Positions 1 to 64,000 of a stretch of DNA of 64,000 nucleotides are shown here, piece after piece. Numbering within the stretch: position 1 is the stretch's first letter; every line of letters starts with the position of its first letter. This DNA is from an uncultured Candidatus Actinomarinales bacterium. GTDB lineage: Bacteria; Actinomycetota; Acidimicrobiia; Actinomarinales; Actinomarinaceae. Under the pieces are notes generated by a model, which worked only from the letters and a program-made list of their open reading frames with translations, searched no databases and was not told where the DNA came from. The stretch lies in NCBI GenBank assembly GCA_943840565.1, contig CALSUY010000001.1:248001-312000 (forward strand), written 5' to 3'. The position numbers and the translations under genes were made by a program.

Positions 1-1
1 A

Positions 2-331
2 AATTCTCTAAGCGCGCTAATAGAAAATAAACTTTCCACAACAATTGTTAGAACAAACAGCCAGTATCATCAACTTAAGAATATTGAAAAAATTGCTTTT
101 GTTCCAGGTTCTGGAACACAATTCTTAGATGAAATATTAGGAAAAACAGACGTCTTTATAACTGGGGATGCTTCACACCATCATTTTCTACTTACGGATG
201 AATACAACATGGGATTCATTCAATTAAATCATATATCTACAGAGAAACCTGGCATGCAATCTTTTACTGACAAACTAAACAAAGTTCTAAAATTAAACAT
301 AAAATATTTATACAACAAATATTATGAATGA
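2..331 (+). CDS. Nif3-like dinuclear metal-binding protein, C-terminal part (5' cut by window edge)
   Basis: An open frame runs from base 2 to the TGA at 329-331, about 109 residues of a longer gene. The segment VPGSGTQFLDE followed by DVFITGDASHHH and a late HISTEKPG is the typical C-terminal metal-binding signature of the Nif3 / YbgI (DUF34) family, which binds two metal ions; the biological role of the family is still unsettled although it is often annotated as GTP cyclohydrolase 1 type 2. The stop overlaps the start of the following zinc-ribbon gene by 8 bases. In Actinobacteria Nif3, the zinc-ribbon protein and RNase H are regularly neighbours, as here, which supports the call (family knowledge). 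The N-terminal half lies outside the window. Confidence 0.85.
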   Translation, partial: NSLSALIENKLSTTIVRTNSQYHQLKNIEKIAFVPGSGTQFLDEILGKTDVFITGDASHHHFLLTDEYNMGFIQLNHISTEKPGMQSFTDKLNKVLKLNIKYLYNKYYE

Positions 332-1034
332 ACCATTTTTACTCAGTAATCTTATAGAGCTTCAAGATATTGATAACAAGATATACAAACTCGAAGTTGA
401 TAAAAAGAGCAGTGAAAATGTTGAGCGATTAATAGCTTTAGAATCTGAGTTTAATGAAGTAAATAAAAAAATTGAATCACAAAAGAATATTATGGCTAGT
501 TACTTTAAAGATATTGAAGAAATTTCAAAAACTAGTAACTCTATTCTTCAAAAGATTTCCAGCATAAATATTAAACTTGAAGATAAATCTTTAGATGCAA
601 ACGAACTTTTGAACTATACAAAACAGAAAGAGTCAAGTCAATCACAAGTATCTCAATTAGAAAAGAAAAAAATTATTCATGATAGGAATAATGATGATGA
701 AATTAAGGAAATGCAGTTATTAAATGAATCATTAAGTGATGTTAAGGATGATTTGATGAATACATCTAAATTAGTTAAAGATGAATGGATGGTTATTGAT
801 GAAAAGCTTAGCTTATACGAATTAGAAAAAAAAGAATTTCTTACTAACTTTCCATTGAAAATACAAGAGCTTTACGATGAACTAAAAACTAGAGGAGTAG
901 ATGTCGTGGCTGCTTATAAACTTGAAAATAATCAGTGTGGCTGTTGCGGTGTAGATTTAACTACTAGTGAATTAGATGCGATATCTGCAACAGAGTTTCA
1001 GCAGTGCCCTTATTGTGATGGTGTTCTAGTTTGA
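324..1034 (+). CDS. Coiled-coil protein with C4 zinc ribbon (DUF164 type)
   Basis: The 236-residue product is mostly charged heptad-like helix (about residues 10-190), predicted to form a long antiparallel coiled coil, followed by a C-terminal zinc ribbon with cysteines at about C205, C208, C228 and C231 (CGCC and CPYC). This is the architecture of the DUF164 / CT398-like family of putative zinc-ribbon nucleic-acid binding proteins. Its exact job is not established. The ATG at 324 overlaps the Nif3-like gene by 8 bases and its stop overlaps the RNase H start by 4, so the three are probably one translationally coupled transcript. Conserved location between nif3 and the RNase H gene is an actinobacterial trait. 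Confidence 0.85.
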   Translation: MNEPFLLSNLIELQDIDNKIYKLEVDKKSSENVERLIALESEFNEVNKKIESQKNIMASYFKDIEEISKTSNSILQKISSINIKLEDKSLDANELLNYTKQKESSQSQVSQLEKKKIIHDRNNDDEIKEMQLLNESLSDVKDDLMNTSKLVKDEWMVIDEKLSLYELEKKEFLTNFPLKIQELYDELKTRGVDVVAAYKLENNQCGCCGVDLTTSELDAISATEFQQCPYCDGVLV

Positions 1035-1423
1035 TACTAGATATATATTGTGATGGTGCTTCAAGATCTAATCCAGGAGAAGCTTCAGTGGGAGTTTCTA
1101 TTAGTCATGAGAATATTGAAATTAAAGTTATTTCTAGAAAAATAGGAATAGCTACTAATAATGTGGCCGAATATCAGGCTTTAATCGACGGTTTACAATA
1201 CTGTAATGATAACAATATTCAATCAGCTAGGTTTTATCTAGACTCAAAACTAGTGGTAGAACAAATAGTTGGTAATTTTAAAGTAAAGTCAGAGCATCTA
1301 AGGGAATTACATGGGCGTGCAAAAGCCTTAATTTTTAAAATAGAAAATTTTACAATAGAGCATGTGTACAGAGAAAACAATAAAAGAGCAGATGAACTAG
1401 CTAACTTAGCACTGGATAAATAA
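1031..1423 (+). CDS. rnhA: Ribonuclease HI family protein
   Basis: A 130-residue RNase H fold protein that would cut RNA in RNA-DNA hybrids. The four acidic catalytic residues are visible: D8 in IYCDGAS, E47 in NNVAEYQAL, D71 in YLDSKLVV and D121 in KRADELAN. The start is a TTG at 1031 overlapping the preceding TGA (TTGA). The usual actinobacterial relative at this locus is a fusion of RNase H with a histidine acid-phosphatase (CobC-like) domain of roughly 370-400 residues; here only the RNase H half exists and the frame stops right after it, so the phosphatase has been lost or was never acquired. The next gene starts inside the stop (TAATG). Confidence 0.9.
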   Translation: MILDIYCDGASRSNPGEASVGVSISHENIEIKVISRKIGIATNNVAEYQALIDGLQYCNDNNIQSARFYLDSKLVVEQIVGNFKVKSEHLRELHGRAKALIFKIENFTIEHVYRENNKRADELANLALDK

Positions 1424-1881
1424 TGTTTTTTTGGTTTATTGGTGTTGGAGTTATCATTTTTAAATATATTTTTAAAGATAAGAATGCTGACTTAAGGTTT
1501 TTGATTGTAGGTCTTTTGATTTTAGATATTATGGATATTCTTTTGGCTGTCCAACCTGTTGGTAAAGACCAAAAATTTGTAACACATTCATTATTGCTCT
1601 CAGTTTTCACTATGTTTTTGATAATGCTGTTAACTAAGAGAGGTACAAAAACTAGAAAGAACTTATTACTATTTTCAATAGGCACTTACCTACATTTGTT
1701 TTTAGATTTCATGTGGCTAGATCAATCTACTTTTTTATACCCCCTTCCTTTTGAAAGCAATGAAATGTTCAACAAGAGTATCGCGTTAACTATCATTCAG
1801 GAATTAATAGGTGTCGCATATGTCATTTACAAAATGAAAGATAACTCATTCAAAACTTTTATAAGAAGTGGAATTATTTAG
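1423..1881 (+). CDS. Small polytopic membrane protein, possibly YdjM/DUF457-like
   Basis: A 152-residue hydrophobic protein with about four or five membrane segments (roughly residues 1-14, 24-44, 55-70, 82-102, 123-140). The motifs VTHSLLL near residue 50 and YLHLFLDFMW near residue 90 carry His and Asp residues placed like those of membrane-bound putative metal-dependent hydrolases (YdjM / DUF457), but similarity is only suggestive. The ATG shares its A with the preceding stop (TAATG), so it is coupled to the RNase H gene. Its 3' end overlaps the convergent TauE gene by 8 bases. Function unknown. Confidence 0.65.
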   Translation: MFFWFIGVGVIIFKYIFKDKNADLRFLIVGLLILDIMDILLAVQPVGKDQKFVTHSLLLSVFTMFLIMLLTKRGTKTRKNLLLFSIGTYLHLFLDFMWLDQSTFLYPLPFESNEMFNKSIALTIIQELIGVAYVIYKMKDNSFKTFIRSGII

Positions 1882-2605
1882 AAGTTTTAACGAGCATATT
1901 TATACTCACCACTAATAAAAATATTGCGAATGATGTGTTCAGAAATTCTTGTGGTAATTCAAATGCTAAATTACCTCCAAACACCGATCCCAATATGCCG
2001 GAAATTCCAACAATACAACCTCTTTTTGCGAATTCTCGATCATTTTTTAGTTTTGTATATGCTGCCGTAAGTGCAGTTGGAACAGTTGCTATTAATGAAA
2101 AGCCTTGTGCTGGTAGATTTCCTAAACCACCAAAAAAGATTAACAAAGGAATCCTTACTATTCCTCCACCGATACCAAGTAGACCTGATAGTATTCCAGA
2201 AAATACACCTATAAGTAAGTATAAGAAAATATTCTCCTCATATTGCGAAGAGTAGCCTGACGTAGATACCATCCTATATGACACAACTAAAAGTAACACC
2301 GCAAATATTCTTTGCAATGTCTTTGTATCTAATTGAAATGTGAGTTTACTTCCAAGGTAGCCACCCAATATCCCACCAAAAATTAAATATAAAATATAAA
2401 TAGAAAATGACTGACCATTCGAGATATAAGTAATACTGCTTGTAGTAGCAACGAATACTACAGCCATTGATGAGATTCCTGTATTTATTTTAAAATCTTG
2501 GTCTGTAAAGTAAGTTAGGAGAGGGACGAATACAACACCTCCACCAATACCTAATACTCCAGAAAGAAAACCACCAATTGATCCAATTATAAATAATGGT
2601 AACAA
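1874..2605 (-). CDS. TauE/SafE family sulfite/organosulfonate exporter-like permease
   Basis: A 243-residue integral membrane protein with two repeats of the hallmark glycine-rich motif, LGIGGGVVFVPLL near residue 20 and LGIGGGIVRIPLL near residue 145, each in the first helix of a four-helix half. This internal duplication defines the TauE/SafE family of anion permeases (sulfite, sulfonates or other small organic anions). Substrate cannot be read from sequence. It lies one base downstream of the FGD-like oxidoreductase stop, so it is co-transcribed with it. Length is normal for the family. Convergent with, and overlapping, the membrane protein gene on the other strand. Confidence 0.9.
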   Translation of the reverse strand: MLPLFIIGSIGGFLSGVLGIGGGVVFVPLLTYFTDQDFKINTGISSMAVVFVATTSSITYISNGQSFSIYILYLIFGGILGGYLGSKLTFQLDTKTLQRIFAVLLLVVSYRMVSTSGYSSQYEENIFLYLLIGVFSGILSGLLGIGGGIVRIPLLIFFGGLGNLPAQGFSLIATVPTALTAAYTKLKNDREFAKRGCIVGISGILGSVFGGNLAFELPQEFLNTSFAIFLLVVSINMLVKTSK

Positions 2606-2606
2606 T

Positions 2607-3587
2607 TTAATTCTTTAGCCTTGGCAATAATTCTTTGCCAAGCAATTTAATTGTCTCTTCTTGATTAACGGACGATATTTGTATAGTAACTATTTCTGAA
2701 CCAAAATCATTTACAAGAGGTGCATATATATCAATTAATTCTTCTACACTTCCTGCTCGAGAAAATTTGGACATGATTTCTTCTTTTGGTAATGCATCAG
2801 CCTGCTCTCTGAGAGCTTGTGGATCAATTTCTTGAAGTCTATTTGGTGCCCTTAGTCCTCTCCATGATTTCAAAGATTCCCATGCATCCTCATCATTATC
2901 TGCAAACATTGTCCATCTATATGTGTGAATTCTTAGATCTGATTTTCCAAGTTCGTCAGTTTTTATTTTTGCTGGATTGATAACTCTTTCATATGCATCT
3001 TCTGGATCTTTTACACTAATCATAAGTCCATCAGCATACTCAGCAGCAAGATGAGAAGACTTTGGACCACCAGCAGCAAGCCAAATTGGAACTTCTTTTA
3101 AGGGAGGGGAGTATAATTTTGCACCCTTAGTGTTATAGAATTCACCCTCAAAGTTAAGTTTTTCACCATCTAGTAGTCTCCTAATAATAGTTAAGGCCTC
3201 TCTAATTCTTGAAGCTCTTTCATCATATTTTGGAAAATTATAACCTAATGGTCCTTCGTTCATATTTTCACCTGTGCCTACTCCTAGATGAAAAGTTGAA
3301 TGAGATAATCTGTCGACTGTTGCAGAAGCTTGTGCAACAACTCCTGGATGCATTCTCCATAGTGGTGTGGTTACTCCAGTACCTAAGTCTAATTCAGGGG
3401 TGCTATTAGCTAAAGCACCCAATGTAGACCATGTGAAGTTTGACGCCGAATAATCGTCAACCCATGGGTGAAAATGTTCCGATATTGTCACCATATCAAA
3501 ACCAACTTCTTGTGCTAGCTTTGCATGGTCAATTAATATTTCTGGTTGCCACTGTTCTGATCCTAAAAAATATGCAAATTTTGTCAT
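2607..3587 (-). CDS. F420-dependent luciferase-like oxidoreductase of the FGD (glucose-6-phosphate dehydrogenase) family
   Basis: A 326-residue TIM-barrel flavin/F420 oxidoreductase. Residues that line the FGD active site are present: H38 and W42 in SEHFHPW and a Glu in LGVGTGENMNE, and the GGP phosphate-binding loop in IWLAAGGPKS. These place it with F420-dependent glucose-6-phosphate dehydrogenase and its paralogues rather than flavin luciferases; the substrate may not be glucose-6-phosphate. I prefer the ATG at 3587 to the GTG three bases upstream because a -10-like TAACCT lies exactly 6 bases before it, implying a leaderless mRNA. The TauE-like gene follows after one base. Presence implies that the cell makes or scavenges F420, though no F420 synthesis gene is in this window. 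Confidence 0.87.
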   Translation of the reverse strand: MTKFAYFLGSEQWQPEILIDHAKLAQEVGFDMVTISEHFHPWVDDYSASNFTWSTLGALANSTPELDLGTGVTTPLWRMHPGVVAQASATVDRLSHSTFHLGVGTGENMNEGPLGYNFPKYDERASRIREALTIIRRLLDGEKLNFEGEFYNTKGAKLYSPPLKEVPIWLAAGGPKSSHLAAEYADGLMISVKDPEDAYERVINPAKIKTDELGKSDLRIHTYRWTMFADNDEDAWESLKSWRGLRAPNRLQEIDPQALREQADALPKEEIMSKFSRAGSVEELIDIYAPLVNDFGSEIVTIQISSVNQEETIKLLGKELLPRLKN

Positions 3588-3593
3588 CACATT

Positions 3594-3599
3594 AGGTTA
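3594..3599 (-). promoter_or_regulatory. -10 element of the FGD-like gene (leaderless)
   Basis: TAACCT on the minus strand, followed by 6 bases and then the ATG at 3587. The spacing puts the predicted transcription start on or next to the start codon. No recognisable -35 box. The same arrangement recurs before many genes in this window. Confidence 0.5.
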
Positions 3600-3619
3600 A
3601 CAAATAATTAATTTTAGGT

Positions 3620-3642
3620 GGGTGCCTCTAAAAGAGACACCC
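3620..3642 (-). terminator. Hairpin just after RNase P RNA, possible terminator or processing stem
   Basis: Nine-base-pair stem (3620-3628 with 3634-3642) with a five-base loop. On the minus-strand RNA all nine positions pair, one as G-U; on the plus strand the same position would be a C-A mismatch. That asymmetry supports a structure of the minus-strand transcript. It sits a few bases beyond the RNase P RNA 3' end. There is no clear U tract after it, so efficient intrinsic termination is uncertain. Confidence 0.5.
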
Positions 3643-3644
3643 TG

Positions 3645-3976
3645 GTTTTTGAGATTGTAAGCCGGATTCTGTTTACAAATTAATGTAAGATAATCATCCA
3701 TCTTGTATATTTGTTACCAAATACATCTAGCTATCTACCCGCAATTATTAGCCGAGCAAGCTAATTGCTTCTTGATATTGCACTGAGAGGGGTTTACAAG
3801 CTAATTTAATTACTTAAATTACTGGTAGTCTCTTACACTACCTTTTCACCCTTACTTACTTACGTAAGCGGTATATTTTCTGTTGCACTTTCCGTCAATT
3901 ACTTGCCTGGGAGTTACCCAGCTCTCTGCTCTATAGTGTCCGGACTTTCCTCGATAAATCGCGATTATCCATCTCA
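3645..3976 (-). ncRNA. rnpB: RNase P RNA (bacterial class A)
   Basis: Read on the minus strand, the 5' part contains GAGGAAAGTCCGGAC and, shortly after, AGAGCAG and GGGTAACTCCCAGGC; the 3' end contains ACAGAATCCGGCTTA. These are the near-universal conserved elements of the catalytic RNA of RNase P, which cleaves tRNA 5' leaders. The ends are set by helix P1: GAGAT at the 5' end (3975-3971) pairs with ATCTC at the 3' end (3655-3651), so limits are accurate to a few bases. About 330 nt, slightly short for class A. Proximity to the RNase H gene is typical of Actinobacteria. Confidence 0.95.
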
Positions 3977-3982
3977 AAAATA

Positions 3983-3988
3983 ACTTTA
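3983..3988 (-). promoter_or_regulatory. -10 element of rnpB
   Basis: TAAAGT on the minus strand, 6 to 7 bases before the predicted 5' end of RNase P RNA at about 3976. No good -35. It lies between the ccmG stop (4005) and rnpB, so rnpB can be transcribed independently of the upstream ilv-ccm run. Confidence 0.45.
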
Positions 3989-4004
3989 GTCAAATATTTA
4001 TTAC

Positions 4005-4481
4005 TTATGAATATAAAAATATTATTTCTTCAACATCCCCAAAAGATAATGGTCCTAGATACTTTCTGATAATCACTCCATTTTGAATAATATGTGTTTC
4101 AGGAACCCCAAACACTCCAGAATTAATGGCAAACTTACTTTTAAAATCAGTTAAATAAATTAAATTGCCATATCCATATTTACTAAGGAATTCCTTTGAG
4201 TTAGAAGTATTATCTTGAAAACTAATTAGTACTACCTTTCCCTCAAAAGATTTAATCTCGTTAAGTGAAATTATTAGATCATGTTCTTCAATACACTCCA
4301 AACACCAAGATGCCCAGTAGTTAATAATTAAAAATTCACTATCTAACACAGCATTTTTATTTGATTCTAAATAGGTAAGTTCTTGAATTTGAAAATCCTG
4401 GATTTCAATACTTTCTGATGTAATTTCTGACTTGGAGCAAAAAGTAAGTAGTAAAAAAAAGATTAAAAATTTAATTTTCAT
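4005..4481 (-). CDS. ccmG: Thiol-disulfide oxidoreductase CcmG/DsbE-like lipoprotein
   Basis: A 158-residue thioredoxin-like protein. A short signal peptide ends in a lipobox (LTFC, Cys15), so the protein is likely a membrane-anchored lipoprotein on the outer face. The redox motif is WCLEC (C60, C63) in NYWASWC, and GVFGVPETH supplies the cis-Pro loop. CcmG reduces apocytochrome c and/or CcmH during heme attachment. It is the last gene of the ccm set; the start ATG overlaps the TPR gene by 11 bases. A CcdA that could feed electrons to it is encoded at 53293. The central residues of CXXC (L-E) are unusual but the assignment by context is firm. Confidence 0.88.
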   Translation of the reverse strand: MKIKFLIFFLLLTFCSKSEITSESIEIQDFQIQELTYLESNKNAVLDSEFLIINYWASWCLECIEEHDLIISLNEIKSFEGKVVLISFQDNTSNSKEFLSKYGYGNLIYLTDFKSKFAINSGVFGVPETHIIQNGVIIRKYLGPLSFGDVEEIIFLYS

Positions 4482-5001
4482 AGGTTGATACTATCTCTTT
4501 TAAAAAATTTCTATCTTCATCACTTAGAGAATCGAGCAGAAGTAGATCGGTAATTAACTTCATTCCCAGGTCTTCTGTTTCTGCTTGCTGAAGATAGAGA
4601 ACGCCAAGATAAGATTTAGAGATTAAAGAATTGGGATTAATAGACAGAGATTCATCGAAGTAATTTATAGCAACTTCTTTATTTCCTGACTCGTAGACCA
4701 TCCAACCTATTTGGGCTAGAGCATAACTTTTGAGTTCAATCTCATCACTATTTTCAGCGACATACATAAAGTGGGGTAGGGCTTTTGAATAGTTAACTTC
4801 ATCAAAATACCTATTTGCTAAAGCAATCCTCATAGCAAATATATCAGGATTATCTGCTACAACAATTTCCATTTCTTCATTCGTAACATTATCAAGTTCA
4901 GTGTTTGTTCTAATTGATGATTCTGAATTGTTGTTTAGATTTATAAATATTATTAAAAAGACACCGAAGGTCGCTACTAACGAAAATACCCATTTGTTCA
5001 T
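4471..5001 (-). CDS. TPR protein of cytochrome c maturation (CcmI/CcmH C-terminal domain type)
   Basis: A 176-residue protein with one N-terminal membrane anchor (about residues 5-21) followed by tetratricopeptide-like helices (for example residues 55-160: ALANRYFDEVNYSKALPHF and EVAINYFDESLSINPNS). In other bacteria a TPR protein (CcmI, or the C-terminal half of E. coli CcmH) binds apocytochrome c and presents it to the CcmF/CcmH ligase. Position between ccmH (overlap 4 bases) and ccmG (overlap 11 bases) supports that role; sequence alone would only say TPR. It is short compared with proteobacterial CcmI. Confidence 0.8.
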   Translation of the reverse strand: MNKWVFSLVATFGVFLIIFINLNNNSESSIRTNTELDNVTNEEMEIVVADNPDIFAMRIALANRYFDEVNYSKALPHFMYVAENSDEIELKSYALAQIGWMVYESGNKEVAINYFDESLSINPNSLISKSYLGVLYLQQAETEDLGMKLITDLLLLDSLSDEDRNFLKEIVSTYEN

Positions 5002-5351
5002 TTAAGAACCTTCTTTATAAAGATAGCTATAAAAAATATTGATAATATTAGGGGTATAAGAATTATTTCAAAATTTCTGTTTTGAGGATTGGTAATTATT
5101 CTTTCACCAAATCTTGATACCCAGTAAGTATAGATTTCATCATCCGATAAATTTTTATCTATTTGTTCCCTTAGGATTGATCGCATATCATCTGCATATT
5201 CCGATGGAGAGTCAAAAATAGTCTCACCTTGGCATACTGGGCATAGTAAATTTTTACTCCAAGACTCGAACCTTGAGTCAGCATCTTCATAAAGATTTGG
5301 AAGTAGCAGCAAAACTATCAATAGTATTCCAAGAGTGTATCTATTTTTCAT
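4998..5351 (-). CDS. ccmH: Cytochrome c maturation protein CcmH/CycL
   Basis: A 117-residue protein with a hydrophobic N-terminus (residues 6-20), the diagnostic LLCPVCQGETI motif (C37 and C40) and a C-terminal membrane helix (about 95-113). CcmH is a thiol oxidoreductase which, with CcmF and CcmG, handles the CXXCH cysteines of apocytochrome c before heme ligation. Matches the short CycL-type form lacking the TPR half, which is encoded separately downstream. Start overlaps the ccmF stop by 11 bases. Confidence 0.92.
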   Translation of the reverse strand: MKNRYTLGILLIVLLLLPNLYEDADSRFESWSKNLLCPVCQGETIFDSPSEYADDMRSILREQIDKNLSDDEIYTYWVSRFGERIITNPQNRNFEIILIPLILSIFFIAIFIKKVLK

Positions 5352-7233
5352 TTGCCCTAATTCTTGGAATTACAGAGAGAGTGCTTAGAGCTAACCCCAT
5401 CCACATAATTAATATTCCATAATTTTTTCTAAATATTAATTTATAGTTATTCGCATCAATAAATTTAATAGTCACGTACGTGTCAGATTCTAAATCGCGA
5501 AATATTGCTGGCGAACTTATTGCCTGTTGAGATGAATTTCTAAATATATTCAAAGATGCATTTTTATATTTATCATTAGACTTTATTGGTAAATTTATAA
5601 CATCTTTTTCATCTCTTCTAACCTCATAGGATTTTTCAATCATGTAATTATTATTTCCGAAAGTTATTATTGAACCTTCACTAGTTATAAATTCGTCAGA
5701 GTAGCTTTGACTTACATTTAGTAATAAACCTACAGCAAAAAGACCAATCCCTAAATGTGCAATTTGTCCGGACCAGTAAGAACCCTTAATCTTATGTAAT
5801 GTTTTCTTTTGAACGAGATTTAAAAGAATTGTGATAACAAGCATAGTTGATCCAAACAGAGTCAATATACTTAAATAATTTAGTTGGTATACATAAGAGA
5901 AGAAAATAGTCAATATTAATGATGAGTTGATAATTTTAAGATTAGTTTGGAGCCACTTATTAAAGTTAATATTCTTTACGGTAATTTTTGTCGAGAATAT
6001 CATTAGAAAAATTAACATAATTAAAATAGGACCAATTAAGATATCAAAAAAGGTTCTTCCAATCGTCAGCTGTCTTTGATACAAAGTTTCATAAAATATC
6101 GGATAAATGGTTCCAATAAAAACAATTAATGCAGACACAAAAAGTAGGATGTTATTAGCTATAAAAAATGAAGATTTTCCAAAAATATATTTAATTTTTT
6201 TTGATGTTGCAAAATATTTAATATTTTTAGATCCGGAGTATACAAAAAATAATGTAAAAAAGGCTAATCCAGAAAGAAGGAAAACACCTATATTTCCATT
6301 AGAAAAAGCATGAACCGAAATCAATACTCCTGAGCGAGTAATAAATGTACCAAATATTGTTGATAAAAACATTAAACCACCAAGGAAGTAATTCCAATTT
6401 AAGAGAGTAGATTCATTTATCTGTGTCTTAGAAGAGTGAAGAAAGGCGGTAGCAAGAAGCCACGGAATGAAAGAAACATTTTCTACTGGATCCCAAGCCC
6501 AATATCCACCCCATCCCAGCACTTCATATGACCAAGCTGCACCAAGTGTTATTCCAGCAGTTAAGAATAACCATGGATAAAAAGTTGAGTTAGAGGCTAG
6601 TTGGACCCAATTACTTGAAGTATCTTTTCTAAAAAAATAACTTGTAGTAATTACAAAAGGCAAAACTAAGCCGATATATCCAAAATATAAAATTGGTGGG
6701 TGAATTGCCATCAGGGGATGATTCTGTAGAAGTGGGTTAGGACCTCTTCCTTCCAGTGAAGAAACTAGATCTTGAAAGGGCAGTAGTGATGAAGACTGAC
6801 AACCTACTGAAGCTAATTCAATACAACCTGCAAATGGAGACGAACTAAATATCGTGTAGCTTGTAAAAAAGATGATGATTGTTGTAAATATTTTAATGTC
6901 TGCACTATTGGTAGTTTTTTTATAATATTTTATGTATATCAAAAAATAGGCTCCAAGAACTAGATTCCACAGGAGAATGGAGCCATCTAAGGAACCCCAT
7001 AAAGAAGCAAATTTGTAAACGGGAGGTGTACTCTTTGCGGAATAATTGGCTACATAACTTATAGAAAAATCATCAATAAACAATGCAATCTCTAAGATAC
7101 AAAATAGCAAAAAGTTTAAGAGTAGATTTAATCTTATTAATAACTGAATACGAAATTTGTCGTCTGATACTAAAAGAATTATAAGATTTAGTAAGCATAA
7201 CCAGCTTATGATAAGGCCTATACTAGAAATCAT
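5341..7233 (-). CDS. ccmF: Heme lyase subunit CcmF
   Basis: A 630-residue polytopic membrane protein of normal CcmF length. The tryptophan-rich heme-handling motif WGGYWAWDPVENVSF is present near residue 240, along with AIHPPILYFGYIG near residue 175 and a C-terminal extracytoplasmic domain before the last membrane helix. CcmF accepts heme from holo-CcmE and, with CcmH, attaches it to apocytochrome c. It overlaps ccmE by 4 bases and ccmH by 11, so all are translated from one mRNA. Confidence 0.96.
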   Translation of the reverse strand: MISSIGLIISWLCLLNLIILLVSDDKFRIQLLIRLNLLLNFLLFCILEIALFIDDFSISYVANYSAKSTPPVYKFASLWGSLDGSILLWNLVLGAYFLIYIKYYKKTTNSADIKIFTTIIIFFTSYTIFSSSPFAGCIELASVGCQSSSLLPFQDLVSSLEGRGPNPLLQNHPLMAIHPPILYFGYIGLVLPFVITTSYFFRKDTSSNWVQLASNSTFYPWLFLTAGITLGAAWSYEVLGWGGYWAWDPVENVSFIPWLLATAFLHSSKTQINESTLLNWNYFLGGLMFLSTIFGTFITRSGVLISVHAFSNGNIGVFLLSGLAFFTLFFVYSGSKNIKYFATSKKIKYIFGKSSFFIANNILLFVSALIVFIGTIYPIFYETLYQRQLTIGRTFFDILIGPILIMLIFLMIFSTKITVKNINFNKWLQTNLKIINSSLILTIFFSYVYQLNYLSILTLFGSTMLVITILLNLVQKKTLHKIKGSYWSGQIAHLGIGLFAVGLLLNVSQSYSDEFITSEGSIITFGNNNYMIEKSYEVRRDEKDVINLPIKSNDKYKNASLNIFRNSSQQAISSPAIFRDLESDTYVTIKFIDANNYKLIFRKNYGILIMWMGLALSTLSVIPRIRANEK

Positions 7234-7637
7234 TCTGAATAATTTTCAACATCATAACTCTGGCCATCTTCAGAAATGTATTCATTGTCATGTTTCACCA
7301 ACATATCATCAGAATAAAAAACCTGATTTATGAAGTATCCATCAAGGATTACTCCCATTTCTTCTTGAAAAAGTTCTGGTATAAATCCATCAAAAACTAT
7401 ACCAACTTTTTTATTTCCATCGGTTATCGTAAACTTTGTCTCGGCATTAGGTGTTTTTGATACTGAATTAACCTCTACGAACCCTCCAAGTTTTATTCTC
7501 TCAGATTGAGAAACATCAATGTTTTCAAATGCTTCACTTGTTGTGTAGTAAAAAATAGTATTATTCGAGGCTATTTGAATACTCGAATAAGTTATTAATG
7601 ATATTCCTAATAGAATTAATATAAAATTTTTGTTCAC
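7230..7637 (-). CDS. ccmE: Heme chaperone CcmE
   Basis: A 135-residue protein with an N-terminal membrane anchor (about 5-22) and an OB-fold domain. The heme-binding motif appears as VKHDNEY, with H116 as the residue that covalently binds heme in the classical His-type CcmE; the alternative Cys-type (CxxxY) of archaea and some bacteria is not used. CcmE carries heme from CcmABC to CcmF. Four bases separate it from ccmC, leaving no room for a ccmD gene, which is often there in Proteobacteria. Confidence 0.93.
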   Translation of the reverse strand: MNKNFILILLGISLITYSSIQIASNNTIFYYTTSEAFENIDVSQSERIKLGGFVEVNSVSKTPNAETKFTITDGNKKVGIVFDGFIPELFQEEMGVILDGYFINQVFYSDDMLVKHDNEYISEDGQSYDVENYSE

Positions 7638-7641
7638 CTGA

Positions 7642-8310
7642 TTAGATTTTAACTCTGTTCTTTGGATTCAGGTAATCATTCCATAAAGTGTCGGCTGCAA
7701 TTTTAAATCTTTTTAAAATTGAGAAGTGTAATAATGTGACTAAAAGTACTGAAATAAGTAGCGTAGTGAGAATATCTGATGACATTGGAGCGCTTCCTGT
7801 AGAAACAGCCTCTTGACTTAAAATAGATGCTTGTTGGTGAACTGACCTCCACCAAATTACACTAAAATGTAATATTGGAAGCTGAATGATTCCAAATATA
7901 CCAATGAAAGCCGAGTTTCTTGATGTTTTACCAAGGTCATCAGTGAATTTGCGAGAAGCTAAATAACCTAAATATACAAGTAATAGTATTGCTGTTAAAT
8001 TTAATCTTGCATCTCCCCAAACCCACCAAGTACCCCATGTTGCTTTTCCCCAAGCTGAACCGGCAATCAAGGTGGTTACTGTAAATAAAACTCCTGATTT
8101 TGCATTCGAAGAGGCTAGTACATCATATTTATGATCTTTTTTAACTAGATACAGTAACGAGTATACAAAAGTGAGTGAGTAGCCTAAATATGCTATCCAA
8201 ACAGTAGGTACGTGCACATAAAGAAGCTTAGATGAAATACCTTGAGTTACATCATATGGACCAAAAGCTACTGTGAGAGCCCATAATATTAAAGAGCCAT
8301 AAAATATCAT
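7642..8310 (-). CDS. ccmC: Heme exporter/handling protein CcmC
   Basis: A 222-residue protein with six predicted membrane helices and the tryptophan-rich WGTWWVWGDARLNL motif near residue 90, the CcmC/CcsA signature that presents heme to CcmE. One residue is inserted compared with the common WWVWDARLT form (a Gly before Asp), a local oddity. Start overlaps the ccmB stop by 4 bases. Conserved periplasmic histidines expected for heme ligation are consistent with YVHVPTVW near residue 30 and SVIWWRSVHQ near residue 150. Confidence 0.93.
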   Translation of the reverse strand: MIFYGSLILWALTVAFGPYDVTQGISSKLLYVHVPTVWIAYLGYSLTFVYSLLYLVKKDHKYDVLASSNAKSGVLFTVTTLIAGSAWGKATWGTWWVWGDARLNLTAILLLVYLGYLASRKFTDDLGKTSRNSAFIGIFGIIQLPILHFSVIWWRSVHQQASILSQEAVSTGSAPMSSDILTTLLISVLLVTLLHFSILKRFKIAADTLWNDYLNPKNRVKI

Positions 8311-8948
8311 TTCAAATCTTTCTGTAAAACCCAGTTAGTGTAGGCAGAAATTAATAAAGTAATTCCTAAATACATCACTAAGTAAATATTAGTTAAATTT
8401 GGATTTATACCTAACCAGATCGGGGCAACAAAGAAAGATAATGACATAAAAACAGGCACCATCAGTATGAATTGAACAAATCTATTACTAAAAGCTGTAA
8501 ACATTTGAAAAATTATATTTATCATTATTGAATTTACTGAAAAGAAAACAATAGAGACTACAAAGTAGATGGGGTTACTTTTTATACCTGTGTTTGTAAA
8601 CAATGAAAATAAAGCTAATAAGATCAGTGCTTGTGGGAAATATATTATGAATTCTGAAATTGTTTTACATCTGAAAAAATAATGTCGCTCTATATTTGCA
8701 AAATTTAATTCCCGACGAAGCTTAGCTTGGTTAAGGGGATTTCTTATAGAAAATAATGTGGTGAAAAATAGCAAAAACAATAATTGATTGATTATGAAGA
8801 AGTCATCATCAACGACAAATCTGTTCTCAGATAAAATAGGAAAAACTAAAACTAAAACAACAATAGTTGGAGTTATTAAAAATAAAGATGTATTGTTTCT
8901 ATATTCATCTAAAAGTTCCTTCTTAATTAAAAAATTATTAATAAACAT
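8307..8948 (-). CDS. ccmB: Heme ABC transporter permease CcmB
   Basis: A 213-residue membrane protein with about six helices, located between the ATPase gene (overlap 11 bases) and ccmC (overlap 4 bases). It begins with a short cytoplasmic segment (KKELLDEYRNN) typical of CcmB. With CcmA and CcmC it releases holo-CcmE for the ligation step. Sequence motifs of CcmB are weak, so the call rests on size, topology and position. Confidence 0.87.
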   Translation of the reverse strand: MFINNFLIKKELLDEYRNNTSLFLITPTIVVLVLVFPILSENRFVVDDDFFIINQLLFLLFFTTLFSIRNPLNQAKLRRELNFANIERHYFFRCKTISEFIIYFPQALILLALFSLFTNTGIKSNPIYFVVSIVFFSVNSIMINIIFQMFTAFSNRFVQFILMVPVFMSLSFFVAPIWLGINPNLTNIYLVMYLGITLLISAYTNWVLQKDLK

Positions 8949-9534
8949 TCAAATCAATCATTTCATAGTTATCTTCAAAAATATTTAATGAATCTTGAGA
9001 GGCTATAATATTGCTTTTATTTGCTTCGAATCTGCTTTTTAGAAGTTTCGTTAAAAGCTCTACTCCCTCTTTGTCTAGATAATTTAACGGTTCATCAATA
9101 CATAGTATTTCTGGATCGATCATATTAGCTATGGCAAGCTCCGAACGCTTCACCATTCCACTTGAAAAATTTTTAACTAAATCATGCATGAAGCTGTGCA
9201 TCCCATACTCTTTAAGGAGTTTTTGAATTTTATCTTCTTGCATTGCTTCTTGAGTAAAATAAAAACAGTTTTCCAGCAAAGATAAGTTTAAATTTAATGT
9301 TGGTTCATTGGAAATTTCTAATATTCGCATTTGCTCAGACTCGATAATTGAATTGAACGTATTTCCCTGAAAATTGTTTGAAATAAAACCTAATAGTGTA
9401 GATTTACCTACTCCGTTACCACCAATTATTTGATAGTTTTTATTGCTCTTAAGTGACAAACTAATATTATTTATAACAATATTATTTCCGTAACCAAGTG
9501 TTAGGTTTTTTACATTTAGGTAATTTATACTCAC
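8938..9534 (-). CDS. ccmA: Heme ABC transporter ATP-binding protein CcmA
   Basis: ABC ATPase of about 198 residues with Walker A GGNGVGKST (about residues 39-46), signature FSSGMVKRS and Walker B ILCIDEP. The frame is open up to an ATG at 9573, but that would add 13 residues without family similarity and overlap the upstream exonuclease by 35 bases; the GTG at 9534, four bases after that gene's stop, gives the usual short N-terminus before the first strand (YLNVKNLTLGYG), so I use it. CcmA powers release of heme-loaded CcmE together with CcmB and CcmC. First gene of the ccm set. Confidence 0.88.
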   Translation of the reverse strand: MSINYLNVKNLTLGYGNNIVINNISLSLKSNKNYQIIGGNGVGKSTLLGFISNNFQGNTFNSIIESEQMRILEISNEPTLNLNLSLLENCFYFTQEAMQEDKIQKLLKEYGMHSFMHDLVKNFSSGMVKRSELAIANMIDPEILCIDEPLNYLDKEGVELLTKLLKSRFEANKSNIIASQDSLNIFEDNYEMIDLNVY

Positions 9535-9538
9535 AAGA

Positions 9539-10030
9539 TTATTGTATTGAGGATAGTTTTTTATAAACCTCAAAAGTTGTCATTACATCGTCTCTAGCAG
9601 TATGAGTTGGGCTAACTACATCGAAGTACTCAGCTAATGTTATTAATTTATGATTTTTAACTTTATTTCCAAGTTTCGACCTACTGATATTTAAAGTATC
9701 AATTGTTTGGTTTGGAAGTTCTTCTTTTAAAAAATAGTTCAAGAACTTTAAATCAAAATTGTCTATGTTGTGTCCAAGTAATACAGATTTTTCAATAAAG
9801 CTTAAGATGTCGCTAGATCTGTCCTCAATAGATGGTGAATTCTCAACTTTCTCATCAGTAATACCATGAATGTGCGAATTTTTAATTGAAATAGTAGGTT
9901 TAAAAAGTGAATAAAACTCATCAATAATTTCTTCATTTACAATCTTTAAAATAAATAGTTCAATAATTTCAGCTTCACCTGGTTCAAATCCAGTAGTCTC
10001 TATGTCAAGTATGCAAATGGAATTATCCAT
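9539..10030 (-). CDS. DEDDh-family 3'-5' exonuclease (DnaQ/PolC-exo-like)
   Basis: A 163-residue exonuclease domain. Exo I is ILDIETTG (D9, E11), Exo II is LLGHNIDNFDLKFL, and Exo III is THTARDD with the His-x(4)-Asp spacing of the DEDDh class. It could proofread for a DNA polymerase (the PolA encoded at 56009 lacks a recognisable exonuclease active site) or act on RNA; sequence does not decide. The ATG at 10030, five bases after the upstream stop, is preferred over an ATG at 10054 that would overlap the SpoU gene by 19 bases. It sits between a SpoU methyltransferase and ccmA in the same run. Confidence 0.87.
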   Translation of the reverse strand: MDNSICILDIETTGFEPGEAEIIELFILKIVNEEIIDEFYSLFKPTISIKNSHIHGITDEKVENSPSIEDRSSDILSFIEKSVLLGHNIDNFDLKFLNYFLKEELPNQTIDTLNISRSKLGNKVKNHKLITLAEYFDVVSPTHTARDDVMTTFEVYKKLSSIQ

Positions 10031-10035
10031 ATTTC

Positions 10036-10830
10036 TTATTTTAGTAACTCCCACATTGAAATTGCGGCAGCAGTTGACGCATTTATGGAATCTACGTCGT
10101 TCAACGAATCTATTTTAAGTTTGGTACATTCAGTCTCATGCCATTTTTTGGAAATACCATATTGCTCAGAGCCAATAACCAATGCGAAATTATTTTCGGG
10201 TTGGAAATTATTAATAAGTTTTTCTGAATCTGGATCCATTAAAATAATTTGATAATTATGTTTTTTAAGAAGTTTAATTATATTTTCTGTGCTATCGCTC
10301 AGTAAATTTAGTGTGAACATGTGACCAATTGAGGCTCTGACAACATTTGGATTATAAAAATCAGTAATTTCATCACTACAAAATATATTCTCTATGCCTA
10401 AAGACTTGGCAGTTCTTATCATAGTTCCTAAGTTTCCAGGCTTCTCAATTTGATCTGCAATCAAAATTGGTCCTTCGACTGCATCTTCGCTAACCATTAA
10501 ATTTTTCTGAATAAATAAAGAAATTATGCCATCAGGTCTGTCTCGATAGGAAACTGCTTCGAAGACCCTTTTAGTAAGGGTTACAATGCGAACATTCTTT
10601 TTATTAAACAGACTTATCAAGTCATAGTTGTTTTCTCCAATAAACAATTCTTCACATATGTAAAGCGTATCTATTTCGTAGTCAGATGAGATTAGTGACC
10701 TATTCTCTCTGTAACCTTCTGCTAAAGATTTATTCTCTGATTTTCTATTTTTATTTTTGGTAAGCGAGATTAAAAATTTCAATTCTGGATTAGTCAAAGA
10801 ACTGATGGATTTATTTGGTGAAATATTCAT
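10036..10830 (-). CDS. SpoU/TrmH-family RNA 2'-O-ribose methyltransferase
   Basis: 264 residues: an N-terminal substrate-binding region (about 1-110) and a C-terminal SPOUT domain with the three motifs IEKPGNLGTMIRTAKSLG, ALVIGSEQYGIS and DSINASTAAAISMWEL. These bind SAM in the trefoil knot. Members methylate the ribose of specific tRNA or 23S rRNA residues (TrmH, RlmB and TsnR-like groups); the target is not evident. Its start overlaps the nitroreductase gene by 20 bases. Confidence 0.92.
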   Translation of the reverse strand: MNISPNKSISSLTNPELKFLISLTKNKNRKSENKSLAEGYRENRSLISSDYEIDTLYICEELFIGENNYDLISLFNKKNVRIVTLTKRVFEAVSYRDRPDGIISLFIQKNLMVSEDAVEGPILIADQIEKPGNLGTMIRTAKSLGIENIFCSDEITDFYNPNVVRASIGHMFTLNLLSDSTENIIKLLKKHNYQIILMDPDSEKLINNFQPENNFALVIGSEQYGISKKWHETECTKLKIDSLNDVDSINASTAAAISMWELLK

Positions 10831-11413
10831 TATGTATTAATTTTTTCCTTGTTGTATTCTTTTTTTTAACATTGGCTGATTTTTCTACTCCAGCAGTTAC
10901 AAAACCTAATATTAAGTAATCATCTGGTATAGAGAGGTGATTTTTAATATTATCTATATCCATATTATGGGAACCCAAGAACCCACTCTTAAGTCCAATT
11001 TCTTCAATGAGTAACATACAATTCATCATTGACGCTCCAGCATCAACAAACCAGTAAGGTATTGACCAGTCTTCTGAATTTGTTGCATGCTTTTTGTCTA
11101 ACTGTCTGTATCTATCGTGATAAGCCTCAGTATTTATAATTATTAAAAACAGAGAAAGTGATTTTGAAATCCATTTTTCGAATCCTTTGGCAACATAGGA
11201 ATCTTCATTTGAATATTTTGCAATAGTAATAATATTTTCTTTTTCTGAAATATGAACTATTTCTATTCCTCTGGAAAAACCTGCAGTCGGTATTTTAATT
11301 GCATGTTCTGCAACTTCTGAGAGTTGGGGAAATTCTAATTTACTTTCTTTATAGTTTCTAACAATTTTACGGTTTCTTAATAAGGATTGAAGAGTAGTTT
11401 CTTCACTGACCAT
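10811..11413 (-). CDS. Nitroreductase-family FMN protein
   Basis: A 200-residue member of the nitroreductase fold: N-terminal LLRNRKIVRNYKES (the RRSIR-like flavin-binding helix), DAGASMMNCMLLIEEIGLKSGFLG in the dimer core helix, and IPDDYLILGFVTAGV before the C-terminal tail. Such enzymes reduce nitro groups, quinones or enones with NAD(P)H, and some act in cofactor or thiazole chemistry; the substrate is unknown. It follows leuB after two bases in the same operon, and overlaps the SpoU gene by 20 bases. Confidence 0.83.
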   Translation of the reverse strand: MVSEETTLQSLLRNRKIVRNYKESKLEFPQLSEVAEHAIKIPTAGFSRGIEIVHISEKENIITIAKYSNEDSYVAKGFEKWISKSLSLFLIIINTEAYHDRYRQLDKKHATNSEDWSIPYWFVDAGASMMNCMLLIEEIGLKSGFLGSHNMDIDNIKNHLSIPDDYLILGFVTAGVEKSANVKKKNTTRKKLIHNEYFTK

Positions 11414-11415
11414 GG

Positions 11416-12474
11416 CTATTTGTTTTTTATTGATTCCAGTACAGCATCTCCAACTTCAGAAGTTGTAAGACCCATTTTTCCAGCTGAAAGAGAGTCTAAG
11501 TTTTGTGCTGTAGCAATTATTGCATCTTCGATAGCTTGACCATAATCAGATTCACCTAATTGAGTGACCATCATTGAAGCAGCTGCAATGCAAGCAAGGG
11601 GATTGATAATATTTTTACCTGTATATTTAGGTGCAGAGCCACCAATAGGTTCAAACATAGATACGCCCTCTGGATTAATATTACCTCCAGCAGCTATTCC
11701 CATCCCACCCTGGATCATTGCTCCTAAATCAGTAATGATGTCTCCAAACATATTATCGGTAACTATAACGTCAAACCATTCTGGATTTTTTACCATCCAC
11801 ATACAAACTGCATCAACATGTCCATAATCTGTTTCTATTTCAGGGTAATCTTTTGCAATATCGTAAAATATCCGCTCCCACAAATCATGTGCATATGTCA
11901 AAACGTTGGTTTTTGCACATAGAGTAATTTTCTTTCTATTGTTATTTTTGGCATACTCAAAGGCATATAAAATGCATCGGTGGATAGCTTTGTATGTGTT
12001 TATTGACTCCTGAGTAGCAACTTCACTCTCTGTACCATAATGGATATATCCTCCAGCTCCAGCATAGAGGCCTTCAGTGTTCTCACGGACTACAGTAAAA
12101 TTTATATCTTCAGGTTTTTTATTCGCTAGGGGAGTCTCGACTCCCGGATATAAGACAACTGGACGCAAATTTATGTACTGATCAAATTCTTTTCTTAGCT
12201 TTAATAAGATTCCTTGTTCTAATATTCCAGGCTTTACATCAGGGTGTCCTATAGCTCCAAGAAGAATAGAATCACTGCTCCCAAGTTCTTCGATATCTTT
12301 ATCAGTGACAAGCTCCTGTGTCTTTAAATATCTTTCTCCACCAAGATCATTTACAGTAAAGTTAAAATTAATTCCATAATCTGCTTGAGTTTTTTGTAGA
12401 ACTTTTACAGCTTCATTGACTACTTCTGGACCTGTCCCATCACCTGCTAAAAGAGATATATTATATTCTTTCAT
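11416..12474 (-). CDS. leuB: 3-isopropylmalate dehydrogenase
   Basis: A 352-residue beta-decarboxylating dehydrogenase. The N-terminal SLLAGDGTGPEVVNEA, the substrate-binding arginines in LKLRKEFDQYINLRP, VVRENTEGLYAG, and the metal-binding DNMFGDIITDLGA followed by EPIGGSAPKYTGKNIINPLA are all present. It oxidises 3-isopropylmalate to the leucine precursor. The Thr in GDGTGPE (usually Ile) and overall form mean that a related isocitrate or tartrate dehydrogenase activity cannot be excluded from sequence, but location directly after leuA (sharing one base) makes LeuB the natural call. LeuCD, needed for the step between, is not in the window. Confidence 0.92.
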   Translation of the reverse strand: MKEYNISLLAGDGTGPEVVNEAVKVLQKTQADYGINFNFTVNDLGGERYLKTQELVTDKDIEELGSSDSILLGAIGHPDVKPGILEQGILLKLRKEFDQYINLRPVVLYPGVETPLANKKPEDINFTVVRENTEGLYAGAGGYIHYGTESEVATQESINTYKAIHRCILYAFEYAKNNNRKKITLCAKTNVLTYAHDLWERIFYDIAKDYPEIETDYGHVDAVCMWMVKNPEWFDVIVTDNMFGDIITDLGAMIQGGMGIAAGGNINPEGVSMFEPIGGSAPKYTGKNIINPLACIAAASMMVTQLGESDYGQAIEDAIIATAQNLDSLSAGKMGLTTSEVGDAVLESIKNK

Positions 12475-13964
12475 TATCTATTAAGAGCATTTAAAAAGGA
12501 TTCAACTGAACCCTGTACAACATCAGTTGATACTGCCCTACCTTGTTTCAAATTGTGACCGTCATTTATTATTGTTACGATTTCAGCAGTAGCATCAGCT
12601 CCTTTGGTTATGCTTTCAACTCTATAATCAATAAGAGTCGCATCTGTTTCTAATATTTTTTTAACCGCTGTAAATGCTGCATGTATCATTCCATCTCCTT
12701 CAGCTTCCTCAGTCAACTCTTTGCCGTGAACATCTAGAGTAACTCTAGCAGATGCATATTGATCTTTGCTATTTACGGAAACTGATACTAATTTTATCTC
12801 TGAAGAAGATGTTTCAACTTGTCCCACAATTGCACGAAGTTCATTTTCAACAATTTCACCTTTTCTATCAGCTAGCTTCTTGAAAGTGTCAAAACTTGAA
12901 TTAAATGCTTCCTCATCTAATTCTATATTCAATTTGTCTAATGCATCTTTAAATCCAGCACGTCCAGAATGCTTACCAAGGATAATTTTTGCCTCTTGAC
13001 CAACAGAATCTGGAGTCATAATTTCATATGTCATACTATTTCTTAAATAGCCATGTTGATGTATTCCAGATTCATGACTAAATGCATTCTTCCCAACTAC
13101 TGCTTTATTATATTGAACTGGATATCCCGTTAATTTTGATACCAGTCTTGAGGTTTCTAAGATTTCAGTTGTTTCGGCATTAATATCAACTCCATATTGA
13201 TCCTGTCTAGTTTTCACCGCCATTATTATTTCCTCAGTAGAAGTATTACCAGCTCTTTCACCAATACCATTAATAGCACCTTCAATCTGTCTGGCTCCAG
13301 CTTTAATCGCTGTTAAAGAGTTTGCGACAGCAAGGCCTAAATCATTGTGACAATGGGTAGAAATAATAATATCTTCATTTTTACCTTTAACTTTATCGTA
13401 AACACCCTTGAGGAGCTCTAAGTAATCAGAAGGTGTGGCGTAGCCTACTGTGTCGGGAACATTAATGGTAGTCGCACCTTCTTCAACTGCTACTTTAAGT
13501 ATTTCTATAAGAAAATCTTTATCAGTTCGTGTTGCATCTTGCGCTGAGAATTCAATATCATCACATAAATTTTTTGCATAACGTACTGACTCTTTTGCAT
13601 CATGGAGGACTTCTTCTTTAGTTTTTCTTAGCATATGTTCCATGTGTATATCAGAGGTGGAAGTAAAGACGTGAATTCTTGATTTTTTAGCAACCTTGAT
13701 AGCTTCCCATGCTTTTTCGATATCATCAGGAACACACCTGGCGAGAGAGGCTATTGTTGAATTTTGAATATTTTTAGCAATTAAGTTCACACCATCCCAA
13801 TCGCCAGGGGATGATGCTGCAAATCCAGCTTCAATGACATCAACTTTCAATTTTTCTAATTGTTGAGCAATTAATAATTTTTCAGAGGGAGTAAGAGCTA
13901 TCCCTGGACTCTGTTCACCATCTCTAAGAGTGGTGTCAAAAATAATAAGTTGATCTTCACTCAT
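12474..13964 (-). CDS. leuA: 2-isopropylmalate synthase
   Basis: A 496-residue enzyme with the catalytic TIM barrel ([12 protein letters not shown] near residue 10, [15 protein letters not shown] near residue 203, GIGERAGN near residue 235) and a C-terminal LeuA regulatory domain (about 365-490) where leucine inhibits. It condenses acetyl-CoA with 2-oxoisovalerate. This is the shorter type 1 LeuA; the long 600-residue form known from mycobacteria and corynebacteria is not what is seen here. It overlaps ilvC by 4 bases and shares one base with leuB. Confidence 0.95.
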
Positions 13965-14977
13965 TTGTCTTTTTTAACATCCTTTGCGCTCAAGAATGGC
14001 ATCATAGATCTAAGCTCTTTACCAACCGATTCAATTTGATGTTGCGAAGCCTCTTCTCTTTTTTGATTTAAAAAGGGAGAACCTTCTCTTGATTGAGCCA
14101 TAAATTCTTTTGCAAATGAACCAGATTGAATTTCTTCAAGAACTTTTTTCATTTCTTTCTTTGTATCTTCATTTACAATACGTGGTCCCCTTGAAAAATC
14201 ACCATATTCTGCAGTATCCGAAATTGAATGTCTCATCCACTCAAAACCGCCTTCGTACATAAGGTCAACAATCAATTTAACTTCATGTAAAGTTTCAAAA
14301 TATGCACTTTCAGGCTGATATCCAGCTTCAACTAATGTCTCAAATCCATTTTTGATTAATTCAGTAAGGCCACCACAAAGTACAACTTGTTCTCCAAATA
14401 AATCAGTCTCAGTTTCTTCTTTAAAAGTTGTATCTAGAATTCCAGCTCTTCCACCACCAATTGCCGATGCATATGAGAGTGCAAGCTCATGTGTGTTTCC
14501 GTTAGTATCATTTTCTACTGCTACTAAGCAGGGCATGCCTGAACCTTCTTCATAAGTTCTTCTTAATAAGTGACCAGGTCCCTTTGGAGCTACCATAGCA
14601 ACTGAAATATCTTCTCTTGGTTTTATTTCATTAAAGTGAATGTTAAAACCATGCGCAAAAAATAAAGTTGAATTTTCCTTCATGACTGGGGCTATTGTTT
14701 CGTTATAAACATCAGCCATTAATTGATCAGGAAGAAGCAACATTACAACTTCTGAATTTGAGACAGCATCTTCAACATTGGATACATTGAGACCCATTTC
14801 TTTCGCTCTTGTAAAAGTTTCAGAAGTTTCTCTTAACCCAACAGTTACGTCTACTCCTGATTCGTGAAGATTTAATGCATGAGCGTGTCCTTGGCTTCCA
14901 AAACCAATTACTGCAACTTTCTTTTCCTTTATTAAGTCCTGATTAATTTGATCATCATAAATGATTTTTGTATCCAT
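13961..14977 (-). CDS. ilvC: Ketol-acid reductoisomerase (NADP+)
   Basis: A 338-residue class I enzyme: the Rossmann motif [15 protein letters not shown] near residue 22, VAPKGPGH near residue 130, and the metal-binding region [12 protein letters not shown] with the C-terminal helical domain including [10 protein letters not shown]. It converts acetolactate and acetohydroxybutyrate to the dihydroxy acids used by IlvD (18433). Fourteen bases separate it from ilvN, with an AGGAG-like Shine-Dalgarno (complement of ctcct near 14986-14991) before the ATG. Overlaps leuA by 4 bases. Confidence 0.97.
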
Positions 14978-14991
14978 ATAATTTCTCCTTT

Positions 14992-15465
14992 TTATAAATT
15001 AGATTGAATAGCTATTCTTCCGCCACGAATCATTTCAATAATTCCAAACGGTTTCATTAGGTTTTCAAACTTTTTCAATTCTTTAGATGTACCAGTTAGC
15101 TCAAAAACTGCATAATCCTGTCCCACATCAACAGATTTTGCGCCTGATAAATTTGCTTTTTCTATAACTGATGTTTGAGAATCTTTGTTGATTGAGACTT
15201 TCATTAGCAGTACTTCGGATTCAATCGTGTTGTCAGGATCTAGTTCTACGATTTTTATGACATTTATTAATTTGTTTAACTGTTTTTTTACTTGCTCTAC
15301 CGATTCAAGCTCTGTAACAATTGTCATCTTTGATCTTCCATCAATATTTGTTGGACCTACGGAAAGTGAATTAATATTAAAGCCTCTCCTTGAAATTGTT
15401 GAAGAAATTCTTGCTAATACACCCGGTTTGTCTTCAACAAGCACACTCAAAATTCTTTCACTCAT
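14992..15465 (-). CDS. ilvN: Acetolactate synthase small (regulatory) subunit
   Basis: A 157-residue regulatory subunit with an N-terminal ACT domain ([28 protein letters not shown]) and a C-terminal domain ending near MIRGGRIAI. It binds valine and activates/inhibits IlvB. Start overlaps the ilvB stop by 4 bases; normal length for the ilvN/ilvH family. Confidence 0.95.
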
Positions 15466-17174
15466 ATTTTTTTCAAATCCTCTTCATTTAGGATGATTAC
15501 ATCATTACTACCCCCAGCAGGAACCATAGGGAAAACCATATCATCTGGATCAACAACACAGTCGACAAGTACCGGCTTATCATTAATTTCAAGCATTTTT
15601 TCAAATACATCTTTTACTTCGGACTTTTGTTCCATTCTTAGTCCGACAGCTCCCATAGCTTCAGCAAGTTTTACATAGTCAGGGGTGTGATGGGTAAGTT
15701 CAGAAGCTGAAAAACGATTCTTATAAAATATTTTTTGCCACTGTCTCACCATTCCATGATTTCCATTATTGAAAACAACTATTTTCAGAGGGATGTTTTC
15801 TGTAGAAGCTGTTATTAGTTCCTGACAAGTCATCTGAAAACAACCGTCTCCATCTAAAGAAAGAACCTGTCTATCAGGATATGCTGCTTTTGCTCCTATA
15901 GCTGCTGGCAGGGAATATCCCATGGTTCCTAATCCTCCAGAATTTAACCAAGTGTTTGGTTTTGTAAATTTCCAATGTAAAGATATCCACATTTGATGCT
16001 GACCAACTCCCGAAACTACAATTGAGTCATCCTCTGACATTTTTTGAAGTTCTTCAAGTACATAAGGAACTTTTAATGGACCATCTTCATCTTGAGTGAA
16101 GGTGAGGGGATAGCTTTCTCTCATTTCATTAATTTCTTGAATCCAGTTGGAAGTTTCTAGTTTGGTATCTCCAAGCTTATCAATAAGACCTTTGATAACA
16201 CTTTTTGCATCTCCAACTATAGGTACTTCCGCATCTCTTACTTTTCCAATTTCAGCTGGATCTATATCAGCATGAATAACTTTTGCATTTTGAGCAAAAA
16301 ACTTTGGATTTGCTGTTACTCGATCATCAAACCTTACACCTATTGCAATTAATAAATCTGAGTTCTGAATCGAAGTTGTGGCGGTATAGTTCCCATGCAT
16401 ACCTGGCATTCCTAAACATAGTTCATGACCATCAGGAAATGCACCTCTACCCATAAGGGTTGTAACCACTGGAATGTTGAATTTCTGAGCTAGATCAAAT
16501 AACTCAATATTTGCCTTTGAGTGAATAATTCCTCCACCGACATATAAAAGAGGTTTCTTAGAGTCTTTGATTAAGTTTACTGCCTGTTGAATCATTTTTG
16601 GATTTGCATCAAGAGTAGGTTTGTATCCTGGTAAATCTACTAATTTTGGCTCAATCCATTTTGCTTTTTGGTTAAGAATATCTTTTGGTATATCTACTAG
16701 AACTGGTCCCGGTCTTCCGGTAGTAGCAATATGTTTTGCCTCAAGTAGTACTTGAGGAATCTCACTAGCGTCGGTAATCAGATAATTATGCTTTGTTGCT
16801 GCCATTGTGAGACCAACTGTGTATGCCTCTTGGAAAGCATCATTACCAATAGCTTCAGTAGCAACTTGACCTGTTATAGCTAGAAGGGGGGTTGAATCCA
16901 TTAAAGCATTGTTTAATGAAGTTATTAAGTTAGTAGCACCAGGTCCAGAAGTAGCAATTACTACACCTAACTCACCAGTTGCCTGAGCATAACCCTCAGC
17001 CATGTGACCCGATCCTTGTTCATGTCTAGCTAAAATATGTCTTATCGGGCTGTCGTAAAGTGGATCATACGCTGGAAGGATTGCACCACCAGGTACGCCA
17101 AAAATGGTAGAGACTTTTAAATGTTCCAAACCTCTAATAACAAGCTCTGCGCCTGACAATAATTTTTCTTCCAT
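15462..17174 (-). CDS. ilvB: Acetolactate synthase large subunit
   Basis: A 570-residue ThDP enzyme. The N-terminal domain holds the catalytic Glu (HEQGSGHMAEGYAQATG), the middle FAD-like domain follows, and the C-terminal domain has the ThDP-Mg motif LDGDGCFQMTCQEL with NNGNHGMVRQW. It makes acetolactate or acetohydroxybutyrate, the first common step of branched-chain amino acid synthesis. The ATG at 17174 is preceded by an AAGGA Shine-Dalgarno at 4-base spacing, placed directly after a strong intrinsic terminator, so expression should depend on read-through of an attenuator (see separate entries). First structural gene of the long minus-strand run to ccmG. Confidence 0.97.
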   Translation of the reverse strand: MEEKLLSGAELVIRGLEHLKVSTIFGVPGGAILPAYDPLYDSPIRHILARHEQGSGHMAEGYAQATGELGVVIATSGPGATNLITSLNNALMDSTPLLAITGQVATEAIGNDAFQEAYTVGLTMAATKHNYLITDASEIPQVLLEAKHIATTGRPGPVLVDIPKDILNQKAKWIEPKLVDLPGYKPTLDANPKMIQQAVNLIKDSKKPLLYVGGGIIHSKANIELFDLAQKFNIPVVTTLMGRGAFPDGHELCLGMPGMHGNYTATTSIQNSDLLIAIGVRFDDRVTANPKFFAQNAKVIHADIDPAEIGKVRDAEVPIVGDAKSVIKGLIDKLGDTKLETSNWIQEINEMRESYPLTFTQDEDGPLKVPYVLEELQKMSEDDSIVVSGVGQHQMWISLHWKFTKPNTWLNSGGLGTMGYSLPAAIGAKAAYPDRQVLSLDGDGCFQMTCQELITASTENIPLKIVVFNNGNHGMVRQWQKIFYKNRFSASELTHHTPDYVKLAEAMGAVGLRMEQKSEVKDVFEKMLEINDKPVLVDCVVDPDDMVFPMVPAGGSNDVIILNEEDLKKI

Positions 17175-17183
17175 AACATCCTT

Positions 17184-17211
17184 AAAAAAAAACCTCCCTT
17201 TTTTTGGGAGG
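17184..17211 (-). terminator. Intrinsic terminator in the ilvB leader (attenuator)
   Basis: On the minus strand CCTCCC, a loop of seven A, GGGAGG and then nine T in a row: a perfect six-base-pair GC-rich stem with a U9 tract. It lies 9 bases upstream of the ilvB ATG and downstream of a short reading frame rich in Leu, Val and Ile codons. A terminator between promoter and the first structural gene is the mark of attenuation control. It is the only canonical hairpin-plus-U-tract terminator I found in the window. Confidence 0.88.
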
Positions 17212-17235
17212 CGCTCATCACAAAAAAGTGAGCGC
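17211..17235 (-). promoter_or_regulatory. Leader hairpin preceding the ilvB attenuator terminator
   Basis: GCGCTC (17235-17230) pairs with GAGCGC (17216-17211). The 5' arm begins at the stop codon of the leader peptide, so a ribosome finishing the peptide would cover it. The same arm (AGCGCT, 17236-17231) can instead pair with either of two tandem AGTGCT copies (17253-17248 and 17247-17242) inside the leader codons, giving the mutually exclusive pairs expected of an attenuator. Its overlap with the terminator stem is only one base, so how strongly it competes is unclear. Confidence 0.55.
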
Positions 17236-17285
17236 TACATAAGCACTAGCACTAATAATGTAATTAAGACATATAGTTTTTTCAT
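17235..17285 (-). CDS. ilv leader peptide (attenuation)
   Basis: A 16-codon frame, MKKLYVLITLLVLVLM then TAG, in which 10 residues are branched-chain (6 Leu, 3 Val, 1 Ile), mostly consecutive. It is followed by alternative hairpins and the terminator before ilvB. Slow decoding when charged Leu/Val/Ile tRNAs are scarce would be expected to prevent termination and switch on the biosynthetic operon. A -10-like TATAGT 8 bases before the ATG suggests that the leader is translated from an almost leaderless mRNA. A hydrophobic start of a membrane protein can look similar, but the frame closes after 16 codons and the context is exact. Confidence 0.8.
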   Translation of the reverse strand: MKKLYVLITLLVLVLM

Positions 17286-17291
17286 TAAATC

Positions 17292-17303
17292 TAACTATAG
17301 TTA
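17292..17303. promoter_or_regulatory. Palindromic bidirectional promoter between ilv leader and queG
   Basis: TAACTATAGTTA is a perfect 12-base palindrome. It contains TATAGT in both directions: on the minus strand 8 bases before the ilv leader ATG (17285), on the plus strand 14 bases before the queG-like ATG (17316). Thus both divergent transcripts could start from overlapping -10 boxes, or the palindrome could be a repressor site over the promoter. Confidence 0.5.
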
Positions 17304-17315
17304 AACCTGATAAAA

Positions 17316-18401
17316 ATGAAAGAAAAAAACCTATTTAATTATCTCGAAAGTCATAATATAGACGTTCCAGAAAATATAAATCTAGCTGTAATTTCACTCC
17401 CTTCATTAATAGATAAATCAGTTTTAATCCAAGAAGCAAAATCTAATAACAGACATGCAAACATGAAATTTACATTCTCAAATCCTAAGTATTCTGGACT
17501 TGGTGATAAATTTGGATGGGCAAAATCTTGTATAATAATTTCATATAACTACTTTCCAAGATCATCAAATAATCACTCTTTTAGAGCTGGTGATGGAGCT
17601 ATAGCTTTATTTGCTTTAGAAGATCATTACAAACCACTAAATAAGTTTATAAATGAACTTTCAAATCTGTTTAATAATGAAGGGATTCAATCACAACAAT
17701 TTATTGATAGTCCACAACACTACGACAGAATGTTTTTTAACTCATCGGGACTAGGATGGCAGGGAAAAAGTACAATGATGTTATCACCGGGAATAGGTCC
17801 GTGGCAGTTAATTGGCAATCTTTACACTGAGGAACAATTTCTAAGTACAGAAGAAAAATCATTCTCATGTGGAAGCTGCAATATGTGTCAAATCTCATGT
17901 CCAACGGGAGCGTTAGATGAGGAATATAGACTTGACTCTAATAAGTGTTTGTCATATTGGTTACAATCTCCAGATATTATTCCAGAAGATATGAGAATAA
18001 ATATAGGTAATAGATTTTATGGCTGTGACGAATGCCTAATTTCATGCCCACCAGGGCAGACCAAGGAGTTTGACATCTCGGAAACGAATACAGTCGATTT
18101 AAAAAAAATTCTAACCATGTCAAATGAAGATTTGGTTGATAAATATTCATGGTTTTATATCCCAAAAAGAAATGGCGACTTTCTTAAAAGGAATGCATTA
18201 ATAGCACTTGCAAATAATCCAGATGAAGATGCACTTAAAATAATTTACACTCTCTTAAAATCTGATTCTGAAATTATTCGCTTTTACGCAATATGGGCTA
18301 TCTGGAAAATATCTCAATTTAAAGATATTGAAAATTATTATGATGTTGATCTTGAACCAAGCGACCTTGTAAAGAACGAATATCTAAGGCTTATAAAATG
18401 A
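17316..18401 (+). CDS. queG: Epoxyqueuosine reductase-like iron-sulfur protein (QueG family)
   Basis: 361 residues. The N-terminal cobalamin-binding DUF1730-like region includes SSGLGWQGKSTMMLSPG (family form AGLGWIGKN). A bacterial ferredoxin-type region supplies eight cysteines in CGSCNMCQISCPTGAL and YGCDECLISCPPG for two 4Fe-4S clusters, with IGNRFYGCDEC a QueG hallmark. The C-terminus (about 270-361) looks like HEAT-type helices. QueG reduces epoxyqueuosine to queuosine in tRNA position 34. The sequence is divergent around the active site (DSPQHYDR where DSAPVMER is common), so it may be a side branch. No other queuosine gene is nearby. Confidence 0.82.
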   Translation: MKEKNLFNYLESHNIDVPENINLAVISLPSLIDKSVLIQEAKSNNRHANMKFTFSNPKYSGLGDKFGWAKSCIIISYNYFPRSSNNHSFRAGDGAIALFALEDHYKPLNKFINELSNLFNNEGIQSQQFIDSPQHYDRMFFNSSGLGWQGKSTMMLSPGIGPWQLIGNLYTEEQFLSTEEKSFSCGSCNMCQISCPTGALDEEYRLDSNKCLSYWLQSPDIIPEDMRINIGNRFYGCDECLISCPPGQTKEFDISETNTVDLKKILTMSNEDLVDKYSWFYIPKRNGDFLKRNALIALANNPDEDALKIIYTLLKSDSEIIRFYAIWAIWKISQFKDIENYYDVDLEPSDLVKNEYLRLIK

Positions 18402-18420
18402 TTTTATACAACAGTTAAAC

Positions 18421-18426
18421 TATTCT
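18421..18426 (+). promoter_or_regulatory. -10 element of ilvD (leaderless)
   Basis: TATTCT followed by 6 bases (TAATTT) and then the ilvD ATG at 18433, so transcription should start at or next to the start codon. No Shine-Dalgarno is visible upstream of ilvD, which agrees with leaderless translation. Confidence 0.5.
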
Positions 18427-18432
18427 TAATTT

Positions 18433-20094
18433 ATGACAAAATTTTCAGATGACGTAACACAAGGTCCGGGACGATCTGCCGCAAGAGCCATGCTAAGGGC
18501 GGTAGGTTTAAATGATGATGATTTTAATAAATTTCAGGTCGGGATAGTTTCTGCTGGTAATGAGGTAACCCCATGCAATGTAACAGGTCCAGAGCTTTCT
18601 TTGAAAGCAAAAATTGGAGTTAATGGGCCGGAATCTGCAGGTTTAATTTTTTCAACAATCGCAGTTTCTGACGGTATTTCAATGGGACATGAAGGTATGA
18701 GGGCCTCACTCGTATCTCGTGAGGTTATTACTGATTCTGTGGAATTAGTAATGCATGCTGAAAGATTTGATGGCATGGTTACTATTGCGGGCTGTGATAA
18801 ATCTCTTCCAGGGATGCTAATGGCTGCTGCAAGAATAAATAGACCAGCAATATTTTTATATGGCGGAAGTAGTCTCCCTGGTTCTTATAAAGGTAAAGAT
18901 ATCTCAATTGTAGATGTATTTGAGGGCATAGGAGCTATGGAAAAGGGTCTAATAACTGAAGACGAATTGTATGAAATTGAGTGTGCAGCTTGTCCTGGTC
19001 AAGGTTCTTGTGCAGGCATGTTTACTGCGAACACAATGGCATCAGTGGGTGAAGCTATCGGAATGAGTTTACCCGGCACAGCATCACTTCCAGCAGAAGA
19101 TGCACGTTTACGTATCGAAGCTGAAAAGACAGGTAAGCAGTTAAACTATCTTCTCAAAAATGATATTAAGCCAAGAGATATTATGACTTTGAATGCATTT
19201 AAGAATGCAGTAACAACTGTTCTGGCACTTGGAGGCAGTACTAATGCTGTATTGCATCTAATGGCTATTGCGCATGAAGCAAAGGTTGACCTAACATTAG
19301 GTACCTTTGATCAGCTTGGAAGAACTGTTCCACACATTGCAGATATGAAACCATTTGGTAAGTATCACATGGTTGATTTAGATAATATTGGTGGAGTTCC
19401 TGTGGTCTCCAAGATCCTTTTAGAAAATGATCTTATTGATGGCAACTGTCTTACTGTAACGGGAAATACAGTTGGAGAAAATCTTGAAAATATTGAGATA
19501 CCTAAAAATCAAGATGTAGTTTCTTTTCCAGATAATCCAATTTCAAAAGAAGGAGGTATAGCTATATTAAATGGAAGCTTATCTCCAAATGGCTCTGTTG
19601 TTAAAGTAGCCGGGATTGAAATTGATACTTTCAAGGGACCTGCCAATGTTTTTGATAGTGAGCAGGAAGCTTTAGAAGCACTATTCAATAATCTTATTAA
19701 AAAAGGTGAAGTAGTTGTAATCAGGAATGAAGGGCCCAAAGGAGGTCCTGGAATGAGAGAAATGTTACAAATTACTGCAGCAATAAAAGGTGCAGGTCTT
19801 GGAAAAGATGTGCTGCTAATTACGGATGGAAGATTTTCTGGGGGAACTACTGGATTATGCATTGGACATGTAACTCCAGAAAGTGTTGAAGGTGGACCAA
19901 TCTCAATTTGTGAGAATGGTGATGAGATCGAACTTAACTTAGCTAAAAGGGAATTAAATATAAATATCGATGATGAAGAAATAAAAATTAGAAGAAGTAA
20001 ATACACTCCACCTACGCCAAGGTACACATCAGGTGTTTTAAACAAGTATTCAAAGCTGGTACATGGGGCAGATAAAGGTGCTGTGACAGGTTAA
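18433..20094 (+). CDS. ilvD: Dihydroxy-acid dehydratase
   Basis: A 553-residue Fe-S dehydratase of full length. The cluster and metal ligands are in [10 protein letters not shown] near residue 115 and [18 protein letters not shown] near residue 187; the C-terminal domain has [13 protein letters not shown] and [17 protein letters not shown]. It forms the 2-oxo acids of valine and isoleucine from the IlvC product. It is transcribed divergently from the ilvB operon and heads a plus-strand run (metallophosphoesterase 4 bases downstream). Confidence 0.97.
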
Positions 20095-20098
20095 CTGA

Positions 20099-20869
20099 AT
20101 GCTATTCATCTCTGACGTTCACCATGGATTAGATTCTCTAAAAAATCTTCCAAAGCTAAATGAACCCGTTGTTATATTGGGTGATTTAATCAACTGGATT
20201 GACTATAGGAATGGTGAGGGTATTGCTCAAGATGTTTTCGGGAAAGATATTGTTGGTCAACTTATTCAGTTAAGAAAAGATCATAACTTTAAAGAAAGAA
20301 AAAAACTCTGGTCTTCAATGTTTGAGAGAGACAAAGAAGGTGTACAACTAAGATTAGAAGAGGCAATTTATAAACAATACCAAGAAGTTTTTAAGGTATT
20401 ACTCAAATATGAAATATTAATAATTCCAGGGAATGTTGACTCGGAAAAAATTATGAAAGAAACTATGACTAGTAACGTCAAATATGTAGATGGAGAAGTC
20501 ATCAACTATAAGAATTTCAAAATAGGCTTTGCAGGAGGAGGAGTTCCTACTCCAATTAAAGCACGCGGTGAAATTTCTGAAGAATTATTTTCTTCAAAGC
20601 TAAAACAACTAGGAGAAGTAGACATAATTTGCACTCATGCTCCACCATACGTAAAAGAGTTAATCACAGATATAATAACTAATAAAAAAGAGCAGGGCTG
20701 GGAAAGTTTAAGAAATTATATATTAGACACAAAACCAAAATATTCTATATTTGGCGATGTTCACCAACCACAAGCATCTAAATGGCGATTGGGACATACA
20801 GAATGCTTAAATGTTGGTTATTTCCGTGCAAATAGCAACTATTTAGAATTATCATCTTTGATAGTATGA
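20099..20869 (+). CDS. Calcineurin-like metallophosphoesterase
   Basis: A 256-residue phosphoesterase with the ordered metal-binding motifs ISDVHHG (D-x-H), ILGDLINW (GD), IPGNVDSEK (GN-x-D), THAPP and FGDVHQP (GD-x-H). A dimetal centre hydrolysing a phosphodiester or phosphomonoester is expected; the substrate is unknown. An insertion of about 60 residues between the second and third motifs (residues 45-105, helical and charged) distinguishes it from the smallest members. Starts 4 bases after ilvD and overlaps the ROK gene by 4 bases. Confidence 0.87.
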   Translation: MLFISDVHHGLDSLKNLPKLNEPVVILGDLINWIDYRNGEGIAQDVFGKDIVGQLIQLRKDHNFKERKKLWSSMFERDKEGVQLRLEEAIYKQYQEVFKVLLKYEILIIPGNVDSEKIMKETMTSNVKYVDGEVINYKNFKIGFAGGGVPTPIKARGEISEELFSSKLKQLGEVDIICTHAPPYVKELITDIITNKKEQGWESLRNYILDTKPKYSIFGDVHQPQASKWRLGHTECLNVGYFRANSNYLELSSLIV

Positions 20870-21774
20870 ATATCTTGTCATTTGACGTTGGTGGAACATC
20901 AATTAAATATGGGATCGTCAATGAACATTCGGAAATTAAATTTAAAGATAGCATCAATACACCTAGCAATGAAGACAGCTTTTTAGAAATAATTAATTCA
21001 ATTATTTCTAAAAATAAGATGAAATTCGATAAAATTTCAGTTGCAATGCCGGGTTTCATAGATAAACAAAATGCAATGTACCTTTATGGAACAAATATAA
21101 AATACAAAATCGATTTTAAAAAAATAAATAACTTCAGTCATTCAAATTTTTTAATTGATAACGATGGAAATGTCGCAGCATATGCAGAATATCATTTGAA
21201 TTATAGAGATAAGAAAACAAATTTAATAATGCTTACTTTTGGAACTGGTATTGGTGGAGGCATTATAAATGATGGAAAGCTTTTAAGAGGAAACAGCAAT
21301 GCTGGTGAGCTGGGTCATATTTTAATCTCTGATAATATTGAAATTATTTGTAACTGTGGGAAAAACGGGTGTTTAGAGGCAATTGTTTCTGCTAAGAAAT
21401 GGACTGAAGTTTGTAATGAGCTGTCACTCAAAGAACCAGATTCAGAATTAGCAATTTTGTTCCAGCAGAGAAAAGTAGGATCTATTTTATTTGACGAAAA
21501 AGTTAGATTAACCTCGGTTCAAATATTAGCAAGAGATAGGATCATAAAATATATTTCAAGAGGCTTGGTCTCAATATTCGAAATATTTAATAATGAATTG
21601 TTCATACTTGGTGGATCAATGTCAGAAGAAGCATACGATTTAGTGAATTTAATACAACAAAATATTCATAATAATTTTGAATTTAAAGGAAGAGTTTTTC
21701 CAGATATAAAAATAAGTAATTTTCAATCTGACTCAGGAATAATTGGAGCTGCTCTTTTAGCCCAGCATGAGTAA
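20866..21774 (+). CDS. ROK-family sugar kinase
   Basis: A 302-residue ROK kinase. The N-terminal ATP-binding SFDVGGTSIKYGIV, the middle LIDNDGNVAAYAE with catalytic Asp, GTGIGGGIINDGKLLRG, NAGELGHI and the zinc-binding CNCGKNGCLEA (C-x-C-x4-C with upstream His) are all present. Many such actinobacterial proteins are glucokinases; the sugar cannot be fixed from sequence. No DNA-binding N-terminal domain, so a kinase and not a ROK repressor. Overlaps both neighbours by 4 and 8 bases. Confidence 0.88.
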   Translation: MNILSFDVGGTSIKYGIVNEHSEIKFKDSINTPSNEDSFLEIINSIISKNKMKFDKISVAMPGFIDKQNAMYLYGTNIKYKIDFKKINNFSHSNFLIDNDGNVAAYAEYHLNYRDKKTNLIMLTFGTGIGGGIINDGKLLRGNSNAGELGHILISDNIEIICNCGKNGCLEAIVSAKKWTEVCNELSLKEPDSELAILFQQRKVGSILFDEKVRLTSVQILARDRIIKYISRGLVSIFEIFNNELFILGGSMSEEAYDLVNLIQQNIHNNFEFKGRVFPDIKISNFQSDSGIIGAALLAQHE

Positions 21775-22450
21775 AGAAATTTCAGTACTACTACCAGGTA
21801 GTTTTTTCGAAGATGGTTTTAATAATAAACTTGATTATTTGGCAAAAAAAAATATTAAAAACATATACCTTTTTGATCACTCTATTAATCCCTCGGATGA
21901 AAAAAAATCTATGTACAACATTAAAAAAGGGCTTTCAGTGATTCATGAGAATACTAATTATTCATTCAATTTGGGGGTATGTGTTTTGAATATAAATGTA
22001 CGAAAGATTGACGCGCTTTTTTCTGAATACATTAACCCCATGCTAGAAATTAAAAACTTTAGACTTGGACTGGGCACAGGGGATAATAGGTATGAAAAAA
22101 ATAGAATTAAGTACTCTAATAACCTAGATTACATAATTAATGACCTAATAAATAAGTATACGTTCTCAATAGATGGAAATAATTTATTTATTGGAGGTAC
22201 TTCGCAAAAAAAGATAGATCTTATCAAAAAGTATTCAGTAGGTGTAAATCAATGGTTTGGGGATGAAAAAAAATTGATTTCAATCTATGAAAATATTGAT
22301 AAGAATAAGCCAACTCTGGGAAGATTAAGTCATTGTCAAAATATCCAAAAAATTAATGAGAACCCATTTACTATTTTTGAGCAAATATTGGTACTAAAAG
22401 ATTCCAATATAAAGAATTTTTATTCACAGATAGATATGATTCTTTTATGA
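21767..22450 (+). CDS. Reduced luciferase-like monooxygenase (LLM)-related protein
   Basis: A 227-residue protein. NFRLGLGTGDNRYEKNR resembles the strand-loop LGLGTGW region and NNLFIGGTSQKKIDLIKKY resembles the WIGGTGPRALALAARYADG region of luciferase-like flavin/F420 oxidoreductases, in the right order, and the N-terminus has an SVLLPGSF strand. But it is about 80-100 residues shorter than normal LLM enzymes (about 300-330) and many usual loops are missing, so it may have lost catalysis or be a distant non-catalytic relative. Translationally coupled to the ROK kinase (overlap 8) and the aminotransferase (overlap 4). Confidence 0.55.
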   Translation: MSKEISVLLPGSFFEDGFNNKLDYLAKKNIKNIYLFDHSINPSDEKKSMYNIKKGLSVIHENTNYSFNLGVCVLNINVRKIDALFSEYINPMLEIKNFRLGLGTGDNRYEKNRIKYSNNLDYIINDLINKYTFSIDGNNLFIGGTSQKKIDLIKKYSVGVNQWFGDEKKLISIYENIDKNKPTLGRLSHCQNIQKINENPFTIFEQILVLKDSNIKNFYSQIDMILL

Positions 22451-23622
22451 CAAATTTCTCAAATAATCTGATTAATGATTTTCCTGAATATTTATTTAAT
22501 AAAATTAATACACAAAAGCTTGAAGCAAGAAAAAATGGTAGAGATGTCATAGATCTAGGTTATGGAAATCCTGATATCCCAACCCATTCTTTAGTTGTAG
22601 ACAAACTTATTGAATCCGCTCAAAATAAAAAAAATCATAAATACTCAGTCTCTAAAGGAATACTTGGTCTGAGAAGTGCAATGAAAAACCGATACAAAAG
22701 AATTTATGACATTGATTTACATGAAGAAGATAATATTGTAAACACTATAGGAAGTAAAGAAGGTTTAACCCATCTTCTTATGTCTGTATTAGATAAGGGG
22801 GACAATATAGTCATACCTGATCCAAGTTATCCAATACACCACTTTGCTCCTTTAATAGCTGGAGGAACTCCCATCAAGATAAAATGTCTAGATGTAGATC
22901 AGTTTTTGAATGATTTGACAGAAATTTTAAATACCAAAAAAGTTAAGGTTGTTTTAATATCTTTTCCTCATAATCCAACAACATTGACTGTTACTCAAGA
23001 ATTTTATGACAGACTAGTTTTTTTAGCACGAACTCATGATTTTCTTATAGTAAATGATTTTGCTTATTCTGATGTTTTTTTTGAGGGACAAAGACCACCA
23101 TCACTTCTCAATTCAGATAAGGAATTTTCACACTCTGTTGAACTTTATTCACTAACAAAGGGATACTCTATGGCTGGATGGAGAGTAGGGTTTGCACTGG
23201 GTAATAAAGAAGCAATTCAAAGCTTAACAAAATTAAAATCATACATTGATTATGGAACGTTTCAACCAATTCAAATTGCGTCTGCTGTTGCAATTAATGA
23301 TTTAGACTCTTATCCGTTAGAAGTTTCTAAAACATATAAAGAGAGAAGACTACTAGTAGTCGAAAATCTTGAAGCATTTGGTTTCAGTGTATATGCTTCC
23401 GATGCAACTATGTTTGTATGGGCAAAGATTCCAGATTTTTATGAAAAAAAATCAATGGACTTTTCATTAGAAATTCTTAAAACATCCAATGTCGCAATAT
23501 CGCCAGGAATTGGGTTTGGAAGTGAAGGGGAGGGTTTTATTAGGATTGCCCTCGTTGAAAACAAACAAAGGATTAGACAAGCTATGAAAAACATGCAAAT
23601 TTTTTTTGATGATAAAATATAG
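22447..23622 (+). CDS. PLP-dependent class I aminotransferase (AlaC/DapL-like group)
   Basis: A 391-residue fold-type I aminotransferase. Features: DLGYGNPDIPTH near residue 36, PDPSYPIHHFAP near residue 120, SFPHNPTT near residue 174, and SLTKGYSMAGWRVG near residue 235 with the PLP-binding Lys. The Gly-Asn-Pro-Asp N-terminal pattern and overall form resemble AlaC (glutamate-pyruvate aminotransferase) and the DapL-related group. It may transaminate pyruvate or branched-chain oxo acids; no IlvE-type gene is present here, but that link is inference. Confidence 0.87.
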   Translation: MTNFSNNLINDFPEYLFNKINTQKLEARKNGRDVIDLGYGNPDIPTHSLVVDKLIESAQNKKNHKYSVSKGILGLRSAMKNRYKRIYDIDLHEEDNIVNTIGSKEGLTHLLMSVLDKGDNIVIPDPSYPIHHFAPLIAGGTPIKIKCLDVDQFLNDLTEILNTKKVKVVLISFPHNPTTLTVTQEFYDRLVFLARTHDFLIVNDFAYSDVFFEGQRPPSLLNSDKEFSHSVELYSLTKGYSMAGWRVGFALGNKEAIQSLTKLKSYIDYGTFQPIQIASAVAINDLDSYPLEVSKTYKERRLLVVENLEAFGFSVYASDATMFVWAKIPDFYEKKSMDFSLEILKTSNVAISPGIGFGSEGEGFIRIALVENKQRIRQAMKNMQIFFDDKI

Positions 23623-23624
23623 CC

Positions 23625-24650
23625 ATGATTGATTTACGCTCAGACACCGTTACAAAGCCTTCTAAAGAAATGTTACAAAAAGTATTAGAGGCTGAACTAG
23701 GAGATGATGAATATAAAGAGGATCCTACTGTAAACAATCTTGAAGAGTACTGCTCTGACCTAATGGGATTCGAAAGTGGTCTTTTTGTAACTTCAGGTTT
23801 AATGGGAAATCAAATCTCCTTATTAATTCACAGTAATCCCGGTGAAGAAGTGATAACTACAAAAGATTCACATATTAAAAATTATGAGCATGGTGCCGCA
23901 GCCTTCTTGTCTAGAACACAATTTAGAGACATTGAGAGTACTAGTGGAGTTTATGACCTTGACAGCCTGTCAGAAACAATAAAGGAGTCTAAAATTAACA
24001 AGCCGCTAATAAAAGTTTTGGCTTCAGAAAATACTCACCTTGCTTCAGGTGGAAGCATACTTCCTTTTGAACACATTAAAACTTTATCTGAAATCTCTAA
24101 ATCTAATGGATTGAAATTTCACATGGATGGTGCAAGAATTTGGCATGCGATACTCACGGAACCTCAATCTATAGAATATGGAAAATATTGCGACAGTTTA
24201 ACTTTTTGTTTTTCAAAGGGACTGGGTGCGCCTATTGGCTCAATGCTTATGGGAGATAAAAATTTTATTAATGAAGCTAGGGAGTATAGAAAAAAACTAG
24301 GAGGGGGGATGAGGCAAGTAGGTATTATTGCTTCTGCGGCACAATATGCAATAGAGAATAGAGATCATCTTCTCGAAGACCATAAGAAAGCATCTGATGT
24401 AAACAATTCAATTGAAAAAGATAATAGGTCTTTTCATACTGCCACCTATAAAGGAACTAATATGTTATTTTTTTCATTTGACACACCTGATAGTGCTGAA
24501 ATATTCAGAAAAAAACTGGAAGAAAATAATATAATTTCTGGATTTATCAAAAAAGATATTATTAGATTAGTTTTCCATAAAGACGTCAGGATTAATGAAG
24601 TAGATTCTATAGTTGAAGCTATTAACTATTCTTCTTCCATTGACATCTGA
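23625..24650 (+). CDS. Low-specificity L-threonine aldolase family enzyme
   Basis: A 341-residue PLP enzyme with MIDLRSDTVTKPS at the N-terminus, GDDEYKEDPTVNNLE, HMDGARIW (Asp binding the PLP nitrogen) and FCFSKGLGAPIGS (Schiff-base Lys). It cleaves L-threonine or allo-threonine to glycine and acetaldehyde, and so can supply glycine. Starts two bases after the aminotransferase stop; last gene of the ilvD run. Its 3' end overlaps a convergent small membrane protein gene by 25 bases. Confidence 0.92.
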   Translation: MIDLRSDTVTKPSKEMLQKVLEAELGDDEYKEDPTVNNLEEYCSDLMGFESGLFVTSGLMGNQISLLIHSNPGEEVITTKDSHIKNYEHGAAAFLSRTQFRDIESTSGVYDLDSLSETIKESKINKPLIKVLASENTHLASGGSILPFEHIKTLSEISKSNGLKFHMDGARIWHAILTEPQSIEYGKYCDSLTFCFSKGLGAPIGSMLMGDKNFINEAREYRKKLGGGMRQVGIIASAAQYAIENRDHLLEDHKKASDVNNSIEKDNRSFHTATYKGTNMLFFSFDTPDSAEIFRKKLEENNIISGFIKKDIIRLVFHKDVRINEVDSIVEAINYSSSIDI

Positions 24651-24856
24651 TTCCATTCAGTTATTGATTTTTCAGATAAATTAACTAAAACGAAAACTCC
24701 ACCTAGTGCAACAGAATTTGAAATTAATACATTTAATAAAATATCTGTTAAACAATCAGATGCACAAAAGGCATTACCTAAAACGTAGCCGATATAGCTA
24801 GCTAAAAAGGTTGTCAGAAGATAAACAATTATTTTAGATCTGTTGCTAAATTTCAT
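24626..24856 (-). CDS. Small membrane protein of unknown function
   Basis: A 76-residue frame with two hydrophobic segments (about residues 9-29 and 38-60) separated by a short loop containing CASDC, and a polar acidic tail. I do not recognise a family. It fills the space between the threonine aldolase gene and a divergent small gene; without it a 230-base gap would be unusual in so compact a region. The 3' end lies within the aldolase coding sequence (25 bases). Confidence 0.5.
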   Translation of the reverse strand: MKFSNRSKIIVYLLTTFLASYIGYVLGNAFCASDCLTDILLNVLISNSVALGGVFVLVNLSEKSITEWNQMSMEEE

Positions 24857-24879
24857 AAGGATATTAAGTTTAGCTTAAT

Positions 24880-25104
24880 ATGGTTATTGTTAATCCTTGG
24901 ATCACATTATTGAGCTTTGTTTATTTTATAGTTGCGGGTTTTGGTGCATTTATTTTTAGTAGGTTTGTAGTTGAAAACTACTTAGAAATATTTAGATCTA
25001 AGTTCTTTAAATTTCTTGAACCTGTGGTTGGAATTTCTAGTTTCTCATTGTTTTTTGGTGGAGCGTTAACTTTGTTGTACTATCTTCTGACGATGTCTCA
25101 ATAA
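24880..25104 (+). CDS. Small membrane protein of unknown function
   Basis: A 74-residue protein with two membrane segments (about residues 6-27 and 47-70) joined by a basic, aromatic loop (FRSKFFKFLEP). No family recognised. It is divergent from the 24626-24856 gene by 23 bases and overlaps the convergent histidine phosphatase gene by 7 bases. Retention of a small gene in such a compact genome suggests that it is real. Confidence 0.55.
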   Translation: MVIVNPWITLLSFVYFIVAGFGAFIFSRFVVENYLEIFRSKFFKFLEPVVGISSFSLFFGGALTLLYYLLTMSQ

Positions 25105-25646
25105 TTATGAGTTAATAGTTCACCATTTTTAATTTCTTGTATTCCACAATGCATGGGTTTATTTTCATTGAAAACACTAGATTTAGTTTTGTAGTACGTA
25201 AAAGCTCTGATCGTATCTTGATGAGAAACAAATAATGTGTTATTGAAGTTTTCAAAAACAACATTAACTCTTTCGAAAACAATCTGTAAATCTTCAGTTG
25301 TATTTTCAACCTCAAGCGGATTATTTAAGTATTTCGGGTAGTCCTTAGTTTTAGAGAATTCATCAAAAGTTGTACCCAACCAACCCGTTACTCCACTCCA
25401 TTCGTAAAGATTATAAGAAATATCAATTCTAACTTTTAAAAATTCAGAGACAAGTTTTGAAGTTTCCCTTGCTCTTAAAATAGGGGAGGTGATAATTTTA
25501 TCTATTTTAAAGTTTTCGTTGATAAATTTTCCAGCATTCCTCGCTTGTTCGATTCCATTTAGACTTAATCGGTATCCCGGAATATCGCCATACATAATAT
25601 TTTTAACATTATGAACCTCGCCATGTCTTAAAAATAAATTGCTCAT
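25098..25646 (-). CDS. Histidine phosphatase (phosphoglycerate mutase-like) family protein
   Basis: A 182-residue protein starting LFLRHGEVHN, the RHG phosphohistidine motif, with SPILRARETS, the acid/base region LYEWSGV, and the second His in TLFVSHQDTIRAF. Members dephosphorylate small metabolites or proteins; 2,3-bisphosphoglycerate-type mutase activity is less likely given the size. The ATG at 25646 is preceded by TACCCT and 6 bases, a leaderless arrangement, back to back with the DUF3040 promoter. Confidence 0.87.
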   Translation of the reverse strand: MSNLFLRHGEVHNVKNIMYGDIPGYRLSLNGIEQARNAGKFINENFKIDKIITSPILRARETSKLVSEFLKVRIDISYNLYEWSGVTGWLGTTFDEFSKTKDYPKYLNNPLEVENTTEDLQIVFERVNVVFENFNNTLFVSHQDTIRAFTYYKTKSSVFNENKPMHCGIQEIKNGELLTHNY

Positions 25647-25652
25647 AATTAC

Positions 25653-25658
25653 AGGGTA
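25653..25658 (-). promoter_or_regulatory. -10 element of the histidine phosphatase gene
   Basis: TACCCT on the minus strand, then GTAATT and the ATG at 25646. A 6-base gap implies a leaderless transcript. Divergent from the promoter at 25673-25678. Confidence 0.4.
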
Positions 25659-25672
25659 GTTTCAATTTATAT

Positions 25673-25678
25673 TAAAAT
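25673..25678 (+). promoter_or_regulatory. -10 element of the DUF3040 gene
   Basis: TAAAAT followed by CTAAAC (6 bases) and the ATG at 25685. Leaderless arrangement. Confidence 0.5.
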
Positions 25679-25684
25679 CTAAAC

Positions 25685-26035
25685 ATGGCATTAAACAAAA
25701 AAGAAGAAGAAATATTAAAACAGATTGAACTGGAGCTTTCAAAAGAAGATCCGGATTTAGCTAAGACAGTAGAGACATCAACTCTTTCTAGTTTTTCAAG
25801 AACTAGATCTGTTATTTCTTTTGGCACATTTGTTTTAGGATTACTTACAATGCTAGGAAGCTACATCGTACAACCGATTATTGCTATGGTTGGCTTTGCA
25901 TTGATGGCAGTATCTGGATATGTCTTCGTTAGAAACACCAAAGCATTGCTCAAAGCAGAGAATATAAACGAATGGAATTTTAAACAGGTTTATTCTGTAA
26001 TAAGAAATAAAGATACTTCTAGACAAACTAAATAG
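25685..26035 (+). CDS. DUF3040 family membrane protein
   Basis: A 116-residue protein: an N-terminal amphipathic part beginning ALNKKEEEILKQIELEL, then two membrane helices (about residues 40-62 and 64-84) and a polar tail. This matches DUF3040, a family essentially confined to Actinobacteria and often found near mraZ. Function unknown; location upstream of the division cluster suggests an envelope role. Useful lineage marker. Confidence 0.8.
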   Translation: MALNKKEEEILKQIELELSKEDPDLAKTVETSTLSSFSRTRSVISFGTFVLGLLTMLGSYIVQPIIAMVGFALMAVSGYVFVRNTKALLKAENINEWNFKQVYSVIRNKDTSRQTK

Positions 26036-26078
26036 ATTTAATTAAATTTAATATACATCACTATTTAGGAGTAAGGTT

Positions 26079-26570
26079 TTGAAAAGAGATGCTTTTACAT
26101 CAAAGCAAGCGAGTTATTTAACTGGTTGCACATCGCACCAATTAAGATATTGGGACAAAGTTAAACTTGTTTCACCAAGTATTCAGTCTTCAAATGGCAA
26201 GCCCGGTGTTCCAAAACTTTATTCATTCAGAGACATAGTCTCTCTAAGAGTGGTTAAAACTCTCTTAGATAATGGAATGAGCATTCAAAGAGTAAGGCGA
26301 GCATGGAAATACTTATCTAAAAATGGAAATCTTATTTCTGAACTGTCAGAAATAAAGTTAGTTTCCGATGGGGAGACAATATACTCTGTAGAAGAGGACC
26401 AAGTTTTTGACGCACTCAAGTCTGGACAACTTGCATTCTTTGAAACAATTGATGATATAGCTAAAGAAGTAAAAGAAGATGTCTCAAAATTTGAGCTTGA
26501 TAAAGAAAGATTTTTAAACTTACTAACTAAAGTTGAAGAAGATGTCATTAATCAAGAAATGCAAGCTTAA
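26079..26570 (+). CDS. MerR-family transcriptional regulator (FtsR-like)
   Basis: A 163-residue protein with an N-terminal MerR winged helix-turn-helix (residues 4-75: FTSKQASYLTGCTSHQLRYWDK, then FRDIVSLRVVKTLLDNGMSIQRVRRAW) and an unrelated C-terminal acidic helical part. Start is TTG at 26079: an AGGAG (26067-26071) stands 7 bases upstream and settles it. Position upstream of mraZ recalls FtsR, a MerR-type regulator of ftsZ in corynebacteria; that equivalence is inference. Confidence 0.82.
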   Translation: MKRDAFTSKQASYLTGCTSHQLRYWDKVKLVSPSIQSSNGKPGVPKLYSFRDIVSLRVVKTLLDNGMSIQRVRRAWKYLSKNGNLISELSEIKLVSDGETIYSVEEDQVFDALKSGQLAFFETIDDIAKEVKEDVSKFELDKERFLNLLTKVEEDVINQEMQA

Positions 26571-26599
26571 TCCACTGAGAGCTATTTACCGTGGGTAAC

Positions 26600-27103
26600 A
26601 TGAATACTCACAAGACATTAATATTAAATTCTACTTTTCAACCACTTTCTTTAGCTACACCGCAACGAGCACTTGCACTTTTGTTTAGTAAAAAAATAAA
26701 TGTTCTTAAAGAATCCGATATAAAATTAAGATCTGTTGGCCAATCTGTTGCTATTCCAAAAGTAGCTGTTTTGACTTATTTCGTAAAAGCTCCATATGCG
26801 AGGAGAGTAGCTCTAAATAGGGAAAATATTTTTATACGGGACTCTTATGCTTGTCAATACTGTAGTAATGCTGCTGAGTCAATAGATCATATTATTCCAA
26901 AGTCTAAGGGTGGTTCTCATGAATGGAGTAATGTAGTTGCATGCTGTAAAAAATGTAATCTTTTAAAAGCAGACAAATTATTGAATAAAACTAGTTTGAA
27001 TCTTAAAATTAATCCAAAAATACCTGAGGGAAACTTTTGGATCAAAACAATTATTGGTAACAATCCTGACCCGGATTGGAAAGAGTATTTAGTCCTTACA
27101 TAA
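26600..27103 (+). CDS. HNH endonuclease family protein
   Basis: A 167-residue protein with a conserved N-terminal part (KTLILNSTFQPLSLATPQRA) and an HNH nuclease domain near residues 80-125: two CxxC zinc knuckles (CQYC, CCKKC) flanking SIDHIIPKSKGG and EWSNVV. This is the common chromosomal actinobacterial HNH type, not a homing element; the cellular role is unknown. I use the ATG at 26600 (a TACCGT lies 7 bases upstream); a GTG at 26591 in the same frame is possible and would add three residues. Confidence 0.85.
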   Translation: MNTHKTLILNSTFQPLSLATPQRALALLFSKKINVLKESDIKLRSVGQSVAIPKVAVLTYFVKAPYARRVALNRENIFIRDSYACQYCSNAAESIDHIIPKSKGGSHEWSNVVACCKKCNLLKADKLLNKTSLNLKINPKIPEGNFWIKTIIGNNPDPDWKEYLVLT

Positions 27104-27118
27104 TTTTTTTATCATTTT

Positions 27119-27168
27119 GTGTTGCAAGATGTCATAAAGTGTCATATAATGTCACAGAGTGGTTCAAG
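27119..27168 (+). promoter_or_regulatory. Phased decamer repeats upstream of mraZ, likely MraZ operator
   Basis: Five consecutive 10-base units: GTGTTGCAAG, ATGTCATAAA, GTGTCATATA, ATGTCACAGA, GTGGTTCAAG, sharing RTGTC or RTGNN at the start. One-turn spacing of short boxes just upstream of mraZ is exactly the architecture of MraZ binding sites in other bacteria (TGGG-type boxes at 10-base intervals in E. coli), where the ring-shaped MraZ represses its own cluster. The box sequence here differs from the E. coli one. Confidence 0.65.
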
Positions 27169-27185
27169 GCACGAAAGGCGGAAAA

Positions 27186-27611
27186 GTGTTCCTTGGTGAA
27201 TATAAACATACAATGGATTCGAAGGGTAGAGTCGTTATACCTTCTAAGTTCAGGAAAGAGCTTCAACAGGGCTGTGTAGTTACTAAGGGACTCGACAACT
27301 GCTTACAAATTCTGACAAAGAAAAACTGGAATCAAGAATCTGAGAAGATGGCTTCTCTGCCATCAACTGACAAAACTTCAAGACAGTTAAGAAGAGCATT
27401 ATTTTCTGGTGCGGTGGATTCCTCTCTCGATTCTGCTGGAAGAATACAAATACCTGAAAACTTAAGAGCTTATAGCGCTATCAAAGAAAATGATGACGTA
27501 ACAGTTACGGGATCCGGTCCAGTTATTGAAATTTGGGCAACCAAAACATGGAAGAAAATTCAAAGTGACTCTGACGATGCATTTGCGAATATAAATGAAG
27601 TGAAAGGATAG
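27186..27611 (+). CDS. mraZ: Transcriptional regulator MraZ
   Basis: A 141-residue protein with two SpoVT/AbrB-like halves, VFLGEYKHTMDSKGRVVIPSKF at the N-terminus and ALFSGAVDSSLDSAGRIQIPENL near residue 65. Start chosen as GTG 27186, which gives the universal MFLGEY beginning and is preceded by AAAGGCGG; the frame stays open to a GTG at 27159, but that region belongs to the operator repeats. MraZ autoregulates the division and cell-wall cluster that follows. Confidence 0.93.
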   Translation: MFLGEYKHTMDSKGRVVIPSKFRKELQQGCVVTKGLDNCLQILTKKNWNQESEKMASLPSTDKTSRQLRRALFSGAVDSSLDSAGRIQIPENLRAYSAIKENDDVTVTGSGPVIEIWATKTWKKIQSDSDDAFANINEVKG

Positions 27612-27619
27612 GTTCATAG

Positions 27620-27696
27620 CCAGCTCTCTAGACAACTAAATTGGAATACCCTTACTCCGCCCAACTTTCCAATTGGTGCCAGTTCTAGAGAGCTGG
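27620..27696 (+). promoter_or_regulatory. Long hairpin in the mraZ-rsmH spacer (mraW-motif-like leader)
   Basis: A perfect 13-base-pair outer stem (27620-27632 with 27684-27696) encloses an inner 8-base-pair stem (27639-27646 with 27667-27674) and a loop of 20 bases containing ACTCCGCCC. The right arm ends two bases before the rsmH ATG and includes the GAGAG that could serve as Shine-Dalgarno, so the structure would sequester the start. A conserved RNA motif called mraW occurs at this place in Actinobacteria (recalled knowledge); whether the loop matches its consensus needs a covariance search. Confidence 0.72.
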
Positions 27697-27698
27697 GT

Positions 27699-28616
27699 AT
27701 GAATACAAACAGGGCAGAGTATTTACCACACAGTGGTGTAATGGTTGGAGAAGTTACTTCAATAGTTAAGGCACTCCCAAAAGGATTATTTATAGATGCT
27801 ACTTATGGTTATGGTTCACATTTTCAAACATTAAAAGATTACAAGGATTTAGATTTACTTGGTTTCGATAGAGACCCAGAAGCTATTGCAGCAAAAAAAA
27901 ATGATGATAATGTAATTAAACTGAATTTTTCTGAAATCTCACGCTACCTAATTGACACTGAATCAACACCTATAAGTGGTATTTTTTATGATTTCGGTCT
28001 TTCGTCTCATCAAATTGATAAATCTGAAAGAGGTTTTTCGTTTCAGCAAAATGCAGATTTAGATATGAGAATGGATATAGATTCTCATTTAACTGCCAAG
28101 GATGTTATTAACGATTACACATTACAGGAGTTATTGAATGTGTTCAATAATTACAGCGAAGAGAAGTATGCATTCAAAATAGCAGAGAAAATTGTAGAGC
28201 TTCGACCAGTAAATACAACTTTCGAGTTAGTTAGTTTAATTAAGGATGCAATTCCACGACAAAATCCAATATTCACAAATAAAACCATAAGAAGAATATT
28301 TCAAGGTTTAAGGATTGAAGTAAATGATGAGTTATCGGAGATAAAAAAATCTTTAACTGACATAAAGGGACATATCAGCACTGATGGTGCAATTATATGT
28401 ATTTCCTATCATTCACTTGAAGATAAAATTGTAAAAAATTTTATGCAAAACTTAACGATTGATTGTATTTGTGATCCAAAAGCTCCTATATGCAACTGTG
28501 ATATAGAACAAGAATTTCGTTATTTAAAGAAGAAAAAATATACACCTAGTCCAGAAGAGATATCTTCCAACCCACGATCAAAGTCGGCAATTATGAGATC
28601 TGTGATAAAGCTATGA
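27699..28616 (+). CDS. rsmH: 16S rRNA (cytosine-1402 N4)-methyltransferase RsmH (MraW)
   Basis: A 305-residue SAM methyltransferase: YLPHSGVMVGEV at the N-terminus (usual form HxPVMxxEV), DATYGYGSH for SAM binding, YDFGLSSHQIDKSERGFSF and DLDMRMD, plus the C-terminal ISYHSLEDKIVKNF. It methylates C1402 of 16S rRNA. The cysteine-rich part CICDPKAPICNC near residue 257 is the family metal-like knuckle. Start ATG 27699 lies right after the leader hairpin. Overlaps ftsL by 4 bases. Confidence 0.95.
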   Translation: MNTNRAEYLPHSGVMVGEVTSIVKALPKGLFIDATYGYGSHFQTLKDYKDLDLLGFDRDPEAIAAKKNDDNVIKLNFSEISRYLIDTESTPISGIFYDFGLSSHQIDKSERGFSFQQNADLDMRMDIDSHLTAKDVINDYTLQELLNVFNNYSEEKYAFKIAEKIVELRPVNTTFELVSLIKDAIPRQNPIFTNKTIRRIFQGLRIEVNDELSEIKKSLTDIKGHISTDGAIICISYHSLEDKIVKNFMQNLTIDCICDPKAPICNCDIEQEFRYLKKKKYTPSPEEISSNPRSKSAIMRSVIKL

Positions 28617-28936
28617 GTAGAAAACTAATTTTTCGTAGTACGTTCATTGCAATTGTATTTTCTGTAATTTTTAATTTATATTTAAATTTAGAAATAAATT
28701 CCATTTCTTCAGAACTTAATCAGTTAAATCTTGAAATAATTGAACTAGAGAGAGAAAAACAAACTACCCACGTGCTCTATATTGAAAATTATTCAATACA
28801 AAATATTGATTTACTTTCTAAAAATAATGCATATACCAGACTAGATATCCAACAAACAAGCAGAGATTTATTTGCGCCGTATAAATCTATGTCTGAAAAT
28901 AGAGATGCTACAACAGTTTTAGGGTTTGGTAAATGA
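28613..28936 (+). CDS. ftsL: FtsL-like division protein
   Basis: A 107-residue single-pass protein: a short cytoplasmic N-terminus, one membrane helix (about residues 8-26) and an extracytoplasmic leucine-zipper-like coil (about 27-58). Sequence is not distinctive, but size, topology and position between rsmH and ftsI are those of FtsL, which with FtsQ and FtsB links FtsZ ring assembly to septal synthesis. Overlaps both neighbours by 4 bases. Confidence 0.75.
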   Translation: MSRKLIFRSTFIAIVFSVIFNLYLNLEINSISSELNQLNLEIIELEREKQTTHVLYIENYSIQNIDLLSKNNAYTRLDIQQTSRDLFAPYKSMSENRDATTVLGFGK

Positions 28937-30609
28937 ACTTTAAAAAAGTGAAGGAGATTCTATTATTCATACTTGTCAATGCAACTTTCCTAACTGGTGC
29001 AGCACTTTTTATATCAACTGTTTACGATCTTCAATTTTCCAAATCTGAATATTTTCAGAACCAAGCTTTGTCATATAGAGAAAAAGTAGAGGTTTTAGAA
29101 GCAGCAAGAGGATCTATTTACGACAGAAACCTTAATGTTATCTCTAGTAGTGTCCAGTCTTATAATATTGGTATCCGACCAAATGAGGTCTCAGAGAAAG
29201 AAGAACTATCTGAAGTACTTTCATTATTTTTAGACATGGAAGAAAATAAAATTTTAAGTGAGCTTGAATCTAGAAATTCATATTTTTATATTAAAAGAAA
29301 TGTTGATTTTGAAATAGGAAAAGAAATTAAAAGTTGGAACTATAAGGGCCTTTACCCGGAGTTATCGTCTAAAAGAATATTACACTCGAATTCGCTTCAG
29401 AATATTGTTGGAAGAGTAGACCCAGACAATAACGGAATCGAGGGTCTTGAGCTATATTACGACACTTTACTTACTGGTAGAAATGGAGAGTTAAGATATG
29501 AGGCTGCCCCTAATGGATCGATTATTCCTCAAGGAGAAATAAGTACAATACAACCTGTCCATGGTGATGACATAATACTTTCTATAGATGGTGATCTACA
29601 GTATTTAAGTGAGAATCTTTGCGCACAAGCATTAACCGAAACAAAAGCATACAATTGTTCAGTTGTATTTGCTAATGCTCTCAGTGGGGAGATCATTATC
29701 TCTGCAGAAAAAAAATCCCCTGAAACTGAAAATTTTAATATAAATCTCATTAGCGGAAGAGCTAATTATGAACCTGGATCAGCACTAAAAATCTTCACAA
29801 TTGGCTCAGCAATAGAAAACAACCTAATTCAAGCAACAACAACATTTGAAGTTGAGGATCAAATTGAAATTATCAATGGTTCATGTGCTATAAATTACAA
29901 AGGAAAGGATAAAGGTTGCTTTCATGACTTTCTTAAGCACGAGAAATATATTTTATCTGTAAAGGAAATAATTGAGAGATCATCAAACGTTGGAACAATT
30001 CTTGCAACTCAAAGTTCAGATATAAATGATATTGAAGAATTTTTAAAAAAGTTTGGCTTTTCTGAAAAAACCGGAGTTGAATTATCTGGTGAAACTAGGG
30101 GAGGCTTTACGGAATATAATACTTGTAAAACATGTCTAAGCTCACTTTCAATAGGATACTCAATTGATGTTTCTCAATATCAAATGGTAAAAGCTTATAG
30201 CATTATTGCTAATGGTGGAAAAAATGTAGACTTAACTTTGACTAGAGGAATAAGTAATAATAAAAGTTCAACTGAGATTATTTCAGAATCAACAGCAATG
30301 AAGCTCAAAGAATTATTAATTAATGTAGTCGAGGGAAAAAATGGTACGGGTAAGTCCCTAAGAATGGATAATTATACAATCGGCGGTAAGACAGGTACAA
30401 GTAGGACACACATCGAAGGGATTGGTTATTCAAATTCTAGATTCAATACATCTTTTACTGGATTTATCGAAACTGATGAAGGACCTGTAGTTGGATCTGT
30501 TTTACTATGGGGTGCTGAAATTTCTCCACGTTCTGAATATGTTACAGGAGGTTCTACAGCTGCTCCGATTTTTAAAACTATCGTGAGTTATCTAGTTCCA
30601 GGTGAATGA
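28933..30609 (+). CDS. ftsI: Septal peptidoglycan transpeptidase FtsI (PBP3-type)
   Basis: A 558-residue class B penicillin-binding protein. One N-terminal membrane helix (about 9-29), pedestal domain with RGSIYDRNLNVI, and transpeptidase domain with SxxK in EPGSALK (about residue 281), SxN in RSSNVG (about 353) and KTG in GGKTGTS (about 485). No C-terminal PASTA repeats. Cross-links septal peptidoglycan with FtsW (34281). Overlaps ftsL and murE by 4 bases. Confidence 0.94.
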   Translation: MNFKKVKEILLFILVNATFLTGAALFISTVYDLQFSKSEYFQNQALSYREKVEVLEAARGSIYDRNLNVISSSVQSYNIGIRPNEVSEKEELSEVLSLFLDMEENKILSELESRNSYFYIKRNVDFEIGKEIKSWNYKGLYPELSSKRILHSNSLQNIVGRVDPDNNGIEGLELYYDTLLTGRNGELRYEAAPNGSIIPQGEISTIQPVHGDDIILSIDGDLQYLSENLCAQALTETKAYNCSVVFANALSGEIIISAEKKSPETENFNINLISGRANYEPGSALKIFTIGSAIENNLIQATTTFEVEDQIEIINGSCAINYKGKDKGCFHDFLKHEKYILSVKEIIERSSNVGTILATQSSDINDIEEFLKKFGFSEKTGVELSGETRGGFTEYNTCKTCLSSLSIGYSIDVSQYQMVKAYSIIANGGKNVDLTLTRGISNNKSSTEIISESTAMKLKELLINVVEGKNGTGKSLRMDNYTIGGKTGTSRTHIEGIGYSNSRFNTSFTGFIETDEGPVVGSVLLWGAEISPRSEYVTGGSTAAPIFKTIVSYLVPGE

Positions 30610-32021
30610 TGGATATTTCTAAAGAAATTCAAATTTTCAATGATTTGGATATAAATCTTGATAATTTAGTAAATAGTACTCTTGATGTGTTTGAAGACTG
30701 TGTTTTAATTATTAATTTAAACAATAGAACAAAATTAAATAAATATGTGACTGAAGCTATTAATAAAAAAGCTAAATTAATAATTACTTCTATAAATTGT
30801 GATATTGAATCTGAAAAGGTTGTTAAATTCGAAAATTATGAAGATGTGTTTAATCATGTCATAAAAAAAATGTACCCAGAATATGTGGATAAAAACTTTT
30901 TCGGACTCACAGGCACTAATGGCAAAACTACCACTGGATATTATCTCAACCAGCTACTAGGTGAGGACTCTCTCTTTATAGGAACAACAGAGGACTATTT
31001 ATTCAAGGACATAACGAAAGAGGAACACCTTACAACACCAAAGCTTTTTAACATATTTAAATTATTGAGAAAAAAAGAATATACGCATATTAATAATATA
31101 GTTTTAGAAGTCTCCTCACATGCATTAGACCAAAATCGACTTAAAGGAATGAAATTCTTAGTTTCAGGATTTACAAACCTTTCACAGGATCACTTTGACT
31201 ACCACGACAATATTGACACTTATTTTGATGCTAAGAAAAAACTATTTAATAAAAATCTTTCTAAACAGTATGTATTCATAGACGAAGATTGGGGTACAAG
31301 ACTGAACAAAGAGGTTAATGGAGAATCGTGGAGTATTGGTTTTAAAAAAGAAAATGATATGTTCATTAAGGAAATAAAAAGTTCTGAAAGCAATACTCTT
31401 GTCAGCTTTAAGATTGATAATCACGATTACAGCGTAATACTTCCATTTATAGGTCCTAATTGTGAAATGAATTATTTATTAGCTGTTGGTATGGCGCACT
31501 TTTCAGATACATTATCGATAGATAGAATTCTATTAGAAACCGTTAATATTAAAAATCCAAAAGGTAGATTTGAAAAATTTACTTATTTAGATAATGATGT
31601 TTATGTTGATTACGCACATACACCCGAAGCAATAGATAAAGCAATAGAAGTAGTTCTAGAAAAATATGAAAAAATTATTATTGTCTTTGGAGCGGGGGGA
31701 AACAGGGATTCATACAAAAGAGTGAATATGGGAAAAGCCGCTAACAAAGCTGATCAGATAATCATTACAAATGACAATCCCAGAAAAGAAGATCCAATGA
31801 CAATCGCAAAAGAAATTCTTGAAGGAGTAGATTTAAATAAAAAAGTAGAGATTGTTCTAGATAGAAAGGCAGCTTTAAAGAAAGGTCTGGATTCACTTCT
31901 GGGTAAATCTGTTCTATTAGTATTAGGTAAAGGACATGAAAGTAAACAAGAACTTAACAAGGGGTTTGTAGATTTCGATGATTCTGTAATGATAAGTAAT
32001 TTAATTAAAGATATGAAATGA
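30606..32021 (+). CDS. murE: UDP-MurNAc-L-Ala-D-Glu:meso-diaminopimelate ligase MurE
   Basis: A 471-residue Mur ligase: ATP loop GLTGTNGKTT near residue 101, EVSSHALDQNR near 170, FTNLSQDHFDYH and the C-terminal DNPRKEDP. The DNPR motif is characteristic of enzymes adding meso-diaminopimelate, so a DAP-type cell wall is predicted. The N-terminal domain (about residues 1-90) is weakly conserved. Two ATGs stand in tandem (30606, 30609); the first overlaps the ftsI stop. No murF follows, as it normally would. Confidence 0.92.
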   Translation: MMDISKEIQIFNDLDINLDNLVNSTLDVFEDCVLIINLNNRTKLNKYVTEAINKKAKLIITSINCDIESEKVVKFENYEDVFNHVIKKMYPEYVDKNFFGLTGTNGKTTTGYYLNQLLGEDSLFIGTTEDYLFKDITKEEHLTTPKLFNIFKLLRKKEYTHINNIVLEVSSHALDQNRLKGMKFLVSGFTNLSQDHFDYHDNIDTYFDAKKKLFNKNLSKQYVFIDEDWGTRLNKEVNGESWSIGFKKENDMFIKEIKSSESNTLVSFKIDNHDYSVILPFIGPNCEMNYLLAVGMAHFSDTLSIDRILLETVNIKNPKGRFEKFTYLDNDVYVDYAHTPEAIDKAIEVVLEKYEKIIIVFGAGGNRDSYKRVNMGKAANKADQIIITNDNPRKEDPMTIAKEILEGVDLNKKVEIVLDRKAALKKGLDSLLGKSVLLVLGKGHESKQELNKGFVDFDDSVMISNLIKDMK

Positions 32022-33076
32022 TAGCAACAATAGTTTCTGGAGGATTGAGTTTCTTATTTGTTTTATTATTTACTGCAATAGGTACTAATTTATTTAAATC
32101 AAAAAATATAGGACAGTCAATTCAAGAAGAGCTAAATTTTCATGACCACAAAAAAGGGACACCAACCATGGGAGGAGTTTTTATTGCTGCTGGTACTTTT
32201 TTTGGTTTTTTAATTGCACATATTAATTTTTGGACAATTGGTCAAGGATTTAAAGTGGAGATTGATTATATAGTCCCGGAAGTACTTTCTCTATTACTAT
32301 TTGGAACTTTAATGGCATCAGTAGGGTTTATAGATGATTTCTTAAAAGTCCAACAAGGTAGAAATTTAGGCCTAAATGCTAAAAACAAAATAATTTTGCA
32401 GATTATTGTTGCATCAATAATTAGTTATTATTTTTACACTTGGGATTTAAGTACCACTCTCTACCTTTTTAGTGGTTTTGGAGTTGATATAGGTATTGCT
32501 AAGTGGTTTATAATTGTACTTTTTATCGTTGGCTTTACAAACGCCGTTAACTTAACTGATGGTTTAGATGGATTAGTTGCAGGTACTTCAACTGTTTCAT
32601 TTGGCGGAGTTCTAGTTATGACCTTCTGGATATTTAGACATCAGAATTACTATACGAATTTTATGAACGATGCTTTTCTTTCATTAGATTTGTCAATTTT
32701 AGTCTCATCAATAGCAGGGTCGTGTCTTGGTTTCTTATGGTGGAATACAAATCCTGCAAAAATAATAATGGGAGATGTTGGATCACATTTCATTGGGGCC
32801 ATGTTTCCAATTATTTTTTTCGCAATTGGCGCAGATGCACTCATATTTTTTATTTGTATGTTGTATGTAGTAGAGGCTTTGTCAGTAATTATTCAAGTAG
32901 CATCATTTAAGATTCGTGGAACAAGGGTTTTTAAGATGGCTCCTTTACATCACCACTTTGAGATGAACAATTGGGCTGAAACTACAATAATAGTTAGATT
33001 TTGGATAGTTAACGGAATCTTTGTTGTGATAGCGCTCGGTCTCTTCTATGGTGACTGGGTTTTATTTGGTAACTAA
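32018..33076 (+). CDS. mraY: Phospho-MurNAc-pentapeptide transferase MraY
   Basis: A 352-residue polytopic enzyme with about ten membrane helices. Motifs: HKKGTPTMGGVFI near residue 45, FIDDFLKV with catalytic-type Asp pair near 107, NLTDGLDGLVAGT near 186, MGDVGSHFIGA near 250 and PLHHHFE near 312. It makes lipid I. Overlaps murE by 4 bases. Directly after murE because murF is missing. Confidence 0.96.
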   Translation: MIATIVSGGLSFLFVLLFTAIGTNLFKSKNIGQSIQEELNFHDHKKGTPTMGGVFIAAGTFFGFLIAHINFWTIGQGFKVEIDYIVPEVLSLLLFGTLMASVGFIDDFLKVQQGRNLGLNAKNKIILQIIVASIISYYFYTWDLSTTLYLFSGFGVDIGIAKWFIIVLFIVGFTNAVNLTDGLDGLVAGTSTVSFGGVLVMTFWIFRHQNYYTNFMNDAFLSLDLSILVSSIAGSCLGFLWWNTNPAKIIMGDVGSHFIGAMFPIIFFAIGADALIFFICMLYVVEALSVIIQVASFKIRGTRVFKMAPLHHHFEMNNWAETTIIVRFWIVNGIFVVIALGLFYGDWVLFGN

Positions 33077-34288
33077 TTGAAATATTTAATTCTTGGTTAT
33101 GGTGTAACTGGAAAATCAGTAGAAAATTATTTAAACAAAATAGGTGCTGACTATCTTATACACGATGATGACGACAGTGAGCTCAAGAAAGTAGAAAACT
33201 CGAAAATCTTCAATAAAACATATTTAGATTCTATTGACGAGGTAATAATCTCACCTGGGTTAAGACCAGATCATCATCTTGTACAACAATTTCTGGATAA
33301 AAAAGTTCCAATTAAGACAGATATTGACATTTTTGCTATGAACTATACCGGTAAGGTTATTGGTGTTACAGGAACAAATGGTAAAACAACTTTTGTAAGT
33401 GAACTTGTTAAATTTTTAAATATTAATGGTATTACCTCTTTTTCTGCTGGCAACATAGGAGTGTCTCCTCTAGAAATCTTAGAAAATAAATATGAGTATT
33501 TGGTTCTAGAGCTTTCTAGTTACCAGCTACATTACACAAATATTTTAAATCTTGATTTAGCAGTCATTCTTAATATTTTCCCAGATCATATTGATTGGCA
33601 TCAAAATATTGAGAACTATGCAAATTCAAAGGTAAAAATATTAAGTTTTTTAACTAATAAAAAAATGGATAGAAAAATAATTGGATCCAATTATGGAGTA
33701 ATCGAAAAAAACCTTTCTGATGATGCCAATTTAAATAATCATAATATAAAAATTCATAAGGAACTACTATCAGCTCTCTCCGAAACAGTAAAGAAAATTG
33801 GTGGAAGGGTTTTGTATGAAAGATTTATTGATTATATAAAATATAACGAAATGAACTACGAACATAGAATGGAACAGTTCTTGAGGGTTAAGGGTAAAAA
33901 TCTTACATTTATTAATGATTCTAAAGCAACAAATTATCATGCTGTATCTGAAGGAAGTAAGCTATTTTCCGGCTGTGATGAGGAAGGTATTTTAATACTT
34001 CATGGCATCACAAAGGAAACAGTGCAAAATAAGTTAAATATTGACCCAACTTTTAAACATATAATAATTCCAAAGGGTATGAATGTTAATCTTGGTAGTC
34101 ATAAAGCTGATATCATTTATATAGATGATATTTACCAATTGAAAAAATTATTATCATCAATGATAAGTAGTAATCAGATAGTTTTATTTTCCTGTGGTGG
34201 GTCGAGTTTTAATGACTTCGAAAATTATAAAATAAGAGGCGATTATTTCAAAAATATAATATTAAGCATGGGGCTTCAAAATGATTAA
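33077..34288 (+). CDS. murD: UDP-MurNAc-L-Ala:D-Glu ligase MurD
   Basis: A 403-residue Mur ligase, shorter than the usual 430-480. YLILGYGVTGKSV is the N-terminal Rossmann motif, IGVTGTNGKTT the ATP loop (about residue 93), LELSSYQLHY and NIFPDHIDWH follow, and FINDSKATNYHA is the C-terminal domain signature. Start is TTG at 33077, immediately after the mraY TAA with no spacer. Overlaps ftsW by 8 bases. Confidence 0.94.
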   Translation: MKYLILGYGVTGKSVENYLNKIGADYLIHDDDDSELKKVENSKIFNKTYLDSIDEVIISPGLRPDHHLVQQFLDKKVPIKTDIDIFAMNYTGKVIGVTGTNGKTTFVSELVKFLNINGITSFSAGNIGVSPLEILENKYEYLVLELSSYQLHYTNILNLDLAVILNIFPDHIDWHQNIENYANSKVKILSFLTNKKMDRKIIGSNYGVIEKNLSDDANLNNHNIKIHKELLSALSETVKKIGGRVLYERFIDYIKYNEMNYEHRMEQFLRVKGKNLTFINDSKATNYHAVSEGSKLFSGCDEEGILILHGITKETVQNKLNIDPTFKHIIIPKGMNVNLGSHKADIIYIDDIYQLKKLLSSMISSNQIVLFSCGGSSFNDFENYKIRGDYFKNIILSMGLQND

Positions 34289-35384
34289 TATTAGTAATAC
34301 TTTTTTTAAGAAAATGAATTTATACGCAATTTGGTTTCTAGTTACATTCGGTCTACTTTTACAAATATCAGCTTCTTCAGTACAAGGTCTAAATCAATAC
34401 GACGATAATTTTTATTTTATTAAGCGTCACGTGGCCTCTTTGGTAATTGGAATAATTATTTTCAACTTAGTGAAAAGCCTCTCATATAAATTCATTTTAA
34501 AATTTTCTAACACTTTTATAGTTCTTATAACACTTTCACTTTTTTTAGTACTTGCATATGGGGTAGTAGTTGGCGGAAGTAGGAGATGGATAGACTTAGG
34601 GCCCGTATATTTTCAGCCAAGTGAGTTTGCAAAACCAATAATTATTTTATGGGTTGCCCATAAATTATCTGAATTAAAAAATGAACACTCTCATAGGTAC
34701 TATTTACAACGCGCAATACTGTTACCAATTGTCTGTTGTTTCTTAATTTATTTAGAACCCGATTATGGAACAACATTAACAATATTAGGCATTTTTTTTG
34801 TTCAGATCGTATTTTCAGATATCAAAGCAAGATATCCAGCAGCAATATTATCGCTATCAGTATTTCCTCTTTATTTATTCGCAAATGCTTCAGATTACAG
34901 ACGTCAGAGAATTGAAACTTTTATAACTGGTAAATGTCAAGAAGGTGTTGATTTACTTGGAGATTGTTTTCAGCTAAATCAAAGTTGGATTGCAATTAGT
35001 TCTGGAGGACTGACCGGACTAGGGCCAGGTACATCTAGAGCTAGGTGGGGGATGCTGCCAAACGCATATACTGATTTTATTGTTTCTATTACTGGTGAAG
35101 AATATGGATTTATTGGTATATTAATACTTACAATAATATTTTTAATTTTAATAATATCTTTCTATGGCATGGCTTTAACAACAGACAATAGTTTTAAAAA
35201 ACTAATACTAGTTGGACTTGGAACCTGGGTTGGTTTACAAACCATCATCAATCTTGGAGGTGCTGTTGGACTTCTTCCAATTACAGGGATAGTACTCCCT
35301 TTCATTTCGTATGGAGGAACTGCAATGGTTTCAATTTTTATTGGACTATCTTTGGCGCATAATGAAACGTTATACAATGAATAA
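34281..35384 (+). CDS. ftsW: SEDS glycosyltransferase FtsW
   Basis: A 367-residue SEDS protein with about ten membrane helices. GGSRRWIDLGPVYFQPSEFAKP near residue 95, LEPDYGTT with catalytic-type Asp near 157, GGLTGLGPGTSRARWGMLPNAYTDFI (read in two parts, residues 237-262) and PFISYGGTAM near 340 are all family signatures. Polymerises septal glycan with FtsI. Overlaps murG by 8 bases. Confidence 0.95.
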   Translation: MINISNTFFKKMNLYAIWFLVTFGLLLQISASSVQGLNQYDDNFYFIKRHVASLVIGIIIFNLVKSLSYKFILKFSNTFIVLITLSLFLVLAYGVVVGGSRRWIDLGPVYFQPSEFAKPIIILWVAHKLSELKNEHSHRYYLQRAILLPIVCCFLIYLEPDYGTTLTILGIFFVQIVFSDIKARYPAAILSLSVFPLYLFANASDYRRQRIETFITGKCQEGVDLLGDCFQLNQSWIAISSGGLTGLGPGTSRARWGMLPNAYTDFIVSITGEEYGFIGILILTIIFLILIISFYGMALTTDNSFKKLILVGLGTWVGLQTIINLGGAVGLLPITGIVLPFISYGGTAMVSIFIGLSLAHNETLYNE

Positions 35385-36411
35385 AAGATATTGTTTTTTT
35401 TGTGTAGGTACAGGCGGTCATATTTTTCCGGCTAAAAATCTAATAAAAAGATTATTGGAATCTGGTGTACCCGAGGAAGATATCATCATCGTTTCAGATA
35501 AAAGAGGGGTTAAGTACTTCGAAGACATGACTGTCGAGATTATTCAAAAAGAATTTTATATATCCACTAGAGGGATATTTGGATACTTAGTTAATATTGG
35601 TCAGTTCATCAGGACAATATGGGAGGTTTACAAGGAACTTAAAACTGAAAAAATAAATACAGTATTAACTACCGGTGCATATATTGCTCCATATGCAGCA
35701 CTAATAAGTTTGATACTTCGTTCGGAGTTTTACATTCAAGAGCAAAATCAATATGCTGGCCTTGGCAATAGGGTAGCATCATATTTTCCAAGTACTGTTT
35801 TTGAATCATTCCCTGAAACAAAAAATTTAAATAGAAAAAATACTATTTTTACTGGTCCTATTTTAAATATAGATACCAAAAAAGTGATCGAAAAAAATAC
35901 AAACAGAAACTTTACTATTGGGATACAAGGTGGAAGTCAAGGTTCAGAAGAAATAAACCAATATATTTATAAATTTATTGAAGAATTTGATAACTATGAC
36001 GTAGAGTTTCTTCATATTACAGGACCAATGAAAGCTAATACTATTAAGTTTGATAAATCTTTTTATCGTCAAGTTGAGTTTTTCTATGACATGAATGATT
36101 ACTATCAATCTGTTGATTTCCAAATTTCCAGAGCTGGTGGTGGAATATTAGAAGCAGCGTATCTAAATATTCCTCAGTTGTTAATTCCATTCAAACATGG
36201 AACCACTGCAAGCCATCAGACTCTTAATGCTAACTATCTTGAAAAAAATGGAAATGCTAAAGTAGTAGTTGAATACAAGGAATTTTCTGAATTAATACAC
36301 AATATTTGTAAATATAAATTTTCCTACTTGGATGAAAACTTTACATCGTATCAAATCAAGGTTGGAAATGATGATATATTTAAAATTATCAGCGAAAGTA
36401 ATTATGAATAG
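35377..36411 (+). CDS. murG: Lipid II synthase MurG
   Basis: A 344-residue GT-B glycosyltransferase adding GlcNAc to lipid I. N-terminal GTGGHIFPAKNL, central IGIQGGSQGSEEIN and C-terminal SRAGGGILEAAYLNIPQLLIP, with HQTLNANYL, match the family. The reading frame is open further upstream (35311), but the ATG at 35377 gives the normal N-terminus and an 8-base overlap with ftsW. The family GGSxG motif appears as GGSQG. Confidence 0.95.
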   Translation: MNKRYCFFCVGTGGHIFPAKNLIKRLLESGVPEEDIIIVSDKRGVKYFEDMTVEIIQKEFYISTRGIFGYLVNIGQFIRTIWEVYKELKTEKINTVLTTGAYIAPYAALISLILRSEFYIQEQNQYAGLGNRVASYFPSTVFESFPETKNLNRKNTIFTGPILNIDTKKVIEKNTNRNFTIGIQGGSQGSEEINQYIYKFIEEFDNYDVEFLHITGPMKANTIKFDKSFYRQVEFFYDMNDYYQSVDFQISRAGGGILEAAYLNIPQLLIPFKHGTTASHQTLNANYLEKNGNAKVVVEYKEFSELIHNICKYKFSYLDENFTSYQIKVGNDDIFKIISESNYE

Positions 36412-37717
36412 TTATAAAAATGTATACATTTTGGGTATTGGTGGCACTGGCATGAGTTCAATAGCAAAATACATGTCCCAAGCAGGATTTAATGTAGGAG
36501 GGTATGATCAAAGAAAATCTTATATAACAAATACTCTTGAACAAGAGAGTATTAACATCGACTTTGACCTTGAGGAGATAACATATGACAAAGATACTTT
36601 ATATATTTACTCAACTGCGTTTAATTTAACTAAAACTAATTTATCTTCAAATACTGAAAGTAAAAACGTACTCTCTCGTCCGGAGTTTCTTCAGGAACTA
36701 ACTAGAGATAATTATGTTATCGGAGTAACTGGAACCCATGGAAAGACCTCTACAACAGCCTTACTTGCACATATATTTCATTACAATAAACGCAATGTTT
36801 CGTATATTTTTGGGGGTGTCACTTCTTTTAATGGAATCGGGGGACACTATGGATCTGATAATAAAGTGTTAATTTTAGAAGCAGATGAAGCATTCGATAC
36901 TTTTAACAGTTTACATATAGATGATTTATTAGTCACTAACATAGATGAGGATCACCTAGATTACTACTTAAATTTTGAGAATTTAATTAATGCGTTTAAA
37001 AATGTTATTGAGAATACAAGTAATAATGTAGTTTTAAATTTAGATAATTTGGAATTAAAAAAGTTAAAACTATCTAAAAAGATTTATAGTTATTCATCTT
37101 CAGATGAATCTGAAATTACAATTATAAACTCTGGCGTTATTTCACATGAGGGTACAAACTTCCAAATTGAAACAAGTATGATTGGAGATCATTTTAAATC
37201 AAATATTGCTGGAGCCATTTGTATTGCTTATTTAAATGGAATCTCCATTGAGGATTCACTTCTAGCTATTAAACACTTTTCTGGTGTAAGACGAAGAGCA
37301 GAGTTTCTTGGGTCTACTTCTGGCATAAGTATTTATGATGACTACGGTCACCATCCTACTGAGATTGATGCGACAATTACTGCGCTAAAAAGTCACGTTA
37401 AAGGCAAGTTATATGTAGTATTTCAACCCCACCGATATACGAGAACACAAGAACATTTAGATAAATTCAAAATGTCATTATTCAAAGCGGACGAGGCAAT
37501 TGTTGTTGATATCTATCCATCTGGTGAGTTACCTATCCCAGGAGTTTCGAGTAAAAATCTCGAGGATAAGAATATTAAATACATCAAGTCTATGAGGGCT
37601 GTACCAAGTTATTTAAGAGGTAAGGTTAATAGTGGTGACGCAGTCCTCACAATAGGTGCTGGCGATATTACACTATTAGGACCACAGATATTGAAGTATT
37701 TAGATGAAAAAAACTAG
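36404..37717 (+). CDS. murC: UDP-MurNAc:L-alanine ligase MurC
   Basis: A 437-residue Mur ligase: VYILGIGGTGMSSIAKYM at the N-terminus, IGVTGTHGKTSTTALLAH (ATP loop), LEADEAFDTF, TNIDEDHLDYY, and C-terminal YDDYGHHPTEI and FQPHRYTRT. The HGKT form of the ATP loop and YDDYGHHPTE are MurC-specific. Start set to ATG 36404 (8-base overlap with murG), not the upstream 36332. Overlaps murB by 14 bases. Confidence 0.95.
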   Translation: MNSYKNVYILGIGGTGMSSIAKYMSQAGFNVGGYDQRKSYITNTLEQESINIDFDLEEITYDKDTLYIYSTAFNLTKTNLSSNTESKNVLSRPEFLQELTRDNYVIGVTGTHGKTSTTALLAHIFHYNKRNVSYIFGGVTSFNGIGGHYGSDNKVLILEADEAFDTFNSLHIDDLLVTNIDEDHLDYYLNFENLINAFKNVIENTSNNVVLNLDNLELKKLKLSKKIYSYSSSDESEITIINSGVISHEGTNFQIETSMIGDHFKSNIAGAICIAYLNGISIEDSLLAIKHFSGVRRRAEFLGSTSGISIYDDYGHHPTEIDATITALKSHVKGKLYVVFQPHRYTRTQEHLDKFKMSLFKADEAIVVDIYPSGELPIPGVSSKNLEDKNIKYIKSMRAVPSYLRGKVNSGDAVLTIGAGDITLLGPQILKYLDEKN

Positions 37718-38564
37718 CGTAAAACTTTCAGAAGTTACAACCTATAAATTTGGTGGTTACTGTCATAACTTTTTTGAAATTAATTCATTAAAACAGTTAG
37801 AGAATATGAAGTTGGACACCCGAAATAAAGACTTATTAATACTTGGAAAGGGTTCAAATATAGTCTTTTCAGATGCAGGTTATGAAGGCACTATTATTAA
37901 ACCAGATTTTAATTTTATTGAATTAAATATAGAAAAGAATATTTTGAGTCTGGGTGCTTCTACTTACCTTCCTGATATTGCACGATTTTCAAAAGATAAC
38001 TCAATTAGTAGCCTTGAGTGGCTGATTGGCATTCCAGGATCAGTTGGCGGTGCTGTTCAGATGAATGCTGGGGCGTATGGATATGAGTTTTCTGATCATA
38101 TAGAATCAGTAACTTTTTACAATTTTGAAACGAATAAAATTGAATCAGAAAGTAAAGACTTTTTTGAGTTTTCATATAGAACTGCAAAAAATCTAGATAG
38201 TAAAATGGTCGTTTCTGTAGATTTTATAGTAGAAAAAGGCGATCCTATTGTAATCCAAAGTCAAATAAGTGAATATCTTAATCGTAGAAAAAAAACACAA
38301 CCTCCAGCAATATACAATGCTGGTAGTGTATTCAAGAATCCCAAAAACGGATCAGCTGGTTACCTCATCGAAAAAGCTGGTCTTAAAGGCTTCTCAATAG
38401 GAGGGGTAGAAGTGAGTCAAAAACATGCTAATTTTTTTGTAGCTCAGAAAGATTCAAAAGCTCAGTCTTTGTATGAATTAGTGAAATACGTAAAAGGCAT
38501 AGTTCGTCAAAAATTTGATATTTCCTTAACGGAAGAGATAATATTCGCAGGTAAATTCAATTAA
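37704..38564 (+). CDS. murB: UDP-N-acetylenolpyruvoylglucosamine reductase MurB
   Basis: A 286-residue FAD enzyme of the type II (Bacillus-like) form: TTYKFGGYCHNFFE at the N-terminus, LGKGSNIVFSDAGYEG, GIPGSVGGAVQMNAGAYG and the C-terminal NAGSVFKNP and VSQKHANFFV with LTEEIIFAG. The active-site Ser is in GSVFKNP. Overlap of 14 bases with murC; the next gene starts 2 bases later. Confidence 0.95.
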   Translation: MKKTSVKLSEVTTYKFGGYCHNFFEINSLKQLENMKLDTRNKDLLILGKGSNIVFSDAGYEGTIIKPDFNFIELNIEKNILSLGASTYLPDIARFSKDNSISSLEWLIGIPGSVGGAVQMNAGAYGYEFSDHIESVTFYNFETNKIESESKDFFEFSYRTAKNLDSKMVVSVDFIVEKGDPIVIQSQISEYLNRRKKTQPPAIYNAGSVFKNPKNGSAGYLIEKAGLKGFSIGGVEVSQKHANFFVAQKDSKAQSLYELVKYVKGIVRQKFDISLTEEIIFAGKFN

Positions 38565-38566
38565 AC

Positions 38567-39259
38567 ATGAACGAGTTCAACTTAAATCAAATTCGCTTTT
38601 TTAAATCATTCATAATTTTTGCCTTTATAACATTAGCTACTTCCTTAATAATTATGAATAGCTCATCTCAAAAATTTCGTGTTTCTGAAATAGAGTATTC
38701 AATGGAAGATCAACTTGCTATGGAAAGTTTAAATTTATTATATGGAAAATCTATTTGGTTTGTTGACGAAAATTCTTTTCAGCAGATTTATGATGACAAT
38801 CCTGATATTAAAAATTTAAACATAACTAAAAGATTACCAAATAAGCTTATTATTTCGGTTAACTTATACCAACAACTGGCAAACATAATAGATTTAAGGG
38901 CGTCGATTGAAACATACACCATATTATATGAAAATTCATATGTAGTAAGTGCTCCAACAATTGAAAACACATTACCAATAGTCAAGATTGAAAATGGGCC
39001 AGTCGATAGTGGTTTTAATGGTGAATTGATCTCCCTGTTTAAGACACTGGATAATTATCAATACACCAAACAGTCTTTACAGATCAAATATGATGGTGAA
39101 GCATTCAACGCTTATTACGGCAAGACTACCTTTCAATTAGGAGATGCTGTTGACCTAGGGAAGAAAGCTTCAATACTTGGAGCTTACCTCTCTGATAATA
39201 GTTGTGATGGTACAGTTAGATTTTTAACATCAGAATCAACAATCGAGAATTGTAATTAA
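38567..39259 (+). CDS. ftsQ: FtsQ-like division protein
   Basis: A 230-residue protein with a single N-terminal membrane helix (about residues 13-30), a POTRA-like region (about 33-100; IKNLNITKRLPNKLIISVN is the typical PxxxxI-V-E-R-P-like end) and a beta domain. FtsQ recruits FtsL/FtsB and late division proteins. Position between murB and ftsZ is canonical. Confidence 0.88.
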   Translation: MNEFNLNQIRFFKSFIIFAFITLATSLIIMNSSSQKFRVSEIEYSMEDQLAMESLNLLYGKSIWFVDENSFQQIYDDNPDIKNLNITKRLPNKLIISVNLYQQLANIIDLRASIETYTILYENSYVVSAPTIENTLPIVKIENGPVDSGFNGELISLFKTLDNYQYTKQSLQIKYDGEAFNAYYGKTTFQLGDAVDLGKKASILGAYLSDNSCDGTVRFLTSESTIENCN

Positions 39260-39351
39260 TCTAAACCTAAACTATAGGTCTAGATAAAATATAAAATATA
39301 TATTTGTTTAAGACGGTATTAATGATATTCTTTTTTTGAAAAAGGATTTTA

Positions 39352-40419
39352 ATGAAACAAAATAAAAAAAATACTAAACAAAAAGGAGTTAATTTAAACA
39401 TGAGACCTAAAAATTACACAGCTGTAATCAAAGTCATGGGTGTTGGCGGCGGTGGTACAAATGCTGTCAATCGAATGATGAAAATGAATATTGGCGGAGT
39501 AGATTTTGTAGCTTGTAATACAGACGCACAAAGCCTACTTGGCTCCAAAGCTGATATGAAACTTGATCTTGGTAGAAAATCAACTAGAGGTCTTGGAGCA
39601 GGTGCTAATCCTGAGGTTGGTAGACAAGCTGCTATTGATTCTGAAGAATTAATTATTGAAGCACTTAAAGGTTCGGATATGGTATTTATTGCTGCTGGTG
39701 AAGGTGGCGGAACTGGTACTGGAGCTTCACCAGTAATCGCAAATATTGCACATGAATTGGGTGCGTTAACTGTTGGTGTTGTAACTCGACCTTTTGGTTT
39801 TGAAGGAAGAAGAAGATCTGTTCAGGCTGAAGAGGGAATCCAGGCTTTAAGAGATGTAGTAGATACTTTAATTGTAATTCCTAACGATAGGTTATTACAA
39901 ATAAGTGATAAGGATATAAAAGTAAGCGAAGCTTACATTAAATCTGATGAAATCTTAGCTAATGGTGTTAAAGGCATTACTGGTCTAATAACAAATCCAG
40001 GTGTTATAAATGTTGACTTTGCAGATGTTAGAACAATACTAAAAGATGCAGGAAACGCAGTTCTTGGTATAGGTAGATCCACAGGAGAACAAAGAGCTCC
40101 AAATGCTGCACAAGCTGCAATATCTTCGCCACTACTAGAAGCAAATATGGACGGTGCTGAAGGTGTTTTGATTACAATAGCAGGATCTGAAGACTTAAAA
40201 CTTCAAGAGGTGAATGAAGCTGCAAGAGTAATTACAGAACGTGCAGATGACAATGCTGAAATTATATTTGGACACACAGTGGATGAAACCTTGGGTGATG
40301 CTGTTGAAGTAACCGTAGTTGCTGCCGGATTTGGGCCTAGACCAACAAGAAAGCCAAAAGATTTTGATGAAAATCAAGACTCCGGGGGTGACGGTCTTCC
40401 TGACTTTATCAAGGGATGA
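39352..40419 (+). CDS. ftsZ: Cell division GTPase FtsZ
   Basis: A 355-residue tubulin homologue. IKVMGVGGGGTNAVNRM, the GGGTGTGASP signature loop and the T7 region (DFADVRTIL) are intact. After the GTPase core only about 20 residues of linker remain before the C-terminal peptide GLPDFIKG, which binds SepF and other partners. Two starts are possible: ATG 39352 with AGGA at 5-base spacing, or ATG 39400 with GGAG at 11-base spacing; the first adds a 16-residue lysine/asparagine-rich tail. I report the longer form. Confidence 0.96.
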   Translation: MKQNKKNTKQKGVNLNMRPKNYTAVIKVMGVGGGGTNAVNRMMKMNIGGVDFVACNTDAQSLLGSKADMKLDLGRKSTRGLGAGANPEVGRQAAIDSEELIIEALKGSDMVFIAAGEGGGTGTGASPVIANIAHELGALTVGVVTRPFGFEGRRRSVQAEEGIQALRDVVDTLIVIPNDRLLQISDKDIKVSEAYIKSDEILANGVKGITGLITNPGVINVDFADVRTILKDAGNAVLGIGRSTGEQRAPNAAQAAISSPLLEANMDGAEGVLITIAGSEDLKLQEVNEAARVITERADDNAEIIFGHTVDETLGDAVEVTVVAAGFGPRPTRKPKDFDENQDSGGDGLPDFIKG

Positions 40420-41021
40420 TTGAGTCTTCGCTTATTGAACAAAGTTACTTTAGTAACAAAATTGATGGAAATGATCTAGCTGACATTTTAAGGAGCCAAA
40501 AACCGTCAGGTGAAATGCTCCTTGATGTTGCTCAGATGAATCAAACTCACAGTAATAAGATTGAGTATATTGAGACAGAAGGTATTTTTTCTTCTGATGG
40601 ACTGGTTACGTCAACAAAAAATATATCATTAGTTGTTAAAACGGCTGATTGCATGCCTGTACTAATTAAAACAGAATCATCAATTGCTGCCTTACATGTC
40701 GGTTGGAAAGGTTTACAAAATGATATTTTCAACTTGGCCTTAAGGAAAATTACCGGTACTAACATTAAGGTTTCAGTTGGACCTCATGCTCAAAGTTGTT
40801 GCTATGAGATACAAAATGATGTAGCCCAACTGTTTCCCAAAAGTGTTTTAAAAAGAAAAGATAAAATTTATTTAAACTTGTCTAAACAAATTGTAAATTT
40901 TTGCCAATTAAACGACATAGAAATTCAAGTATCAAAAAATTGTACTGTTTGTGATAATAACTTCTGGTCCTTTAGAGAAAATAAAACAGCACAAAGACAG
41001 TATTCTTTCATATGGATATAA
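40416..41021 (+). CDS. pgeF: PgeF/YfiH-family (laccase domain) protein
   Basis: A 201-residue protein with metal-binding residues in MNQTHSN (His), VVKTADCMPVLI (Cys) and AALHVGWKGL (His). The family was called multicopper polyphenol oxidase but characterised members are purine nucleoside phosphorylases/adenosine deaminases or peptidoglycan editing factors. It follows ftsZ in Actinobacteria and Firmicutes. Shorter than usual (about 240). Start overlaps the ftsZ stop by 4 bases. Confidence 0.9.
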   Translation: MIESSLIEQSYFSNKIDGNDLADILRSQKPSGEMLLDVAQMNQTHSNKIEYIETEGIFSSDGLVTSTKNISLVVKTADCMPVLIKTESSIAALHVGWKGLQNDIFNLALRKITGTNIKVSVGPHAQSCCYEIQNDVAQLFPKSVLKRKDKIYLNLSKQIVNFCQLNDIEIQVSKNCTVCDNNFWSFRENKTAQRQYSFIWI

Positions 41022-41626
41022 AAAACTTAGAAAAAATAGTTAATAAAATTTCAAAATTTAATGCAAGATTATTACCTGTTGTTAAAAATCAGAATATAGA
41101 AGACATAAATAAGTTGATTAATTTTGGAATCAAAGATCTGGGCGAAAATAGGTTAGATGAACTTCATCTACACCACAAACATTTCCCAGATAGTAATTAT
41201 CACTTTATCGCACCATTGCAATCAAGAAAGATTTCTGAAATATTAAGCAAGTGTGTGACATTACATTCGGTCTCCAGAGAGAAGGAGCTAGATGTAATTT
41301 CCAAAACTTATTCTGGTCAAAATATATTTATACAGGTAAATATCGATAGTGATCCCAATAAGAGTGGTATTAGTGGAGATAAGTTAAACCATTTTATTGA
41401 TTATTCTCTAACCCTTGGTATACAGCCAGTAGGTTTAATGTGTATACCTAATATAGAATCTAATAGAAAAAAAGTGTTTTCTTCAATGCAAAAATTAAAT
41501 GAAAAAATAAAAATTCAGTATAAAAACTATCCTGGTGAACTATCTATGGGCATGTCTGATGATTATGAGATTGCTCTAGATTACGGTGCTACAATAATAC
41601 GTGTAGGTAGTAAAATATTTTTATAA
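41012..41626 (+). CDS. YggS-family PLP homeostasis protein
   Basis: A 204-residue PLP-binding TIM-barrel protein; the Lys in LLPVVKNQ carries PLP, DLGENRLDEL is the usual GENY/GENR motif, and SMGMSDDYEIAL binds the phosphate. These proteins regulate free PLP and amino acid balance. The N-terminus is shortened compared with the usual 225-240 residues. Overlaps pgeF by 10 bases and sepF by 1. Confidence 0.93.
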   Translation: MDIKNLEKIVNKISKFNARLLPVVKNQNIEDINKLINFGIKDLGENRLDELHLHHKHFPDSNYHFIAPLQSRKISEILSKCVTLHSVSREKELDVISKTYSGQNIFIQVNIDSDPNKSGISGDKLNHFIDYSLTLGIQPVGLMCIPNIESNRKKVFSSMQKLNEKIKIQYKNYPGELSMGMSDDYEIALDYGATIIRVGSKIFL

Positions 41627-42066
41627 TGTTAGAAAAATTCTTAATAGCAATTGGACTCAAGCAACCGGAAAACCTAAGTTTTGACAATTCACCTCAACAA
41701 AATAGAACTGTAAGACCTTCCACAGAAAACAGATTTTCTACAGATGAACAAGTTGGAGATGTAAGAATTCATAACCCGAAAGATGAAGTGGAGATTAAAG
41801 TACTAAAGTCATTTAATGATATTCACAACTTAGGAAATGTTGTAAAAGAAGACTACATTGTTGCAATGGATATTCGAGATATATCTGATCAAACAGACCG
41901 CAGAAGAATTATAGATTTTGTAACTGGCATGGCTTTTATCAGCGACGCAAAAATTAGATCAATTAACAAAGATGGAGTATATTTACTACTTCCTGCATCA
42001 GCATCACTTCCGTCTAGCGAAAGAGAAAGGCTGCAAAACTTAGGCCTTTACAATATTAATGTGTAG
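41626..42066 (+). CDS. sepF: Cell division protein SepF
   Basis: 146 residues: an N-terminal amphipathic membrane-targeting helix (MLEKFLIAIGL), a variable linker and the DUF552 core (about 55-140) with MDIRDISDQTDRRRIIDFVTG. SepF anchors FtsZ to the membrane in bacteria without FtsA, fitting the absence of ftsA here. ATG shares its A with the yggS stop; overlaps yggT by 8 bases. Confidence 0.94.
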   Translation: MLEKFLIAIGLKQPENLSFDNSPQQNRTVRPSTENRFSTDEQVGDVRIHNPKDEVEIKVLKSFNDIHNLGNVVKEDYIVAMDIRDISDQTDRRRIIDFVTGMAFISDAKIRSINKDGVYLLLPASASLPSSERERLQNLGLYNINV

Positions 42067-42325
42067 CTTACTGATACTCTTTTTCAGGTTTTTCTCATAT
42101 GCTCTATTCGCATGGATAATTTTAAGTTGGGTTCAAGTTTCGCCTGAGCATCCTCTGGGTCAAGTGAAATATGTTTTAGATAAAGGTTTTACAAGAATAT
42201 TAGAGCCGATACGTTCAAGAATGCCTACCCTTAGAATAGGTATGGCTGGTTTAGATTTATCACCACTCGTTTTAATATTTGGAGTTAACCTATTACAGCC
42301 TTATCTACTAAGAGCTGTTTGCTAA
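42059..42325 (+). CDS. YggT-family membrane protein
   Basis: An 88-residue protein with two membrane helices (about 3-22 and 65-86) and the family motif TRILEPIRSRMP preceding the second. YggT proteins are found beside sepF in Gram-positive division clusters; the role is thought to be in envelope or osmotic adaptation. It is the last gene of the division cluster: divIVA, usual next in Actinobacteria, is absent. Stop overlaps the convergent ileS stop by 4 bases. Confidence 0.9.
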   Translation: MCSLLILFFRFFSYALFAWIILSWVQVSPEHPLGQVKYVLDKGFTRILEPIRSRMPTLRIGMAGLDLSPLVLIFGVNLLQPYLLRAVC

Positions 42326-45300
42326 GACTTTTCAATTTGTATTGAAATCAAGTAGTTCAATAAATTTTCTGTTCCAGGTTCTTTAACAGTAGAAAAATTC
42401 ACTGAGAGAGTCTCATTTTGAATATATTTTACGTGAGATTTAATAGCTGAAAGCACTGTTTCATCTTCAGAAGATATGGTAGTAATGATTCTATCAGTTA
42501 TGTCATAATCACTTTCTTTACGCAACTTTTGTATGAGGGAAACAATTTCTCTAGAGATTCTTTCTTCAAGCAATTCATCATCTATGTCTGTATTTAATGA
42601 GATTAGAAAATCATTAACAATATCTTGATTTGGCTTTTCAGCTATTGGAACTAACTGTAAATCTAAACTGTGTAGATCAATTTTTCGATTATTAAAGTTA
42701 AAAGATCCCGCTTCAATAATTTGCGCAATTTCATCTTGATTTAGCGAATCTAACTCTAATTTAAGTTTGTTAACATCTTTTCCTAGCTTCGGTCCCAATT
42801 CTTGATAGTTTGGTTTACATACATATTTAACCCATTCAGATATATTGTTTTCAAAAATAATTTCTTTCACGTTTAGCTCATTAAGAATTATGTGCTCTAC
42901 ATTTTTTATTTCGTTTTGTAGGCTTGTATCCTTAGTAACAATTTTTAAACTTCTTAAAGGTTGCTTATTGGGCATCTCTACATTAAGCCTTATATTTCTT
43001 GCGGATCTTATAACATCTTTAGCTGTTGAGATTTCTTTCTCTAATTGAGTATTGATTAAATTGTTATCTGCAACGGGATAGTTTTCATAATGGATACTTG
43101 TATCTTCCTCCTCAACTAAGCCCTGATAAATCTGTTCACAGATGAAGGGGAGTACAGGAGCCATTGTCTTTGAAAATTCTAATAAAACTTCATGCAAAGT
43201 TTTAAATGCATTAATTTTGTCAAGATCATCAACACCTTTTTCTTTCCAAAATCTTTTTCGGTTTGATCTAACATACCAGTTCGTTAATTCGTCAATAAAA
43301 CTTATTAGTGGTGGGATAACTTCATATAAATAATAGTTCTCCATTTTTTCGTTCACAGTCTTAATAAGTGATTGTAAAGTCGAAATAATCCATTGATCCA
43401 TTAATGGCCTATTTTCAACAGGGTCAGCTTTACTTAATTCTTCCATTGTAATTTCATCTGCATTTGCGTAATTAGAGAAAAATGTAAAACTGTTCCATAG
43501 CGGCAAGATTACATTTCTAGTAACTAGCTGCACACCATCTTCAGAAAACTTAAGAGGTTCACCTCTTACAACTGGTGAATTTATTAGATAAGCTCTTAAA
43601 CTATCTCCACCATAGCTATTGAGTAATTCTTCAGGATCTGGATAATTTTTTAAACTTTTACTCATCTTTCTGCCATCTTCAGCCAAAATCATTCCTGTAG
43701 TTATACAATTTTTAAAAGCTACGGAATCAAATAATGCAACTGATAAAATTGTAAGCGTGTAAAACCATCCTCTTGTTTGATCAAGTCCCTCAGCTATGAA
43801 GTCTGCAGGAAAACCATCTGAAAAATTTTCTTTATTTTCAAATGGATAATGCTGTTGGCCATACGGCATAGAACCTGATTCAAACCAACAATCAAGAACT
43901 TCTGAAGTTCTTACATATTTCTTACCTTTTATTTCTATTTCAATATCGTCTAAGTAGTGTTTATGAAGATCGTCTACCTTAACACCGCTTAACTCTTCAA
44001 GTTCCTCAATAGATCCAATACAGATCTGATCAGATGGATCTTCAGTGTTTATCCAGACTGGAATACAGCTTCCCCAGTATCTGTTTCTACTAATGGCCCA
44101 GTCACGAGCATTACCAAGCCAATTTGAGAAACGTTTTTCTCCTATGAAACCAGGTACCCAATGGGTTTCTTCATTTAGTTCAACCATACGATCTCTTATT
44201 TTCTCTACTCTCACAAACCAGGTAGGAATAGCTTTATATATTAAAGGAGTACCAGTTCTCCAACAGAAGGGGTATGAGTGCATTTCTGTCTTTTGACTGA
44301 AAAGAGAACCACGTTCTTTTAGTTGGTTCATTATTACCTTGTCTGCATCTTTTACGTTTAATCCCTCAATACCGTTTATTGAATTATCAAATTTGCCTGA
44401 TAGGGTAACGGGATCAACAATCACATCGATATTTGCTTCTTTCAATGCATAAAAATCACTCTCACCATATGCAGGAGCTTGAGAAACTAAACCAGAGCCG
44501 GCTTCAGTATTAGTGTCATCGCTATGAATTAATCGAAATGCTCCATTGGAGTATTCGTGCTCATACTCACTGTACGCTGGAATGTATTCAGCACCAATCA
44601 TATCTGCACCAATTGACTCATCTAAAATTTTATATTCATAGTCCTTTAACTCTGAAATAAGATTTTTGGCTATCCAAAATATGTCATCTGTTATTTGAAT
44701 TCTCAGATATTCTATGTCTTTTCCAATGGCTATTGCTAAATTTCCTGGAATGCACCATGGGGTAGTTGTCCAGACTAAAAATTTGTCTGATTTTTGTATT
44801 TTATTAAAGTCACCGCGAGCTGTAAGCGTAAAAAATATTGAGGGGTCTTCAACATCCCTGTAGTCCATATTGGCTTCGAAATTTGATAATGGTGTGGCTG
44901 CCGACCAAGAGTATGGTAAAACTTTATAATCTTTATATATTAAATCATTTTCCCATAAGTTTTTAAATACCCACCAGACACTCTCCATAAAGTCAATATC
45001 CATAGTCTTGTAATCATTCTCAAAATCTACCCACCTACCGATTTTTCTAGTGACTCGTTCCCAATTTTCTGTATTAGTTTGCACTTGGCTTCTACATGCT
45101 TCATTAAATTTACCTATACCAAAATCATTAATTTGTTGAGGATCGTCTAACCCCAGTTGTTTCTGTACTTCCATTTCAATAGGCAAACCATGTACGTCCC
45201 AGCCGAATCGTCTTTCTACATAATATCCTCGCATAGTCCAGTACCTTGGAACTATATCTTTTATTACTCCTGCAAGTAAGTTGCCATAATGTGGGCTGCC

Positions 45301-45453
45301 TGTAGGAAATGGTGGTCCATCGTAGAATCTAAAAACTTTTTGATCTTTTCGATTCTCCATTGAGTTATCAAATGCGTTTATTTCATCCCAGTAAGCAGAT
45401 GTATTCTGTTCTTGGGATGCAAGATTAATATTATTGTTAACTCTTTTGAACAT
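42322..45453 (-). CDS. ileS: Isoleucyl-tRNA synthetase (long, eukaryote-like type)
   Basis: A 1043-residue class I synthetase. The HIGH motif appears as GSPHYGNLLAG near residue 55, the KMSKS loop as GRKMSKSLKNYPDP near residue 595, with the editing domain between and an anticodon-binding domain rich in Asp/Glu at the C-terminus. Length and these motifs are of the type II IleRS found in Actinobacteria and eukaryotes, typically less sensitive to mupirocin (family knowledge). It lies in reverse orientation compared with its neighbours. No T-box leader is visible in the 120 bases upstream. Confidence 0.96.
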   Translation of the reverse strand: MFKRVNNNINLASQEQNTSAYWDEINAFDNSMENRKDQKVFRFYDGPPFPTGSPHYGNLLAGVIKDIVPRYWTMRGYYVERRFGWDVHGLPIEMEVQKQLGLDDPQQINDFGIGKFNEACRSQVQTNTENWERVTRKIGRWVDFENDYKTMDIDFMESVWWVFKNLWENDLIYKDYKVLPYSWSAATPLSNFEANMDYRDVEDPSIFFTLTARGDFNKIQKSDKFLVWTTTPWCIPGNLAIAIGKDIEYLRIQITDDIFWIAKNLISELKDYEYKILDESIGADMIGAEYIPAYSEYEHEYSNGAFRLIHSDDTNTEAGSGLVSQAPAYGESDFYALKEANIDVIVDPVTLSGKFDNSINGIEGLNVKDADKVIMNQLKERGSLFSQKTEMHSYPFCWRTGTPLIYKAIPTWFVRVEKIRDRMVELNEETHWVPGFIGEKRFSNWLGNARDWAISRNRYWGSCIPVWINTEDPSDQICIGSIEELEELSGVKVDDLHKHYLDDIEIEIKGKKYVRTSEVLDCWFESGSMPYGQQHYPFENKENFSDGFPADFIAEGLDQTRGWFYTLTILSVALFDSVAFKNCITTGMILAEDGRKMSKSLKNYPDPEELLNSYGGDSLRAYLINSPVVRGEPLKFSEDGVQLVTRNVILPLWNSFTFFSNYANADEITMEELSKADPVENRPLMDQWIISTLQSLIKTVNEKMENYYLYEVIPPLISFIDELTNWYVRSNRKRFWKEKGVDDLDKINAFKTLHEVLLEFSKTMAPVLPFICEQIYQGLVEEEDTSIHYENYPVADNNLINTQLEKEISTAKDVIRSARNIRLNVEMPNKQPLRSLKIVTKDTSLQNEIKNVEHIILNELNVKEIIFENNISEWVKYVCKPNYQELGPKLGKDVNKLKLELDSLNQDEIAQIIEAGSFNFNNRKIDLHSLDLQLVPIAEKPNQDIVNDFLISLNTDIDDELLEERISREIVSLIQKLRKESDYDITDRIITTISSEDETVLSAIKSHVKYIQNETLSVNFSTVKEPGTENLLNYLISIQIEKS

Positions 45454-45576
45454 ATCTTTAAAATTTTAAAGCTTTTTCAATTAAATATGTCATTAATAAA
45501 GATTATTTAAAAGTTTATAAAATACTTAACTTTTCGTGGAAATTTACTAAGATATTTAAATTAATAGGAAATATAT

Positions 45577-45954
45577 ATGACAAGAAAATTATCAGCTAAT
45601 ACCGTTAATAAATTCAAGAAAAAACTTGAACAAGAACAAGTAAACCTTAAAGGCATTTTAGAAAGACACCAAGAAGAACGCGAAAAAGTCAGGCTTTCTG
45701 AAGGTTCAGCTGAAAGAAGTCCAGATCCATCAGAAGCTGATGGTGGTTCAATGGCTTTTGAATTAGAAAAAGAGTTAACTTTGGATGAAAATACAAAATA
45801 TCTCTTGAATCAAGTTGAGCACGCACTTTTTCTCATAAAGAAGAAAAAATACGGTATATGTGAAAATTGTGGAATTGCTATTCCGGTAGCAAGACTAGAG
45901 GCTTTGCCCTATTCATCAAACTGTAAAGATTGTGCCGTTTTAATTGACTCTTAA
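45577..45954 (+). CDS. DksA/TraR C4-type zinc finger protein
   Basis: 125 residues: an N-terminal coiled coil (about 10-50 and 65-90) and a C-terminal zinc finger with CENCG and CKDC. The DksA-like tip residues differ, so action at RNA polymerase is likely but unproven. In Actinobacteria a TraR/DksA-type gene stands before lspA as here. The ATG has an AGGA 7 bases upstream (45566-45569). Overlaps lspA by 11 bases. Confidence 0.88.
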   Translation: MTRKLSANTVNKFKKKLEQEQVNLKGILERHQEEREKVRLSEGSAERSPDPSEADGGSMAFELEKELTLDENTKYLLNQVEHALFLIKKKKYGICENCGIAIPVARLEALPYSSNCKDCAVLIDS

Positions 45955-46402
45955 AAAGTACCTATACCCAACTATTACAGTAATTTCTTTAGCTCTGATA
46001 GATAATTTAACAAAGTATTATGTCAGAATTGAAAATATTCAAGAGTTGGTCTTAATAGAAAACTTTTTAACTATCGACCTTACTTACAATACTGGCATAG
46101 CTTTCGGATTTCTGAGCGATTACACAAATGCTACGTATGTGGTTTCTTTATTAGTTCTAGTTTGGTTGGTGTTCCAAATAAAAGATTCTAAAAATAGTTC
46201 ACTTGAACTTTATTCCTACATTTTAATACTTGGAGGTGCGCTAGGGAACTTATCTGAAAGAGGTTGGAATTTAGTGACTAACAACGGCGGGAAAGTAACA
46301 GATTTTGTAGAACTGCTGTTTATTCCAAGTTTTAACTTTGCTGATTCCTTAATAAGCATTGGAATCACCATATTGTTATTTTCGGAGTTCAAAAATAAGT
46401 AA
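45944..46402 (+). CDS. lspA: Lipoprotein signal peptidase (signal peptidase II)
   Basis: A 152-residue membrane protease with four helices. The catalytic aspartates are in KVTDFVEL and SFNFADS, and LTYNTGIAFGF and GGALGNLSERGWN match family blocks (DR of the usual NLxDR is ER here). It removes signal peptides from lipoproteins such as the CcmG-like protein in this window. Start is a TTG at 45944, overlapping the zinc-finger gene by 11 bases. Confidence 0.92.
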   Translation: MTLKKYLYPTITVISLALIDNLTKYYVRIENIQELVLIENFLTIDLTYNTGIAFGFLSDYTNATYVVSLLVLVWLVFQIKDSKNSSLELYSYILILGGALGNLSERGWNLVTNNGGKVTDFVELLFIPSFNFADSLISIGITILLFSEFKNK

Positions 46403-47069
46403 CATAAAAGTAGTCTACGAAGATGATAATTTCATTATTTTTAATAAACCTAACGGTTTACTTACTCACCCTACTAATAAATCTACAGAATTAACTTTAC
46501 GAGACTATCTCGTGGATGAGCATCCAGGCATTTTATCTTGGGGTGAGGAAAATAGAGAGGGAATTGTTCATAGATTAGATAGAGTCACATCAGGACTAAT
46601 AGTTTGTGCTCTGAATTTGGAATCTTATAATCTTCTAAAAGATAAATTCAAGAATAGAGAAATCACAAAATCTTATGTTGCTTTAATTGAGGGAGCTCTC
46701 CCTTCAGATTCTGGAATTTTAAACCTTCCATTAGCCCGTTCATTGAAAAATCGTAGTAAACGAACCGTTGACACTAATGGACGAAATTCAATTACTAAGT
46801 ATGAGTTACTAAATTTTTATGAAGATTTTAATATCTCAAAGATTGAACTCGACCTTATAACAGGAAGGAATCATCAAATCAGAGCTCACATGGAATATAT
46901 GAAAACACCGATACTTAACGACACACTTTATAACGCATCTAAAAATCATATAATTCCAGAAAATTCAATTGCGCTTCATTCTGCTGTATTAAAATTTACA
47001 CTAGACAATGAAAAATATTCTTTCAGCTCTGATGTACCTTCTTTTTTTAATCGAGTGTTAGATGTGTAA
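46359..47069 (+). CDS. RluA/RluD-family pseudouridine synthase without S4 domain
   Basis: About 236 residues. The catalytic motif is GIVHRLDRVTSGL with the nucleophilic Asp, preceded by VVYEDDNFIIFNKPNGLLTHPT and followed by ITGRNHQIRAHM. The N-terminal S4 RNA-binding domain of typical RluD (about 70 residues) is missing. The only standard start in frame is the TTG at 46359, 44 bases inside lspA; conserved similarity begins only around residue 16, so the true start may be a nonstandard codon near 46402. Target uridines in rRNA or tRNA not known. Confidence 0.85.
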   Translation: MESPYCYFRSSKISNIKVVYEDDNFIIFNKPNGLLTHPTNKSTELTLRDYLVDEHPGILSWGEENREGIVHRLDRVTSGLIVCALNLESYNLLKDKFKNREITKSYVALIEGALPSDSGILNLPLARSLKNRSKRTVDTNGRNSITKYELLNFYEDFNISKIELDLITGRNHQIRAHMEYMKTPILNDTLYNASKNHIIPENSIALHSAVLKFTLDNEKYSFSSDVPSFFNRVLDV

Positions 47070-47086
47070 TTATTAAAAAATACTTT

Positions 47087-47092
47087 TAATAT
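47087..47092 (+). promoter_or_regulatory. -10 element of dnaE (leaderless)
   Basis: TAATAT followed by GTTTTT (6 bases) and the dnaE ATG at 47099. Leaderless arrangement; no Shine-Dalgarno is visible. Confidence 0.5.
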
Positions 47093-47098
47093 GTTTTT

Positions 47099-50000
47099 AT
47101 GAGTAAATCCTTTGTCCACCTACATGCCCACACTGAGTATTCAATGCTGGATGGAGCTGCAAAAATACAAACATACATAGATAGGGTAAAAGAGCTTCAC
47201 CAACCAGCAGCTGCGATTACTGACCATGGAAATCTTTATGGTGCTTTGGAATTTCATAACATAGCCAAAAAAAATGGAGTAAAACCCATTATCGGATATG
47301 AAGCCTACATCACAACAGGATCTAGATTTGACCGACCAGATAGAAATAAAAACAAACGTTACCATTTAACACTTTTAGCAGAAAATAATGAAGGGTACTG
47401 GAATCTTGTACAACTTGCTAGCAAAGCCTTTACAGAGGGTTATTACTACAAGCCCAGGCTTGATTATGAATTATTAAGAAACCATTCAAAAGGTGTCATA
47501 GCTTTATCTGGATGCCTTGGAGGAGAGGTTGCCCAGCATTTGGCTCCAGACGGCTCAATAGAAGAGGGTAACAATCAAGGTGAAAGAAGCTATCAGAAAG
47601 CACTTGAAAAGGCAGAGTTGTATCAAAGCATTTATGGTAGAGAAAATTTTTATATAGAACTTCATAACCATGGGATTAAACAACAAGAAATAATACTTCC
47701 GGATTTATTAAAAATATCAAATGAGCTTTCAGCTCCACTAGTTGCAACAAATGATTCACACTACGTAAACCCTGAAGATTCCTCTGCTCATGATGCGTTG
47801 CTTTGCGTACAGACTAACGCCACTATTGATGACGATTCGAGATTTAAGTTTGAAGGAGAAGGATATTATGTTAAATCTTCGGAGGAGATGAGAACACTTT
47901 TTAATGACTCTGAGTACCCAGGTGCTTGTGACAACACTTTGGAAATAGCTGATAGAGTTGAATACAATTTTGAATCTGGGAAGTATTATCTCCCAGCTTT
48001 TCCGATTGATGTTCCAAACTTAACCGTTGAAGACTATCTTAAAAATCTTGTCTACGAAGGTGCAAAGTCTGTATACCAAGAATTAACTGATGAGATTACT
48101 GAACGAATAGAGTATGAACTTGAAGTTATTAATTCTATGGGGTTTGCTTCTTATTTCTTAATCGTCGGAGATCTTATTCAGTATGCAAAAGAAAATAATA
48201 TCAGAACTGGTGCAGGAAGGGGTTCTGCTGCAGGATCTATTGTTTCATATTGTCTTGGGATAACAGGAATAGAACCCTTAAAATATGGGTTACTCTTTGA
48301 AAGATTCCTCAATAAAGGCCGTAAAGAACTACCTGATATTGATATGGATATTGATGAACGTTATCGAAAAGATGTTATCGATTATGTTATTGGAAAATAT
48401 GGAGAAGATAAAGTTGCTCACATAGTTACCTTTGCAACCATTAAAGCAAAACAAGCTATTCGCGATGCATCGAGAGTATTAGGTCTTCCATTTTCAGCAG
48501 GAGATAAGGTTGCAAAACTCATGCCACCTATGATATTAGGAAATACTGCAACACTGGGTGAATGTTTGCAGTTAGATGAGGAAAATAATAGTGGCTATAG
48601 TAAAGAGTTTTACACTGCATCATCTGAATTAAGAAATCAATATAAAAATGATGAGGAGGTTAAAAGAATAATTGATATAGCACTTGGACTCGAGGGCTTA
48701 AGAAGACAAGATGGAATCCATGCTGCCGCTGTCGTCATATCTCCCGAAGCTATCACAAATTATTTACCGGTACAAAAAAAAGGAAAAGATGCAGAGTTAG
48801 TAACTCAGTTTGAAATGCACACTGTAGAACAACTTGGGTTGTTAAAAATGGATTTTTTAGGTCTTAGGAATCTTTCAATTATTGATAGAACTGTTGAGCT
48901 TATTAGTAATGAAGATTTTAATATTGATGAAATTCCATTAGATGACAAAAAAACATTCGAATTATTTTCAACAGGACGCATGATTGGAGTTTTCCAACTT
49001 GAGAGTAGAATAGCTCAAATTACTTCAAGAAGTTTGAAACCTACTAGGTTTGAAGAAATCGTTGCTTTAGTTGCTTTAATAAGACCCGGACCTTTGGGTG
49101 CAAATATGCATATTGAATTTGCAGATAGGGCAACAGGTAAAAAAGAGATAGAGTTTTTACATCCAGATCTCAAAGAGATATTAGAAGAAACATATGGTGT
49201 AATTTTATATCAAGAACAAGTTATGCAAATTGCTCAAAAAATCTCAGCATTCCAGTTAGACGAAGCCGATGATCTCCGAAAGGCAATGGGTAAGAAAATA
49301 CCAAAAGTTATGGAGCAACAAAGAAAAAAATTTACTGATGGAGCTATTAGTAATGGTTATTCAGAACAGTTTTCAATCGAACTCTTCGATCAAATAGCAT
49401 TTTTTGCTGGGTACGGATTTAACAAGAGTCACTCAGTTCCTTATGCTCTTATTGCTTATCAAACGGCCTATCTCAAAGCAAATCACCCCGCAGAGTATCT
49501 ATCAGCATGTTTAACTGCTGTTAAGAGAGATAAGGATAGAACCGCTATATTTCTTGCTGAAGCTAGGGAGCTTGGAGTAAATGTGAAGACTCCTGACATT
49601 AATTTAAGTATTGAAGATTTTTCTGTCGCCAATGGAGAAATTTTGTTTGGATTGTCAGCTATTAGAAATGTCGGTGATATAACAGCGGAAAAAATTGTAG
49701 CAGAAAGGGAGAGTGGAAAATACGAGACAGTACAGGATTTTTTAGCACGTACAGATTCCAGATCTTTAAACAAAAGGGGAGTCGAAGCCATGATTCAAGG
49801 TGGAGCTTTTGATCACTTTGGATTACCTAGAAGAGGTTTATACGAATCAATAATTGACCTTATAGAAGATGCTAAAGGTTTAAAGAAAGAAAAAGACAAC
49901 TCTCAAGCATCTCTCTTTGACTTTGACGAACAAACAAGCGAACTCACGACCATAAAAAATGTTGAATGGGATAAAAAGGAACTTCTTGACAGAGAAAGAG

Positions 50001-50593
50001 AGATGCTAGGGTTTTTTGTTAGTGAGGATCCCTTAGAAGGGTATGGAGAGATATTTAGATCTGAATCTACCCATTCCATTATTGAGCTTATGGATATAGA
50101 AGAAGACGAAGAAGTCAGTGTCGCCATAACCGGCTTAGTATCCAATGTTCAAAAAAGGGTATCAAGAAGAGGAAATGCGTGGATTCAATTTGACCTTCAA
50201 GAATCTACTGGCTCCCTAGGTGTTCTTGTTTTTAATAAACTTGTAGAAAAATATAATGCACAGCTAGATGGTGAATTGTATCTGAAAGTTTCTGGTACAT
50301 ATGTTGGAGGAACTGAAAATAATATTAGAGCTAGAGATTTCGAACTAATAGAACCATCGAAATTATTGACTGATTTAGATATTACACCATTGAAGATTTC
50401 AGTACAGGAAGAAATTATGGATAAGAAAAATTTAATTTTATTAAAAGAATTATTAGAAAGGCATCCAGGAGGATCAAAGGTTGAATTGGAAGTCAATAAC
50501 CAAGAAGGAGTGAAGCTTCTTGAATTAAAAAATATAAAAGTTAAAAAAACAACGCAGTTAAGAAATGAAATTAACACATTATTGAAAAATTAA
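47099..50593 (+). CDS. dnaE: DNA polymerase III alpha subunit
   Basis: An 1164-residue DnaE1-type replicase. The N-terminal PHP domain starts FVHLHAHTEYSMLDG; palm motifs include GRGSAAGSIVSYCLG and LPDIDMDIDERYR with the catalytic aspartates; RQDGIHAAAVVIS, YGFNKSHSVPYA and QVMQIAQKISAF follow; helix-hairpin-helix and OB-fold regions are at about 830-900 and 1000-1080. It is the main chromosomal replicase. Full length for the family. Preceded by its own promoter. Confidence 0.97.
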   Translation: MSKSFVHLHAHTEYSMLDGAAKIQTYIDRVKELHQPAAAITDHGNLYGALEFHNIAKKNGVKPIIGYEAYITTGSRFDRPDRNKNKRYHLTLLAENNEGYWNLVQLASKAFTEGYYYKPRLDYELLRNHSKGVIALSGCLGGEVAQHLAPDGSIEEGNNQGERSYQKALEKAELYQSIYGRENFYIELHNHGIKQQEIILPDLLKISNELSAPLVATNDSHYVNPEDSSAHDALLCVQTNATIDDDSRFKFEGEGYYVKSSEEMRTLFNDSEYPGACDNTLEIADRVEYNFESGKYYLPAFPIDVPNLTVEDYLKNLVYEGAKSVYQELTDEITERIEYELEVINSMGFASYFLIVGDLIQYAKENNIRTGAGRGSAAGSIVSYCLGITGIEPLKYGLLFERFLNKGRKELPDIDMDIDERYRKDVIDYVIGKYGEDKVAHIVTFATIKAKQAIRDASRVLGLPFSAGDKVAKLMPPMILGNTATLGECLQLDEENNSGYSKEFYTASSELRNQYKNDEEVKRIIDIALGLEGLRRQDGIHAAAVVISPEAITNYLPVQKKGKDAELVTQFEMHTVEQLGLLKMDFLGLRNLSIIDRTVELISNEDFNIDEIPLDDKKTFELFSTGRMIGVFQLESRIAQITSRSLKPTRFEEIVALVALIRPGPLGANMHIEFADRATGKKEIEFLHPDLKEILEETYGVILYQEQVMQIAQKISAFQLDEADDLRKAMGKKIPKVMEQQRKKFTDGAISNGYSEQFSIELFDQIAFFAGYGFNKSHSVPYALIAYQTAYLKANHPAEYLSACLTAVKRDKDRTAIFLAEARELGVNVKTPDINLSIEDFSVANGEILFGLSAIRNVGDITAEKIVAERESGKYETVQDFLARTDSRSLNKRGVEAMIQGGAFDHFGLPRRGLYESIIDLIEDAKGLKKEKDNSQASLFDFDEQTSELTTIKNVEWDKKELLDREREMLGFFVSEDPLEGYGEIFRSESTHSIIELMDIEEDEEVSVAITGLVSNVQKRVSRRGNAWIQFDLQESTGSLGVLVFNKLVEKYNAQLDGELYLKVSGTYVGGTENNIRARDFELIEPSKLLTDLDITPLKISVQEEIMDKKNLILLKELLERHPGGSKVELEVNNQEGVKLLELKNIKVKKTTQLRNEINTLLKN

Positions 50594-50606
50594 TTAATAT
50601 TAACCT

Positions 50607-50816
50607 ATGACATTTAACATTGAAGAATTTCAAAACCGATTTAAAGAAAGAGCCGAGGCTGTAAAGAATCGTCCTATGCCACCAATTGGAGGAGATGAAA
50701 GATTAGCCTTTATAAAACAAGCTGAAAAGGATTATCAAGATTATATGATAATTTCTGATTCAGTATTTGAAATCACAGAAGATTATTTAGTTTTTAAATA
50801 CAAACTAGATTCTTAG
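50607..50816 (+). CDS. Small conserved actinobacterial-type protein of unknown function
   Basis: A 69-residue soluble protein, FQNRFKERAEAVKNRPMPPIGGDERLAFIK (in parts) followed by KDYQDYMIISDSVFEI. I recall similar short proteins (RAEAVRNRPLPP-type N-terminus, a DYxDxAMIxDA-type middle) beside dnaE in Actinobacteria; no function is known. It lies 13 bases after dnaE and its TAG overlaps the thyX TAA on the other strand by 4 bases. Confidence 0.72.
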   Translation: MTFNIEEFQNRFKERAEAVKNRPMPPIGGDERLAFIKQAEKDYQDYMIISDSVFEITEDYLVFKYKLDS

Positions 50817-51475
50817 TTTAAATCTTTACCCATCGGAAATATACTATTTATAACTTCTGCGCACGCTTTTGCAATTTCCATATGTTCTTTTTGAGTGCCA
50901 TTACTTGCTCTCAGTTGAATATAATGTATCCAACTTCTTAATGTTCCATTCATATACAATCTGCTAACTGTATTACCTTCTGGCAAAACAGATCTAGCTT
51001 GTTCTTTAGCAATACCAGCTTCAATAGCCCAGTTGTAGGCATTCTTTGAAGTTTCGATTACTTCTTCTTGTAGTTCATTCCATTTGGATATAATTTCTTC
51101 ATTCTCGGTTTCAACAGAATTTTGTCTATTTTTATCATCCTGTAGCCTTGCCTCTCGAATTTTAAATTCCAAATCCTTAACGGGGTTTGCGTACCTTTGA
51201 CTGAACTCCTGAAAACTAAATGACCTATGTCTTAAAATCTGCCTAGCTATGTCACGCGTTGTCTCTATTTCCAAACAAGCACTAACCATTTCAAGTGGGG
51301 ACCAATGTGCATTTTTAATTAAATAATTAATAAGTTTCTCGCTAGTTTCTGTATTTAGCTGATTTGATGGATTTGAAACCCTTGCACAAAAAGCAACCAA
51401 TTCCTGGGCATCTGTAATACCATCTGAATAGAATTCTTCAGTCGGTTTGGAATAACTTATTAATTTAACCTTCAT
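50813..51475 (-). CDS. thyX: Flavin-dependent thymidylate synthase ThyX
   Basis: A 220-residue FAD enzyme with the ThyX signature as LRHRSFSFQEFSQRYANP (RHRxxSxxExSxR) near residue 83 and LPEGNTVSRLYMNGTLRSWIHYIQLR near 165-190 (active Ser in the usual LP..xT..Nxxx.. block). It makes dTMP from dUMP with methylene-THF and NADPH. No ThyA in the window. Start ATG 51475 has TATAGT 7 bases upstream, a leaderless arrangement. Confidence 0.95.
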   Translation of the reverse strand: MKVKLISYSKPTEEFYSDGITDAQELVAFCARVSNPSNQLNTETSEKLINYLIKNAHWSPLEMVSACLEIETTRDIARQILRHRSFSFQEFSQRYANPVKDLEFKIREARLQDDKNRQNSVETENEEIISKWNELQEEVIETSKNAYNWAIEAGIAKEQARSVLPEGNTVSRLYMNGTLRSWIHYIQLRASNGTQKEHMEIAKACAEVINSIFPMGKDLN

Positions 51476-51482
51476 TTATGTA

Positions 51483-51488
51483 ACTATA
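51483..51488 (-). promoter_or_regulatory. -10 element of thyX (leaderless)
   Basis: TATAGT on the minus strand, 7 bases before the thyX ATG at 51475. On the plus strand the same 30-base spacer holds a TAAAAT (51490-51495) 9 bases before the small membrane protein start at 51505, so the spacer carries divergent promoters. Confidence 0.45.
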
Positions 51489-51504
51489 TTAAAATAAAAA
51501 AAAT

Positions 51505-51768
51505 ATGTTTTTATTACGAATAATTGTTTTTCTTATTTTACTTTCATTAATTCTAATTCTTGCATACCCACTCCTAATTGTATTTAATATTGCCTCAGGT
51601 GGGGATGGTTTTGGCTTATGTAATGATTTAGTAACTTGCGTTATTCCGGTGTCAGAAGGTCCAAAACTTCTTGTTTATTTGATAGGTATTTTCTTTCTTC
51701 TTGTTTTGCTGTTGAGGCTAATAATGAAATATATGAATACTCTTCAAAGTAAAAATTCTATTCTCTAA
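51505..51768 (+). CDS. Small membrane protein of unknown function
   Basis: An 87-residue protein with two long hydrophobic helices (about 3-30 and 55-76) around a loop with two cysteines (GLCNDLVTCVIP). No family recognised. Divergent from thyX and overlapping the convergent DMT transporter by 11 bases. Confidence 0.6.
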   Translation: MFLLRIIVFLILLSLILILAYPLLIVFNIASGGDGFGLCNDLVTCVIPVSEGPKLLVYLIGIFFLLVLLLRLIMKYMNTLQSKNSIL

Positions 51769-52585
51769 TAATAAGAAAAATAGATAACAACACCAGAAAT
51801 ACACCTGCCCAATTAGTAAAGTTCAATATTTCACCTACGTATAGTATTCCTATAATTAAGGCAAAGATTGCCTCCAGGCTTAGTAATAATGCAGCGGTTG
51901 CAGCATTTACCTCTTTTTGACCAAATAGTTGCAAATAAAATGCGGCAAAGTTCACTATGAAACCCAAGAACAAAATTGGTAAAACGTATTCTATTTTGAA
52001 ACTAAACTGCGAAGGGTTTATAAAAGGTAGACAAAGTGCAGCACCTACAAATGATTGAACAAACATTAACTGTGAGATATTTTGATTTTTTATATACCTT
52101 TCGACCATAACAATATGTAATGCATATCCAGTGGCACATACAAGCGTAAAGAGGTTACCAAATAATTGATCATAACTATTACTAGCTATAAGAAATATTC
52201 CCATAAAACCTGTTAACGAAAAAATATAACTTCTTGGTGAAAGATTAGTTTTATTTATAATTTTTGAAAAAATTGGAGTAAGTACAATATAAAATCCTGT
52301 TACAACTCCTGAATTTATTGTTGATGTTGTAAGTAAACCTTGAGTTTGGGTTACATACCCAATCCAAAGAAATAATCCCATTAAAATTCCAGGTTTTATC
52401 GTTTTTTTAGTTGGAATACCTCCAGTAAACAAAAATAGTAACGAGGCTATTGCATATCTTAAAAAAACAATATTTATAGGGGAAAAGTTATCAAGTAAAT
52501 TTTTAACCACTATGAAAGTTCCACCAAAAAATAAGGCAGAGAGTATTAATGAAGAAACAGCCAATGTTTTTTTATTTTTAATCAT
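51758..52585 (-). CDS. DMT-superfamily (EamA) transporter
   Basis: A 275-residue protein with ten predicted membrane helices in two EamA halves; the first half begins SALFFGGTFIVVKNLLDNFSPI and second-half features include LSLEAIFALIIGILYVGE, both typical of EamA repeats. Likely an exporter of amino acids or related metabolites; substrate unknown. Divergent from nth. Confidence 0.88.
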   Translation of the reverse strand: MIKNKKTLAVSSLILSALFFGGTFIVVKNLLDNFSPINIVFLRYAIASLLFLFTGGIPTKKTIKPGILMGLFLWIGYVTQTQGLLTTSTINSGVVTGFYIVLTPIFSKIINKTNLSPRSYIFSLTGFMGIFLIASNSYDQLFGNLFTLVCATGYALHIVMVERYIKNQNISQLMFVQSFVGAALCLPFINPSQFSFKIEYVLPILFLGFIVNFAAFYLQLFGQKEVNAATAALLLSLEAIFALIIGILYVGEILNFTNWAGVFLVLLSIFLIIRE

Positions 52586-52613
52586 GCAGTCTAATGAAGA
52601 TTAATATACAGAT

Positions 52614-52619
52614 TAAAAT
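52614..52619 (+). promoter_or_regulatory. -10 element of nth (leaderless)
   Basis: TAAAAT, then AGACAT (6 bases), then the nth ATG at 52626. Confidence 0.5.
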
Positions 52620-52625
52620 AGACAT

Positions 52626-53273
52626 ATGAGCAAAGAATTAAATCAGCTAGCTAAAAAATTTCATGCATATCTTCGTAAAGAATACTCTGATATCAAAACA
52701 ATTCTCAAATACAGAACGCAGTTTCAGCTACTTGTTTCGATTGTCCTTTCAGCTCAAACGACAGATGAAAATGTAAATAAAGCTACTAAGGGGCTGTTTA
52801 AGGAATATCCAAATGCGAAATCATTGGGATCTGCAAAATTAAAAAGTATTGAAAGACTTGTATTCTCTACAGGTTTTTATAAAGTTAAATCTAAGAACAT
52901 ACATGCATTATCCAAAATACTTGTAAAAGAATATAACTCAAGGATTCCTAAGACAATTGAAGAACTTGTAAAACTCCCTGGCGTTGGAAGAAAAACAGCA
53001 TCAGTTTTTCTTGCAGAAACATTTGATCACCCAACTATAGCTGTTGACACCCATGTACTGAGGGTCTCTCACAGACTTGGGCTTTCAACTAAAAGACATG
53101 ACCCAGTCCAAACTGAAAAAGAATTAAAATTGCTTTTTCCTAAAGACTTTTGGCGATATCTTTCAATGAGTTTTGTGCAATTTGGAAGAGACATTTGTGA
53201 TGCAAAAAAACCATTATGTGACGTTTGTGATTTTAACAATTCTTGTAAGTACTATTTATCTCTTAATACCTAA
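52626..53273 (+). CDS. nth: Endonuclease III
   Basis: A 215-residue HhH-GPD DNA glycosylase/AP lyase. The helix-hairpin-helix LPGVGRKTASV has the catalytic Lys, VDTHVLRVSHRLGL has the catalytic Asp, and the C-terminal CDAKKPLCDVCDFNNSC fits the C-x6-C-x2-C-x5-C 4Fe-4S loop. Repairs oxidised pyrimidines. Normal length. Confidence 0.96.
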   Translation: MSKELNQLAKKFHAYLRKEYSDIKTILKYRTQFQLLVSIVLSAQTTDENVNKATKGLFKEYPNAKSLGSAKLKSIERLVFSTGFYKVKSKNIHALSKILVKEYNSRIPKTIEELVKLPGVGRKTASVFLAETFDHPTIAVDTHVLRVSHRLGLSTKRHDPVQTEKELKLLFPKDFWRYLSMSFVQFGRDICDAKKPLCDVCDFNNSCKYYLSLNT

Positions 53274-53280
53274 TCATATA

Positions 53281-53286
53281 TATATT
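53281..53286 (+). promoter_or_regulatory. -10 element of ccdA (leaderless)
   Basis: TATATT followed by TAATCT (6 bases) and the ccdA ATG at 53293. Confidence 0.45.
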
Positions 53287-53292
53287 TAATCT

Positions 53293-54000
53293 ATGGAAGT
53301 AAATATTTTTCTATCGTTTGTTTTTGGAATGTTATCTTTTTTCTCACCTTGTGTGTTACCGTTAGTGCCTGGATATCTCACTATATTTTCAGGGGCCGAG
53401 AACACAATACAAAATAGGTTTAGAGGTTCGTTAGAATTTTGTTTAGGGTTTTCAATAGTTTTCATATCTCTGGCTGCCATAGCATCCTCAGTCGGATCTT
53501 TCTTCACAAGAAATTCCTCGACACTTGGTATGGTCAGTGGACTAATAATAATATGCTTTGGATTGTTATTACTTTTTCCTACATTCAACATGAAATACTT
53601 TTACTCAGCAAACTATATTGATATAAAAAAATATTCAACATTTAAGAATTTTGTTTTAGGTTTAACTTTTGCTTTTGGTTTCACTCCATGTATTGGACCT
53701 GTATTGGGGGCTCTGTTAACTTTAACTTCAAATTCCGCAACTCTATATAGGGGTGTAGGCTTATTGATTAGCTTCTCGTTAGGTCTATCTATTCCATTTA
53801 TTCTCATCTCTGTTTTATCAGGAAAATTTAGTTTTAAAAATAAGATATTTATTGCATTCCAAAAATATTCCTCAAAAATATCTGGTTTAGTTTTAATCTC
53901 TATCGGCCTTTTGATATTTACCGATAAAATGTATATTTTGGCATCGTTGTTTCAAGATCTTCTTATTTTCATGAACCTTGATTGGCTGAGTACAATTTAA
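53293..54000 (+). CDS. ccdA: Cytochrome c biogenesis thiol reductant transporter CcdA
   Basis: A 235-residue protein with about six membrane helices. The paired redox cysteines lie in FFSPCVLPLVPGY (helix 1) and FGFTPCIGPVLGA (helix 4), the CcdA/DsbD-beta signature. CcdA passes electrons from cytoplasmic thioredoxin to extracytoplasmic thiol proteins, here most likely CcmG/CcmH encoded 45 kb away. Followed by a YgfZ-like gene two bases later. Confidence 0.93.
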   Translation: MEVNIFLSFVFGMLSFFSPCVLPLVPGYLTIFSGAENTIQNRFRGSLEFCLGFSIVFISLAAIASSVGSFFTRNSSTLGMVSGLIIICFGLLLLFPTFNMKYFYSANYIDIKKYSTFKNFVLGLTFAFGFTPCIGPVLGALLTLTSNSATLYRGVGLLISFSLGLSIPFILISVLSGKFSFKNKIFIAFQKYSSKISGLVLISIGLLIFTDKMYILASLFQDLLIFMNLDWLSTI

Positions 54001-54002
54001 TT

Positions 54003-54566
54003 ATGAACACAGTAATAAGTACCCACTCTTTAAAAATAGAAGGAGATGATGCAATTAAATTTATCGAATCCTTGATCTCTATAGATCCTATGGTCAATAT
54101 ATTTAAAACATCGTTTTTACTTAAACCAGACGGAAAAGTTAATCACTGGTTTGTTATTAAAAGAGTTAATGATAAATTATTTATATACCAGAGCGAACAA
54201 GAGCTCACCCGCATCAAAGAAAGTTTAGATTTTTATAAAATCAGAACTAAATGTTCTCTTGAGATTATTAAAGATGAAAAATATTTGGGTCTTGTATTGC
54301 AAGATGACAACTTTAAATTTATTGAGAATTTAGATCAAAAAAATATTATTGACTGGGCTGATCTGTCCTTAATACTAGAGTTACCTTTACCAGAAATAAC
54401 CCTTGATGGTCTCCTCCCAAATGAGACTAAATGGTTGGATTTTATGGTTGACTTTAATAAGGGTTGTTTTCTCGGTCAAGAGCAAGCTTCCCGAGTTAAA
54501 TTTAGAGGAAGACCTAGAAGACTTTTACAATCGAACAAAGACTCTCAGGAATTCATAAAAATTTAG
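54003..54566 (+). CDS. Shortened YgfZ/GcvT-like folate-binding protein
   Basis: About 187 residues. The diagnostic motif is present as FNKGCFLGQEQASRVKFRG (family KGCYxGQExxxRxxxRG), with LPNETKWLDFMV before it. YgfZ proteins use folate and help repair or assemble Fe-S clusters and modify tRNA. Typical members are 300 or more residues; here the C-terminal beta-barrel that follows the motif is gone and the N-terminal domain is compact. ATG 54003 just after ccdA is chosen over an in-frame codon at 53982 that overlaps ccdA. Confidence 0.8.
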   Translation: MNTVISTHSLKIEGDDAIKFIESLISIDPMVNIFKTSFLLKPDGKVNHWFVIKRVNDKLFIYQSEQELTRIKESLDFYKIRTKCSLEIIKDEKYLGLVLQDDNFKFIENLDQKNIIDWADLSLILELPLPEITLDGLLPNETKWLDFMVDFNKGCFLGQEQASRVKFRGRPRRLLQSNKDSQEFIKI

Positions 54567-54567
54567 A

Positions 54568-54870
54568 ATGCAGAGATGTGATTATTGCGGAAGAATTCTT
54601 TATAAAAATGTTTCTGAAAAATATTTTTTGTGTTCTTCTAAATGCCGAACAAAGTATAAAAATACAAAATACTTATCTAAATTAGAACAATCAGTTACTT
54701 CCGTAGTTAAAAATGGAATACTTGTTAAGGATATTGTTAATAAATTAGATTACGATAAATTTGATACGGTATCTGCGATAAGAAGATTAATTTATCAAAA
54801 AGGAAGTCTCTACATTAAAGCTAATAGTGAGATAAATTTGAATGTACAAGTATTTATAGTGAGAAAATAG
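54568..54870 (+). CDS. Small zinc-finger protein of unknown function
   Basis: A 100-residue protein: N-terminal treble-clef-like knuckles CDYCG and CSSKCR (residues 4-27) and a C-terminal basic, possibly winged-helix-like region (SVVKNGILVKDIVNKL, SAIRRLIYQKGSLYIK). Could bind nucleic acid; no family recognised. It begins one base after the YgfZ-like gene and overlaps the convergent YczE-like gene by 17 bases. Confidence 0.6.
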   Translation: MQRCDYCGRILYKNVSEKYFLCSSKCRTKYKNTKYLSKLEQSVTSVVKNGILVKDIVNKLDYDKFDTVSAIRRLIYQKGSLYIKANSEINLNVQVFIVRK

Positions 54871-55456
54871 CGCCTTTATCAAATTTTGATAGTGAGTATT
54901 GCACAATTGGACCAACAGAGAGAACCATTACAACCGTTCCGTAGCCATATGAACCTCCAAGTAAAACTCCAAGCATAAATGCAGAAAAGTCAATTCCTAT
55001 TCTTGTGACTCTAATACTTGGTCCCAGTTTTGAAATTCCTGTCATAATTCCATCTCTTGGTCCGGGACCCAATCCAGCACCTATATAAAGGCCAACTCCC
55101 ATCGCAAATACTATTGTTCCAAAGTAGAGATATAGATGTCTAACATACATTAATTCAGGAGCTGGCAAATATAACATGGTTAAATCAATAACGTTACCAA
55201 TCGTCAGTATGTTTATAATTGTGCCGATGAATGGTACCTGCTTAAGGGGTATCCACCCAAGAAGCAAAATGAAACCGGTTATAACACCTGCAAAACCAAT
55301 TTTAACATTTACAAGCTTGCTAAACCCGTCATGAAAAACATCCCAAGAGTTTAATCCTAAGTTAGCTTCAATTGTAAAAGCTAGACCAAAACCACAAAAA
55401 AAGAGACCAAGAAGCAATTGAGGCATACGACGAAGAATTTCTTTACTATTCTTCAA
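54854..55456 (-). CDS. YczE/YitT-like membrane protein
   Basis: A 200-residue protein with five or six membrane helices. GFGLAFTIEANLGLNSWDVFHDGFS near residue 22-45 and GAGLGPGPRDGIMTGISK near 125 are the typical repeats of the YczE / YyaS family. Function unknown. Its start overlaps the upstream DUF732-like gene by 11 bases. Confidence 0.85.
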   Translation of the reverse strand: MKNSKEILRRMPQLLLGLFFCGFGLAFTIEANLGLNSWDVFHDGFSKLVNVKIGFAGVITGFILLLGWIPLKQVPFIGTIINILTIGNVIDLTMLYLPAPELMYVRHLYLYFGTIVFAMGVGLYIGAGLGPGPRDGIMTGISKLGPSIRVTRIGIDFSAFMLGVLLGGSYGYGTVVMVLSVGPIVQYSLSKFDKGAIFSL

Positions 55457-55817
55457 TGAATAGACTTTCTAATCTTTCAACATATTCAGGACAAAGTTCA
55501 TACGATGACTGGAATCTTAAAATTGGTAAAATTCTGTCGTCAACAGAAGTATTTATATCAAAATCTGAAACAATATTATTTATTACTATCAAGGAGTTAT
55601 TTTCATCTTTCCATTCTGCACTTGATTGACATACTGCTTTTCCTAACGAAACAAGTTTTTCATCGGATAGAGTATCTAATGTTTCATCACTATCAGCAAC
55701 CCGGATCTGTTCTATAAAAGTTTGACCAAAAGTATCATCGCTATTTATGAAAACAATAATTAAAGAAATAATCAATACAATAAAAACTGTAAAACTAAAT
55801 GTAGGTATCTTCTTCAA
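55446..55817 (-). CDS. Secreted or anchored small protein, DUF732-like
   Basis: A 123-residue protein with an N-terminal hydrophobic segment (about 8-25) and an extracytoplasmic domain with one Cys pair (GKAVCQSS and YELCPEYV). The spacing and the LSDEKLVSLGKAVC / CPEY pattern recall DUF732, a small helical domain of secreted actinobacterial proteins. Start is TTG 55817: TAGAAT followed by exactly 6 bases precedes it, matching the leaderless pattern of this genome. Followed by the YczE-like gene. Confidence 0.65.
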   Translation of the reverse strand: MKKIPTFSFTVFIVLIISLIIVFINSDDTFGQTFIEQIRVADSDETLDTLSDEKLVSLGKAVCQSSAEWKDENNSLIVINNIVSDFDINTSVDDRILPILRFQSSYELCPEYVERLESLFIEE

Positions 55818-55823
55818 GTAACC

Positions 55824-55829
55824 ATTCTA
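55824..55829 (-). promoter_or_regulatory. -10 element of the DUF732-like gene (leaderless TTG start)
   Basis: TAGAAT on the minus strand, then GGTTAC, then the TTG at 55817. Confidence 0.4.
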
Positions 55830-55857
55830 GACAAAGAGTTTTTTTGTATATAAAAAG

Positions 55858-55939
55858 TACCCGGAGGGGGAGTCGAACCCCCACATCCGAAGATACTGGA
55901 TTTTGAATCCAGCGCGTCTGCCAATTCCGCCATCCGGGC
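55858..55939 (-). tRNA. tRNA-Leu (anticodon CAA)
   Basis: An 82-base class II tRNA on the minus strand. Acceptor stem GCCCGGA pairs with TCCGGGT (first pair G-U) with discriminator A; the anticodon arm CTGGA-TTCAAAA-TCCAG gives anticodon CAA (55905-55903); a long variable arm (ATCTTCGGAT region) and T arm GGGGGTTCGACTCCCCC complete it. CCA is not encoded. It decodes UUG. A TATAAT lies 12 bases upstream of the 5' end. Confidence 0.96.
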
Positions 55940-55951
55940 TTTACTTCTATG

Positions 55952-55957
55952 ATTATA
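55952..55957 (-). promoter_or_regulatory. -10 element of tRNA-Leu
   Basis: Consensus TATAAT on the minus strand 12 bases before the mature tRNA 5' end, leaving a short leader for RNase P to remove. No clear -35. Divergent from the polA promoter. Confidence 0.6.
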
Positions 55958-55996
55958 TTTCATATTTAATCCAAAGAGAGAAAAATAATTTAAGTT

Positions 55997-56002
55997 TACA
56001 AT
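55997..56002 (+). promoter_or_regulatory. -10 element of polA (leaderless)
   Basis: TACAAT followed by GAAAGG (6 bases) and the polA ATG at 56009. The GAAAGG could alternatively act as a very close Shine-Dalgarno. Confidence 0.45.
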
Positions 56003-56008
56003 GAAAGG

Positions 56009-58510
56009 ATGATTGTTCTCATTGATGGTTTTAGCATTGCTTTCAGGGCTTTTTATGCTTTGCCTGAAACTTTGATGACATCCAAGGGTACTCCAACAAA
56101 CGTCATCCATGGCTTTTTATCAATGCTCAATAAAATAACGTCAGACTATAAATTAGAACAATTAATTGTAACGTGGGATCTACCAGGAAATACCTTTAGA
56201 AATGATATATACACAGATTACAAAGCCAACAGAACGTCTGCACCTGATAATTTTAATATTCAAGTACCTCTATTACACAATCTGTTGGATACGTTTAACA
56301 TTCCACAAGTTTCAAAAGAGGGTTATGAAGCTGATGATGTTTTAGGATCTCTCTCCGTGACGTTAAATCAGAAAAATAAAAAAGTTCTTATTGTTACCGG
56401 CGATAGAGATACATATCAATTGATTTCTAATAAGACAAAAATACTATATACAAAACGGGGTATTTCAGATGTTGATCTGGTAGATGAAAAATTCTTCGTA
56501 AATAAATTTGGAATAAACACAAAGCAATATGTTGAATATCTTGCCTTAAAAGGTGATCCTTCTGATAACATCCCAGGTTTACCAGGAGTTGGTGAAAAAA
56601 CGGCAATTAATTTATTACAAAAATATAAAGATATTAATACTATTTATAAAAATCTAGATGAATTAACTCCGAAAATAAAAGGTTCATTTGAGGATAATAA
56701 AGAAATACTATTGATGAGTAAAGACCTAGCAACAATTCGTACCGATTTAGAACTTAAGATACCTGATATCAAAATTGAAGATACTATATTTTATTCAGAT
56801 AACGTTCTAAAAGATTCACAAGAGCAAGTTACAAAGCTTGAACTTAATAAATATATAAGAAAGTATAAATCTCAACAAGAGATTACTGATGTTGATTCTA
56901 CAGACCTATCTATAAATGAAATTAGTTCAAAAAATTTCCCAATCAATTCTTTACTTTTTGAATTTGAAAATAATATTTATGTTGTCAACGATGAGATAGC
57001 GGGACGATTGGTAGATGGGGTAGTCATTGATAAAGATTTCATTTCACTTACAACTCAAAAATTATTTACTACATTACCTAAATTGGATAATAAGTATGTT
57101 ACTGCTTACGATTGTCTTTTATTTTTACACGATCCCAATAAAAGACCGGATAATCTTTTAAATGTTTGTAAACATATAGAACAAGCTAATCTTCTAAATA
57201 AAAAATCCACAATTGATGACTTTATTAAATTTTTTAATTTAAATTACAATCATATAATAACTGATTTAAAGAATTTCAAATCTGATAAATCTTTATTAAA
57301 ACTTTATGAAGAATTAGACTTCCCGATTGTATCTGTACTTAACTCTATGCAGATTAAAGGAGTTAAAGTTTCAAATAAAAAAATTGAAACTCTTTCAAAA
57401 GTTATCAATCAAGAAATCTCTGATTATAGAGAAAAAATACTCGAGATAACCAAGCAAGAGTTTAATTTAAATTCTCCGAAACAATTAGCTAAAGTTCTAT
57501 TTGAAGACATGAACCTTCCTGTGATTAAAAAGACTCCAAAAGGAGCACCGTCAACGGATGGTTCAGTACTTGAAGAACTTTCGAAAGATTACGAACTCCC
57601 TAAATATATATTGAAATATCGAGAATATGAAAAAATTAGATCTACCTATATTGATGGTTTAAAAACAGAAATTACCGATAAAAATAGAATTCATACAACT
57701 TACAATCTTTTTGGAACAACAACTGGTCGGCTATCTTCAGAAAAACCAAATCTCCAAAATATTCCTAATAAAACAGATATTGGCCAAAAAATAAGGGAAT
57801 TCTTTATTGCTGACACGAATCATACTTTTATTATTTCTGACTACTCACAAATTGAATTACGAGTACTTGCCCATCTAAGTACTGATAAAAATATGATAGA
57901 AATCCTTAGTTCTATTGATTCTGATATCCACACTGAAACTGCATCAAGAATTTTTAACGTCAGCTTAGCTTCAGTAACAAAAGATATGAGAAGAAAGGCT
58001 AAAGAAGTTAACTTTGGTCTTATTTATGGAATGGAATCATTTGGACTTTCTAAAAGTCTTGATATTACTAAAAATGAAGCACAAGAACTCATAGATGCAT
58101 ATTTTTCTCAGTTCCCGAAAATAAAAGGATTTTTGGACACAATAGTATCGGATGCTGAAAAAAATGGGTTTACAAAAACACTTTATGGAAGAAAACGAAT
58201 TATAAAAGAGTTAGGTTCTTCTAACTTTCAACTAAAAGCCATGGGAAAAAGAATTGCAATGAATGCTCCCATTCAAGGAACAGCAGCAGATATTATGAAA
58301 ATAGCAATGCTTAAGGTGGAAAGTAAAATATCAGATTTAAAATCTACAGATTTATTACTACAGATCCATGACGAGATTATAGTTCAGACACCTATTGCAA
58401 ACATTGAAGAGGTCACAAACATCATAAGAACCGAAATGGAAAGCGCAACCCAACTTAAAGTTCCATTATTTGTTAATATAAAAAATAATAAAAATTTAGC
58501 AAATAATTAA
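56009..58510 (+). CDS. polA: DNA polymerase I
   Basis: An 833-residue polymerase: N-terminal 5'-nuclease domain (LIDGFSIAFRAFYAL, then GDRDTYQLI and GDPSDNIPGLPGVGEKTA), a central 3'-5' exonuclease-like domain in which the DEDD acidic motifs are not recognisable, and the polymerase domain with SDYSQIELRVLAHLS (motif A), RRKAKEVNFGLIYGM (motif B) and LLLQIHDEIIVQTP (motif C). So proofreading is probably absent, as in many actinobacterial Pol I. Acts in repair and Okazaki fragment processing. Divergent from tRNA-Leu. Confidence 0.96.
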   Translation: MIVLIDGFSIAFRAFYALPETLMTSKGTPTNVIHGFLSMLNKITSDYKLEQLIVTWDLPGNTFRNDIYTDYKANRTSAPDNFNIQVPLLHNLLDTFNIPQVSKEGYEADDVLGSLSVTLNQKNKKVLIVTGDRDTYQLISNKTKILYTKRGISDVDLVDEKFFVNKFGINTKQYVEYLALKGDPSDNIPGLPGVGEKTAINLLQKYKDINTIYKNLDELTPKIKGSFEDNKEILLMSKDLATIRTDLELKIPDIKIEDTIFYSDNVLKDSQEQVTKLELNKYIRKYKSQQEITDVDSTDLSINEISSKNFPINSLLFEFENNIYVVNDEIAGRLVDGVVIDKDFISLTTQKLFTTLPKLDNKYVTAYDCLLFLHDPNKRPDNLLNVCKHIEQANLLNKKSTIDDFIKFFNLNYNHIITDLKNFKSDKSLLKLYEELDFPIVSVLNSMQIKGVKVSNKKIETLSKVINQEISDYREKILEITKQEFNLNSPKQLAKVLFEDMNLPVIKKTPKGAPSTDGSVLEELSKDYELPKYILKYREYEKIRSTYIDGLKTEITDKNRIHTTYNLFGTTTGRLSSEKPNLQNIPNKTDIGQKIREFFIADTNHTFIISDYSQIELRVLAHLSTDKNMIEILSSIDSDIHTETASRIFNVSLASVTKDMRRKAKEVNFGLIYGMESFGLSKSLDITKNEAQELIDAYFSQFPKIKGFLDTIVSDAEKNGFTKTLYGRKRIIKELGSSNFQLKAMGKRIAMNAPIQGTAADIMKIAMLKVESKISDLKSTDLLLQIHDEIIVQTPIANIEEVTNIIRTEMESATQLKVPLFVNIKNNKNLANN

Positions 58511-58583
58511 TATTCGTTTGTAAAAACTGTAGATATGTTATGCTAAAAGTCGAAAATAATATGATTGGAAATAATTAAACTAT

Positions 58584-59861
58584 ATGACAGATAATCAAGA
58601 GAAGGTAATTGAACCTTCAAACGTTGTTGAACTCCCAGACGATATCAAACCTGAAGATTTCCCAGATTTACTAGAAAAAACTCTAATAACTTTTAATGAT
58701 GGTGACGTTATTGAAGGAACTATTGTCCGCATAGACCGAAATGAAGTAATGGTAGATGTTGGTTACAAATCAGAAGGAGTAATACCATCCAGAGAATTAT
58801 CAGTTCGAAAATCGGTCAACCCTAAAGATCTTGTAAATGAAGGTGACAAGATTCAAGCTCTTGTATTGGATAAAGAAGATGATGAAGGAAGACTTATTCT
58901 TTCTGTTAAAAGGGCTATTTATGAAAAAGCTTGGGGGGACATTCAAGAGATCTCAGATAATGACAAATCTGTCAAAGGGACAGTAATTGAAAGTGTAAAA
59001 GGTGGGTTAATTGTAGACATTGGCGTAAGAGGTTTTCTTCCCGCTTCCTTAATTGACGTCCGGAGAGTAAAGGAATTAACTTCTTATATTGGTGAAGAGA
59101 TAGAAGCAAAAATTTTAGAACTTGATCGTCAGAGAAATAATATTGTACTTTCACGAAAAGCTCACTTAGAACAAGAACAATCAGGAGAAAGAAAGAGTTT
59201 CTTAGAAAATTTAGAGGTTGGAAATATCAAAGAAGGTAAGATATCTTCGATTGTTAATTTTGGAGCATTCGTTGACATTGGTGGTATGGATGGCCTAGTT
59301 CACGTTTCAGAATTATCATGGAGACATGTAGAGAATCCGAATGAAGTCGTAAAAGTTGGAGATACCGTTACTGTAAAAGTTCTTGAAATAGACAACGACA
59401 AAGAAAGAATATCATTATCTATTAAACAAGTAACAGAAGATCCATGGGCAGATTTTGAATTACAATACAAACAAGATGACATTGTTGATGGCGAAGTTAC
59501 CAAAGTAGTACCGTTCGGTGCATTTGTCACTATCGGAAAAGGTGTAGAGGGACTAGTTCACGTTTCAGAGATTTCAGTTGATAAAGTCGATTCTCCAGAA
59601 TTAGCACTCGCTATAGGGCAAAAAGTCAAAATTAAAATTACAGAACTTGATATACCTAAAAGGAGAGTTAATCTTTCAATCAAACAAGCTGATCCGAATT
59701 GGAAAGATGTGGAAGAAAAGAAAAATGCTCCTAAAACTCACTCATCACAATCTGAGGAAAAACAAGAACAAAAACAAGAACGTCAAACTGTTGAAGGTGT
59801 AGATGAGTCTTTAGAGAATATTCTTCAGGAACTCAAAGAAAGAGGAATAGGAAACTCCTAA
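58584..59861 (+). CDS. rpsA: 30S ribosomal protein S1
   Basis: A 425-residue protein with four S1 RNA-binding domains at about residues 35-105, 120-190, 205-280 and 293-365 (for example VNFGAFVDIGGMDGLVHVSE and VVPFGAFVTIGKGVEGLVHV), then a Lys/Gln/Glu-rich low-complexity tail. Four domains rather than six is the actinobacterial form. S1 helps mRNA binding to ribosomes; in a genome with many apparent leaderless mRNAs its role is of interest. Expected polA-rpsA-coaE order. Confidence 0.95.
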   Translation: MTDNQEKVIEPSNVVELPDDIKPEDFPDLLEKTLITFNDGDVIEGTIVRIDRNEVMVDVGYKSEGVIPSRELSVRKSVNPKDLVNEGDKIQALVLDKEDDEGRLILSVKRAIYEKAWGDIQEISDNDKSVKGTVIESVKGGLIVDIGVRGFLPASLIDVRRVKELTSYIGEEIEAKILELDRQRNNIVLSRKAHLEQEQSGERKSFLENLEVGNIKEGKISSIVNFGAFVDIGGMDGLVHVSELSWRHVENPNEVVKVGDTVTVKVLEIDNDKERISLSIKQVTEDPWADFELQYKQDDIVDGEVTKVVPFGAFVTIGKGVEGLVHVSEISVDKVDSPELALAIGQKVKIKITELDIPKRRVNLSIKQADPNWKDVEEKKNAPKTHSSQSEEKQEQKQERQTVEGVDESLENILQELKERGIGNS

Positions 59862-59891
59862 TAGTTCCTAATATTCTTTATCCTTAAGCAT

Positions 59892-60452
59892 ATGGATTCA
59901 AGAGTAACAATTATTACAGGCCCAATAGGAAGTGGGAAGTCCACTGCTTGTGAATATTTAGCGAACAAAAACTTTAAAACAATTGATTTAGATCAAATTT
60001 CAAACGAAATCTTGCAAAGTAAAGATTCTTTACCATTTTTAAAAGAAGAGTTCAGCAATTGTGTAAAAGGAAATACTGTTGATAGACAATTATTAGCAGA
60101 TATTGTTTTTACAAATTCTGAAAAACTTAGATTACTAGAAAACTTTTTACATCCTCTAGTAACGGAACGAGTATTAGTAGTAATACAGGAAACCAAAGAA
60201 CACTTATTCATAGAGGCTTCAGCCCCTAAAAATATTTCTAAACTTTATCCTACTGTTGTTATTTTTGCTGACGAACAAACTCGTAGAAACAGACTTAAAA
60301 AAAGAGGTATGTCATTAACTGATATAGACAATCGAATTAAAACTCAACAAGATGAATCTTGGTGGAAATCACTTGGGTTGGTGATAGAAAATACTTCAGT
60401 TAAAGAATTACAAGCACAACTAGATAATTTCTTTGATTCGAAAAATGAATAA
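59892..60452 (+). CDS. coaE: Dephospho-CoA kinase
   Basis: A 186-residue P-loop kinase, [17 protein letters not shown] at the N-terminus, with LDQISNEIL and HPLVTERVL in the lid/substrate region. It phosphorylates dephospho-CoA to CoA, the last step of CoA synthesis. It lacks the extra C-terminal domain found in some actinobacterial CoaE. A TATTCT about 14 bases before the ATG could be its -10. Overlaps uvrB by 8 bases. Confidence 0.92.
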
Positions 60453-61815
60453 GTTTAAAGTAATTTCTGATTTTACACCACAAGGAGATCAGCCTAAAGC
60501 AATACAAAATCTAAAAAATGGTGTTACAAATGGATTAGATTATCAAACTTTAATGGGTATTACAGGTTCTGGAAAGTCTGCCACAATAGCATGGCTTATT
60601 GAAGAGTTGCAAATGCCCTCCCTTGTGCTCGCACCAAATAAAGCGTTAGCTGCTCAACTAGCAAATGAGTTTAAGCAATTTTTTCCAGAAAATAGGGTTG
60701 AATATTTTGTATCATATTACGATTACTATCAACCTGAAGCTTATGTTCCAAGGACCGATACTTTTATAGAAAAAGATTCAAATATAAATGAAGAGATCGA
60801 CAGATTAAGACATTCAGCCACAAGTGCATTGCTACTAAGAAAAGACGTCATAGTAGTTTCATCAGTATCTTGCATATATGGTCTGGGTTCTCCCCAAGAG
60901 TATAAAAATAAAATTATACCTCTTTTTAAGGGTGAAGAATTTGAGCTTGACCAACTATTAGAAGAACTTATTCGACAACAGTACGTAAGAAATGATCTTG
61001 TAGTCACAAGAGGAACATTCAGGCTTAAAGGTGACACACTAGACATATTCCCTGTGTATGAGGAAACAATTTTTAGAGTTGAATATTTTGGTGATACAAT
61101 TGAGAATATTCTGAGAATAGATCCTGTTACTGGTGAAATATTAGAAAAACTTACAGAACTTGCAATTCTTCCAGCTTCACATTACGTAACATCTGAGGAT
61201 GTGATGAACAATGCTTTAAATCAAATTGAAAAAGATATGAATAAACAGATTAAAAAGTTTGAAAAACAGGATAAATTATTAGAGGCTCAAAGAATTAAAC
61301 AAAGAACTATGTTTGATTTGGAGATGTTGAGAGAGTTAGGGGTGTGCTCAGGAATAGAAAATTATTCCAGATATTTTGATGGAAGAAAACCAGGAGACCC
61401 ACCGTATACGCTACTAGATTTTTTTCAAGAAGAATTTTTAATGGTTGTAGATGAGAGCCATATTGCTATACCTCAAATAAGGGGACAATTTGCGGGTGAT
61501 AAATCTAGGAAGACAACATTAGTTGATTATGGTTTTAGACTCCCAGCTGCTTTAGATAATAGACCTTTAAAATTTGAAGAATGGCAAGGAAAAATTAAAA
61601 ATACCGTACTTGTATCAGCTACCCCAGGTAAGTGGGAAAATGCAAATTCAAGTAACTTTGTGGAGCAAATTATTAGACCAACAGGACTAATTGATCCAAA
61701 TATTATTATTAGGCCAACTGAAAATCAAATTGAGGATTTGTTAAAAGAAATTAAACAAGTTATTGATAAAGGAAATAGGGTTTTAGTGACAACTTTAACA
61801 AAAAAAAATGAGTGA
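60445..61815 (+). CDS. uvrB: Excinuclease ABC subunit B, N-terminal part (frame interrupted)
   Basis: 456 residues ending in VTTLTKKNE and a premature TGA. Walker A is [13 protein letters not shown], the beta-hairpin that grips DNA includes [12 protein letters not shown], and MVVDESHI is the DE-box; domains 1a, 1b and 2 and part of domain 3 are covered. The start at ATG 60445 overlaps coaE by 8 bases; codons further upstream (TTG 60433) are less likely. The frame is broken by an A9 run at 61800-61808; with A8 it would read on as one 665-residue UvrB. Confidence 0.92.
61800..61808 (+). other. A9 homopolymer causing the uvrB frame break
   Basis: AC is followed by nine A, then TGAGTGA. UvrB homologues read TLTKKM-xE here, which requires eight A (ACA AAA AAA ATG). 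The extra A moves the frame into an early TGA at 61813, while the downstream frame begins with the ATG 61808-61810 that would be internal in the intact protein. Either a sequence error, a real mutation, or a slippage site. Confidence 0.85.
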
Positions 61816-62443
61816 AGCTTTAAGTGATTATTTTTTAAAGATGGGAATTAAGACTAGATATCTTCATTCAGATATAGATACCCTTGAAAGAATAGAAATA
61901 CTGCGTGATTTAAGAAAAGGTGAGTTTGATGTCTTAGTTGGTATAAACCTCTTGCGTGAGGGATTAGATTTACCAGAAGTGGAACTGGTAGCAATTATGG
62001 ATGCGGATAAAGAAGGATTCTTAAGATCAGAAACAAGCCTTATACAAACAATAGGTAGAGCAGCTCGAAATAAGGATGGGTACGTAATTATGTATGCTGA
62101 TAGAAAAACTGACTCAATTGCAAAATCAGTTTATGAAACTGACCGAAGAAGAGAAATCCAAATTGCTCACAACAAAAAATACGGTATTACTCCTACAACA
62201 ATATCAAAAGAGATAACTGACATTCTTGAAATGGTTGAGAAAAATAGGCCATCTAGGGATGATATGGATTTCAAATCAAATATAGATTTGAGCAATGCCT
62301 CAAAGCAAGATTTATACAAAATCTCGAAAAATATTGAAAAGGAAATGAAGGTTGCCGCTGATTTATTAGAGTTTGAATTAGCTGCTAGATTAAGGGACGA
62401 ACTTAAAGAGATTAAAAAAGAAATTATGGAGTTACCAAGCTAA
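61808..62443 (+). CDS. uvrB: Excinuclease ABC subunit B, C-terminal part (frame interrupted)
   Basis: 211 residues with the helicase motifs of domain 3 ([34 protein letters not shown] and QTIGRAARN) and the C-terminal UVR domain that binds UvrC/UvrA (about residues 165-205, [16 protein letters not shown]). It is the direct continuation of the preceding part, with an 8-base overlap through the A9 run. Separate translation from its ATG is possible because of the overlap, but the protein would lack the ATP-binding P-loop. UvrA follows in the TAATG overlap. Confidence 0.9.
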
Positions 62444-64000
62444 TGTCTCAAGATTATTTAAAAGTAAAAGGCGCAAAAGAACATAATTTAAAAAATATTT
62501 CACTCGATATTCCAAAAAATAAATTCGTAGTAATTACTGGTTTGTCAGGATCGGGCAAATCTTCACTTGCTTTTGATACAATATATGCAGAAGGACAGCG
62601 TAGGTATGTTGAAAGTTTATCGGCTTATGCTCGACAATTTTTAGGCCAAATGGAAAAGCCAGATGTTGAAAGTATTGAGGGATTGTCACCTGCAATAGCT
62701 ATCGACCAAAAAACCTCTTCAAGAAGTCCAAGATCAACAGTAGGTACAGTTACTGAAGTGCACGACTATCTTCGTTTACTCTGGGCGAGAATTGGTATAA
62801 GTTACTGTCCAATATGTGGTTCTAAAATTGAAAAACAGTCAGTAGATTTTATTGTAAATCAAGTTATGTCCCTTGGTGAAAACGTAGACATAGAGATTCT
62901 AGCTCCAGTAGTTAAATCCAGAAAGGGTGAGTTTGAATCACTTTTTAAGGATTTATTAAAAGATGGATTTACAAGAGCTTATATAGACGGTGAACTAACA
63001 AGACTTGATGAGGCAAAGAGACTTGATAAATATTTCAATCATGACATATCTGTTCTTGTTGATAGAGTGAAAATTAAAAAAACACCAGGAAGACGATTAC
63101 CTCAATCTATTGAAACAGCATTAAAGCTTACTGGCGGAACTCTTGATATAAGATTTAATGAAAATATTCAGAATTATAGTCAAAATCTAGGATGCCTAGA
63201 GTGTGGAACTTCTTATGACAAACTTGAGCCACGAGACTTTTCATTCAACTCACCTTTTGGTGCTTGTAATACTTGTAATGGGCTTGGTATAAATTATGAG
63301 ATTGATGAAAAACTATTGATTAAAAATAGAGAATTAAGCATAGGTGAAAATGTATTTCCCGATATGTCTACCAGAAAATACTTTAGAGCACAGATTTATG
63401 GGGTCTGTGAATTTTTTGAGATACCAATGGATATTTCTTATAAAGATTTATCCGAAAACGATAAGCATATATTACTAAATGGAAGTGACGGAATTAAGAC
63501 TCCTATTAGATATACAAATAGATTTGGTAATTCAAGAACTTGGGAGAGACCCTATCCTGGAATAATCCCAATGTTTAAAAGACTTTACGAAGAAACTACA
63601 TCAGACCATGCACGTGACTACTACATGCAATTTATGCGTGAACTTCCATGTGGTGGTTGCGAAGGTGAGAGACTTAATGAACGTTCAAGGATGGTGCAGG
63701 TAAAGTCACTAACGTTAGGACAGTTCAATAAACTATCAATAACCAGGGCTTATGAGGTTATTGATAAATTGAAACTCACAGGAAACTCTAAAGAGATTGC
63801 AGAAGCTATTCTTAGAGAAATAAAAGAAAGACTTAATTTTTTAAACGAAGTAGGACTTGGTTATCTTCAATTAAATCGTGGAGCAGCAACACTATCAGGT
63901 GGAGAAGCTCAAAGAATTAGATTAGCCACACAAATTGGCTCAGGTTTGACTGGAGTCTTATATGTTTTAGATGAGCCTTCCATAGGTTTACACCAATCGG
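62443..64000 (+). CDS. uvrA: Excinuclease ABC subunit A, N-terminal part (cut by window edge)
   Basis: 519 codons are visible from ATG 62443, which shares its A with the uvrB stop. Walker A is TGLSGSGKSSLAFDT near residue 36, followed by GQRRYVESLSAYARQFL, a first zinc finger (CPICG near 120 and CLECG near 250), and an ABC signature LSGGEAQRI near residue 486; the visible frame ends at YVLDEPSIGLHQS. UvrA recognises damage and loads UvrB. The rest of the gene is outside the window. Confidence 0.95.
   Translation, partial: MSQDYLKVKGAKEHNLKNISLDIPKNKFVVITGLSGSGKSSLAFDTIYAEGQRRYVESLSAYARQFLGQMEKPDVESIEGLSPAIAIDQKTSSRSPRSTVGTVTEVHDYLRLLWARIGISYCPICGSKIEKQSVDFIVNQVMSLGENVDIEILAPVVKSRKGEFESLFKDLLKDGFTRAYIDGELTRLDEAKRLDKYFNHDISVLVDRVKIKKTPGRRLPQSIETALKLTGGTLDIRFNENIQNYSQNLGCLECGTSYDKLEPRDFSFNSPFGACNTCNGLGINYEIDEKLLIKNRELSIGENVFPDMSTRKYFRAQIYGVCEFFEIPMDISYKDLSENDKHILLNGSDGIKTPIRYTNRFGNSRTWERPYPGIIPMFKRLYEETTSDHARDYYMQFMRELPCGGCEGERLNERSRMVQVKSLTLGQFNKLSITRAYEVIDKLKLTGNSKEIAEAILREIKERLNFLNEVGLGYLQLNRGAATLSGGEAQRIRLATQIGSGLTGVLYVLDEPSIGLHQS

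Follow-up and report, generated by a model that had tools for sequence, protein, structure and literature searches.

In the attenuators of the enteric ilv and trp operons, the position of the ribosome on the leader decides between a protector hairpin (1:2) and an antiterminator hairpin (2:3), and region 3 is extensively common to the antiterminator and the terminator (3:4).

In actinobacteria, attenuation ahead of ilvB has experimental support in Corynebacterium (PMC10272879, PMC11857589) and in mycobacteria (PMC13236596). In the ilvBNC operon of C. glutamicum, the leader start codon and the transcription start are 1 nt apart, and alterations at the terminator base increased the synthesis of valine by an order of magnitude (PMC11857589). 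In the leader of mycobacterial ilvB1, replacement of the LVVI codons abolished induction (PMC13236596). Seliverstov 2005 predicted ilvB leader peptides and terminators in Corynebacterium, Mycobacterium, and Streptomyces, leaving the mode of regulation open, and the same paper cites codon substitutions in the ilvB leader of Streptomyces coelicolor that had no effect on regulation (PMC1262725). The terminator of an attenuator is, as a rule, separated from the leader gene by more than 20 bp, and in an E. coli test system a ribosome at the stop codon no longer repressed the terminator once the distance reached 27 nt (PMC4824070). Among the matches listed in a search of the open-licence literature, no paper on leader peptides, attenuation, or regulation named Actinomarina or Acidimicrobiia.

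Here, we describe a conserved leader ahead of ilvB in Actinomarina which, judging from comparative sequence evidence, is probably a ribosome-mediated attenuator, and which has the same layout as leaders in most of the Acidimicrobiia examined. These leaders join those known ahead of ilvB in Corynebacterium and Mycobacterium. They also point to a gap in the textbook account, since most of the members examined can form the presumed antiterminator and the terminator simultaneously.

A compact leader ahead of the ilvBNC-leuAB string

The window, by which we mean the whole analyzed stretch of 64,000 nucleotides, belongs to a genome of 640 kb. It carries ilvB, ilvN, ilvC, leuA, and leuB as one minus-strand string, in which neighbors overlap or lie no more than 14 nt apart. 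The features discussed below are as follows.

17299 to 17184, minus strand: whole element (-10 box, 16-codon leader ORF, hairpin P1, terminator T), ahead of ilvB
17294 to 17299, minus strand: TATAGT, putative -10 box for ilv transcription; the leader ATG follows after 8 nt, so that the leader ORF is probably leaderless
17235 to 17285, minus strand: leader ORF MKKLYVLITLLVLVLM, terminated by TAG, its Leu/Val codons spanning -7 to -2
17242 to 17253, minus strand: region 1, two AGTGCT copies (17253-17248 and 17247-17242) in codons -6 to -2
17231 to 17236, minus strand: region 2, AGCGCT, overlapping the stop codon; partners are region 1 (protector hairpin 1:2) or region 3 (P1)
17211 to 17235, minus strand: P1, a hairpin proposed as the antiterminator, with its 5' arm at 17235-17229 and its 3' arm at 17217-17211
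17184 to 17212, minus strand: intrinsic terminator T, stem and U-tract, CCTCCC (17211-17206), A7, GGGAGG (17198-17193), T9 (17192-17184), with a possible outer G-U wobble
15462 to 17174, minus strand: ilvB, acetolactate synthase large subunit (NCBIfam TIGR00118, 762 bits, cut-off 538), start ATG at 17174
11416 to 15465, minus strand: ilvN, ilvC, leuA, and leuB (NCBIfam NF008864, NF004017, NF002086, and NF002898, each above its cut-off)

The leader ORF reads ATG AAA AAA CTA TAT GTC TTA ATT ACA TTA TTA GTG CTA GTG CTT ATG TAG, with 10 of its 16 codons specifying branched-chain amino acids (BCAA; 6 Leu, 3 Val, and 1 Ile). P1 begins inside the stop codon, and its stem GCGCTC/GAGCGC can lengthen to 7 bp (GCGCTCA/TGAGCGC). 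T ends 9 nt upstream of ilvB and has C17211 in common with P1, plus the possible G17212-U17192 wobble. A sequence-only reading that preceded this analysis had named the 16-codon frame, the AGTGCT/AGCGCT and GCGCTC/GAGCGC pairings, and the terminator, and each of these proved accurate in sequence and position.

The fold of the 116-nt leader had a z score of -2.9, with 1 of 200 dinucleotide shuffles equally stable, and its minimum-energy structure comprised the AGTGCT/AGCGCT hairpin and the terminator, without P1. Predicted energies were -6.2 kcal/mol for the 1:2 hairpin and -11.0 kcal/mol for P1. With the pattern CTCCCN{3,13}GGGAGNTTTTT, T was the sole match in the window's genome, which is estimated to be 71% complete. 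Rfam 15 (4227 models) detected only RNase P and one tRNA in the window at gathering score; seven weak matches at 17150-17420 were all far below their own gathering scores, and there were no matches across the loci of 20 relatives.

Upstream of the element, queG is divergent from ilvB and starts at 17316 (model match of 177 bits, below the cut-off of 200), with ilvD downstream of it. Because queG is divergent, T is confined to transcripts heading for ilvB. Only about 30 bp (17286-17316) separate the predicted start of the leader from that of queG on the other strand, so that divergent promoters would overlap.

Comparison with described attenuators

As in the enteric attenuators, the window offers a candidate 1:2 protector and a candidate 2:3 antiterminator between which the ribosome position would decide; unlike their extensively shared region 3, the proposed antiterminator and the terminator of the window share one base plus a wobble.

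Among the models compared, the closest is the three-hairpin ilvBNC attenuator of C. glutamicum (PMC11857589), more so than the enteric one. Common to both are an ilvBNC operon with a leader ORF of about 15 to 17 codons (ilvB-II motif; PMC11857589, PMC10272879), and three hairpins acting or proposed to act as antiantiterminator, antiterminator, and terminator with a very small overlap between the latter two. A leader ORF at the transcript start is known for C. glutamicum, and the position of TATAGT suggests the same for the window. In C. glutamicum, three bases (GCC) are shared, compared with one base plus the wobble here. Moreover, the Leu/Val codons of the window reach codon -2 and its stop codon lies within P1, whereas the C. 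glutamicum peptide MTIIRLVVVTARRLP continues several codons beyond its valines.

The mycobacterial ilvB1 leader likewise combines an upstream ORF rich in BCAA codons with a terminator, and a ribosome at its stop codon has been proposed to mask the antiterminator; it differs in its codons (LVVI), in its 166-nt 5' leader, and in being described as two mutually exclusive structures (PMC13236596). The candidates of Seliverstov 2005 resemble the window in having a poly-U terminator and, ahead of ilvB, a short ORF that contains Ile/Val/Leu runs; Acidimicrobiia, a protector hairpin, and P1-T spacing were not found in the part of that paper covered (PMC1262725). The window element appears to be a compact variant that extends the known actinobacterial ilvB leader family.

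Conservation in the genus Actinomarina

We searched 35 genomes of the genus, the window's included; draft genomes within Actinomarina are 0.6 to 1.1 Mb in size. Full-length ilvB was obtained from 26; in four there was no ilvB match, in two the sole match was a weak paralogue, and in one it covered just the C-terminal part. Drafts without a full ilvB match were estimated to be 63 to 90% complete. One match lacking the first 115 ilvB codons (L027) was left out, and five further genus loci with an ilvB start were added, giving 31 genus loci. The IlvB of the window is 99% identical to that of one Actinomycetota bacterium MAG and 81 to 86% identical to many IlvBs of Candidatus Actinomarina, Actinomarinales, or the OCS155 cluster, so that the source is probably a marine bacterium of Actinomarina type within the Acidimicrobiia. 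A 3.6-kb contig in a Gammaproteobacteria MAG (L154) encodes an IlvB 86% identical to that of the window and may be a misbinned Actinomarina contig.

The complete element, consisting of an ATG, an open ORF of 15 to 16 codons, TAG, P1 starting from the stop codon, and T with its stem and U-tract, was present in all 31 genus loci, which represent 25 distinct leaders. In every locus, each of codons -6 to -2 encodes Leu, Val, or Ile, and the sole length change seen among the leaders is one whole codon (L019). The distance from the stop codon to the first G-C pair of T is 22 to 23 nt, and the T stem ends 17 to 40 nt before ilvB. P1 and T share one base in 25 loci and two in 6. TATAGT lies 7 to 8 nt ahead of the leader ATG in 31/31 loci. 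A polymerase starting within a few bases of this ATG would leave no room for a Shine-Dalgarno site.

P1 (GCGCTC/GAGCGC) is invariant in the genus: pair positions 1 to 5 after the stop codon are identical in 23/23 distinct elements, so that these first five pairs provide no covariation, and variation is seen in the P1 apex and the T loop. Invariance of regions 2 and 3 would be expected if region 2 serves two pairings. All 25 distinct leaders have AGTGCT or GGTGCT at position -16, position -10, or both, counted from the stop codon, and this (A/G)GTGCT motif shifts between codons -5/-4 and -3/-2. Two tandem AGTGCT copies, as named in the sequence-only reading, are present in the window but are not essential as a pair, since relatives retain either one. 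Compared with synonymous redraws, the protector pairing 1:2 was only modestly better (mean z of -0.98; z below -1 in 15 of the 25 leaders, which are related and not independent).

Occurrence in other Acidimicrobiia

A total of 296 genomes of the class Acidimicrobiia were searched, of which at least 267 had an IlvB match at an E value of 1e-150 or better. From the matches listed, 75 loci were chosen for family spread, favoring IlvBs close to the query, and three others were added. Among these 78 non-genus loci, the element was found in 75, three elements (L087, L091, and L105) being placed by hand; one further genome (G046) has the element as well. No element was seen for G262, G069, and G044 within 450 upstream bases or in a stricter look at about 1.7 kb. 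The comparison with relatives that had been proposed as a test of the attenuation reading supported it in part, the element being conserved in 31/31 genus and 75/78 other loci.

The detector used for this survey rewarded BCAA codons; the unbiased count is that of a second detector, which ignores amino acids and seeks only the layout of ATG-initiated ORF, stop codon, hairpin, and terminator. This blind detector found the layout in 31/31 genus and 66/78 other Acidimicrobiia loci, and at least three of the four codons -5 to -2 encoded Leu, Val, or Ile in 31/31 and 65/66 of these, respectively. Among controls, it responded to 0/109 reverse complements (0/31 for the genus), 0/93 shuffled genus sequences, and 1/234 shuffled sequences of the others (mononucleotide shuffles, 3 rounds; 1/436 in total), and in the single shuffled match none of codons -5 to -2 encoded Leu, Val, or Ile. 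A+T-rich DNA commonly contains TTA, CTA, and ATT codons, which could lend some appeal to the idea of an A+T-rich stretch that merely happens to hold Leu codons and a terminator. Given the empty reverse complements and genus shuffles and the retention of the layout in 66 of the 78 other loci, we regard such a coincidence as practically negligible.

Non-genus leaders comprise 6 to 24 codons, and 9 to 16 codons in 70/75, these lengths being approximate because start codons were picked by a simple rule. BCAA codons occupy positions -2, -3, -4, and -5 in 67, 74, 73, and 67 of the 75 leaders, compared with 6/75 at position -1. The stop codon is TAG in 67, TAA in 5, and TGA in 3, and P1 starts inside its three bases in 72/75 loci. 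The first G-C pair of T lies 23 to 41 nt from the stop codon, a range that, like that of the genus, fits the rule of more than 20 bp for attenuator terminators (PMC4824070).

Outside the genus, P1 covaries, as the comparison of arms indicates. In 74 distinct non-genus elements, the P1 arms pair with their own partners at 0.92, compared with 0.53 when the 3' arms were redealt (maximum of 0.63 in 500 rounds; the sequences are related and not independent). The compared arms come from predicted hairpins, so that own-pairing values (1.00 for T) are in part built in, and solely their contrast with redealt arms is informative. RNAalifold on a MAFFT alignment of 65 elements recovered T and not P1. MAFFT had set the 3' arm of P1 out of register in several rows, which is why register-fixed arms were compared; a second alignment was imperfect too. 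The protector pairing showed no sign of enrichment outside the genus (mean z of 0.14; z below -1 in 6/74).

P1 and T are closely spaced in these leaders. The last paired base of P1 lies -3 to +8 nt from the first G-C pair of T, and at +1 to +8 nt in 70/75 loci; no G-C-pair base is common to the two in 71/75, whereas an overlap of 1 to 4 nt appears in 7/75 when measured to the outermost pair of T. The doubt raised in the sequence-only reading, namely that the antiterminator is not obvious when stems 2:3 and 3:4 share a single base, was therefore well placed: P1 and T overlap by one base and a wobble in the window, and elsewhere in the class usually not at all. An antiterminator sharing the arms of T elsewhere in the leader was considered and rejected, as the energy of upstream duplexes was on average not above that of shuffles (mean z of 0.28 to 1.33). 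In two loci (L066 and L067), the 5' arm of T is repeated after P1, giving its 3' arm two possible partners, one of which overlaps P1.

The best -10-like hexamer lies 6 to 12 nt upstream of the leader ATG in 55 of the 75 non-genus loci (L028-L030, L036-L110), often as CATACT with TTGAC or CTTGC about 17 nt further upstream by eye. The -10 score is not discriminating, with 76% of genus shuffles passing and 5/75 non-genus loci passing compared with 6% of their shuffles. Since the score does no better than in shuffles, it is the position of the -10 box that suggests leaderless leader peptides in much of the Acidimicrobiia.

Leaders of other actinobacterial classes

Forty ilvB loci of other actinobacterial classes were fetched, and 16 with a visible element were picked by hand. 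Left out were those in which no element was seen, a cut locus (L115), a near-duplicate (L124), and ambiguous ones, among them L125, L126, L128, and L131, the last with a BCAA run and a hairpin and no clear terminator. One of the stretches (L138) comprises only 79 bases up to a contig end. In two loci from genomes of about 6 Mb (L118 and L119), the leader ORF contains LVVI and continues past it, like the published mycobacterial codons. In three others (L112, L114, and L116), T lies about 390 to 420 nt upstream of ilvB, which leaves room for something else between them.

Predicted folding and a model for attenuation

We folded the RNA ahead of the ribosome at equilibrium, assuming a leading ribosome edge 13 nt downstream of the A-site codon, counted from the first base of that codon. 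Averaged over the 31 genus loci, predicted P1 formation was 0.01 without a ribosome, 0.00 with the ribosome at the stop codon, and 0.00 to 0.01 at codons -1 and -2; it rose to 0.73 when the A site held codon -3, and to 0.86 to 0.87 for codon -4 or an earlier one. The two basal pairs of T stood at 0.39 to 0.40 from codon -4 back and at 0.95 to 0.97 otherwise, including 0.96 at codon -3. The core of T remained in the stalled state (0.95 as genus mean, 1.00 in the window), so that on paper P1 does not abolish T. These values suggest, in as far as the folding model holds, that in Actinomarina P1 weakens the base of T when the ribosome is stalled on most of the Leu/Val run.

P1 is the likely antiterminator because, in this occlusion folding, it formed only with the ribosome stalled on Leu/Val codons. 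The attenuation reading first drawn from the sequence thus retains its Leu/Val-rich leader ORF, its terminator, and its two-way choice of AGCGCT, all kept in relatives, and is corrected in the identity of the antiterminator: described then as not obvious, this role probably belongs to P1, which in Actinomarina can remove the basal pairs of T.

We consider it fairly likely that the element is a ribosome-mediated transcription attenuator acting before the BCAA string ilvBNC-leuAB. RNA synthesis would start at or next to the leader ATG, such that a ribosome enters directly on the leader ORF. With BCAA plentiful, the ribosome would reach the TAG, itself part of P1, and cover the 5' arm of P1; with P1 blocked, T would form fully 22 to 23 nt past the stop codon, and transcription would end at 17192-17184. 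With no ribosome on the leader, region 1 (AGTGCT) would bind region 2 (AGCGCT), preventing P1 and again allowing T to form. When Leu or Val is short, the ribosome would stall on the Leu/Val codons and cover region 1, leaving region 2 free to form P1. With a stall at codon -4 or earlier, P1 would take from T its basal pairs C17211-G17193 and the G17212-U17192 wobble, and polymerase would read through the weakened T, perhaps helped by P1 lying against it. The start site, the stalling, and the sufficiency of basal-pair loss for read-through are all inferred. Loss of basal pairs is a plausible switch because terminator-base changes raised valine synthesis in C. glutamicum (PMC11857589).

The model draws support from the conservation of the element in 31/31 genus and 75/78 class loci, the placement of the BCAA codons, and the use of TAG in 31/31 and 67/75 leaders. 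Several observations count against it. Two regulatory codons do not behave as the model demands, since P1 does not form when the ribosome stalls at codon -2, and the base of T stays intact when it stalls at codon -3. The genus distance of 22 to 23 nt between stop codon and T is below the 27-nt limit of the E. coli test (PMC4824070), the protector pairing is only slightly favored over synonymous redraws, and codon substitutions had no effect in S. coelicolor (cited in PMC1262725). If correct, the model suggests that a streamlined ocean bacterium keeps a BCAA sensor in an RNA of about 100 nt. The more interesting point is how P1 would stop T while sharing one base with it or none.

Alternative explanations

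Outside the genus, folding with codon -4 at the A site lets P1 (0.95) and the T core (0.98) coexist and leaves the basal pairs of T unaffected (0.93), so that base-sharing at equilibrium is not the general switch. This raises the possibility, which we hold tentatively, that the leaders attenuate as proposed but that P1 blocks T sterically or kinetically, without shared bases, because a P1 folded a few nucleotides before T is not accommodated while T closes in the RNA exit channel. A terminating ribosome would unfold P1 and release T, and the overlap in Actinomarina would be a by-product of compaction. Extended to actinobacterial ilvB leaders in general, hairpin crowding might possibly replace alternative pairing: P1 would lie against T (0 to 8 nt) in or at the polymerase exit channel, its 5' arm would sit within the final part of the leader ORF or shortly past it, the terminating ribosome would switch it off by unfolding, and no base need be shared. 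Actinomarina would then represent a compacted form with an added protector hairpin. The closeness of P1 and T, set against the 14 to 234 nt between the T stem and ilvB in the same non-genus loci, suggests that adjacency itself matters. The arms of T find on average no better upstream partner than in shuffles, and P1 and T coexist in 16/16 picked leaders of other classes (0.87 to 1.00 and 0.99 to 1.00, linker of 0 to 5 nt), although three other-class leaders (L127, L134, and L136) have different-looking minimum-energy folds when longer stretches are taken. Steric blocking would be one reading of these figures; compactness might also account for the narrow spacing. Seven of the 75 loci do have the short P1-T overlap, and in 11/74 non-genus leaders an upstream stretch pairs with the 3' arm of T at more than 0.8 of T's own energy, which would make a base-sharing antiterminator possible there. 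Moreover, P1 stands at 0.94 without a ribosome outside the genus, so that an untranslated leader would read through.

Two further explanations give P1 or T a lesser role. P1 might do no more than pause polymerase and give the ribosome time to catch up, read-through being set otherwise, for example, by ribosome-polymerase contact. P1 does begin in the stop codon and would be melted by an arriving ribosome, and a ribosome that follows polymerase closely represses terminators located within about 27 nt of the stop codon (PMC4824070), a range that includes the genus distance. By our reasoning, such a pause provides no state in which T fails under starvation, and ribosome proximity would promote read-through under amino acid sufficiency, opposite to what a biosynthetic operon needs; we therefore find it unlikely. 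Even less probable, in our estimation, is a leader ORF that acts on translation or mRNA stability, with T as a constitutive partial terminator setting a basal level. A T core predicted in every ribosome state would suit this arrangement, but the T stem ends before ilvB in the genus and elsewhere alike, leaving the start uncovered, and the fixed adjacency of P1 and T would go unexplained. Loss of basal pairs to P1 under stalling remains our preferred account for Actinomarina.

Codon choice in the leaders

The regulatory codons of C. glutamicum are CUU and GUA, the latter having been named for mycobacteria also. Over the last seven positions, the genus leaders use TTA (59), GTG (41), CTT (36), CTA (26), and GTA (13). 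In the 75 non-genus leaders, GTA (96) and CTT (48) were among the three commonest codons at these positions. GTA is by far the commonest Val codon there, with 96 occurrences compared with 20 of GTC and 19 of GTT, though many of the stretches look GC-rich.
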